Positions 1 to 32,035 of a stretch of DNA of 32,035 nucleotides are shown here, one piece after another (position 1 is the first letter of the stretch; the number at the start of each line of letters is the position of its first letter). The position numbers and the translations under genes were made by a program. Origin of the DNA: a virus. The notes beneath the pieces are model-generated. The model worked only from the letters and a program-made list of their open reading frames with translations. It had not been told where the DNA came from and ran no database searches. The DNA lies in IMG/VR virus record IMGVR_UViG_3300008262_000304, positions 1 through 32,035 of that record; one strand, written 5' to 3'.

Positions 1-297
1 GCTCATCATCTCACAACTCTTATAGTCTAGCGACAATACACCTTCGTTGCTAGAATACAATTTTTCCAACCATCGTTTGAATTGTATAAATTCCACATCT
101 CTGTCATTGTGGGTAACACTAAGATAAACCCTAAAATGAAAAATATGGCGATGGGGATTAGCCAAAAACGAGACATCATATTCATCTCCTGTTGCTAGAT
201 TGGGATCAGTTGCGGCTGCGGGATATTTGTGAATACCTTCTTTTCGAAAGGTAACCCAAATCATTTTATGTGGACGTATATCTTGTTTAATAATCAT
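1..297 (-). CDS. Partial conserved phage protein, possible T-fold (QueD-like)
   Basis: Open from an ATG at 297 through the window edge, so the C-terminus is missing (99 codons seen). The start overlaps the stop of the upstream gene in an ATGA, which fixes the start and implies translational coupling. Near residues 52-62 it has a His-rich segment (NPHRHIFHF) followed by DRDVEFIQFKRW and later LDYKSCEMM. This order loosely recalls 6-pyruvoyl-tetrahydropterin synthase/QueD proteins (HGH zinc motif, then a DF..LK helix, then LDH), with an earlier His in GIHKYP as a possible third ligand. No catalytic Cys is visible at the QueD position, so the resemblance is inference. A QueD-like role would fit the DpdA-like gene of the same cluster. 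Confidence is high for the gene and low for the function. Confidence 0.75.
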   Translation of the reverse strand, partial: MIIKQDIRPHKMIWVTFRKEGIHKYPAAATDPNLATGDEYDVSFLANPHRHIFHFRVYLSVTHNDRDVEFIQFKRWLEKLYSSNEGVLSLDYKSCEMMS

Positions 298-812
298 TTG
301 ATAATTTCGTCGTTTTTATATTGTGACCAGTCTGTGAACTTACTACGATCCATTAGTGTATGTAGACTGTGGGACCATACACCGGGATTAGTTGCTTTAA
401 AATCTTTGTCATCAATTTTAAGCATTGTATTATAATTCCATAATTTAATATAAGGAATTGGAATTCTAATTTGCGGGATAAAGTTATCGTATTCGCAATA
501 CCCACTCTCGTGAAATTCTTCGACTTGACTTAAGGGAATATCTAAAGAACAAAGATAACCTTTTTCTAAAAAGAAGAAAATCATTTCCTCCCACTGTTTA
601 TGGTTATCATATCCTTGCGGATTAAAACTATGATTAGCACCAAAGAAAATATGATTAATTTTTTGATTAACTAATGCACCTTCAATTGCGTCAATCGGTT
701 GAATATCAACTACAAATAATGTATTCATGCCATATGCCGGCGTGTGTTCTACTTCTTTGCCAAAGAAGAATACAACACTATTCGATTGCCCATCTGTATA
801 ATCACGATTCAT
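294..812 (-). CDS. Conserved hypothetical phage protein (172 aa)
   Basis: Function not recognised. The protein is soluble, with no signal peptide or membrane segment. It starts MNRDYTDGQSNSVVFFFGKE and has a beta-rich opening, an alternating hydrophobic core and several Trp and His residues. It overlaps the preceding gene (stop at 802) by 11 nt and the following gene by 4 nt (ATGA), so it sits inside a translationally coupled chain that also holds the DpdA-like gene. The linkage makes a role in the same pathway possible, but no motif shows it. It does not have the CxxxCxxC motif expected of a radical-SAM QueE. Confidence 0.8.
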   Translation of the reverse strand: MNRDYTDGQSNSVVFFFGKEVEHTPAYGMNTLFVVDIQPIDAIEGALVNQKINHIFFGANHSFNPQGYDNHKQWEEMIFFFLEKGYLCSLDIPLSQVEEFHESGYCEYDNFIPQIRIPIPYIKLWNYNTMLKIDDKDFKATNPGVWSHSLHTLMDRSKFTDWSQYKNDEIIK

Positions 813-1053
813 TTTTATTTTGCTCGTATTGTTTGAATAAACGGGTTACTTCTTCCATGCGTTCTGCAAATACATGCGGGCTAGCTTCGGCTGCTTGTTG
901 CATGTCCCAACTATTAGGGTAGTGACGTAGGCAACCGCTAGCTCGTTGCCTAATGATTTTAGGAACTTTGGGTGTAACAGTACGGTCACATAAATCCTTT
1001 AGTAGTTGTTCTGCCATTTTAACAGCACGATATCGTTCATCTGGTAAGGTCAT
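802..1053 (-). CDS. Small conserved protein, BPSL0761-like
   Basis: An 83-residue protein starting MTLPDERYRAVKMAEQLLKD and containing KIIRQRASGCLRHYPNSWDM. This pattern (an MT.P.ERYRAV opening, then R..A..LLRHYP) recalls the small BPSL0761 family found in phages and bacteria, whose function is unknown. The start ATG overlaps the TGA of the DpdA-like C-terminal fragment (ATGA, 1050-1053). The C-terminal half is rich in charged helix (VFAERMEEVTRLFKQYEQN). No membrane or secretion signal is present. It lies between the DpdA-like fragment and the 172-aa unknown gene. Confidence 0.75.
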   Translation of the reverse strand: MTLPDERYRAVKMAEQLLKDLCDRTVTPKVPKIIRQRASGCLRHYPNSWDMQQAAEASPHVFAERMEEVTRLFKQYEQNKNES

Positions 1054-1775
1054 TCTTTTACCTGTAATTCTAGCTGGTCTAATTTTGATTCTTCTTCGTC
1101 AGTAAATTCGTCACTATGCTCTGATTGTAGTGTATTTGAATCTGTTTCGTCAAATAGATTGGCAAACATAGTGCTAGCATTGACAGTCTTTTTACCAGTA
1201 GCTCCCCTAGTGCCAATGATACTCATCCAAAAACGACTATATTCTTCAACAACAGCATCGGCAGTACCTCTATCACTAGTTGCAAAAATAGCTTCTACAA
1301 TATCTTTAAAGAATAGTCTATCAAATTTCTCTTGTACCAACATAGCTGGAACATTGCCAGCATCATATTTTCTATTAGCTTCTTGTACAGCATTAATATG
1401 ATGCCAAACATTATGCCCCATTTGAATGGCATAGCTAAAACTATCCCATGAAGTTTTACCTTCTTTGCCTATTTTATTTAGGTCGCCGGGCTTATAGATA
1501 CAAATATCTTTAATTTGACACTGATCAATTATTGGACTTGATTCAAAGTTTTTAAAGATGCCATCTTGTATTACCGCGTCTTTGAAGAGACGAGTATCCG
1601 CGGCATATTTTTTGTCATCTGCACTAGCTTGCATTCTGTAGACCCACTTAGTTCTGTCTTCTGTTTCTGTTTGGATGTAGATTTGTCCGTTTGCTGTTGC
1701 CAAAAACGGTGAGGCGCAGTCAAAAGATATGGTAAAGTTTTCATTATGATATTTCCTTACAGCACACCATAGACT
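1050..1775 (-). CDS. DpdA/TGT-like protein, C-terminal fragment of a broken gene
   Basis: This frame is open from about 1775; the only plausible internal start is TTG at 1703, so it probably does not begin a gene of its own. It carries TISFDCASPFLATANGQIY (residues coded about 1735-1679), which matches the catalytic-Asp region of tRNA-guanine transglycosylases (MFDC..P....NG) and of DpdA, the enzyme family that inserts 7-deazaguanines into phage or bacterial DNA. Further on, SWDSFSYAIQMGHNVWHHI resembles the TGT C-terminal helix. The fragment is the -1 frame continuation of the upstream N-terminal fragment (1757-2422). A direct -1 join would still lack roughly 37 residues that bacterial TGTs have between the conserved Gln and the catalytic Asp. 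Read as the back half of one disrupted gene. Confidence 0.7.
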   Translation of the reverse strand, partial: SLWCAVRKYHNENFTISFDCASPFLATANGQIYIQTETEDRTKWVYRMQASADDKKYAADTRLFKDAVIQDGIFKNFESSPIIDQCQIKDICIYKPGDLNKIGKEGKTSWDSFSYAIQMGHNVWHHINAVQEANRKYDAGNVPAMLVQEKFDRLFFKDIVEAIFATSDRGTADAVVEEYSRFWMSIIGTRGATGKKTVNASTMFANLFDETDSNTLQSEHSDEFTDEEESKLDQLELQVKE

Positions 1776-2422
1776 TTAGGATCGCAATACTTCTTCATTC
1801 TATCATACCAATCATCTGCATCAGTATGATTTTCACCTTGAAGAACATTTAAGAATTTACAATTGCCATTACGATTGTTTACGAACCAATCATTGTTAAT
1901 ATATGTTCCTTGCACTGCTTCTGCGTATGTAGTAATACCTGTGGCTTTTTGTCCAGCAGGACTACGAGCTACCCAAGCAGGAATATCTAAACACATACCA
2001 TAGTCCATAAGTGCATCCATCCACTTAAGAACTTGTTCACGTTTCTTTTGTGCTTTAGGACAGTTAGGATTTTTCCAGTCACCTTCCCACACACCTTTAC
2101 CAATTTGGAAACCACCTGAATCACCAAGTACCCAACTAGTACTACGATTGCGATTACGGAACATGTCTTCGCTTTCGTCTTGTTTATTGAGATCTAAATT
2201 AGCGTGACCTGCAGAGTATAGACAGTGGTCATAGTAAAATAACCCTTTGTCCGGGTCTAAATAATTTAGGCTTTCTATCCCATTAGTAAAGCTAGCGGGG
2301 ATACGGGCAGGGTCAACATAGTTGCCATACCGTTGTTTGCCTATAAATGTAGCATAAAATCCTGACGTTGCTGGCAGGAAATATGCGTAGTCATTTTGAG
2401 CTATTGTTAAGTTCTTATTCAA
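1757..2422 (-). CDS. DpdA/TGT-like protein, N-terminal fragment of a broken gene
   Basis: It has a TTG start at 2422 overlapping the DUF2061 gene by 8 nt; an in-frame stop lies just upstream and GGGG precedes the start. Signature residues of the tRNA-guanine transglycosylase fold are present: GDSGGFQI with D101 (D102 of Zymomonas TGT), LDIPAW with D146 (D156), and NVLQGE with Q195 (Q203). The frame then stops at TAA (1757-1759), before the GG loop and catalytic Asp that TGT needs; the Asp-containing part continues in the -1 frame. The intact family exchanges guanine for a 7-deazaguanine; phage members (DpdA) act on DNA. As encoded the fragment should be inactive unless the deletion or frameshift is an assembly artefact. 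Family assignment is fairly strong; DNA versus tRNA substrate is inference. Confidence 0.72.
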   Translation of the reverse strand: MNKNLTIAQNDYAYFLPATSGFYATFIGKQRYGNYVDPARIPASFTNGIESLNYLDPDKGLFYYDHCLYSAGHANLDLNKQDESEDMFRNRNRSTSWVLGDSGGFQIGKGVWEGDWKNPNCPKAQKKREQVLKWMDALMDYGMCLDIPAWVARSPAGQKATGITTYAEAVQGTYINNDWFVNNRNGNCKFLNVLQGENHTDADDWYDRMKKYCDPKVYGVL

Positions 2423-2594
2423 TTCTACCCCACTTTATTTTTAACCATAGTCGTTCAAAAATATAATGTACTATAGTTAATATAATATGTATGATTATGG
2501 CATCTCCAAGACCAGTCCATATAGCAGTAATAAGCAAAGCCGCAATTCTATAACTTACGGTCCTTGCTATAGTTCTTTTATGTGTTTCTAACAT
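2415..2594 (-). CDS. DUF2061 family small membrane protein
   Basis: A 59-residue gene: ATG at 2592-2594 overlapping the gp45 stop (TAATG), stop TAA at 2415-2417. The protein opens MLETHKRTIARTVSYRIAAL, has two hydrophobic stretches (about residues 18-27 and 32-44), and ends with FERLWLKIKWGR. The pattern of a basic K/R-T-I-A-R-T-V-S-Y-R opening, two short membrane segments, then a (H/F)ERLW...I.WGR tail is that of DUF2061 proteins, small bacterial inner-membrane proteins of unknown role. It was likely acquired from a bacterium and is co-transcribed with gp45. Confidence 0.85.
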   Translation of the reverse strand: MLETHKRTIARTVSYRIAALLITAIWTGLGDAIIIHIILTIVHYIFERLWLKIKWGRIE

Positions 2595-3325
2595 TACTTG
2601 CTTTGCGCTGGGAGAATATAGTTGTATTCAGCCATACCGCTATCCACAGTGATCATCATAGCACCTGCATCACTAATTTTAACAGTCTTATCTCCAGCAA
2701 GTGCTAGAATACTCATAACTTGAATAACAGGCCATGCCCAGGTAGATTTTAATTTGCCAACAACATTAGCTTCAAAAACAAATTCTCCTGCATGGGTACT
2801 AGCATCTCCAAAACTAAAAACAAGATTATTGTTTTCAGTCTTTACTTGGAATACAGTTTCCTCACTGTGGGCGTTTGCTTGGAATTTTAATCTTTGAATA
2901 GAAGACACGTTAGGTTCAAAATCAACACTCCATGTTGCACCTTTAAACTTAACAGATTTTAATTTCTCATTAATAATCTCAGTGTTCATAAATCTGTAAT
3001 CATTTTGAAAATCACCAGCGGCGTTTTTAAAATGTAATCCAGTTGGAATTACTTCATTATTTCTTTCTGCGGTTGTAACACTAATTGATGCACCTTCTTT
3101 ATATTCAGGACACTTTAAATGAATGTCTAGCTTGTTTAAATTAGGCATGCCAAAAATACCTTCAAATTCTGATACAGGTGTTTTAGTCTTTGCATTAATG
3201 ATTACTGATCGATCCTCAGCCATACCTTCAATTTGAGTCTCTTCTTCAGAAGACGAAATCTTAATTAAAGGAATAAATCCAAGTGCATGAGTGTGTGCTA
3301 CTAGGTCTTGTAAAATATCTTTCAT
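2594..3325 (-). CDS. 45: DNA polymerase sliding clamp, gp45
   Basis: The T4 gp45-like processivity clamp encircles DNA as a trimer, tethers gp43 and, in T4, activates late transcription. The reading frame opens at 3337, but GGAG lies six bases before the ATG at 3325 and no ribosome site precedes the earlier ATG, so the start is MKDILQDLVAH (243 aa; T4 gp45 is 228). The sequence is clamp-like: alternating beta-strand content, a late GDASTHAGEFVF strand, and a C-terminal AGAMMITVDSGMAEYNYILP strand typical of T4-type clamps. It is served by its own sigma70-like promoter whose -35 lies in the end of the dehydrogenase gene. The clamp loader gene 44 is about 22 kb away rather than adjacent as in T4. 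Confidence 0.9.
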   Translation of the reverse strand: MKDILQDLVAHTHALGFIPLIKISSSEEETQIEGMAEDRSVIINAKTKTPVSEFEGIFGMPNLNKLDIHLKCPEYKEGASISVTTAERNNEVIPTGLHFKNAAGDFQNDYRFMNTEIINEKLKSVKFKGATWSVDFEPNVSSIQRLKFQANAHSEETVFQVKTENNNLVFSFGDASTHAGEFVFEANVVGKLKSTWAWPVIQVMSILALAGDKTVKISDAGAMMITVDSGMAEYNYILPAQSK

Positions 3326-3345
3326 GTTTTTCTCCATTGTTAATG

Positions 3346-3374
3346 ATTATATTTAGGTTTTTGTTAAAGGTCAA
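3346..3374 (-). promoter_or_regulatory. Sigma70-like promoter for gp45
   Basis: On the minus strand TTGACC (3369-3374), a 17-nt spacer, then a perfect TATAAT (3346-3351). It ends about 20 nt before the gp45 start. The -35 box overlaps the last codons of the dehydrogenase gene, so gp45 can be read independently of the gp43 transcript. Confidence 0.75.
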
Positions 3375-4158
3375 GAGTCTTTCTTACCGTTTTATTATAT
3401 TCAATTGCTGATTTAAGCACATCTAACGATACACCTAATTGATCTGAATATTTTATTAATGCTTTAGTATCTTTTGGAAAACAATGTCCCCCAAAGCCAC
3501 GATCTTCATCGATCCCGGGGACTAATGTATGACTAGATCCAATTCTATGATCGTGGACTAAAATTTGTCTTACAACATTAAAATCTGCCCCATTGGCATT
3601 GCAAAGATCAAACATATGATTAAAGAAAGCTACTTTGGTTGCTAAAAACGAATTAGCTGCGTATTTTATTGTAGATGCTTCGGTTAGTGTGCATTTAAAA
3701 AATATTTTAGATAATGGCAACGCTTCAGAGAGTATAGTTTCCCAGAAACTGTCTGGATCGTCACCTCCTAAAATTGTAAACCTTTGGTTAGTAAAGTCAA
3801 ACTCTGCTGATCTAGCACGTAAGAATTCCGGACTATAACATATAGGGTTATCTGGAAAATCTGTTACTAACTTTTCAAGATTGTCTGGAGTTACTGTAGA
3901 TTTGATTAAAATAGGTGTGTTTGGCGAAGTCTTTGAAATAACATCTCTAATCTGACTGTCATCACACCCGCCGTCTTCTAAACTTGGTGTTCCTACACAA
4001 ATAACAACCCCGTCTGCTAATGGATAGTCCTCCATTTTAGAACTATTATAGAGTGGATCTATAATTGAACATTGATTAAATTCTCTCAAGGCTTTAAATA
4101 CAGCTTTACCAACAAAGCCGTAGCCTGCAACTAGTATTTCTCTTTTTTCTTGTTTCAT
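3364..4158 (-). CDS. Nucleotide-sugar (UDP-glucose-type) dehydrogenase, short form
   Basis: Resembles UDP-glucose/GDP-mannose 6-dehydrogenases, NAD-dependent enzymes that oxidise a nucleotide sugar to the uronic acid for surface polysaccharide. Visible: Rossmann motif GYGFVG (residues 12-17), VICVGTP (53-58), STVTP (87-91), SPEF with Glu111, NSFLATKVAFFN with Lys175, and the catalytic Cys226 in GFGGHCFPKD. The protein ends at 264 residues, whereas bacterial enzymes run to about 390-450; the C-terminal UDP-binding domain is absent. Start chosen at ATG 4158, one base after the gp43 stop; the upstream TTG at 4170 is less likely. Its position between gp43 and gp45 ties expression to replication genes. 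It may remodel host or phage glycans; loss of the C-terminal domain leaves substrate uncertain. Confidence 0.85.
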   Translation of the reverse strand: MKQEKREILVAGYGFVGKAVFKALREFNQCSIIDPLYNSSKMEDYPLADGVVICVGTPSLEDGGCDDSQIRDVISKTSPNTPILIKSTVTPDNLEKLVTDFPDNPICYSPEFLRARSAEFDFTNQRFTILGGDDPDSFWETILSEALPLSKIFFKCTLTEASTIKYAANSFLATKVAFFNHMFDLCNANGADFNVVRQILVHDHRIGSSHTLVPGIDEDRGFGGHCFPKDTKALIKYSDQLGVSLDVLKSAIEYNKTVRKTLDL

Positions 4159-4159
4159 A

Positions 4160-6829
4160 TTATATGTCAAATAAACTATTAAATGTATTTTTTTCTTCAG
4201 TGCTAGTAATATTCCAGTTTAGAACACCAATAAGATTTTCTAACTTCTTATCAATAATAGTAGCTTCCATTTCAGCATGATCAAACGGCAAATCTTTGAA
4301 CCATTGTGGCAAACGTAATTCATCCACTGGGTAAGCAACACTATTATATTCTAATGGATTTTGTTTTAGTTTACAAACAATAACCTTAGCACCATCAGTA
4401 ATACCCATTGAATACTTGTCGCTAAACATACGCTTCAATGTATTCCAATTAATACTTGCACGAACGTGCCCTGGCATATTAGCTTTACCCTGTTTAACTT
4501 CTTTAGCTTGATATTCAGTAATGTTGTTAGCACGTTTAGGACTACCTTTTTCCCATCCGGGTCTTGCTTTAAACTTAGCACGGAATTCACTAATAAAATC
4601 TAATACTTGTTGTTCAGTAGATCCGGTCAACACCATTTCAAGTACATCGCTTAAAAAGTTTTGAATGAATTCTGGTGTGTCACTTCGTTTAAGATCTAGC
4701 CCCATGGCCTTGATCTTACCAGGCTTACCTTCTACATCTGCTCGCTTACCTTCTTTGTCATAGTATAATACAGCATACCGTTTTTTAGTAATAAACAACG
4801 CTTTAGAACCAACAATTTCTCGTCCTGCTTTAATAACTTCGCCCCTTGATTTAGGACAATGAAATGCATCTAACATAAATTGTGGAAAAGTTGCATTAAC
4901 TTCCTCTCCAATTTGATCATATAGTTGAACTACAGTTTCTTTAGTCCACGGTATATGTCCTGCATCAATTTCTTTCTTTAGTATTTTGTAAGCACTAAAG
5001 TAACAAGAGTCAGTATCGCCGTAGATGATTGCTTTACCGCGATAGTCATAATCACCCGCAACAATCTCATTTACTTTACTTGCCATGTGTTTAACAATTT
5101 GGCGACCAGTAAGTGTAGTTGATTGGCCAATACGCTTGTCAAAGAATCTACAACCAGCATTAAGAATAGCACCATACAAACTGTTCAAGTTAATCTTCTT
5201 AACTAGCTGACGTTTATCCCAATATTCTTCCTCAACTTTATTACCTGCTTTAATTGCTTCTTTAAGTTTAGCCTGCATCTCTTTACGTTCTGCATACCAA
5301 CGTTTCAGTAGCCCTGGAATGATACCTTCTTTCTCATATGTAAAGATTGTACCGTTAGCTGAAAGCATCCAAGGTTGATTGCTTTCAAAAATTAATCTAT
5401 AAACTTCTGCGGCACTTACTATATCACTAGAACCATCTTCCCAGTCGATAGCAATATCTGTACCTATTTCTTGATTCATTACAGCAGTATATTCTAAACT
5501 ACCAAACACACCTTCCCATGCTGATGCAAATGACTTACCTTTATTAATTTGTTCTTGAATAAAATTATCAGTAAGAATTGGCCTTAATTGCCCAATAATA
5601 GTTTCAGGCCCCATATTCAACGCACGAATCGCTGATGGGTAAAGTGAGTTAATATCTAGTGAGCCGATCCAGTCTTGCAAACCTTCTTTAGGATATGCAA
5701 CATAAGCACCGGCAGCACCTTCATTGCTTTCTCTTTCATTCATTTTTGTTCTATTAGGAACAACAAAGCCTCTACGATGTGCTTCGTTAATAATAGCTTG
5801 CTCAGTAACAGCTACAGCCCCCATAGTTGTTTGTACTAGTACTGTATTTTCATGTGCTAGTGTATTGGCTAGATCCAAGAACTTGAGTTTCTTGTCGAGT
5901 CTATCCAATAGCGCACAGTCTTGTCTGTTATATTCGACGAATGTTTTAAAATCGTTGTTGTAGAGTTGGTCCAAAGTTCCTTCATACTGAGTTTTTCTTT
6001 CACCAAGCTCGTATTCCGCGATGGCATCCAATCGATAAGAGTGTCTTTCTTCATAAGTATATTTCCTATAAAGTTCTAGATAATCAACGTGAACTCGACC
6101 AACAAAATCATACGTAGTCGACTCTCTTCCAAATTTTTCAAATTCTCTTCTACGAGGAAATAAATTAAACAGACAGAACCGTCTAGTATCTTCTTTGCTC
6201 AATACTTTTGTTACACGGTTAACAGTATAGGGAATATCGAATCCCTCACTGTTCCATCCAGACAACACATCTGCTTCTTGTATTAGATCTAAGAATGTGT
6301 CCAACAAGTCTGCCTCGTTGTCAAACAACATAGTATTAGGAAAGTCTTTAACCATTTCTTTGGCATCTTCCATTTTAACTTTCTTTGGAGGAATTGCCAA
6401 ACAAATCATAGTGTCTAACCACTGCAGGTGAATAGCGATAGCAGTAATTGGCATGAATGCATCGTCGGGGGATGCATAGCCACGTTCTGGGTCAAAGTCC
6501 ACCTCAATATCGAAAAACGCTACATTTAGTTTAGGTGCATCTGCATTAAGATAGTTTTCGCTTAAACAAACAAAAATAGGATTAATATCAGATTCGTAAA
6601 GTTGTCGACTACTATTAATAGCCATTTCTTTACGGAGCTCTTTAGTGTTTTTACAAACTATTCTTGAAACTGGATCCCCATAGATTGAATTAAACTTTCC
6701 TTTGGGGTCTTTAACATAGAATGTATGGCGTACCGGAATATCTTTATATTCTCTTTCGCCTTTTTTATTTCGTTCGACAATTCTGATAATATCATTATCT
6801 CGGTCGAAGTATGCATCTACATACGACAT
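4160..6829 (-). CDS. 43: Family B DNA polymerase, gp43
   Basis: The replicative T4-type polymerase with proofreading exonuclease, 889 aa (T4 gp43 is 898). Exonuclease motifs: FFDIEVDF (Exo I, about residue 107), WNSEGFDIPY (Exo II), EYNRQDCALL (Exo III). Polymerase motifs: SLDINSLYPSAI (A), KKINLNSLYGA (B) and IYGDTDSCY (C, the two catalytic Asp), followed by KKRYAVL. All catalytic residues are intact. ATG at 6829 is preceded by AAGGAG ten bases upstream. The C-terminal tail ends NTFNSLFDI, resembling the clamp-binding tail of T4 gp43. A sigma70-like promoter and two leader hairpins lie just upstream. One hairpin abuts the ribosome site as in the self-repression operator of T4 gp43. Confidence 0.97.
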   Translation of the reverse strand: MSYVDAYFDRDNDIIRIVERNKKGEREYKDIPVRHTFYVKDPKGKFNSIYGDPVSRIVCKNTKELRKEMAINSSRQLYESDINPIFVCLSENYLNADAPKLNVAFFDIEVDFDPERGYASPDDAFMPITAIAIHLQWLDTMICLAIPPKKVKMEDAKEMVKDFPNTMLFDNEADLLDTFLDLIQEADVLSGWNSEGFDIPYTVNRVTKVLSKEDTRRFCLFNLFPRRREFEKFGRESTTYDFVGRVHVDYLELYRKYTYEERHSYRLDAIAEYELGERKTQYEGTLDQLYNNDFKTFVEYNRQDCALLDRLDKKLKFLDLANTLAHENTVLVQTTMGAVAVTEQAIINEAHRRGFVVPNRTKMNERESNEGAAGAYVAYPKEGLQDWIGSLDINSLYPSAIRALNMGPETIIGQLRPILTDNFIQEQINKGKSFASAWEGVFGSLEYTAVMNQEIGTDIAIDWEDGSSDIVSAAEVYRLIFESNQPWMLSANGTIFTYEKEGIIPGLLKRWYAERKEMQAKLKEAIKAGNKVEEEYWDKRQLVKKINLNSLYGAILNAGCRFFDKRIGQSTTLTGRQIVKHMASKVNEIVAGDYDYRGKAIIYGDTDSCYFSAYKILKKEIDAGHIPWTKETVVQLYDQIGEEVNATFPQFMLDAFHCPKSRGEVIKAGREIVGSKALFITKKRYAVLYYDKEGKRADVEGKPGKIKAMGLDLKRSDTPEFIQNFLSDVLEMVLTGSTEQQVLDFISEFRAKFKARPGWEKGSPKRANNITEYQAKEVKQGKANMPGHVRASINWNTLKRMFSDKYSMGITDGAKVIVCKLKQNPLEYNSVAYPVDELRLPQWFKDLPFDHAEMEATIIDKKLENLIGVLNWNITSTEEKNTFNSLFDI

Positions 6830-6843
6830 GTGTTATTTTCTCC

Positions 6844-6865
6844 TTTGTCATTTTCGGCTGACAAA
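6844..6865 (-). promoter_or_regulatory. Leader hairpin abutting the gp43 Shine-Dalgarno (candidate translational operator)
   Basis: On the minus strand, TTTGTCA and TGACAAA form a perfect 7-bp stem around an 8-nt loop (GCCGAAAA). The 3' arm is immediately followed by GGAG (6840-6843), the gene 43 ribosome site. T4 and RB69 gp43 repress their own translation by binding a leader hairpin with an 8-nt loop next to the Shine-Dalgarno; the geometry matches although the loop sequence differs. Confidence 0.55.
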
Positions 6866-6874
6866 TACCGATAC

Positions 6875-6892
6875 GGCGGATTATGGCCCGCC
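6875..6892 (-). promoter_or_regulatory. Second gp43 leader hairpin (5-bp GC stem, 8-nt loop)
   Basis: Minus-strand GGCGG and CCGCC pair around GCCATAAT. With a 5-bp stem and 8-nt loop this is also the size of the T4 gp43 operator hairpin, but it lies about 30 nt upstream of the ribosome site. It could be an early attenuator, a second operator site or simply a leader stabiliser. Confidence 0.45.
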
Positions 6893-6902
6893 TTACCTTT
6901 AT

Positions 6903-6931
6903 ATTATACTATCTTTAGATACGTTTTGTAA
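6903..6931 (-). promoter_or_regulatory. Sigma70-like promoter for gp43
   Basis: Minus-strand TTACAA (6926-6931), 17-nt spacer, perfect TATAAT (6903-6908). The promoter overlaps the 3' end of the DsbA-like gene and would give a leader of about 65 nt containing both gp43 hairpins. Confidence 0.7.
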
Positions 6932-7172
6932 TATCTAGAATTGCTTCAATTTCTTCCCAATCTTCGTTATATTGGCTCCAGTCACCTTTGTGTGCAATCT
7001 TAATTGCTTTGTTAATTACACTGGGTTTGACCTGTAATTCTTCAGCAACTGCTTTAACAGTTTCCTTCAAGCCTTCTTGTAGATCTTCAATTTCACGTAA
7101 TACTGTAGAACCTTCTGTAATTAAACGTTCTAATTTAGCCTTTTCTTCTGCACCGTATGAACGACCAGCCAT
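6915..7172 (-). CDS. dsbA: DsbA-like dsDNA-binding protein (T4 late-transcription accessory)
   Basis: An 85-residue, highly charged helical protein, similar in size to T4 DsbA (89 aa), which binds double-stranded DNA near late promoters. It opens MAGRSYGAEEKAKLERLI and has a central helical segment (LKETVKAVAEELQVKPSVINKAIKIAHK cut here into its helix-turn-helix-like middle) and an acidic C-terminal helix. The pattern of an Ala-Gly-Arg opening, a coiled helix and an NKAIKIAHKG-type motif is the one seen in marine T4-like phages. AGGAG lies 7 bases before the ATG. It has its own promoter and is isolated from the block to its right by a terminator. The assignment rests on family resemblance, not on a catalytic motif. 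Confidence 0.65.
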   Translation of the reverse strand: MAGRSYGAEEKAKLERLITEGSTVLREIEDLQEGLKETVKAVAEELQVKPSVINKAIKIAHKGDWSQYNEDWEEIEAILDITKRI

Positions 7173-7195
7173 GTAAATCTCCTATTAATTTGCCT

Positions 7196-7224
7196 ATTGT
7201 ACTATACTTATGTAGCTTAGTCAA
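7196..7224 (-). promoter_or_regulatory. Sigma70-like promoter for the DsbA-like gene
   Basis: Minus-strand TTGACT (7219-7224), 17-nt spacer, TACAAT (7196-7201), then AGGAG and ATG at 7172. It follows directly after the terminator at 7234-7263, so it starts a new transcription unit. Confidence 0.75.
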
Positions 7225-7233
7225 TGATCTATG

Positions 7234-7263
7234 AAAAAAATGGCAGAATAAATCTGCCATTTT
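7234..7263 (-). terminator. Rho-independent terminator ending the 7.3-15.2 kb block
   Basis: The minus strand has AAATGGCAGA, a 5-nt loop, TCTGCCATTT and a run of T. The stem is a perfect 10 bp. The opposite strand also has a T run, so weak bidirectional activity is possible. Confidence 0.85.
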
Positions 7264-7270
7264 AAGAAAA

Positions 7271-7287
7271 GTGGAATATACTTCCAC
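7271..7287 (-). other. Short perfect hairpin after the alanine/proline-repeat gene
   Basis: GTGGAA and TTCCAC pair around a 5-nt loop, 11 nt beyond the gene's stop codon and just before the terminator. No T run follows, so it more likely protects the mRNA 3' end or aids the terminator than ends transcription itself. Confidence 0.5.
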
Positions 7288-7297
7288 GGAGCGATTA

Positions 7298-8284
7298 TTA
7301 CTTAATCAATTGTAAAATACGAGCCAACTCAGTGCTTTCCCTTAAAAGTTGTGGGTTGTATAAATTTTCAAAACCCATTGCTTTTAATTCTGCTTTAATT
7401 GCATCTAAGTCTTTTTTGCAATCTGGTTCTTTCTCTAGTTCTTGTATTAAAGTAGTTATTTGATTAAATGTATCTGAATCTATAGTTGTAGGGCTAGGTG
7501 GCGCAGGTGGTGCAGGTGGCGCAGGTGGCGCAGGTGGTGCAGGTGGTGCAGGTGGTGTTGGTTCTGGGCCAACATCGTCGTTAGATGTTAATTGAGCAAT
7601 AAGACCAGTAGCAACTATCCCTGCCAATAGACCAAGAAGAGCAGCTTTCTTTGGATTTTTCTTAATCCAATTTATAATTCCTCCACTCTTAATTTCTGCT
7701 TTTTCAACAGCTGAAATTTCTTTAGCGGCCAATGCTTTAGCTTCTAACTTTTCAACTTCTTTTGGACCTAATTTTTCTAATGCTTGTAGTTCTCTGTTTA
7801 CGTGACCAGGCGCATAAAATTGTGGACGATTAACTCCAATTTGTCCTTTGGGTAGTAATGTCTTAGCATCTAGTTCAATAAATTCTCCAACATTCTTTGG
7901 ATCACGACCCCAGACAGCCCCGTCTCTTGTTACATGATTTTCTGGCTTAGCAAAATAATCAGAAAGCTGTTTTTGTTCTGCGTTTAGTCCTGCAACAGCA
8001 GCATCGTCACGTACAGCTGGAACATATCCACCTTTTTCTGCTGTAGCCGCCGCATCATCTGCTGCTCTTGTAGCAGCTGGATTAGCAGCTGGTGCCGCTG
8101 GTTCAACTCTAGTAGCTGGATTAGCAGCTGGTGCCGCTGGTTCAACTCTAGTAGCTGGATTAGCAGCTGGTTCAACTCTAGTAGCTGGATTAGCAGCTGG
8201 TTCAACTCTAGTAGCTGGATTAGCAGCTGGTTCAACTCTAGTAGCTGGATTAGCAGCTGGTTCAACTCTGTCTCTTATATTCAT
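7298..8284 (-). CDS. Repeat-rich protein with one membrane segment (Ala/Pro arrays)
   Basis: 328 aa, function not recognised. After MNIRDR it has four copies of VEPAANPATR, then two 13-14-residue versions (VEPAAPAANPATR type), then an Ala-rich stretch. A central globular part follows (about residues 95-210, including WGRDPKNVGEFIELD and APGHVNRELQALEKLG). After that come a basic stretch and one hydrophobic segment (AALLGLLAGIVATGLIAQL), a run of PPA repeats, and a small acidic helical C-terminal domain. AGGAG lies 7 bases before the ATG. It is the last gene of the late block. The extended Pro/Ala arrays flanking a membrane segment suggest a spacer or fibre-like virion or envelope-contacting protein, which is inference. 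Confidence 0.85.
   Translation of the reverse strand: MNIRDRVEPAANPATRVEPAANPATRVEPAANPATRVEPAANPATRVEPAAPAANPATRVEPAAPAANPAATRAADDAAATAEKGGYVPAVRDDAAVAGLNAEQKQLSDYFAKPENHVTRDGAVWGRDPKNVGEFIELDAKTLLPKGQIGVNRPQFYAPGHVNRELQALEKLGPKEVEKLEAKALAAKEISAVEKAEIKSGGIINWIKKNPKKAALLGLLAGIVATGLIAQLTSNDDVGPEPTPPAPPAPPAPPAPPAPPAPPSPTTIDSDTFNQITTLIQELEKEPDCKKDLDAIKAELKAMGFENLYNPQLLRESTELARILQLIK
7495..7560 (-). repeat. 9-nt tandem repeat coding PPA units
   Basis: Plus-strand ggtggcgca / ggtggtgca units repeat about seven times, coding a PPAPPAPPA tract next to the membrane segment. Units differ at the third position of the Ala codon, so the array is not freshly expanded throughout. Confidence 0.85.
8070..8270 (-). 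repeat. 30/39-nt tandem repeat coding VEPAANPATR units
   Basis: Four essentially identical 30-nt units lie toward the gene start, followed by two 39-42-nt units that carry an extra gccgctggt-type insert. Near-perfect identity at the DNA level implies recent expansion and probable copy-number variation between related phages. Confidence 0.9.
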
Positions 8285-8286
8285 AA

Positions 8287-9633
8287 TTAAACTCCTAGTG
8301 CTTTGGCTGTTGGTGCATCTAATTTACCTGTAACAGTAAGTTTTTGATCTTGTTGGAAAAGTTCTATGGCTTTCTTTGTTAAAGGCCCCATTTTACCGTC
8401 AAGTTCCTTGCCAACAAATCCAAGAGCATCTTGTGCTTTAGCAATAGTTAAATCTCCACCAGTTGCTTTAATTTGTGTAGCAAGATTGTGTCCTGTTAAT
8501 ACATGCTCGGCACCTTTCATAGCAGCAACTGTTCCCGCTAATTCAGTGCCTACTCTTGCTGTAGTTGCAGCCGCATTAGCAGCTCTTGATGTTCCTAGGG
8601 CTGCTTTAGTTCCTCTAGCAGCCGCTTGACCTGCAAGGCCAACACCTGGGATAGGTACAGCAACAGCACCTGCTAGTTCAGCCGCATCAAATGCACTAGG
8701 ATTCCATTCTTTTCCAAACGCATTAAATTTTACACTTGGACTACGTGCTCTTGCTTGAGCTGTTTTTTCTTTTTCTTTGGCCAATGCTTGTGCATACGTA
8801 TCTTTACCAAATGCACTTTTAATTCCTGCTGTAATATTATCACCACCGCCAAAAGTTAATCCTTGATAGGCTCCTCTTGCGGTATCAATAGTATCTTGTG
8901 TTGACCACTCGTCTACTTGATAGTTATTATCAGCAAACTCTTGTATTAAACTTTCTGCAATAAAACCTTCTGCTTGCATTCCTTGAAGACCAGTGATAGC
9001 CGTCTGTTTACCAGATACATCGTTAGGGCTACCCTTCATAACTGGTTTGCCGGTAATATCTTTTCCAGTCATCATTCCGCCTGCTGGCATAGCCGCTTGT
9101 GTTGACCCTTGCGCTTTAAGTTTTTTAATAATTTCTTTTAGTTTAGCAATCTTTTCTGCACATGGCGAGGCAACGGTAGTATTAGTTGTTGGAGTTGTTG
9201 TTGTGTCTACTGGCGGCTTGTCAATATTAGCTAATTTTTCAGGTTCAACTTTAGCGTATTCTATATTGCCAAACAAGCCTTTCTCAATATGTGGCACTAC
9301 ATCCAACCCTGCTGTTTTAAGCAATTGACCTAACTTTTGCGTATCTGCTGGCCCAGTAGATTTAAACCATTTAAAGGGGTACTTTGTAGCTGTTCCAGTA
9401 AACGCATTACCGCCCATACCTTCCGCTGCACCGTAGTATAGTATACCAGTCTTTGGATCAATCGCATCTCCTAATCTAGGAATTTGATTTAACGGTGTTG
9501 CTGCAAGTTTTTTAACTTGTTCGATAGCCGCCATTCTAGCATCTTCTGCTTTAAATTTATCATAGTCGGCACGTGACATAGCAGGTGCTTCGCTAAGTTC
9601 GTCCATTTTTTCTATTAATGATTTTAAGTCCAT
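8287..9633 (-). CDS. Virion-type protein with C-terminal peptidoglycan-binding domain
   Basis: 448 aa. Start chosen at ATG 9633 because AGGA lies 7 bases upstream; for the ATG at 9639 it would be too close. The N-terminus MDLKSLIEKMDELSEA fits the short amphipathic leader shared in this block and contains LIE and LSE, possible prohead-protease sites. The last ~60 residues (AQDALGFVGKELDGKMGPLT, then TKKAIELFQQDQ and TGKLDAPTAKALGV) match a PG_binding_1 domain: DG..G..T..A...FQ, then G.ld..T...L. The middle is Ala/Gly-rich with a hydrophobic stretch (AAELAGAVAVPIPGVGLAG) that could insert in a membrane. A role at the cell wall during DNA injection or lysis is inferred. It lies between two other unknowns of the late block. 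Confidence 0.85.
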   Translation of the reverse strand: MDLKSLIEKMDELSEAPAMSRADYDKFKAEDARMAAIEQVKKLAATPLNQIPRLGDAIDPKTGILYYGAAEGMGGNAFTGTATKYPFKWFKSTGPADTQKLGQLLKTAGLDVVPHIEKGLFGNIEYAKVEPEKLANIDKPPVDTTTTPTTNTTVASPCAEKIAKLKEIIKKLKAQGSTQAAMPAGGMMTGKDITGKPVMKGSPNDVSGKQTAITGLQGMQAEGFIAESLIQEFADNNYQVDEWSTQDTIDTARGAYQGLTFGGGDNITAGIKSAFGKDTYAQALAKEKEKTAQARARSPSVKFNAFGKEWNPSAFDAAELAGAVAVPIPGVGLAGQAAARGTKAALGTSRAANAAATTARVGTELAGTVAAMKGAEHVLTGHNLATQIKATGGDLTIAKAQDALGFVGKELDGKMGPLTKKAIELFQQDQKLTVTGKLDAPTAKALGV

Positions 9634-9646
9634 GTTCATATCCTAA

Positions 9647-10270
9647 TTATTCTGTACCAATAGATTTATCTATTCCTTTTGATCTAACTCCGCCTTGTTT
9701 ACGAACCTTAGATAATTCTTCTATGCCGTGACGAATTTGTTCTAAGTTTTGTTCTAATCCCATAAACATTCCGCCTTTGGCAAGTTTACAAATTTTTTCC
9801 CAAACTACCAATTCGTCGGACTCGGCCATTGATGCTAGATCTTTTAATTGGGACCGCGCTTGACTAATTCTTCCTTTTAAACTCATAGGATTAGCTTTCT
9901 CGTGTCCGTATATAAACGGGTCGTTAGGCTCTCCAGATAATTCAATAGGTGTTTCGTTAACTTGACTTTCTCTCATTAACACTCGGTCTGCAATTCTTTT
10001 ACTGTGTTTTTTAATTTGTTCTTGTTGTACAGTTTTATATTCTTGCTGTTGTACTTGAACTTCGTCTAGATATTTCTTAATTAATGACGTTTTACCGTTG
10101 ACTAGTTTAGGTTTTTGATAATGTTGCATAACCATTTGTACAGGTAAACTAACTTTATGTGGGTTAGCTCCTTCGTTGACTATTTGTACAAATTTAGCCA
10201 TGTCGGAAGAACCTTCTACAGGTTGTTTGGCTGTACTATCAATAGCCTGTAGAATTTTCTTCATGTCCAT
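9647..10270 (-). CDS. Hypothetical protein of the late block (207 aa)
   Basis: Not recognised. It is soluble and mostly helical, with Gln-rich segments (VQVQQQEYKTVQQEQIKKH). The N-terminus MDMKKILQAIDSTA belongs to the amphipathic-leader group but lacks a clear (L/I)xE site; an internal IVNEGANPHK could be a VxEG-type cleavage site. GGA seven bases before ATG 10270 supports the start, which follows the upstream stop by 4 nt. It is likely a virion or head-internal protein by context. Confidence 0.8.
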   Translation of the reverse strand: MDMKKILQAIDSTAKQPVEGSSDMAKFVQIVNEGANPHKVSLPVQMVMQHYQKPKLVNGKTSLIKKYLDEVQVQQQEYKTVQQEQIKKHSKRIADRVLMRESQVNETPIELSGEPNDPFIYGHEKANPMSLKGRISQARSQLKDLASMAESDELVVWEKICKLAKGGMFMGLEQNLEQIRHGIEELSKVRKQGGVRSKGIDKSIGTE

Positions 10271-10274
10271 ATGA

Positions 10275-11651
10275 TTATCCGTTTAAGCGAGCCATTAAAA
10301 CACGCATACGAGCTAAGTCTGCTGATTCAGCAATCATTTCTTGCTGAGTAGTACTTTCGTCATATTTGTTATATTTGGCTTTAACTGGTTCTAAGCTCTT
10401 GCCTTCTTTACCAGCTTTGGCCAATGCCGCCATGCCTTCTTTGCCATATTTTTCATGACCTTTGGCAGCGCGGCTCATTGTTTTTTCAGCTTCGTTAACT
10501 TTCTTTTCTTTCTTAGCACGTAAGTCAGCTAAGTCGTCAGCTTCGATATCACCGTCACTGTCAACATCTAAATTCTTTTGTTTACCTTTAAGCTCTTCGT
10601 CAACTTTTGCATCTTTCTTAGCAAATGGATTTTTCTTCTTGTCAGCAACAGCTTTCTTCATTGGCTCTTTCTTGTCACCGTCCTTGTCCATGTCTAAGAA
10701 GTCTGGCTTTTTGCCTTTGCCTTCATATACACCTTGACCATAGCCCACTTTGCTACCGCCTTGGTCTTCTTCTACTTCCTTGTCGCGGTTGTCAAATTTT
10801 TCACTATCTTTCATACCCCATGTCTTAGCACTCTTAGGGGATTGTTTTTGTTTAGGAGCACGATCTTTCTTTTCAGCTGCTGACATTGACTTAGCATGGC
10901 TCTTTGTGCCCTTGCCTGATTTTTCTTCGCTATCACCACTGTCGTCGTAGCTAGATGGATCACGCTCGTGTTTGATTCCTGTAGCAGTTTTAGTTACGGT
11001 ACCACCTTTAGCAGTCTTAGTTGTGTCGCCTATTTTCTTTAGATCGCTTTGATCTTCAGCCACCTCTTCGTCATCTGGAATACCGTTCTTGTTCTTATCG
11101 ATACGTTTGCTTGCGGCATGCATTGCTTTAGCTTGACGATTGTACTTTTCAACTTTAGATTTAACATGATCAGGAACTGCTTTTGGTTCTTCGTAAACCA
11201 TGCCACTTCCGCCACATTCAGCGCACGGACGTTCACCGCCAGATAAGACGCCTTCGTCAACTTTCTTATCTTTACCAGATTGTTTTTTAGCTTGAAGTTT
11301 TTTAAGCTCTGCAATTTTTGATTTAGCTTCTGTTAACTTATTTTTAAGTTCTTCTTTTTTGCTTTCACTCATCACTTCTGCCATATCAAGATGATTGCCG
11401 TACTCGCTAATTTTCATCTCGTATTCTAGATAGTGATAAACACTGGCAATATAGTCAGCGGCTTTAGTAATTTTAGCCTGTACCCAACCTTCTAATTGAT
11501 CTTCATCTTGAAGTCTCTTAAACAGTTTTAAAGAGTAATTAGCTAGTTTATATAAATCTGCTTTAGCCATCGCACCTTCGCGATCATTAGCAGCTTCTGC
11601 TTCTGCACCGTGTGCTGTAGCGTTCATCATGTCTGGTTGCATGTCGTTCAT
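10275..11651 (-). CDS. Conserved late protein with EF-hand-like Asp loops and a CxxC knuckle
   Basis: 458 aa, very hydrophilic. The N-terminal ~110 residues are Ala-rich and helical (MNDMQPDMMNATAHGAEAEA; then LANYSLKLFKRL and KITKAADYIASVYHYLEYEM), a form recurring in marine T4-like phages. The remainder is Lys/Glu/Asp-rich and probably disordered. It includes CAECGGSG, a half zinc knuckle of the DnaJ type, and three Asp-rich loops resembling EF-hand/dockerin calcium loops: DKNKNGIPDDEE, DMDKDGDKKEP and DVDSDGDIEADD. Repeated VDEG, VYEG and VNEA could be protease sites. GGAG nine bases before ATG 11651 fixes the start, and a GATAAATA late promoter lies about 30 nt upstream. Probably a virion component; the exact role is unknown. 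Confidence 0.85.
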   Translation of the reverse strand: MNDMQPDMMNATAHGAEAEAANDREGAMAKADLYKLANYSLKLFKRLQDEDQLEGWVQAKITKAADYIASVYHYLEYEMKISEYGNHLDMAEVMSESKKEELKNKLTEAKSKIAELKKLQAKKQSGKDKKVDEGVLSGGERPCAECGGSGMVYEEPKAVPDHVKSKVEKYNRQAKAMHAASKRIDKNKNGIPDDEEVAEDQSDLKKIGDTTKTAKGGTVTKTATGIKHERDPSSYDDSGDSEEKSGKGTKSHAKSMSAAEKKDRAPKQKQSPKSAKTWGMKDSEKFDNRDKEVEEDQGGSKVGYGQGVYEGKGKKPDFLDMDKDGDKKEPMKKAVADKKKNPFAKKDAKVDEELKGKQKNLDVDSDGDIEADDLADLRAKKEKKVNEAEKTMSRAAKGHEKYGKEGMAALAKAGKEGKSLEPVKAKYNKYDESTTQQEMIAESADLARMRVLMARLNG

Positions 11652-11678
11652 GTTAAGAAACTCCGTTATCTTGTAGTA

Positions 11679-11686
11679 TATTTATC
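11679..11686 (-). promoter_or_regulatory. T4-type late promoter (GATAAATA)
   Basis: GATAAATA on the minus strand, 28 nt before the 458-aa gene's ATG, overlapping the stop codon of the upstream gene. T4 late promoters are TATAAATA; in marine T4-like phages the first base is variable. Confidence 0.7.
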
Positions 11687-11921
11687 GTTTTACGGCGCCT
11701 GCTCCGAAGATGTTGTTAGGCATATCTAGAGCATTTTTTGCGGTACCGTCCTTGTTTTTTGCTTGTACTGTCATTGGCGGCTTAGGATTTCCGCCCTTAC
11801 CGTACTTTTTTCTGCGGTTTTTATCACCAATAGCTAAATGAGGGCTTACAACAGAAGCAATATTGCCTGAACTAGTTGAACCGGTTGTAGCTGTTTCTGA
11901 TAGTATTTCAATAATTTTCAT
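11682..11921 (-). CDS. Small basic late-block protein with capsid-targeting-like leader
   Basis: 79 aa. It starts MKIIEILSETATTGSTSSGN; the first nine residues resemble T4 capsid-targeting peptides and contain IIE and LSE, the (L/I)xE consensus of T4 prohead protease gp21. The rest is Gly/Lys/Asn-rich (DKNRRKKYGKGGNPKPPM) with no membrane segment and ends in AVKR. After cleavage it would leave a small basic protein, similar in character to T4 internal proteins that are packaged with DNA. Its ATG overlaps the preceding stop by one base. Function inferred from the leader and composition only. Confidence 0.75.
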   Translation of the reverse strand: MKIIEILSETATTGSTSSGNIASVVSPHLAIGDKNRRKKYGKGGNPKPPMTVQAKNKDGTAKNALDMPNNIFGAGAVKR

Positions 11922-12151
11922 TATTTCTTCCTTATTCCTTTGCCAACAGGTTTTTCGCCAGTTAGTTTAGGTAAACTAAACCAAAGCTGAAACCATTCAG
12001 GAGTTCCGGGTTTAATATTATGTTTTTTCATAAGCTCTCCCTTTTCATTTCCTGTAATGCTTATATTGCTACCTTCATCGATGCTATATTCTTTTAATCC
12101 TGTATACGGACGAATGCCAGCTAGTTGTTTAATTTTATCAAGTTCGTCCAT
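11921..12151 (-). CDS. Small late-block protein (76 aa)
   Basis: Starts MDELDKIKQLAGIRPYTGLK and contains LKE and SIDEG, both possible prohead-protease sites (I/L-x-E). The C-terminal half (KPGTPEWFQLWFSLPKLTGE) has a compact aromatic patch followed by a basic tail. Not recognised beyond this. It follows the Dps-like gene by one base and overlaps the next start, so it is tightly coupled. Probably a virion-associated or packaged protein. Confidence 0.75.
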   Translation of the reverse strand: MDELDKIKQLAGIRPYTGLKEYSIDEGSNISITGNEKGELMKKHNIKPGTPEWFQLWFSLPKLTGEKPVGKGIRKK

Positions 12152-12152
12152 A

Positions 12153-12593
12153 TTATTTTAGTGTTGCTCTTAGCATCCAACTATGTTTTTTATGTGCATC
12201 TTGTCTTGCAGCAAAGAAATCACTTAGGCCGTGTTCTCCGCGTTCTTCAGCTAGTTGAAAAATTGCCTTAAAAATATTAGCCATTTTTTCACTGTCTGCA
12301 TACAATTCGGTTAGCATAGAACGTTCGTCTAACATCTGTGTTTCGTCTTCGACTACAGTTAGCATATTAAAACGAGAAAAACTTGCTGGAGAATATGTTC
12401 CTGCTTTGCGTAAATTTTCAGCAAAATCATCAATTATACCGTACACTTCGTCATAGATTTTTTCAAACAACGCATGATACTGTGGAAAGTTCGGGCCTTC
12501 TACATTCCAATGGAAGTTTTGTGCTTTTAATGCAAAAGCATACTCACTGGCAAATGCTGTTTTTAATGCTGCAAAATATTTTTCGTCTTCCAC
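12153..12593 (-). CDS. Dps-like ferritin (DNA-protecting mini-ferritin)
   Basis: 146 aa, the usual Dps size being 150-190. It contains the Dps/ferritin signature: KAQNFHWNVEGPNF then YHALFEKIYDEVYGIIDDFA, with His, Asp and Glu placed as in the inter-subunit ferroxidase centre, and a second helix pair ending AARQDAHKKHSWMLRATL. Dps proteins form 12-mers that oxidise ferrous iron and shield DNA from peroxide. It lacks the Lys-rich N-terminal DNA-binding tail of E. coli Dps and the capsid-targeting leader of its neighbours. Position inside the late block suggests it is made late and could protect replicated phage DNA, or be packaged. A host-derived auxiliary gene is likely. Confidence 0.85.
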   Translation of the reverse strand: MEDEKYFAALKTAFASEYAFALKAQNFHWNVEGPNFPQYHALFEKIYDEVYGIIDDFAENLRKAGTYSPASFSRFNMLTVVEDETQMLDERSMLTELYADSEKMANIFKAIFQLAEERGEHGLSDFFAARQDAHKKHSWMLRATLK

Positions 12594-12595
12594 TT

Positions 12596-13603
12596 TTAAA
12601 CTCCGTACTTGTTCTTTTTAGGCTTTGCTACTGTACTAGTTTTGTTAACATCAGCCATTTCTTTACTACGTTTACCCGACCAGTTTTGTATAGTACCTGC
12701 TCCAACTTGTTTAGCTGCAGCTTTGACCATTTCAAATTCTTCTTCAGTATAAGAACTGAGTAAAGGGTCTCCACCAATCCAATTGTCTGCTTCCATTTTA
12801 GTTGGAAAATTAGGAGCACCTGCTAGTGCAATAGCCATTCGATAATTCATATATGCACCGCCACGACCAGTGCTCATATTTAAATCTGGCATTGTAAGAG
12901 CATTCCTCATAGCGGCTTTCTTTTCTTTGTCAATAGTTTTAGTTCCGCCCTTGCCAACTGAGCCTTCGGCTACTTCTGATTTTTTAGTTTTTTCTGGATA
13001 TTGATTTAGGTAATGTGCAACAACGTCAAAAATAGGTAAGTCTTGATCGCCTACTCTAATAGTTACATCTGGTTTTATCCCCATGTCTTTATAAAAAGAT
13101 TCTCGATCCCCTGCTTTTACAGCTGCTCTAAGATTGGTCGCGCTGGCTAATCTTTCAGTTTTGACCCATTCAATTTGATTAAATTTATACATTCCGTGCG
13201 GCTTATCACTAGCACCGTTGTATTGCTGTAGCGTATTAATTAACCATTCTTCGTCGGTGTATACTTTTAAGTGAACACTTTCTCCGTATTTTTCGTAGAT
13301 ACGACTTGCTAAAGTTAACAGGCTCTGTTCGGGAATAACATGTCCTTTGACTTTTGACCAAACCGCCGCCATAGCCTGCAGTTTAACATCGTACGGTAAC
13401 GGATCTTTAGGACCGCTTGTAGATTGATTTGTTCCTATGAACCAAATAGGATTAGTTGATGCAGATTGCCATACAGCTTTATGGCCGCGATGCGGTGGAT
13501 TAAACCGACCAAAGGCAACCCCAATGGTTTTTAAACCACTACTAACTTCTTCAGTATCTTTTGGTTTGTCTTGTTTTAATTCAAATAATTCTCGTAGTCT
13601 CAT
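12596..13603 (-). CDS. Nucleotidylyltransferase-fold protein (HIGH motif) with late-block C-terminal domain
   Basis: 335 aa. Start at ATG 13603, which overlaps the upstream TGA (ATGA) and gives the leader MRLRELFELKQDK; the ORF can be opened further upstream but without a ribosome site. Residues 32-41, GRFNPPHRGH, form the (T/H)xGH nucleotide-binding motif of the cytidylyl/adenylyltransferase superfamily, and SATNLRAAVKAGD resembles the second ISST..R-type motif. Relatives make NAD, FAD or CoA precursors or CDP-activated compounds; the substrate cannot be told. The C-terminal ~130 residues (from VAEGSVGKGGTK to KPKKNKYGV) form a separate domain of unknown function. LFE and VAEG are possible prohead-protease sites, so the enzyme may be processed and packaged. 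Confidence 0.82.
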   Translation of the reverse strand: MRLRELFELKQDKPKDTEEVSSGLKTIGVAFGRFNPPHRGHKAVWQSASTNPIWFIGTNQSTSGPKDPLPYDVKLQAMAAVWSKVKGHVIPEQSLLTLASRIYEKYGESVHLKVYTDEEWLINTLQQYNGASDKPHGMYKFNQIEWVKTERLASATNLRAAVKAGDRESFYKDMGIKPDVTIRVGDQDLPIFDVVAHYLNQYPEKTKKSEVAEGSVGKGGTKTIDKEKKAAMRNALTMPDLNMSTGRGGAYMNYRMAIALAGAPNFPTKMEADNWIGGDPLLSSYTEEEFEMVKAAAKQVGAGTIQNWSGKRSKEMADVNKTSTVAKPKKNKYGV

Positions 13604-14823
13604 GGCCTTTTCCCTGGTGCCCAAGTTGTAGGAACAAACTTCATGTTACCATATTTATGGTGTTTCTGTGCATAACGAACATGACCTTCACCGTGCGTAT
13701 CCCAAATTTCTTTGCGTGGTTGCTTTTTAATAGCTGTATCCATAGCATCTTTCATGTTTCTAATGCCTTTAATTAGATGGAATATTCCATCTAATCCACC
13801 TGGATGTTCTTTAATCATGTTAACGACATGCTGTTGTTTTTTAGCACTTACACCTTTAGTAGTCATCCAATTAGTAAATGTTTCGCCAGTAATTGCATTA
13901 AAGTTTTGCGTACCACTGGCATGTAAGTTACTCATTTGATTGAAGAACGGATAAAAGATACCATTCTTATCTGGATCAGGTAAGCTGCCTATAAATGCAT
14001 CAATAGCAGGCCCATGCTGATTAACATATTCTATCATATCATCTACTGGACTTAAATCCATTTCAGGCGCTTCGTCTGTATAAACCGGCCCTGTTACAAT
14101 TAAACCCGGTGTTTGATTAAACATTTCAAAGTCATCTAATGGAACTTGTTCTCTATCAGCAGCACCAAATGTAGGAAATGTTGCATGACCTACTACCATA
14201 ACTTTAGCTTTTGCAATGCGAGCACCTAATGTACTCTTAGAGGAATCTGCATCTACGTGATAACAAGTACCTGATTTAGGATTAGGACAGAATGTCCATA
14301 TACCTTTTTTATATTCTTCTGTTGGCGGATCTAATTGTTTGTCTAAACTTGGATCTACACCAAACAAAGAGTCTGCATATACAAATCCTACAAAGTCTTT
14401 AGGTGTAGCCGCATCAAATAGCGGATATAGGTTACTAAAGTTTGTAGCAAATTCTTTGCGCTGTCGAGCGTCTTCAGGAGTTTTAGGGTTCCCGCTTTTG
14501 TTAGCAATAAAATCGTATACTTCTTGAGGGCTAGTACCTTTAACACCCCTGCTCCACTGATTGTGCCCTGCTAAAATTAGCGGACCATTTTTCGTTTCAC
14601 GCCCCCAATAGACTTGAGGATTACCATCCCACTTACGCCTTACTGTGGTTCCGCCTGCTATTTCTTCAGCAATTTCTTTAAAATGATTTAGTGCTTCTAA
14701 TGTGCCATCACTACCTACAAAGAATACTAAGTGCTCCGGATGATTAAACGGACGGCCGTACTTTTCCATACTGACAACAGTAGGAGCAGCACTTTCACGA
14801 TAAAACAATTCTCGAAGTAACAC
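13600..14823 (-). CDS. Ligase-like (KxDG) protein, DUF6267-like, with capsid-targeting-like leader
   Basis: 407 aa, opening MLLRELFYRESAAPTVV. Residues 61-75 read VRRKWDGNPQVYWGR, which has the KxDG core of motif I of covalent nucleotidyltransferases (RNA/DNA ligases, capping enzymes), with Lys64 as possible AMP attachment site. Further possible motifs are FVYADSLFG (III-like), HGEGHVRYAQ (IV-like EG.V) and GNMKFVPTTW (V-like K.V). It may belong to the DUF6267 group of phage proteins; the ligase relationship is inference from motif order. It overlaps the downstream nucleotidyltransferase by ATGA, suggesting the two act together. The LRELF leader and LRE site mark it as a candidate packaged protein. 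Confidence 0.8.
   Translation of the reverse strand: MLLRELFYRESAAPTVVSMEKYGRPFNHPEHLVFFVGSDGTLEALNHFKEIAEEIAGGTTVRRKWDGNPQVYWGRETKNGPLILAGHNQWSRGVKGTSPQEVYDFIANKSGNPKTPEDARQRKEFATNFSNLYPLFDAATPKDFVGFVYADSLFGVDPSLDKQLDPPTEEYKKGIWTFCPNPKSGTCYHVDADSSKSTLGARIAKAKVMVVGHATFPTFGAADREQVPLDDFEMFNQTPGLIVTGPVYTDEAPEMDLSPVDDMIEYVNQHGPAIDAFIGSLPDPDKNGIFYPFFNQMSNLHASGTQNFNAITGETFTNWMTTKGVSAKKQQHVVNMIKEHPGGLDGIFHLIKGIRNMKDAMDTAIKKQPRKEIWDTHGEGHVRYAQKHHKYGNMKFVPTTWAPGKRP
13652..13659 (-). promoter_or_regulatory. Candidate internal late promoter (CATAAATA)
   Basis: CATAAATA lies 49 nt before the nucleotidyltransferase start, inside the end of the ligase-like gene. It fits the N-ATAAATA form of the other late promoters here but could be a chance coding match. 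Confidence 0.4.
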
Positions 14824-14825
14824 AG

Positions 14826-15197
14826 TTAGTCCTTATAAGAGCCTTTGCTAATATCATTGCAAATATCTTCGTGCATTTTACCGCAAATTTCATTACATAG
14901 TTCTTCATCTAATTCTGTAGGAAGTTCTCTTATAGGAAACTTTTTAAGGTATGCTTTATAACCTTCTAATGCCGCTTGCTTGAAAATATTAGGAGAAGTT
15001 TTTAATCGCTTTTTATTTCCTTCTACACATTTTTGTACAGCAGGAAATACAAACTTACGATAGATATTATCGTCGTTATTTAGAAAAAAAGTAACATCTT
15101 CAATTAGATCAAAATCTAATACTGTGTTGTCCCCTTCTTTTCGAACAAACTCTAAATCTTTAATATTCTTGTTTTCTAGTAGTTCTCTAATACGCAT
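14826..15197 (-). CDS. Late-block protein with capsid-targeting-like leader (123 aa)
   Basis: Start set to ATG 15197, giving MRIRELLENKNIKDLEF; the longer frame to 15224 begins inside the leader hairpin and is unlikely. The leader matches those of the next two genes (MLLRELF, MRLRELF) and contains IRE and LLE. The body is a mixed alpha/beta protein with LDFDLIEDVTFFLNNDDN and an acidic C-terminus carrying two Cys (ELCNEICGKMHEDICNDI, three Cys in all). First gene of the late block, about 50 nt after a GATAAATA promoter. Function unknown. Confidence 0.8.
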   Translation of the reverse strand: MRIRELLENKNIKDLEFVRKEGDNTVLDFDLIEDVTFFLNNDDNIYRKFVFPAVQKCVEGNKKRLKTSPNIFKQAALEGYKAYLKKFPIRELPTELDEELCNEICGKMHEDICNDISKGSYKD

Positions 15198-15219
15198 TTT
15201 TAAGCCCAGAAATATAGGT

Positions 15220-15236
15220 AGCACAAATTATGTGCT
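15220..15236 (-). other. Leader hairpin between late promoter and first late-block gene
   Basis: AGCACA and TGTGCT pair perfectly around a 5-nt loop. It would form at the 5' end of the late-block mRNA and could protect it from decay or set its translation level. Confidence 0.5.
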
Positions 15237-15243
15237 GATATCT

Positions 15244-15251
15244 TATTTATC
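15244..15251 (-). promoter_or_regulatory. T4-type late promoter (GATAAATA) for the 7.3-15.2 kb block
   Basis: GATAAATA in the gap between the stop at 15270 and the start at 15197, the best-placed late promoter in the window: intergenic and at the head of a co-directional gene block. Confidence 0.75.
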
Positions 15252-15269
15252 GCTTTGGGGCTTATAGGT

Positions 15270-15905
15270 TTAGGCTTTGGAAATGCGTTCTATCTTGTTT
15301 ATAGACCCGCCTAAATGCATTTTTGCAAGTAACAAGTTGTTGTTGCCTGTTATATAGAAGTAAGTTCCACCCCAACTTTGAGGCTTGCTCAGTTCTTTTT
15401 TGCAACTTTTTGTAATTTTAACTTTGCTGTTTGACTCAGCCCAAGTTATAAATGCAGAGTGTTCTTGACTAGTTTTACCTAATGTAACTTTATAGTCAAA
15501 AGGAACTTTTGGTAAAATTACTACTCCGCTTTCTAAAGTTAGATTTTCGGGAGGCAAGCAGACATATTTTACATGATCTTGGTCTAGTTTAATCAGCTGA
15601 TCAATATCTTTTTTATTATTTGTATAAAAGCTAATATACGGAGTTTCTACCCGTAGTTCATAGCTATTAGTTTTTGCAAAAAATTTACAAAGACTAGTTG
15701 CATAATCTAAATCTTCTTGAGACCTAATAGCTGTATCAAGTCTTACGTATGGTCTGCCTTTATTTTTGTTTAAGTCAACTTGTTTTAATGCAGATAATAT
15801 ATGATCTAAATCTTTGTATCGGAATAGATGTGCGCCAGCACATACCAGTACAATTTTATACTGGTATGTGTTTTTAAACAATTGGTTAGTTGTTTTGAAG
15901 AACAT
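15270..15905 (-). CDS. Conserved hypothetical protein downstream of clpA (211 aa)
   Basis: Start taken as ATG 15905 (MFFKTTNQLF), overlapping the clpA end by 20 nt. Mixed alpha/beta with paired strands (YKIVLVCAGAHLFRYKD; ELRVETPYISFYTNNK; VKYVCLPPENLTL) and a C-terminus KMHLGGSINKIERI. The C-terminal style is that of conserved T4-like marine phage proteins, but I do not recognise a function. It is read with dnaJ and clpA from the promoter near 19.1 kb. Linkage to clpA makes an adaptor or substrate role conceivable, without motif support. Confidence 0.8.
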   Translation of the reverse strand: MFFKTTNQLFKNTYQYKIVLVCAGAHLFRYKDLDHILSALKQVDLNKNKGRPYVRLDTAIRSQEDLDYATSLCKFFAKTNSYELRVETPYISFYTNNKKDIDQLIKLDQDHVKYVCLPPENLTLESGVVILPKVPFDYKVTLGKTSQEHSAFITWAESNSKVKITKSCKKELSKPQSWGGTYFYITGNNNLLLAKMHLGGSINKIERISKA

Positions 15906-18168
15906 TATCAATAATTGTTATACTATTATCAGCAGTTAATAGTGGAACTCTAGCAGTTTTTGGTTTGGATACTAGTTGTAGTTTATTATCTTCTACAGAA
16001 ATAGTTAGCCAGCCACCGCCTTTAAGGTCACCAAACAACATCATCCTTGCTAGATCCCTTTTAATTTCTTTGTCTATAACCCGCTGTAATGGTCTTGCAC
16101 CCATCTTGTCGTCAAAACCTTTATCAATAAGCCAACTCATTGCCTCATTAGTGATTTTAATTTTAATACCTTTATCTTTAACTTGTGTACGCATGTCGTC
16201 GATAAACTTCTCAACAACTTTATACATTGTATCTCTGTTAAGTTTGTTAAAGGTAATTATGCCATCTAATCTATTTCTAAATTCAGGTGCAAAAAACTTT
16301 TTAAGATCTGCATCGCTGTAGTCCTTAGATTGGCTACCAAACCCAATTTGATTCTTTTCTGCTGACTGTGCGCCAGCATTGGTTGTAAGAATGAGTATTA
16401 AGTTGCGGCAATCTGCACGTTTACCGTTTGACCCAGTAATAAAACCGTTATCCATCATCTGTAGCAATACTGTGCTAACATCTGGATGTGACTTTTCAAC
16501 TTCGTCAAATAACAGAACAGCATTTGGGTTCTCTTGAATCTGTGTAATAAGCATACCAGTATTCTCTTCAAACCCAACATATCCTGGAGGGCTTCCAATC
16601 AACTTGCTGATGCTGTGCTTTTCTTGATATTCTGACATATCAAATCGTAACAGCTTTACTCCTAAATGCTTGGCTAAAGATTTTGCTGTTTCTGTCTTAC
16701 CACACCCTGTTGGTCCCATGAATACAAATGAACCAATAGGTTTATTTTCAGGTTTAAGTCCTGCCTGTGCCACAACAATTTTATCTACAATGTCAATAAC
16801 AGCATGTTCTTGTCCGTACACTTCTGATTTAATATTATCTTCTAATTTTGACAAATTCACGCTCTCAGTTTCCATAACTTGCTCTTCTGGTAAGTTTACA
16901 GCTTTAGAAATTTCAAATTGAATTTCTTTTTCAGTAACTACTCTTTCGTCTGCAAGTTTCAAATTGAATCTAGAACACGCACAATCGATTAAATCAATAG
17001 CCTTGTCTGGAAGTTTTTTATCTGCTTGATATTTGACACTTAATTTTATTGATGCTTGAAGAGCATCTTCTTTAATTTTTACATTATGATGACTTTCGTA
17101 ATACTTCTTAATTCCTTTAAGAATTTGTAAAGTCATCTCTTCTGAAGGCTCGTCAACAGTGATGCGTTGGAATCGACGCATTAACGCACGATCTTTTTCA
17201 AAGTGCTTGCGATATTCTTCCCAGGTTGTTGATGCTACAACTTTGATGTTACCTTTGCTTAGTGCTGGCTTCATCATATTGGCAAGATCGTTGGCACTAT
17301 TACCAGCCGAACCAGCACCGCTGATCATGTGGGCCTCGTCAATAAACAATACCGTCTTACCTTTCTTGCCTAGAGCCTTGAGTACCATTTTGAAACGTTC
17401 TTCAAAATCACCTCGATATTTACTACCAGCAAGCATTGAACTTATATCTAAGTTATAAACTGTATAGTCTTTAAGGAAATCTGGAATAGCACCCCTAACA
17501 ATATTGTAAGCAAGTCCTTCTGCTATAGCAGTCTTACCTACACCCGGATCACCAACTAAAATAACATTACTTTTAGACCTACGCCCTAGTGCTAATGAGA
17601 TTTGTTCTAGTTCGTCTATTCTTCCAATAACTGGATCAATTTTATTTTTCTTAACTTGATCATTTAAGTTAGTTGTAAATGCTTGTAAAGCCTTAGAACT
17701 TTGACCGTCTGGTTGTTCTTGTTCTTCTTGCTCAACAGACTCGTTGTTTAGGTAATCAGCAAATTTGTCTTTATCAATTTCTGCTTTAGCAATAAAATAA
17801 AATGCATATGATCTTTTTTCGCTCATCATAGCAATAAAAACATCACTGGGATCTATTCTCTGTCTTCCGTTAAAAAGAACTTGTGTAAACGCTCTATTAA
17901 GCACACGTTCTACACTCTGTGTCTTTCGAGGTTTTACAACTACGTCTGGTACTGTAATTTCGCTGCATTTAAATTCTAAATAGTCTGCAAGATCTTTTCT
18001 TAGACCTTCGACATTAGCACCGTAGCCTTGAACAGTATTACTAAACGGTTCGTCAGCGAGCATTGCAAACAGTAGATGCTCTATAGTTAAATATTCGTGA
18101 TGGAGTTTTTTTGCTGTTTCAATTGCTTTTTCAAAAACACTTTGCAAATTCTCGCTTGGCTCTACCAT
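15886..18168 (-). CDS. clpA: ClpA-type AAA+ unfoldase
   Basis: 760 aa (E. coli ClpA 758), with all parts present. It has a Clp N-domain (about 1-140), a first AAA+ module with GDPGVGKT (206-213) and VLFIDEAH (273-280), and a second AAA+ module with GPTGCGKT (485-492) and VLLFDEVE (551-558). GYVGFEENTG forms a pore loop. IGF at 608-610 sits where ClpA carries its IGL/F loop for docking on ClpP, so the phage protein should still engage a ClpP. No clpP is in the window, so it may capture host ClpP and redirect proteolysis during infection, or act alone as an unfoldase. AAGGA lies 6 bases before the ATG. It follows dnaJ in one operon. Confidence 0.95.
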   Translation of the reverse strand: MVEPSENLQSVFEKAIETAKKLHHEYLTIEHLLFAMLADEPFSNTVQGYGANVEGLRKDLADYLEFKCSEITVPDVVVKPRKTQSVERVLNRAFTQVLFNGRQRIDPSDVFIAMMSEKRSYAFYFIAKAEIDKDKFADYLNNESVEQEEQEQPDGQSSKALQAFTTNLNDQVKKNKIDPVIGRIDELEQISLALGRRSKSNVILVGDPGVGKTAIAEGLAYNIVRGAIPDFLKDYTVYNLDISSMLAGSKYRGDFEERFKMVLKALGKKGKTVLFIDEAHMISGAGSAGNSANDLANMMKPALSKGNIKVVASTTWEEYRKHFEKDRALMRRFQRITVDEPSEEMTLQILKGIKKYYESHHNVKIKEDALQASIKLSVKYQADKKLPDKAIDLIDCACSRFNLKLADERVVTEKEIQFEISKAVNLPEEQVMETESVNLSKLEDNIKSEVYGQEHAVIDIVDKIVVAQAGLKPENKPIGSFVFMGPTGCGKTETAKSLAKHLGVKLLRFDMSEYQEKHSISKLIGSPPGYVGFEENTGMLITQIQENPNAVLLFDEVEKSHPDVSTVLLQMMDNGFITGSNGKRADCRNLILILTTNAGAQSAEKNQIGFGSQSKDYSDADLKKFFAPEFRNRLDGIITFNKLNRDTMYKVVEKFIDDMRTQVKDKGIKIKITNEAMSWLIDKGFDDKMGARPLQRVIDKEIKRDLARMMLFGDLKGGGWLTISVEDNKLQLVSKPKTARVPLLTADNSITIIDNVLQNN

Positions 18169-18218
18169 TTTGTATCCTTATAAGTTTTTCTTAATTTTAC
18201 ATTTCTTATTTTAAGAAG

Positions 18219-19061
18219 TCAAGACGATTTAGTAATTTTATCATTTAAAATTTTTAATTGATTTACTAAATTTGGATCAGTAACAGCTGGAGTTTGTATT
18301 TTTACAACTGTAACAAATCTTCCTATTTTTCCCGAATGTGGGTTTTTAAAACCATTACCGTTTGAAGCATACTCAGATCCCGATTCTATGCCAGGCTTTA
18401 GATCAAGATCCATACTCTGCCCATTAATTTTAGTTACTTTTTTCCTACAACCGATCATAGCTTCGATTGGAGTAATTGCTACTACAGCATATAAATCATC
18501 GCCTCTCCTTTCAAACTCAGGATCCGGAGCAACGATAATTGTAACGTTTAAGTTACCTCGTTGAATATTAGGATTAGAGTCGTCGCCTAATCCTTGATAT
18601 CTAATAGTGTCCCCATGACAAATACCTTCGGGGAGATTTATAACTACAGTTTGCGACTTTCCACTAGGTAGTCTATAATTGGCTTCTAGTTGCTTACCTA
18701 AAAAACTGTCTAATAATGATATTTGACATTGAATGTTCAAGTCTCTATTTTTTACTGATCTTCTTTGGAATCCAAAAATATCACCGAACGGACTATTCAT
18801 GCCGCCAAACATATCATTAAACCCGGCATTACCTGTATGAAAGTGAAATTGATGTCCGTCGCCGAACTTTCGTTGATTATCGTAGTCCGCTTTTTTTTGA
18901 GGATTGCTTAGTGTATCGTATGCAACACTGATATCCTTAAAAAGATTTTGATCACCGCCTTTATCGGGATGGTGTTTATTAGCCAAGCCTCTATAGGCTT
19001 TTTTTATTTCGTCTGGGCTTGCAGATTCGTTAATACCTAAAATCTTATAGTAGTCATTCAT
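18219..19061 (-). CDS. dnaJ: DnaJ/CbpA-type J-domain co-chaperone
   Basis: 280 aa. The N-terminal J domain (1-65) has HPD at 31-33, which stimulates DnaK ATPase. A Gly/Phe-rich linker follows (about 70-100, FGGMNSPFGDIFGF), then C-terminal peptide-binding domains (GDTIRYQGLGDD; RRGDDLYAVVAITPIEAMIG; GRFVTVVKIQTP). No CxxCxGxG zinc finger is present, so it is the CbpA/type II architecture. It should recruit host DnaK because no phage DnaK is seen. It heads an operon with clpA and has its own sigma70-like promoter; no obvious Shine-Dalgarno precedes the ATG. A 6-bp AT-rich hairpin (18203-18217) follows its stop and is unlikely to terminate. Confidence 0.95.
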   Translation of the reverse strand: MNDYYKILGINESASPDEIKKAYRGLANKHHPDKGGDQNLFKDISVAYDTLSNPQKKADYDNQRKFGDGHQFHFHTGNAGFNDMFGGMNSPFGDIFGFQRRSVKNRDLNIQCQISLLDSFLGKQLEANYRLPSGKSQTVVINLPEGICHGDTIRYQGLGDDSNPNIQRGNLNVTIIVAPDPEFERRGDDLYAVVAITPIEAMIGCRKKVTKINGQSMDLDLKPGIESGSEYASNGNGFKNPHSGKIGRFVTVVKIQTPAVTDPNLVNQLKILNDKITKSS

Positions 19062-19071
19062 AGTCGTAAAA

Positions 19072-19115
19072 ACAGGTCAAGTAATATAGATAGTACTATA
19101 TTTACACTGACCTGT
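19072..19115 (-). terminator. Terminator closing the lysis-side operon, overlapping the dnaJ promoter
   Basis: Minus-strand ACAGGTCA pairs with TGACCTGT. The inner arms (TATAG with CTATA plus flanking bases, one bulge) extend the stem, and TTTTT follows. The loop holds the -10 of the dnaJ promoter and the 5' arm overlaps its -35, so one 50-bp element ends one transcript and starts the next. Confidence 0.7.
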
Positions 19116-19118
19116 CAA
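19090..19118 (-). promoter_or_regulatory. Sigma70-like promoter for dnaJ-clpA
   Basis: Minus-strand perfect TTGACA (19113-19118), 17-nt spacer, TACTAT (19090-19095). The dnaJ start is about 30 nt downstream of the -10. Confidence 0.75.
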
Positions 19119-19130
19119 GCGGTTTGAATT

Positions 19131-19346
19131 TTATTTCTTTTTCGCTGATTCTGGAACTTTTTCACCTTCTACTTTTTTGTGTACTTTAATTTTTTTACAC
19201 TCTTGAACGGGCTTATTAGTTTTCTTATCCATTACAGCCTTACCGTCTTTACCGACTTTATCTTTACAAACTTCTTTTACTTCACCACCAGCATACGCAT
19301 TTCCAGCAAGAGCCAATGATGTTAATAGTGCAAATAATAGTTTCAT
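19131..19346 (-). CDS. Small secreted (signal-peptide) lysine-rich protein
   Basis: 71 aa. It has a clear Sec signal: MKLLFALLTSLALAGNAYAG with an AYA cleavage site around residue 19-20. The mature part is ~50 residues, strongly basic, with two Cys (VCKDKV and QECKKI) that could form a disulfide in the periplasm. AAGGA precedes the ATG. It is the last gene of the lysis-side operon, directly before the terminator. A periplasmic role near lysis or envelope modification is inferred; no family recognised. Confidence 0.8.
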   Translation of the reverse strand: MKLLFALLTSLALAGNAYAGGEVKEVCKDKVGKDGKAVMDKKTNKPVQECKKIKVHKKVEGEKVPESAKKK

Positions 19347-19358
19347 TTTAATTTTCCT

Positions 19359-19889
19359 TTATAAAACTGGATCATCGCCTTGTGGTACAATTTTCTTACC
19401 ACCGGCTGTTGTTGTTATAGGTGCTGATCCAAAACTATTTGTTACTGGCGGAACAGCGCCAAATCCTGGTTGACTTGAACCAAACCCACCAGATCCTTGA
19501 GAAGGTGTACCGAATGCTGAAGGGCCACCAAAGTTGTTATTAGTCATTGCTCCTTGATTGCTACCAAACCCACCTGACACATTTCCGGTCATGTTAACGT
19601 TAGTGGTAGTTGCTGTAGGATTTGCTGCTGTGCCTGCTAATTTTTCCTGTGTACGACCAAATGCTGCAATACCTAAAACAGCACCCATTGCGATATGGAA
19701 TAAACCAGCACCTTGTAATGTTAGTGGATTCCATTGTGTTATTGGCATTTTCATAGATGCTTGTAATAGACTCCATAACACTGGAAATACAGCCATATCT
19801 AATACACAGATCAACATATACATCCAACCCATCATTGGACGCCATAAATTTTGCATCCAGTTAGGATCTGATTTCTTTTCTTCTGTCAT
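19359..19889 (-). CDS. Holin-like membrane protein with Gly/Asn-rich tail
   Basis: 176 aa. The N-terminal half has the pattern WRPMMGWMYMLICVLDMAVF then FPVLWSLLQ and LQGAGLFHIAMGAVLGIAA, which resembles three-TM phage/GTA holins (WRP..GW.Y opening). The second half (about 95-176) is low-complexity Gly, Asn, Ser, Phe and Pro (GGFGSNQGAMTNNNFGG and similar), unusual for holins. AGGAG lies upstream of the ATG. It sits in a cassette with a GH19 endolysin and a spanin-like pair, supporting a role in timed membrane permeabilisation. Holin identity is by resemblance and context. Confidence 0.7.
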   Translation of the reverse strand: MTEEKKSDPNWMQNLWRPMMGWMYMLICVLDMAVFPVLWSLLQASMKMPITQWNPLTLQGAGLFHIAMGAVLGIAAFGRTQEKLAGTAANPTATTTNVNMTGNVSGGFGSNQGAMTNNNFGGPSAFGTPSQGSGGFGSSQPGFGAVPPVTNSFGSAPITTTAGGKKIVPQGDDPVL

Positions 19890-19901
19890 CTCAAATTCTC
19901 C

Positions 19902-20465
19902 TTAAAACCAAAGCATTAAGCCATTTAGGCTTAATACTATTCCAAATCCTGCTACTACAAAACTGCCCCAGAACATTGGCATGCTAACTGCTAAAATACT
20001 TGCAGATAGCACAACAATAGCTAGTTGATATGCTGTACTTGCATATCCAATCCATGGACTGGATTTTTTAGCTTCTTCGCGAGCGGCTTCCATTGCTCTT
20101 GCTTTTTCAGCAATTTCTTTCTTGTCAGCATCCATACGCTCTTTCTCAGCCATGAACTCTGCTTTTAGTTTTGGATCATTAGTTGTCTTAGCGGCAATTT
20201 CGTAGCTAACACCACGACCTGCTTTAGCTTGATACTGTGCCCATGTATTGTTAGCACCTAGTGTATTGTTAAGAACTGTAGAACTTAACTTGCCGCCGTA
20301 CCATGCATTAACGGCTAAGAATAAAGCAAATACGGAAATAACCATACCTGCTTTGTCTTTAATCTTTGCTTCACGTTCGCTACGTGAACCAGGTGCAGGC
20401 TTGGGTGCATCTGGATCTTTTACTTCTTTAGTAAAAATTTTTAAAACTGAATCTACTACGCTCAT
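19902..20465 (-). CDS. DUF4337-like membrane protein
   Basis: 187 aa. One N-terminal membrane segment (about 41-56, MVISVFALFLAVNAWYGG), then NTWAQYQAKAGR, a long charged coiled coil (about 110-140, EKERMDADKKEIAEKARAME), and two C-terminal membrane segments (YQLAIVVLSASILAVSMPMF; FVVAGFGIVLSLNGLMLW). The TM, W..YQAK, coiled coil, TM-TM order is that of DUF4337 proteins, of unknown function. AAGGAG five bases before the ATG. In the lysis-side operon; it may assist holin or spanin function. Confidence 0.75.
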   Translation of the reverse strand: MSVVDSVLKIFTKEVKDPDAPKPAPGSRSEREAKIKDKAGMVISVFALFLAVNAWYGGKLSSTVLNNTLGANNTWAQYQAKAGRGVSYEIAAKTTNDPKLKAEFMAEKERMDADKKEIAEKARAMEAAREEAKKSSPWIGYASTAYQLAIVVLSASILAVSMPMFWGSFVVAGFGIVLSLNGLMLWF

Positions 20466-20477
20466 TTCTGCTCCTTA

Positions 20478-20594
20478 TTAACTTTTAGTAAAAAAACTTT
20501 TTACTTTTGCTTGTATTGCTGCTGCCCAACTAGGTTGTGGAAAATTCCAACCAATGAATGCGCCTACGGCTATCCACAATAATGTATCTAACAT
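20478..20594 (-). CDS. Tiny membrane protein (38 aa)
   Basis: ATG at 20592-20594 with AAGGAG upstream, stop TAA at 20478-20480. It reads MLDTLLWIAVGAFIGWNFPQ, then PSWAAAIQAKVKSFFTKS: one N-terminal membrane segment, then a PQPSWA turn and a short amphipathic basic helix. The next gene's AAGGAG follows its stop at once. Small one-TM proteins in lysis cassettes are often holin or antiholin-like, but nothing proves that here. Confidence 0.8.
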   Translation of the reverse strand: MLDTLLWIAVGAFIGWNFPQPSWAAAIQAKVKSFFTKS

Positions 20595-20615
20595 GATCCG
20601 CTCCTTTGTATACTT

Positions 20616-20882
20616 CTATTTAATTGAATCGTAAATTTTTTTGTTTTCCTGGTACCATTGATTCCACGCATCTACTTTAATACGGCACTCATGATACTTG
20701 CTGTAATTTTTTACTACAACTTCTAGGGTTTTACTTAATTCTTTTGTACCAGGTTCAACTTTGTCAAGATCTGGGCAAGATTTAGTTAGTTCCTCTGGTG
20801 CTTGAGGAAAACTTATTTTTACAGGTACTGTTGTTGAGCACCCAGCTAATAGAATTAATGATGCTACTAAAATGTACTTCAT
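20616..20882 (-). CDS. Lipoprotein, candidate outer-membrane spanin subunit
   Basis: 88 aa. The lipoprotein signal is MKYILVASLILLAGCSTTVP with lipobox LAGC (Cys15). The mature protein of ~74 residues is mainly helical with one Cys pair (SCPDL, HECRI). Its ATG overlaps the stop of the TM/coiled-coil gene (ATGA), which is typical of two-component spanin pairs (Rz/Rz1-like), where the lipoprotein spans from the outer membrane to meet the inner-membrane partner. Placed after the endolysin. Function inferred from architecture and order. Confidence 0.75.
   Translation of the reverse strand: MKYILVASLILLAGCSTTVPVKISFPQAPEELTKSCPDLDKVEPGTKELSKTLEVVVKNYSKYHECRIKVDAWNQWYQENKKIYDSIK
20617..20624 (-). 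promoter_or_regulatory. Possible late promoter (ATTAAATA, one mismatch)
   Basis: Lies about 23 nt before the 38-aa gene and overlaps the stop of the lipoprotein gene. It differs from N-ATAAATA at position 2, so it is weaker evidence than the GATAAATA sites. Confidence 0.35.
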
Positions 20883-21346
20883 TTTGTAGTCTCCTTAACA
20901 GGATCTTCAGATGCCTTGTTTAAAATATCAATAGCTTCTTCCGCCACTTCGCACTTAGCATCAATTTTAGCCGCAACTTCTTTTATTCTATCAATGTAAA
21001 CAACTTCCTGTTGTTTTACAATTTTTGTTTTGTAAACAATTTTTTCTTGTATCTTTACAGTAACTTGTTGGCTTTTCTCTTCAGCTACCCTAACTTTTTC
21101 TTCCATATCAGCAACTCTAGCTCTCCAACCCATTTCTGTACCGTACCCACCTAGTAAATAAGCCCCTGCGCCAAATAGCAACACACCAACAAATTCTGCT
21201 GGTAGTTTATATTGATTAATCATAGGAATCCATGTAACCAATTTACTTAGAACATAGAGCCCAACTCCTAAACCAAATAGGATGTAGTACACCCAGATAA
21301 ACAAACTATCTGGAACTAAACTCATCATCCATGATATTTGACTCAT
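20879..21346 (-). CDS. Membrane/coiled-coil protein, candidate inner-membrane spanin subunit
   Basis: 155 aa. Two N-terminal hydrophobic segments (about 14-35, DSLFIWVYYILFGLGVGLYV, and 50-68, FVGVLLFGAGAYLLGG). A long periplasmic-type coiled coil follows (about 73-130, ADMEEKVRVAEEKSQQVTVK through YIDRIKEVAAKIDAK) and then an acidic tail with one Cys. Rz-type i-spanins have one TM plus coiled coil; two segments are a variation. It lies between the GH19 endolysin and the lipoprotein, overlapping the latter. AGGAG eight bases before the ATG. Confidence 0.7.
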   Translation of the reverse strand: MSQISWMMSLVPDSLFIWVYYILFGLGVGLYVLSKLVTWIPMINQYKLPAEFVGVLLFGAGAYLLGGYGTEMGWRARVADMEEKVRVAEEKSQQVTVKIQEKIVYKTKIVKQQEVVYIDRIKEVAAKIDAKCEVAEEAIDILNKASEDPVKETTK

Positions 21347-21349
21347 CTA

Positions 21350-21982
21350 TTAATCTCCTAGAACATGCAGAGCGTGATTATAATGCTTGATACGATCTTC
21401 TAAACCAATAGTACCACCGTTAATACGTTTGGTCAATGTAAGGATATCTCCCTTGTCAGCCCATTGGTTTAAGTTGTTAGCTTCCCAGAACCATGCAGCT
21501 GATTGTACGCAACCTTCAAAAGTTGTTAAATGTTCGCCGGCTTCTTCTACACTAATCTCTAAACTTTCAGCATAGCGTTCGTAATTACTTTTACCAGTTA
21601 GTTGGATTAGTCCTCTGCCGCAATATCTCCATCCGTCGCCAGATTCTTCTGGGCCGTTACCCATACGATTTCCATATGCACGATTAGCAATCTTTTCTTG
21701 ATTGTGTGCGTACTGTCTTGCTATATCAATTGATGGAAAGTATTTTGGCCATACTTTCATCAAACTTTCAGCTTTGTAATTTAAATTTTCTTTAATAGCA
21801 CGATAGCCACCCGACTCGTGTGCTGTTTGTGCTAAGAACGCAGAAACCCGTGGTACTGTATTAATATCATAGTCTGGAAGAATCTGGCATATTGCTTCAA
21901 ACCAATGATCAGCGTGTGGAGGATTTCCTCCTACGCACTCTTTAAACTTTGCTAGTGTAAAATTAAAATTAAATCCGCTCAT
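21350..21982 (-). CDS. GH19-family endolysin
   Basis: 210 aa, single chitinase-class (glycoside hydrolase 19) domain that cleaves the glycan strand of peptidoglycan. Signature: FLAQTAHESGGYR with catalytic Glu56; then LNYKAESLMKVWPKYFP; and GDGWRYCGRGLIQLTGKSNY, the second conserved block, with a nearby Glu (PEESGDG, 112-113) as second acid. No signal peptide, so export needs a holin. The start overlaps the previous stop by one base (TAATG). First gene of the lysis cassette: endolysin, TM/coiled coil, lipoprotein, 38-aa TM, DUF4337, holin-like. Confidence 0.92.
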   Translation of the reverse strand: MSGFNFNFTLAKFKECVGGNPPHADHWFEAICQILPDYDINTVPRVSAFLAQTAHESGGYRAIKENLNYKAESLMKVWPKYFPSIDIARQYAHNQEKIANRAYGNRMGNGPEESGDGWRYCGRGLIQLTGKSNYERYAESLEISVEEAGEHLTTFEGCVQSAAWFWEANNLNQWADKGDILTLTKRINGGTIGLEDRIKHYNHALHVLGD

Positions 21983-22713
21983 TATTTTTTCCTTTCTAAG
22001 GCTACAGCCCAGTTGCTGTTTTCAAATATAAAAGTATTACCAATTTTAGTAATATTGAAGTTACCAATATACTTAGTTAAAAACATTATTTCAGCCATAG
22101 ACTGACTTTCTAACATTATTGGGCCAGTGATTTGTTGATAAACTTCTTCTTTTAGGCCGCTAGTAATAATATTAAATGAAATATTATCACCGTATATTTT
22201 TTTAAATCTTATTGATTCGTCTAGAAGTTCTATTTGATCTGCATAACTAGAACTAAAAAAATTACTAAAATTTTCCATTCTAAATTTAGTTGTAGTTGCT
22301 TCGTATGTTTCTTTATCTAAAGGTATGGCTTTTTCTAAATTTTCTTCTGTTGCTTCTTGACTTTTAAAACCTTTAAAGTATCTAAATCGCCAGTTATCAA
22401 TACCAGTTAGCTTGCTCAGCCCGTCTAGTATTTCTTTTATTTGTTTTGCAGATCTTCTGCCTCTCTCAATTTCTACAAACACTTGATAAACACCGTTGTC
22501 TGTTTCGCCAGGACTTACATCAGCATCTAATACAAAGTCGTATCCCATCTCAATAAAATGTTCAAGATCTTTTGCAGGATCTTGCTGGTCAACATTAAAA
22601 CATAAAGTGACTACATCTTCATCATCGCCAATTTTGCTTTTATGAGAGTCAATAGTAACTATTTTGCTTACAAAATGTCTTAAATCTTGTTTGCGAAGAT
22701 TTTCGTTAATCAT
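21982..22713 (-). CDS. Conserved T4-like hypothetical protein (243 aa)
   Basis: Not recognised functionally. Soluble alpha/beta protein: FVSKIVTIDSHKSKIGDDED, VYQVFVEIERGRRSAKQIKE, ILDGLSKLTGIDNWRFRYFK. The RS..QI..IL.GL..LT..D.WRFRYFK stretch is characteristic of a protein conserved in marine T4-like phages. AAGGA precedes the ATG. Lies between a virion-type gene and the endolysin and is co-directional with both. It could be a head or tail assembly protein; there is no catalytic motif. Confidence 0.8.
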   Translation of the reverse strand: MINENLRKQDLRHFVSKIVTIDSHKSKIGDDEDVVTLCFNVDQQDPAKDLEHFIEMGYDFVLDADVSPGETDNGVYQVFVEIERGRRSAKQIKEILDGLSKLTGIDNWRFRYFKGFKSQEATEENLEKAIPLDKETYEATTTKFRMENFSNFFSSSYADQIELLDESIRFKKIYGDNISFNIITSGLKEEVYQQITGPIMLESQSMAEIMFLTKYIGNFNITKIGNTFIFENSNWAVALERKK

Positions 22714-22721
22714 ACTTTTCC

Positions 22722-23300
22722 TTATACAGCTGGTGTTGGCATGCCGCCCATTGCAGGAGCCATTCCACCTGGAGGAGCCATTCCACCCGGAGCCCCTGCC
22801 GGAGGAGCAATAGCCTGTCCAGGCTGGGCAGGCACAGGCGTACTAGGTTTAATTGTTGCCTCGCCGTCTTCGTTCTTCATTTTATCCATGTATCCTCTGT
22901 AGATATCAAAGGCTACTTTTTTAGGCATAGCTATTTCCACAATCCAAATAGGATTTCGATCTAACTTTCCTTTTTTTGTTCCTGGTCGAAAATCATCAGG
23001 CGACTTTATTTTTCTTGGTTCGATAATATATGATTTTTCATACTTTATTTTACAACCAAGGTCTTGCAATCTCTTAGCAGCTGTAGGATTGGGCATTTTC
23101 TCTCTAGGCCACATGAAGCCAGCTGTGATCCAATGACGGTCTACTTGCGGCCCGTATGCTAGCTCGCCGTCTTCCCAGTTTTCATACACATAAATGTCCA
23201 TTTCGTCAAGAACACGTTCAAAGTCTTTAAGAATTGCTAGACTAGTGTTATTCTCGTATAAATCGTCAATATTGCGTATAATGTCTAAAATATCATACAT
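22722..23300 (-). CDS. Conserved T4-like hypothetical protein with Pro/Gly/Met-rich tail
   Basis: 192 aa. Conserved-looking core: DIYVYENWEDGELAYGPQVD, RHWITAGFMWPREKMPNPTA, RPGTKKGKLDRNPIWIVEI. The last ~40 residues are low complexity (PAQPGQAIAPPAGAPGGMAP and so on), coded by GC-richer DNA than the neighbours. ATG at 23300 is the first minus-strand gene left of the divergent phoH promoter region. Function unknown; family recurring in marine T4-like phages. Confidence 0.8.
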   Translation of the reverse strand: MYDILDIIRNIDDLYENNTSLAILKDFERVLDEMDIYVYENWEDGELAYGPQVDRHWITAGFMWPREKMPNPTAAKRLQDLGCKIKYEKSYIIEPRKIKSPDDFRPGTKKGKLDRNPIWIVEIAMPKKVAFDIYRGYMDKMKNEDGEATIKPSTPVPAQPGQAIAPPAGAPGGMAPPGGMAPAMGGMPTPAV

Positions 23301-23325
23301 ATTAGGTTCCAGAGTGTTCTATACT

Positions 23326-23333
23326 TATTTAGC
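23326..23333 (-). promoter_or_regulatory. Possible late promoter (GCTAAATA, one mismatch)
   Basis: About 26 nt before the 192-aa gene. It matches TAAATA but not the A at position 2. A sigma70-like TTTACA with TATGTT at 16 nt can also be read further upstream, overlapping the palindrome at 23358-23382; neither is strong. Confidence 0.35.
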
Positions 23334-23357
23334 CCATCTAAAATCATAACATATCAC

Positions 23358-23382
23358 TTTACTTTTTGCTGTAAAAAGTAAA
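23358..23382. repeat. Perfect 10-bp palindrome in the divergent region
   Basis: TTTACTTTTT and AAAAAGTAAA flank GCTGT. It lies between the divergent minus-strand operon and phoH. AT-only arms make a poor terminator; it could be an operator for the divergent promoters. Confidence 0.6.
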
Positions 23383-23389
23383 TAAAAAT

Positions 23390-23447
23390 GTAGGACCTCT
23401 GTAGTTTTCCGGGCGGTCGCTACAAGTCCTACTTTCTAAAGTAGGAG
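23390..23447 (+). ncRNA. phoH leader with two mutually exclusive hairpins (candidate cis-regulator)
   Basis: Hairpin 1: GTAGGAC (23390-23396) with GTCCTAC (23426-23432), extended by TGTAG with CTACA, around a 15-nt loop containing CCGGGCGG. Hairpin 2: CCTACTTT (23428-23435) with AAAGTAGG (23438-23445). The two share 23428-23432, so only one can form. Hairpin 2 buries the AGG of the phoH ribosome site AGGAG (23443-23447); hairpin 1 frees it. This is the layout of a translational riboswitch, thermosensor or protein-bound switch. I do not recognise it as a named class. Confidence 0.6.
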
Positions 23448-23456
23448 CAAACTTAG

Positions 23457-24170
23457 ATGAGTAGAAGAGTGAAAAAACGCTTTACATCAGAAGTTAAAGT
23501 AATAGATTTTGAAGCATACCATCCGCATAAAAAGCAGAGAGTTGTTATAACTGCTAGAAATCCCAATCAGAAATTATACCTGAGCAAGTTGCACGATGAG
23601 CAAAACAGTATTGTCATTGCCATTGGGCCAGCCGGCACAGGTAAAACTTTGTTGGCTGTGCAGAACGGTATTAAACTATTCCAGGACGGTATAGTAGACA
23701 AAATTATAGTTACAAGACCCGCCGTTAGCGTGGACGAAGACTTAGGATTTTTACCAGGTGACTTAAATGAAAAAATGGCACCGTGGACAAGGCCTATTTT
23801 TGATGTCTTTGCTGAATATTATAAACAAACAGAAATTAAAAAAATGTTGGAGGAAGGAGTTATCGAAATAAGCCCACTAGCCTATATGCGCGGACGTACA
23901 TTTAAAAACGCATATATTATTGCTGACGAATGTCAGAATACTACGGTAAATCAAATGAAGATGCTACTTACACGCTTAGGAGAAGGATCTAAGATGGTAG
24001 TGACAGGCGATTTAGCACAAGCAGACAGATTAAGCGATAACGGATTAATAGATTTTTGCAGCCTACTCGCGAAAAAACAGACAAAGCATATTGATATCGT
24101 GCGCTTTGATGCACAAGACATTGAAAGACATGAGGCCGTTAAGGAGGTGTTAGACATTTACGGCGACTAA
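23457..24170 (+). CDS. phoH: PhoH-like ATPase
   Basis: 237 aa, P-loop ATPase of the PhoH family common in marine phages; the bacterial homologue is phosphate-starvation induced and the biochemical role (RNA-linked) is unsettled. Walker A GPAGTGKT (57-64), Walker B YIIADE (153-158), then QNTTVNQMKMLLTRLGEGSK and VTGDLAQ (sensor-like). It is the only plus-strand gene in the window, preceded by a structured leader and closed by a terminator shared with the converging dCMP deaminase gene: a self-contained unit. ATG lies nine bases after AGGAG. Basic N-terminus (SRRVKKRFTSEVKV). Confidence 0.95.
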   Translation: MSRRVKKRFTSEVKVIDFEAYHPHKKQRVVITARNPNQKLYLSKLHDEQNSIVIAIGPAGTGKTLLAVQNGIKLFQDGIVDKIIVTRPAVSVDEDLGFLPGDLNEKMAPWTRPIFDVFAEYYKQTEIKKMLEEGVIEISPLAYMRGRTFKNAYIIADECQNTTVNQMKMLLTRLGEGSKMVVTGDLAQADRLSDNGLIDFCSLLAKKQTKHIDIVRFDAQDIERHEAVKEVLDIYGD

Positions 24171-24181
24171 TGAATCAATAA

Positions 24182-24206
24182 AAAAGGGCGATTCATTCGC
24201 CCTTTT
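24182..24206. terminator. Bidirectional terminator between phoH and dCMP deaminase
   Basis: AAAAGGGCGA and TCGCCCTTTT form a perfect 10-bp stem around TTCAT, with T tracts on both strands (stronger on minus). The hairpin overlaps the last codons of the dCMP deaminase gene. Confidence 0.9.
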
Positions 24207-24711
24207 CAATTTGCTCTACTGTTATTCCTGATTGCGTAAGGAACGTAACACCATCAGTGTTACGATAACTGTCACGATAGAATACACTACGAATGCCACT
24301 TTGAAATATAAGTTTTGCACAGTCCAGGCATGGCATATGAGTAACAAACAATACAGCACCATCACCAGATTCTGTACTCTTTGCGAGTTTAGCAATCGCA
24401 TTAGTTTCTGCATGTAATACCTCTGGTTTACTTTTTAATCCATACCTTACATTACGACCTGCTTGTTCATGCCATCCTTCGTATGGATATTGTTCGTCAA
24501 TCTCTTCGGGACTTAACCACCCGCCGGCCCCTGAATCCCATTTAACGTCTTCACAGTTGTTGTCCCACCCGCTAGGCATACCATTATAGCCAATACTAAT
24601 AATTCTATCATCCTTAACAATGATAGCACCAACATGTAATCGCCTAGCATGACTTAATTCCGCAAATGTTTCTGCGGTTTTCATATAGGCCTTTTTTAAT
24701 TTATCTTTCAT
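24193..24711 (-). CDS. cd: dCMP deaminase
   Basis: 172 aa zinc deaminase converting dCMP to dUMP, feeding dTTP synthesis for replication (T4 cd is 193 aa). HAE at 100-102 supplies the first zinc ligand and the catalytic Glu; PCLDC (127-131) supplies the other two Cys. Upstream signature [19 protein letters not shown] and [10 protein letters not shown] are typical of dCMP deaminases. Starts by ATGA overlap with the ferredoxin gene and ends in the shared terminator, so it is the last gene of a gp44-ferredoxin-deaminase operon. Confidence 0.95.
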
Positions 24712-25037
24712 TCTTGAAGTAAATCTCTCTTACCAGATTTGCCATTCCAGTAATCATGATCTGGCATTGGTTCTGTTTGAATAGTAATAACGGGCCACAT
24801 TTTAGATCTAGATTCGTTTATTTCAAACCAATATGCACGTTCTGAGTCATCTTTAACATCAGCCTCGGCAATAATTGCTTCTACAGGGCATTCTGGAACA
24901 CATACACCACAGTCAATACATTCGTCGGGGTCAATAGCTAAAAAATTTGGACCTTCGTGAAAACAATCAACTGGGCATACAGATACACAATCTGTGTGTT
25001 TACAATTTATACAATTTTCTGTTACAAGATAAGTCAT
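24708..25037 (-). CDS. fdxA: 7Fe ferredoxin (FdxA-like, 3Fe-4S plus 4Fe-4S)
   Basis: 109 aa. Cys at 9, 12, 17, 21, 25, then 40, 43, 46, 50; the order C9..C17...C21-P and [12 protein letters not shown] is that of two-cluster ferredoxins of the FdxA/FdI type. The opening [20 protein letters not shown] and the tail [13 protein letters not shown] closely resemble alphaproteobacterial FdxA. It carries electrons at low potential; partner unknown. Likely a host-derived auxiliary gene. It is coupled at both ends (ATGA overlaps) to gp44 and dCMP deaminase, so it is made with the nucleotide and replication genes, which could supply electrons to a ribonucleotide reductase or other reductive step (inference). 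Confidence 0.92.
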
Positions 25038-25948
25038 AGGTCTGCTAATCTAATTAAAGTAGCCGCAAGGTTAATTTCAGGATCACTAACTAAAGTATGA
25101 TCCACTAATCCTTGTTTGATGTGTAATATAGCTCTGTTTTGTTTCATTTCGTCACCAAAGATAGCAACATTATCATATAACCACCTGTATATCTCTTCCA
25201 TTTCTTCTGGCCTTGCTTGACTGCAAACAAGTTTACGTGCCTCGCCAATTTTGCCAGCTTTGAATAATTCAACCATTTCGAGTTTATAGTCAGCTTCGCC
25301 TGTGTCACCCTTTTCTGGACTATGTAACTTTCCTTCAAGGTTATTCATCTGCACAGTATTGATACATTTACGTAAATCTGGATAAGTTGCACGTACAAAC
25401 GTATCTAATGTATCTAAGTCAAACTCTACGTTCTCTTCAACGAGAATAGTAGCAACACGAGCAGTAAATTCAGTAACGTCAACACGTTCAATATGGAATC
25501 CTTGACAACGACTATGGAGAGCAGGGATAATCCTATTAGGATAGTTACAAGTAAGAATAAAACGAGCGGTCGTATGATATTCTTCCATGACTCCACGAAG
25601 TGCAGCCTGTGCGTTAGGTGATAAGTAATCTGCTTCATCTAGTAATACTACTTTAAAGTCTCCAAAAGGAATCATCTGTACAAAGTTCACAATTTTGTCA
25701 CGTACATCTTCTACGGAGTTAGTACGAGATGCGTTAATTTCTAAGATGTCAAGCGGATTAAGATCTAACTCGTTGAACAAGATTTTAGCTAAAGTTGTTT
25801 TTCCAATACCTGCATTACCGCTGAATAGCAGGTGAGGAATTGTTCCTTCTTTAACCCAGCGTTGTACCTGTTCCTTTTGATGGTTATCTCTAAATACATA
25901 ACCATCTAGTGTTTTAGGGCGATATTTTTCTACCCACAATTCTTTCAT
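25034..25948 (-). CDS. 44: Clamp loader ATPase, gp44
   Basis: 304 aa (T4 gp44 is 319). Start ATG 25948 ([19 protein letters not shown]) overlaps the previous stop in ATGA and has GAGG upstream; the longer frame to 26008 is not used. Walker A GNAGIGKT (44-51), Walker B VVLLDEAD (about 100-107), sensor/arginine-finger segments [16 protein letters not shown]. Loads the gp45 clamp on primer-template with gp62, which is not in the window. Downstream of a small membrane protein and upstream of ferredoxin. Confidence 0.95.
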
Positions 25949-26178
25949 ACCATTTCCTCTGCAATCCCAAGAATTTCTGCTAAAATTAGTAAACCACCAG
26001 CATACCAAAGCATATTAAAGCCTAGTGCTACACCTGCAGCAATTCTTATTCCGCTCTTGGCAAAACTGATATATTTGTGTTTGGTCGGATCAGGATGTTT
26101 TACTTCTCCTGGCGTTTGATCGTCTAAAACGCTTTTTGCTTTTTTAATGTCTTGTAATGCTTCGTCAAATGTACTCAT
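25945..26178 (-). CDS. Small conserved membrane protein (77 aa)
   Basis: Opens MSTFDEALQDIKKAKSVLDD, then KHPDPTKHKYISFAKSGIRI, and a hydrophobic region (about 45-72, IRIAAGVALGFNMLWYAGGL LILAEILGIAEE). One or two membrane segments. First gene after a strong sigma70-like promoter and overlapping gp44 by ATGA. Resembles small conserved proteins of marine T4-like phages; function unknown. Possible membrane tethering of replication or of host factors is speculative. Confidence 0.8.
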   Translation of the reverse strand: MSTFDEALQDIKKAKSVLDDQTPGEVKHPDPTKHKYISFAKSGIRIAAGVALGFNMLWYAGGLLILAEILGIAEEMV

Positions 26179-26199
26179 AGATTTCTCCTTATTATAGAT

Positions 26200-26228
26200 A
26201 GTATAAAGGTGAGATCAGGGCTTGTCAA
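26200..26228 (-). promoter_or_regulatory. Sigma70-like promoter for the gp44 operon
   Basis: Minus-strand perfect TTGACA (26223-26228), 17-nt spacer, TATACT (26200-26205), then AAGGAG and ATG 26178. Strongest match in the window together with the dnaJ promoter. Confidence 0.8.
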
Positions 26229-26238
26229 TAGCCCTGAT
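26214..26238. promoter_or_regulatory. Inverted repeat with the -35 box in its loop (candidate operator)
   Basis: ATCAGGGCT and AGCCCTGAT (perfect 9 bp) flank a 7-bp centre that holds TTGACA on the minus strand. There is no T run on the exit side of either strand, so it is not a good terminator; a dimeric repressor or activator site is an alternative. Confidence 0.5.
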
Positions 26239-26253
26239 GCTCAAATAAAAAAA

Positions 26254-26646
26254 TTAACGTGCGCCAAAATCTTCTGGACGAACTTCTGCCCCGTGAGTGG
26301 GAGTAGTGTAAGAACCAAATTCAGCTCCGTTCGGCCTGTCGTCAGTTACTAGTAAAATTCCTTCTGGATCAATTCTACGAACAGTGATAGTTGATCCGTT
26401 GTTTGATTCAATATCGATACCTCGAGTCCATCTTCCGTGCTCTACTAATAGCCACTCGCCGACTTTAACATCAGTTTGTTCGTGTCCAACAGCATACACT
26501 TTGCACCATCTAGGTTTAACACCTTCGGATTTTCCGTCGTCACTTCTTAGAACTATACCACCTGCAGTTTTTTGTTCTCCAAAGTTCATATCTTCGACTA
26601 GTATGTGATTTCTAATTGGCTTTATGCTACCAGTAATTTTTGCCAT
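26254..26646 (-). CDS. GroES-like co-chaperonin (gp31-type)
   Basis: 130 aa (T4 gp31 111, GroES 97). IKPIRNHILVEDMNFGEQKT then AGGIVLRSDD is the GroES core with the mobile-loop region (KTAGGIVL) that binds GroEL. VYAVGHEQTDVKVGEWLLVE is the following strand pair. A C-terminal extension of about 30 residues (NGAEFGSYTTPTHGAEVRPE) is not part of GroES. T4 gp31 replaces GroES to fold the major capsid protein; the same role is likely. ATG overlaps the previous stop by one base. Confidence 0.88.
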   Translation of the reverse strand: MAKITGSIKPIRNHILVEDMNFGEQKTAGGIVLRSDDGKSEGVKPRWCKVYAVGHEQTDVKVGEWLLVEHGRWTRGIDIESNNGSTITVRRIDPEGILLVTDDRPNGAEFGSYTTPTHGAEVRPEDFGAR

Positions 26647-26906
26647 TACTCGTTCCCTTCTGGATCCATATTGCTAACATCTTTTTGTACGTTGATTTGA
26701 TTAGGTGAACCGCTTTTTGGTGCCACTAACTTCTCTTCGTTTTTTTGAATAACTTTCCCGTCTGGCCCAATTAAGTCTCCACGGGCGTTCATTCTTACAT
26801 TACCAACAGCTAATGTAGTTTCATTTTGCATAACTAATTTATGCATGTCAACTTCTTTCCCCTGCATCGAACGATAAACTTGTCGTTGTTGTTCTTTCAT
26901 TGCCAT
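26646..26906 (-). CDS. Small conserved T4-like protein (86 aa)
   Basis: Starts MAMKEQQRQVYRSMQGKEVD; AGGAG six bases before ATG 26906 supports this start over the internal ATG. Core NETTLAVGNVRMNARGDLIG PDGK followed by a hydrophilic tail. Conserved style in marine T4-like phages, function unknown. It precedes and overlaps the GroES-like gene, so it may be co-folded with or be a substrate of it (inference). Confidence 0.8.
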   Translation of the reverse strand: MAMKEQQRQVYRSMQGKEVDMHKLVMQNETTLAVGNVRMNARGDLIGPDGKVIQKNEEKLVAPKSGSPNQINVQKDVSNMDPEGNE

Positions 26907-26932
26907 AATAGTCTCCTAGGATTATGATTTAC

Positions 26933-27445
26933 TTATCTCAGAAATTCTCGCCAGTCTAAATTATATTTGATAGGATCAATGTTATGAACACCAATTAAGT
27001 ATAGAATAAAACTAGCTACACTTGATCCTCGTCCTACACCCCAAACTACATCTTCTTTTGAGCAAGTATCTACAAAATATTTAAGCCAGCGCAATAAATC
27101 TAGCATGTTTCTTGCTTTGTACGCTTCTAACTCTTCTTCTAATCTAGATGATTCTGGATCACACGGCGGACATTGTTCTCTCAACCAATTTTCAATATTA
27201 AGAGATTTGTACTCAGGGGGCATGTTCCAAATGCTTTGGCATGCGCTGTCGTACTCTGCTATTTCAAAATGAGTTTCGTAAGGCTCTAAAAATTTAAATC
27301 CAATTTGCTCTTCTAAGTGTTTAACAGAGTCTGATCGATTGTCGACTATAAATGTGTCGTTGACAGGAAATTGATAACCTTTGTATAAGGCTTCAAAAAT
27401 GTCTTGTTCGTTAAAAATAGGGTTTGAATATTTGTCTAATCGCAT
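26933..27445 (-). CDS. DnaE-like fragment (Pol III alpha GRGS region only)
   Basis: 170 aa. The C-terminal part, VVWGVGRGSSVASFILYLIG then VHNIDPIKYNLDWREFLR, matches the palm entry of bacterial DNA polymerase III alpha (GPGRGS..GS...Y.L.I...DP....L.FERFLN). In DnaE the catalytic Asp motif (PDFD.D) follows at once; here the protein stops at FLR, so no polymerase activity is expected. The first ~110 residues have no clear relationship. The phage has its own gp43, so this is more likely a repurposed scaffold or host-interaction protein. Confidence 0.75.
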   Translation of the reverse strand: MRLDKYSNPIFNEQDIFEALYKGYQFPVNDTFIVDNRSDSVKHLEEQIGFKFLEPYETHFEIAEYDSACQSIWNMPPEYKSLNIENWLREQCPPCDPESSRLEEELEAYKARNMLDLLRWLKYFVDTCSKEDVVWGVGRGSSVASFILYLIGVHNIDPIKYNLDWREFLR

Positions 27446-27454
27446 TCAGCTATA

Positions 27455-27685
27455 TTAGCTGACTTTAATCAATTTGTCAAGATCTTTATTGCGAGATTTA
27501 ATCATTTTCTCGTATTCTGTTCTTTGCCGACTAGCTAACTCTTCTTTGTAGGTGTTGAGAACCATAATTATTTGTTGCTGAACATCAAAATTATGAGTTG
27601 AAAAGTATTTTTGTGTGAGCTCATTTATTTTATTTTCTAGTTCAGAAATTTTAATAGAGCTCAAATTGTCAACTAGCGGATGCAT
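27455..27685 (-). CDS. Small helical conserved protein (76 aa)
   Basis: Starts MHPLVDNLSSIKISELENKI; nearly all helix with coiled-coil spacing (ELENKINELTQKYFSTHNFD; VQQQIIMVLNTYKEEL). ATG overlaps the previous structural gene's stop by one base. The MHPLV..LS..K..ELE..I..L..KYF pattern recurs in marine T4-like phages. Possibly an assembly chaperone for the baseplate/fibre genes next to it; not proven. Confidence 0.8.
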   Translation of the reverse strand: MHPLVDNLSSIKISELENKINELTQKYFSTHNFDVQQQIIMVLNTYKEELASRQRTEYEKMIKSRNKDLDKLIKVS

Positions 27686-28590
27686 TAGAAATTAGCCAAA
27701 TGGTGAATAAAGACAGTATTACCACCGTCTGGAGAAAATGCTTCAATTAAGCAATTGCCACCGGTATAATTAAAAGTAATTGGCGAACCGTTTAATATTG
27801 TAGGCGCAGGAGTGCTTGGCGTTAGATCTTTAAGAGTAACTCTATTTGTATTAATATTAACAGAGTCAACAACTGCTGTTCTTACAGTAGCATCAGCCGG
27901 GGTAAAAGTAACACTTAGTCCTGGTCTAATGCCAGAGATGTCATTTAATGGTAGAACTATCGGATCACTAGGACTTACTTCGTTAGTAACTGTTCTTACT
28001 ATTTGCGCAGGCACTTTTATTTTTGGTCTAGTATTAACGCCTCCAGTCATTTCAAATCCGTTTAGGTTAACACCGGACACACCTGGTTTTACTGTTCCGT
28101 TATTTTCTGTAGTAAATGTTGCTTCTCTTACTGTACCTAAAAGATTGCTAGATAACAAGATTCTTACAATACCGTGCTGATACGGAACCCCTTCAACAGA
28201 GCTTGTTGGGTCATTAGGATTAGGGCCTGGCCAATTCCTAAAAGTAAATGTAATGTTAGTTTGCATTACAAATGTTTGGAACGATCCATTTTCTAAATTA
28301 ATATCAGTTGATGCATCTGATGCTGTATCATCAGAGTATACTTCCTGATAAAATTGTTTAAAAGTACCGTTTTGTATACTACTACCGCCAAGGTCATTGA
28401 CAACGACTGTGTTATTTTCTAGATCACTAGATAAAACAGCCTTGCTTTGCAATTCTGTAAGTTCGTTTTTTGCGGTGTTTAATGCCCCAACAATGCTGTT
28501 AAAATTATCTCTAAAACCTTGACTATCGTTATCTTGCCCCGCTATTGGGTAAAGGACATCAATAGTTGATGTATTAATTTGGCTTGTCAT
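27685..28590 (-). CDS. Baseplate or fibre structural protein (301 aa)
   Basis: Beta-rich virion-type protein. The N-terminus has LYPIAGQDNDSQGFRDNFNS, an opening shared by several structural proteins of T4-like marine phages, then a short coiled segment (ALNTAKNELTELQSKAV), then Ser/Thr/Asn/Gly-rich beta sequence to the end (GGNTVFIHHLANF). No catalytic motif. Overlaps the 912-aa gene by ATGA; a GATAAATA late promoter lies about 30 nt upstream. Confidence 0.8.
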   Translation of the reverse strand: MTSQINTSTIDVLYPIAGQDNDSQGFRDNFNSIVGALNTAKNELTELQSKAVLSSDLENNTVVVNDLGGSSIQNGTFKQFYQEVYSDDTASDASTDINLENGSFQTFVMQTNITFTFRNWPGPNPNDPTSSVEGVPYQHGIVRILLSSNLLGTVREATFTTENNGTVKPGVSGVNLNGFEMTGGVNTRPKIKVPAQIVRTVTNEVSPSDPIVLPLNDISGIRPGLSVTFTPADATVRTAVVDSVNINTNRVTLKDLTPSTPAPTILNGSPITFNYTGGNCLIEAFSPDGGNTVFIHHLANF

Positions 28591-31325
28591 ACAGTTATCC
28601 TATCATTTTTAAATACAAGGTATTTATCGCTTGCATACCCTTCTACAGAATCTATTATATATCTATCAATATAGTAGTCTATTTGATTAAAATTAAATCC
28701 GGTAGTTTCTATATAATTTTTAATATTTAATACAATATCAGCGGAAGCTCCAATTTTACAGTAACAAAGGGGAACAGCTAATTTAAATCCTAATTCTTGA
28801 TTATCCCCAGGCTGAATACTTCTCATCCAAAGCGGAAGATAATTTCTTTCAGATTCCCCCACTTGCTTTATCCTGCTTCTCCAGTTACTTACACCATTTG
28901 GAAAATATGTGTTAGGTTTACTCCTTCCAGCAAAATATCCTGTACTGTCTGAAGTTATTACTATATCCGGCCTCGGACTTTCTGGAGAAGGTATAGCTAG
29001 TTGGTCTAGGGTAGCAGTCCAAAGAATATTACTATTATTAACAATAATCTCAGTTGAGTTCCCGTTTATGTTTTTTAATCTATCAGGTAATCGATTTCCG
29101 TTTGGTTCTGAAGGATCAATCATTTCTATGTAAACAATTTCGTAAATTTCGTTTCTTGTTCCCGGAGATATAGCAGTAGCGGTTTTCACATTACCAAAGT
29201 AAAATCTTTTCTTTTTGTGATTAAGACCTATTGCACTTACGTATGCAGCAGCTTCTTTGGTTTCAATACCTGCATAAATTACCATTGAAAGATCAAGTTT
29301 AACACCAAAATTAGGATCGTTGGCTCGGTATATGCTTTGCGGTGTGAAGATATTAGCGTTTTCTATAAATTGCCTCCAAACATCTCGCTGACTTAATTTT
29401 AAAAATGGTTTAACTCGCAAGTTGCTGTAGACAAGTCGATTTGGAGTTTCAACGGTTAAAGTAAATGTTCTTCGGGTTGCACTATATCTATATTGATCTT
29501 TTGCTTCAACTGTAAAAGTATACTCTCGATCAACAGTAGTATCCCCGCCGTCGATGAAAAAATTTCCTTGTTCAAAACTAGTAATTCCGTAATTAACAAA
29601 ATTATGAGATTCCCAATCTGTCGGAGTAAATGTTAATTTTTTATTTGGTAATTTTGCTTTATAGAATTGATTGTTAATTCTTACAATATCGTTGGTATAA
29701 TATTGTCGATCCGATGCCCAAAACGATCTATAGATAAAATTATCTCCGTATTGGTTTGTCTTACCAACTATTTCACCGTCTAAGTTTAAAGATAACCCGT
29801 AGGGCAATTTGCCGTCTACAATATTATAGAGAATAATTGCATTATTAGCTGAACTTGCAGCACTTACAGATAGTGATGATACAAAATTAGCATTTATAGA
29901 CCCTAGGTTTCCGTTAGTGATCCATCTTATAGCACTATCAATTTCTCCAATAACTTGTAGAGTAAAAACACGGGGCGCCTTGACAATTTCAGTGCCGTCA
30001 CTTAATCGAATTGCTACAACTGTAAACTTGTATGTTTCTGTTATAGCAGGCTGATAAGGAATTCTTCCAAATAAGTCAGCGGTTGCTACATCAAAATTAA
30101 GTCCGGTTGGTAGTGAACTTTGAGAACCAATGTATAATTCTAAATCGTTAGGTATATTGAATAATAAATTTTCTGTAAGAGTAAGTCTATAAGTGTCAGA
30201 TGATAATTTAGCAACATTACTTATTTGGAATATTTTACTTGTATCAACATTTTGTGCAAATACTAAATTCTGAAAAGATAAGAATTGTCCAAAAACAGGT
30301 GCTGCTCCAACAACTTTTATTGTAAGTTTATTATTTCCTGCAAGATTATCAGTTAGCAAGATTTGATATGTATTAGATATTACGTCTGCATTGATTAAAC
30401 TATATTGATACAAAATGTTATTGTTATCATAAGTATCTAATTTTAAAGTCAGATAGTTATTTGCCCTATATGTACCTAAGTTACTTGGAGTAATCCATAA
30501 AGGACTTTTTAGATAGGTTACGTCGGCTGTAAATAGTCCTGACAATCCCGTGTTGTCTGCTCGAAAATAATCATCGCCTACAACAAATATTTTAAATGTT
30601 CTTTTAATATAACTGTCACCGTCGGTAACTGTTACAGCAAATTCATAATTTTGATTAAGTTTTCTTGGCAAACTAGTTGGTATGAAGAAATCGTAAAAAA
30701 CAGAATCATAAAAATAACTGTCGTATCCGTTAGTAGATCTAACAGCAAAATCGTAGGCAACAGCATCGTATAAAGTTCCGTCATAAGAACCATTACCGTC
30801 TTGATCTCTAATGGTGATTGTTGGTTGTACAAATCCGGTGATTCTTCCTGTTTTTGTTAGAACAAGCCCTGGCGGAAGTCTTCCGTCATCTTCTCCAATA
30901 AAATAAGTTAGTTTTTGCCCAGTTGACGTATCGTTATCAAATGCTGTTATTTGATAATCTACAAATGAACTGTCTAATACAAAAAATTGTTGGCTAGAAC
31001 CTATTGCAAGATCTCCTGCCGGGGTAATAAATTCCGGAGCATCTGCACCTTCTATTGTTATAGCAAATGTTCTGTCGCTAAATTCATTACCTTTTTTTGC
31101 TCTAATACAAAATACAAAGTTAGTAATTCTACTAACTTCAAAAGGAGTACCGACAATTTCGTTACCTATGAGTCTAAGTCCGCCAGGTAGTTGTCCTGAA
31201 ATAACAGTATAAGTTACATCGGAAGTGCCATTTACTGGTAGTTGAATATTGGGATTTAGCAAAACTCTTTCTTGCAAAGTCCCAAACGAATACCCCGAAG
31301 GCTTAGTCCATACATTTAATGCCAT
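28587..31325 (-). CDS. Large Ig-like (He_PIG) tail/baseplate fibre protein
   Basis: 912 aa. Repeated Ig-like motifs of the LPxGL...G.I.G type: GQLPGGLRLIGNEIVGTP (about 45), GRLPPGLVLTKTGRITGF (about 150), SSLPTGLNFDVATADLFGRI (about 400), GKLPYGLSLNLDGEIVGK (about 495), each followed by FTV.A.D-type strands. Such He_PIG/cadherin-like modules are common in phage fibres that bind cell-surface sugars. The N-terminus (MALNVWTKPSGYSFGTLQER) would anchor to the baseplate; the C-terminal ~250 residues form a different, non-repeat domain. TTAGGAA precedes the ATG. Host-range determinant candidate. Confidence 0.88.
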   Translation of the reverse strand: MALNVWTKPSGYSFGTLQERVLLNPNIQLPVNGTSDVTYTVISGQLPGGLRLIGNEIVGTPFEVSRITNFVFCIRAKKGNEFSDRTFAITIEGADAPEFITPAGDLAIGSSQQFFVLDSSFVDYQITAFDNDTSTGQKLTYFIGEDDGRLPPGLVLTKTGRITGFVQPTITIRDQDGNGSYDGTLYDAVAYDFAVRSTNGYDSYFYDSVFYDFFIPTSLPRKLNQNYEFAVTVTDGDSYIKRTFKIFVVGDDYFRADNTGLSGLFTADVTYLKSPLWITPSNLGTYRANNYLTLKLDTYDNNNILYQYSLINADVISNTYQILLTDNLAGNNKLTIKVVGAAPVFGQFLSFQNLVFAQNVDTSKIFQISNVAKLSSDTYRLTLTENLLFNIPNDLELYIGSQSSLPTGLNFDVATADLFGRIPYQPAITETYKFTVVAIRLSDGTEIVKAPRVFTLQVIGEIDSAIRWITNGNLGSINANFVSSLSVSAASSANNAIILYNIVDGKLPYGLSLNLDGEIVGKTNQYGDNFIYRSFWASDRQYYTNDIVRINNQFYKAKLPNKKLTFTPTDWESHNFVNYGITSFEQGNFFIDGGDTTVDREYTFTVEAKDQYRYSATRRTFTLTVETPNRLVYSNLRVKPFLKLSQRDVWRQFIENANIFTPQSIYRANDPNFGVKLDLSMVIYAGIETKEAAAYVSAIGLNHKKKRFYFGNVKTATAISPGTRNEIYEIVYIEMIDPSEPNGNRLPDRLKNINGNSTEIIVNNSNILWTATLDQLAIPSPESPRPDIVITSDSTGYFAGRSKPNTYFPNGVSNWRSRIKQVGESERNYLPLWMRSIQPGDNQELGFKLAVPLCYCKIGASADIVLNIKNYIETTGFNFNQIDYYIDRYIIDSVEGYASDKYLVFKNDRITV
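28621..28628 (-). promoter_or_regulatory. T4-type late promoter (GATAAATA) inside the fibre gene end
   Basis: 31 nt before the 301-aa structural gene's ATG, within the last codons of the 912-aa gene. Confidence 0.55.
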
Positions 31326-31339
31326 TATATTTCCTAAGT

Positions 31340-31894
31340 TTAGGCAAAGGTTCCAAAATCTAAATTAGTTCCGCCATACGGTAAGTTAAATCCGCCAAGA
31401 TCTAGGCCGCCAACAGATGTACCAGTTGGTTGCTGAAAAGTTCCAAAGTTAATATTTACATTACCTGAAGCAATAATAAGTTCAACTAGTGCATTTACTA
31501 TAGGAATGTTTATCCCATAAACAGATGTTTGCAAATCACCAGTACCGTCACTATCAATAATTCTTTTTCCGTTGATGTCTAAATCTGCATTTAGACTAGG
31601 GCTTGGATCACTTGAAACTCTAGCTGTAGATGCTAGGTTAACAGTACTTGAATCTGATGTAATAGTAACCGATTGGTCAGTGCTGGTTAAACTTTTAAAT
31701 TGTAGGTTTGTAAGGTTTTTTTGAGAAAATACTCCAACACCCGAGCCTAAATTTACAGCACCTATAATATTAACATCTCCGGATAACTCCTCAAAAAGAT
31801 CGTTAACTTTCTGAAATGCGGTCCTTAAATCATCTCCAGTGCCGTCGTTTGCGTAGTTACCTAAATTCACTAGTTTGTTTTGATCAATCGGCAT
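31340..31894 (-). CDS. Small baseplate/fibre structural protein (184 aa)
   Basis: MPIDQNKLVNLGNYANDGTG then DDLRTAFQKVNDLFEEL, an N-terminal module (NDGTGD.LR.AF.K.N) common in marine T4-like tail/baseplate proteins; the rest is beta-rich and Asn/Gly/Ser-rich, ending GGFNLPYGGTNLDFGTF. No enzymatic motif. GAGG before the ATG and a GATAAATA promoter about 20 nt upstream. Confidence 0.82.
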   Translation of the reverse strand: MPIDQNKLVNLGNYANDGTGDDLRTAFQKVNDLFEELSGDVNIIGAVNLGSGVGVFSQKNLTNLQFKSLTSTDQSVTITSDSSTVNLASTARVSSDPSPSLNADLDINGKRIIDSDGTGDLQTSVYGINIPIVNALVELIIASGNVNINFGTFQQPTGTSVGGLDLGGFNLPYGGTNLDFGTFA

Positions 31895-31912
31895 AATTTA
31901 TCCTCTTTTAGA

Positions 31913-31920
31913 TATTTATC
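31913..31920 (-). promoter_or_regulatory. T4-type late promoter (GATAAATA)
   Basis: Intergenic, directly after the stop of the partial gene and 19 nt before the 184-aa structural gene. Confidence 0.75.
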
Positions 31921-31921
31921 G

Positions 31922-32035
31922 TTAATCCCACGCTCCGCCCGTTTGTTGCCAAGCACCGTCTGTGAATATCAGTGTACAGAAAGCACTACTATCAACATAT
32001 GAAGCGATGGCATCATTGAATATTCTAAATGGTAA
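31922..32035 (-). CDS. C-terminal end of a structural protein (partial)
   Basis: 37 codons and a TAA stop (31922-31924); the gene continues beyond the right edge. The tail reads IFNDAIASYVDSSAFCTLIF then TDGAWQQTGGAWD, a Gly/Trp-rich end typical of virion proteins. Too short to name; context suggests baseplate or tail fibre. Confidence 0.65.
   Translation of the reverse strand, partial: LPFRIFNDAIASYVDSSAFCTLIFTDGAWQQTGGAWD

What the first reader, a model, noticed from the sequence alone, without database searches (positions are those of the whole stretch)
9633..15197. A block of proteins sharing a short N-terminal leader like T4 capsid-targeting peptides
Seen: once starts are fixed by ATGA overlaps or ribosome sites, consecutive late genes begin MRIRELLENK (15197), MLLRELFYRE (14823), MRLRELFELK (13603), MKIIEILSET (11921), MDLKSLIEKM (9633) and MDMKKILQAI (10270), although the bodies are unrelated. 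Known: T4 internal proteins and Alt carry ~10-residue leaders (for example MELITELFDE in Alt) that target them to the prohead and are cut by gp21 after (L/I)xE. Here LRE, LFE, LLE, LSE and LIE occur at the right place. Inference: the block encodes a cargo of head-internal proteins, including enzymes, delivered with the DNA. This may be an undescribed injected-effector set.
Basis: partly seen in the sequence, partly recalled or inferred. Interest (0 to 1): 0.8.

Follow-up and report, generated by a model that had tools for sequence, protein, structure and literature searches.

The report
Head-packaging tags on phage enzymes
A freshwater relative of phage T4 puts a short address tag, like the one T4 uses to load proteins into its head, on several unrelated proteins including two predicted enzymes, which suggests that they travel inside the virus particle with its DNA.

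Summary
The six N-termini are real. Four (15197, 14823, 13603, 11921) clearly share one leader. The 10270 and 9633 leaders are conserved but of looser type, and three genes between them have none. The leader exceeds chance (142 seen against 3.4 expected in 1,286 clade proteins), is conserved at protein level, clusters in this operon, and precedes more than 20 different bodies.

Supporting evidence: (i) a profile trained only on these leaders picks out T4's gp21 substrates (gp24, Alt, gp21, IPII, IPIII, gp22) among 258 T4 ORFs, p about 2e-5. (ii) In three long relatives encoding gp21 and gp23, the core protein beside the portal begins with the same MILRELFY. (iii) The major capsid protein's predicted gp21 site, LSE|SATAGATSAGN, recurs in the window protein MKIIEILSE|TATTGSTSSGN. 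(iv) Cyanophage homologues of the 13603 enzyme found in virions by published mass spectrometry carry T4-type leaders in all four genomes I read.

Two cargo bodies are predicted enzymes: an NMN-adenylyltransferase fold and DUF6267, which looks like an RNA-ligase-type nucleotidyltransferase. Cleavage and injection remain unproven. Best reading: capsid-targeting leaders in a new sequence dialect, a new variant of a known kind.

The parts
14826..15197 (-). 123-aa protein, leader MRIRELLENK (LLE8), body of unknown function
   Evidence: ORF and start; leader MRI[RIV][ED]LLE[GN] conserved in 85 tblastn matches
15168..15197 (-). leader MRIRELLENK
13600..14823 (-). 407-aa DUF6267-like protein, predicted RNA-ligase-type covalent nucleotidyltransferase, GTG start
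   Evidence: Pfam PF19782 E=4.7e-9; K64xDG, E379G and K395 invariant; AlphaFold pLDDT 86, VIA-align top rows RNA ligases Z 6-7.6
14794..14823 (-). leader MLLRELFYRE
   Evidence: M1 and R4 invariant, L3, F7 and E10 at least 90% in 36 sequences, then an indel-rich linker; residues 1-16 pLDDT below 50; codons 2-7 mostly synonymous changes
12596..13603 (-). 335-aa NMN-adenylyltransferase-type protein (core residues 24-203, HxGH and SxTxxR-type motifs) with a disordered tail
   Evidence: phrog_3041 E=1e-14; VIA-align NMNAT Z 13.3; cyanophage homologues detected in virions
13574..13603 (-). leader MRLRELFELK (LFE8)
   Evidence: M[RK]LRELFENIYE in relatives
12153..12593 (-). Dps/ferritin-like protein, GTG start, no leader
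   Evidence: PF00210 E=2e-21; MEDEKYFAAL
11921..12151 (-). 76-aa protein, no leader (MDELDKIKQLAG)
11682..11921 (-). 79-aa protein: leader MKIIEILSE followed by a major-capsid-like post-cleavage sequence
11895..11921 (-). leader MKIIEILSE, predicted cut after E9
11862..11903 (-). LSE|TATTGSTSSGN, copy of the major-capsid predicted gp21 site (LSE|SATAGATSAGN in relatives)
   Evidence: motif found only in the capsid protein and block small-protein families among 1,351 proteins
10275..11651 (-). 458-aa Lys/Glu-rich protein without a leader; shares KPDFLDxDKDGxKKEPMKKA with a virion protein of cyanophage S-SCSM1
   Evidence: 70% over 30 aa, E=2e-8, to ORF92, annotated virion protein
9647..10270 (-). 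207-aa protein, N-terminus MDMKKILQAI (no [LI]xE)
   Evidence: MDMK[KR]ILQA[LM]D conserved in relatives
8287..9633 (-). 448-aa protein, leader MDLKSLIEKMDELSE|A, C-terminal peptidoglycan-binding domain
   Evidence: PF01471 E=1e-9; relatives end the leader with ISE|A, LIE|A, ITE
9589..9633 (-). leader MDLKSLIEKMDELSE

Best explanation
The shared N-terminal peptides are capsid-targeting propeptides of the T4 kind in a clade-specific dialect (M-x-[LI]-R-E-[LF]-[LF]...E instead of T4's M-x-x-Y-x-x-F-I-x-E). During head assembly they dock the tagged proteins to the prohead core. The phage's gp21-type protease, encoded elsewhere in the genome, then removes them after Glu, leaving the bodies inside the head with the DNA, from where they can enter the cell at infection. 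The cargo includes an NMN-adenylyltransferase-type enzyme and a DUF6267 RNA-ligase-type nucleotidyltransferase. The small protein at 11682-11921 is cut at a site copied from the major capsid protein. Shown: conservation, clustering, blind transfer to T4 substrates, presence of gp21 in relatives, published virion detection of homologues. Inferred: targeting, cleavage and injection.
For: Blind profile test on T4: gp24 rank 2, Alt 4, gp21 10, IPII/IPIII 15-16, gp22 19 of 258; hypergeometric p=1.7e-5. Leader conserved, then variable linker, then body. Codons 2-7 synonymous:nonsynonymous 2992:1129 against 824:7995 for codons 11-18. gp21, gp22, gp23 and a portal-adjacent MILRELFY core protein in relatives. 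Capsid-like site in the 79-aa protein. Conserved positions 4, 7 and 10 fall where T4 IPIII mutants lose targeting or processing (PMC9026906). The cytidylyltransferases detected in virions of S-SM1, S-SZBM1, S-CREM2 and S-SCSM1 begin MKKFSAFLNEA, MRFRQFIIEA, MKNFSSFLTEA and MKSFLQFLKEA. In S-CREM2 5 of 6 proteins with the IPIII-type motif are in the virion (p=0.003), including SAM hydrolase and a kinase. In S-SZBM1 the leaderless DUF6267 gene (141) is absent from the virion table while the leadered enzyme (140) is present.
Against: No virion of this clade has been studied. The window lacks gp21. The exact IPIII motif is absent from window proteins: residue 4 is Arg, not aromatic. Strict [LI]xE is missing at the natural cut in the DUF6267 and 10270 leaders. 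Some cyanophage homologues (P-HM2 cytidylyltransferase and DUF6267) lack a leader. The S-SCSM1 replication had only two motif proteins, one of them detected. The S-CREM2 residue classes were settled after seeing hits.
Confidence: 0.78

Rival explanations
1. The leaders target proteins to the prohead core, but the tagged proteins are assembly or core components that gp21 degrades and expels, not cargo delivered to the host.
For: The portal-adjacent core protein carries the same leader; 10275-11651 and 9647-10270 are Lys/Glu-rich with several internal VxE or IxE sites, like a degradable scaffold; T4 gp22 and gp67 are degraded this way (PMC9026906).
Against: Two tagged bodies have invariant catalytic motifs and enzyme folds, and NMNAT-like homologues persist in mature cyanophage virions.
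Confidence: 0.25
2. The N-terminal helix is a docking tag for another phage machine, such as the neighbouring ClpA/B-like ATPase and DnaJ, and has nothing to do with the head.
For: The operon sits directly behind a Clp-type ATPase and DnaJ gene in the window and relatives.
Against: Blind recovery of T4 gp21 substrates, the same leader on a core protein in the gp20-gp23 module, the capsid-type cleavage site and virion detection of homologues do not follow from this.
Confidence: 0.08
3. The similarity is chance or a nucleotide effect (shared start-region DNA, translation initiation, recent duplication of gene starts).
For: Leucine- and glutamate-rich N-termini are common; [LI]xE alone occurs in 8.7% of internal 11-mers.
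Against: 142 observed against 3.4 expected; leader codons differ mainly at synonymous sites; the leader persists at 50% protein identity.
Confidence: 0.03

Closest known systems
T4 capsid-targeting sequences of IPI, IPII, IPIII and Alt, and the gp24 propeptide, cut by gp21 (PMC9026906)
   Same: About 10-residue N-terminal propeptide on unrelated bodies; conserved positions 4, 7 and 10; gp21-type protease and LxE site in the major capsid protein of relatives
   Different: Residue 4 is Arg instead of aromatic; several leaders shorter (E at 8) or without strict [LI]xE; cargo folds are NMNAT-type and ligase-type instead of small inhibitors or an ADP-ribosyltransferase
Virion-associated NMNAT-like / cytidylyltransferase proteins of T4-like cyanophages (T4-GC190; S-SM1, S-SCSM1, S-CBWM1, S-SZBM1, S-CREM2)
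   Same: Homologous enzyme, usually beside a DUF6267 gene, with a CTS-type leader in the four virion-positive genomes that I read
   Different: Leader is M..F..FL.E|A there and M.LRELFE here; the published reports do not connect virion presence with a targeting leader; about 29-32% identity over the catalytic domain
Methylophilales phage Melnitz block (MZ577097, 12203-19789)
   Same: DUF6267, NMNAT-type and 5'-nucleotidase genes in one block, most with CTS-like N-termini
   Different: Different leader sequences, not annotated as virion proteins; DUF6267 only remotely similar (hhalign E 7e-11)
phiKZ/SPN3US propeptides cut at S/A-x-E
   Same: Prohead-protease propeptides on ejected proteins
   Different: Mostly longer than 100 residues in SPN3US, different motif and phage lineage

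Membership tests
T4-type capsid-targeting sequence (CTS) | Short N-terminal leader shared by otherwise unrelated proteins | tested here: met
   More than 20 body families, 142 observed against 3.4 expected
T4-type capsid-targeting sequence (CTS) | Leader resembles that of known gp21 substrates | tested here: met
   Profile from this clade ranks 6 of 10 T4 substrates in the top 20 of 258, p=1.7e-5
T4-type capsid-targeting sequence (CTS), exact IPIII pattern | M..[FY]..[FY][LI].E | tested here: not met
   0 hits in the window; residue 4 is Arg. A few proteins elsewhere in the relatives do match (MKSFKEYLIE, MKSFNEYLTE)
T4-type capsid-targeting sequence (CTS) | gp21-type protease in the same genome | tested here: met
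   Peptidase_S77 in G001, G003 and G008, E 2e-19 to 2e-27; absent from the window fragment
T4-type capsid-targeting sequence (CTS) | (L/I)xE cleavage motif at the end of the leader | tested here: inconclusive
   LLE8, LFE8, LSE9 and LSE15 present; the DUF6267 leader has only LRE5 and 10270 none
T4-type capsid-targeting sequence (CTS) | Tagged protein present in the virion | tested here: inconclusive
   Met for cyanophage homologues of the 13603 enzyme in published proteomes; no data for this clade
T4-type capsid-targeting sequence (CTS) | Leader is necessary and sufficient for packaging and is removed | not testable with these tools
   Needs fusion packaging and N-terminal peptide mapping
RNA/DNA ligase superfamily (DUF6267 body) | Motif I KxDG, motif IV EG, motif V Lys, ligase fold | tested here: inconclusive
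   K64, D66, G67, E379, G380 and K395 invariant; all top-50 VIA rows are ligases or capping enzymes but Z is at most 7.6 and Foldseek best E 0.011
NMN adenylyltransferase / PPAT superfamily (13603 body) | HxGH and SxTxxR-type motifs, Rossmann-like fold | tested here: met
   H38xGH41 and invariant R159; NMNAT Z 13.3, NadM Foldseek E 8e-6. Substrate not determined

The most novel reading that the evidence does not exclude
A general, evolving address code links prohead core and cargo across T4-like phages: each clade has its own leader dialect, and the packaged set (NMNAT-type NAD synthesis, RNA-ligase-type sealing, nucleotidases, in cyanophages SAM hydrolase, kinase and Cas9) is a pre-made kit that acts at the moment of entry against defences that deplete NAD or cut RNA, before any phage gene is expressed.
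Probability: 0.25. Interest if true: 0.88.

Novelty: new variant of a known kind. Interest (0 to 1): 0.72.

Why it matters
If right, a 10-residue leader lets one read from sequence alone which proteins a T4-like phage carries in its head. It would explain why NMNAT-like enzymes keep turning up in cyanophage virions, give a first role (packaged ligase-type enzyme) to the uncharacterised family DUF6267, and supply new targeting tags for loading proteins into phage capsids.

Tried and rejected
Searching the window itself for gp21: absent, the record is a fragment. tblastn of the window DUF6267 protein in annotated phages: no match; reached through synteny and Pfam instead. PDB sequence search with the DUF6267 profiles: nothing significant. 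First family clustering without low-complexity masking chained 229 proteins and was redone. A loose [FYLI][LIFVT].E motif did not separate virion from non-virion proteins in S-CREM2 (p=0.12); only the IPIII-register motif did. S-SCSM1 as replication: too few motif proteins. Nucleotide or chance origin of the leader rejected by codon and frequency tests. The supplementary proteome table of PMC3037559 could not be read.
Full report
What the window is. The window is a complete 32-kb IMG/VR record, a fragment of a T4-like phage. It carries DNA polymerase, clamp and clamp-loader genes, a Clp-type ATPase, DnaJ, PhoH and GroES-like genes, and the block in question between the Clp gene and DNA polymerase (names of the neighbours are read from their sequences, not tested one by one). 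Neither the prohead protease nor the capsid protein is on it.

Observation. All six quoted N-termini exist with well-supported starts, and orthologues start at the same residues. They are not consecutive: the Dps-like protein (12593), the 76-aa protein (12151) and the Lys/Glu-rich protein (11651) intervene without a leader. In 1,286 proteins of the clade a leader regex matches 142 times against 3.4 expected from internal positions, concentrated within 5 kb of the DUF6267 gene even after removing the three families that defined it (p=2e-8).

The leader is a protein-level feature. In 36 DUF6267 homologues down to 50% identity M1 and R4 are invariant and L3, F7 and E10 nearly so, followed by a linker of variable length and then the conserved body. 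Codons 2-7 differ mostly synonymously (2992:1129) while codons 11-18 differ mostly non-synonymously (824:7995). In the AlphaFold model residues 1-16 are low in confidence while the body is well predicted. The same leader type precedes more than 20 body families in relatives, and HAD/5'-nucleotidase domains and small basic proteins with similar N-termini occur in the same block.

Link to the head. Three long relatives contain gp20, a core protein, gp21, gp22 and gp23. The 78-79 aa protein next to the portal, the position of T4 gp67, begins MILRELFY, the leader of the window's DUF6267 protein. The major capsid protein's propeptide ends KYLSE|SATAGATSAGN, matched by position with T4's FLTE|A, and the only other proteins among 1,351 with that motif are small-protein families of the block, including the window's MKIIEILSE|TATTGSTSSGN. 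A profile trained only on three window-clade leader families and applied blind to 258 T4 ORFs places the alt.-1 duplicate first, gp24 second, Alt fourth, gp21 tenth, IPII and IPIII at 15-16 and gp22 at 19; 6 of 10 known gp21 substrates are in the top 20 (p=1.7e-5). In T4 IPIII, residues 4 and 7 matter for targeting and 8 and 10 for processing (PMC9026906); the conserved positions here, 4, 7 and 10, are in the same register although residue 4 is Arg.

Independent virion evidence. Homologues of the 13603 enzyme are a core gene of T4-like cyanophages (T4-GC190) and were detected in virions of S-SM1 (PMC3037559), S-SCSM1 (PMC9602691), S-SZBM1 (PMC9146016) and S-CREM2 (PMC10665884). In all four the protein begins with a T4-type leader ending LxE or IxE before Ala: MKKFSAFLNE|A, MKSFLQFLKE|A, MRFRQFIIE|A, MKNFSSFLTE|A. 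In S-CREM2 the IPIII-register motif is on six annotated proteins, five of them virion proteins by mass spectrometry, against 0.04 expected by chance (p=0.003 for virion enrichment). In S-SZBM1 the neighbouring DUF6267 gene has no leader and is not in the published virion table, while the leadered enzyme is. In S-SCSM1 the test has no power: two motif proteins, one detected. A virion protein of S-SCSM1 shares a 30-aa motif with the window's 10275-11651 protein. I found no paper that connects cyanophage virion enzymes with a targeting leader, but only open-access text was searched.

What the cargo is. The 13603 body has the fold of NMN adenylyltransferases (VIA-align Z 13.3; Foldseek NadM E 8e-6). 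The DUF6267 body shows ligase-type motifs: K64-W-D-G, E379-G and K395 are invariant. All top structural matches are RNA/DNA ligases and capping enzymes, but with Z at most 7.6, so this is a prediction. The cyanophage DUF6267 members are homologous (hhalign E 7e-11) and show KWDG, QGDL, PEGFVAI and KLVDR.

Mechanism. Most likely the leader docks each protein to the prohead core, gp21 removes it after Glu, and the body stays in the head. Targeting and cleavage are inferred from T4 and from the convergence above; injection is inferred only by analogy with Alt and the IPs. Some tagged proteins may instead be core components that are degraded. A speculative role is to restore NAD and reseal RNA at entry; no result here tests it.

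Membership and novelty. It works like the T4 capsid-targeting system and probably belongs to it, but the exact IPIII pattern is not met in the window and not every leader has a strict (L/I)xE. I therefore call it a new variant: a distinct leader dialect, an uncultured freshwater clade (source inferred from the metagenome records, not tested), and a new cargo set.

Noticed in passing
Synechococcus phage S-CREM2 OR473000, 7704-10313 (L149): The virion-detected Cas9-like protein has an IPIII-type motif at residues 19-25 (RFASFMAE|A) and ends TFRDFLN, so a phage may package Cas9 through a capsid-targeting sequence; SAM hydrolase (MKDFDSFLEE) and the APH-like kinase (MKRFDAFLTE) beside it carry the motif at residue 1.
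   Followed up: partly
T4 AF158101, 18966-19130 (gp61.1): The hypothetical T4 protein gp61.1 begins MKTFKEFIKED, almost the IPI/IPIII leader; a candidate unrecognised T4 head protein.
   Followed up: no
Window 13600-14823 and cyanophage DUF6267 proteins: DUF6267 (no paper found) has ligase motifs I, III, IV and V and a ligase-like predicted fold; it is probably a covalent nucleotidyltransferase.
   Followed up: partly
L008, L010, L014-L017, L023 small-protein families; window 11682-11921: The capsid-like site LxE|[ST]ATAGATSAGN lies internally, about 55-200 residues in, in several relatives, while in the window the leader is fused straight to it: a natural deletion or fusion series around a predicted gp21 site.
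   Followed up: partly
Synechococcus phage S-SCSM1 MK867354, 91626-91835: Virion protein ORF93 ends ...TFKEFLEYIE, a leader-like sequence at the C-terminus, reminiscent of the C-terminal processing of T4 Alt.
   Followed up: no
Window 7298-8284: 328-aa protein with tandem EPAANPATRV repeats and a long (PPAPPA) stretch next to a hydrophobic segment; unexplained.
   Followed up: no
Window 15886-18168, 18219-19061, 26254-26646: The phage encodes its own Clp-type ATPase, DnaJ (beside the block) and a GroES-like protein.
   Followed up: no
L055 8476-9861: HAD-type phosphatase fused to a GH19 chitinase/lysozyme domain inside the block of a relative.
   Followed up: no
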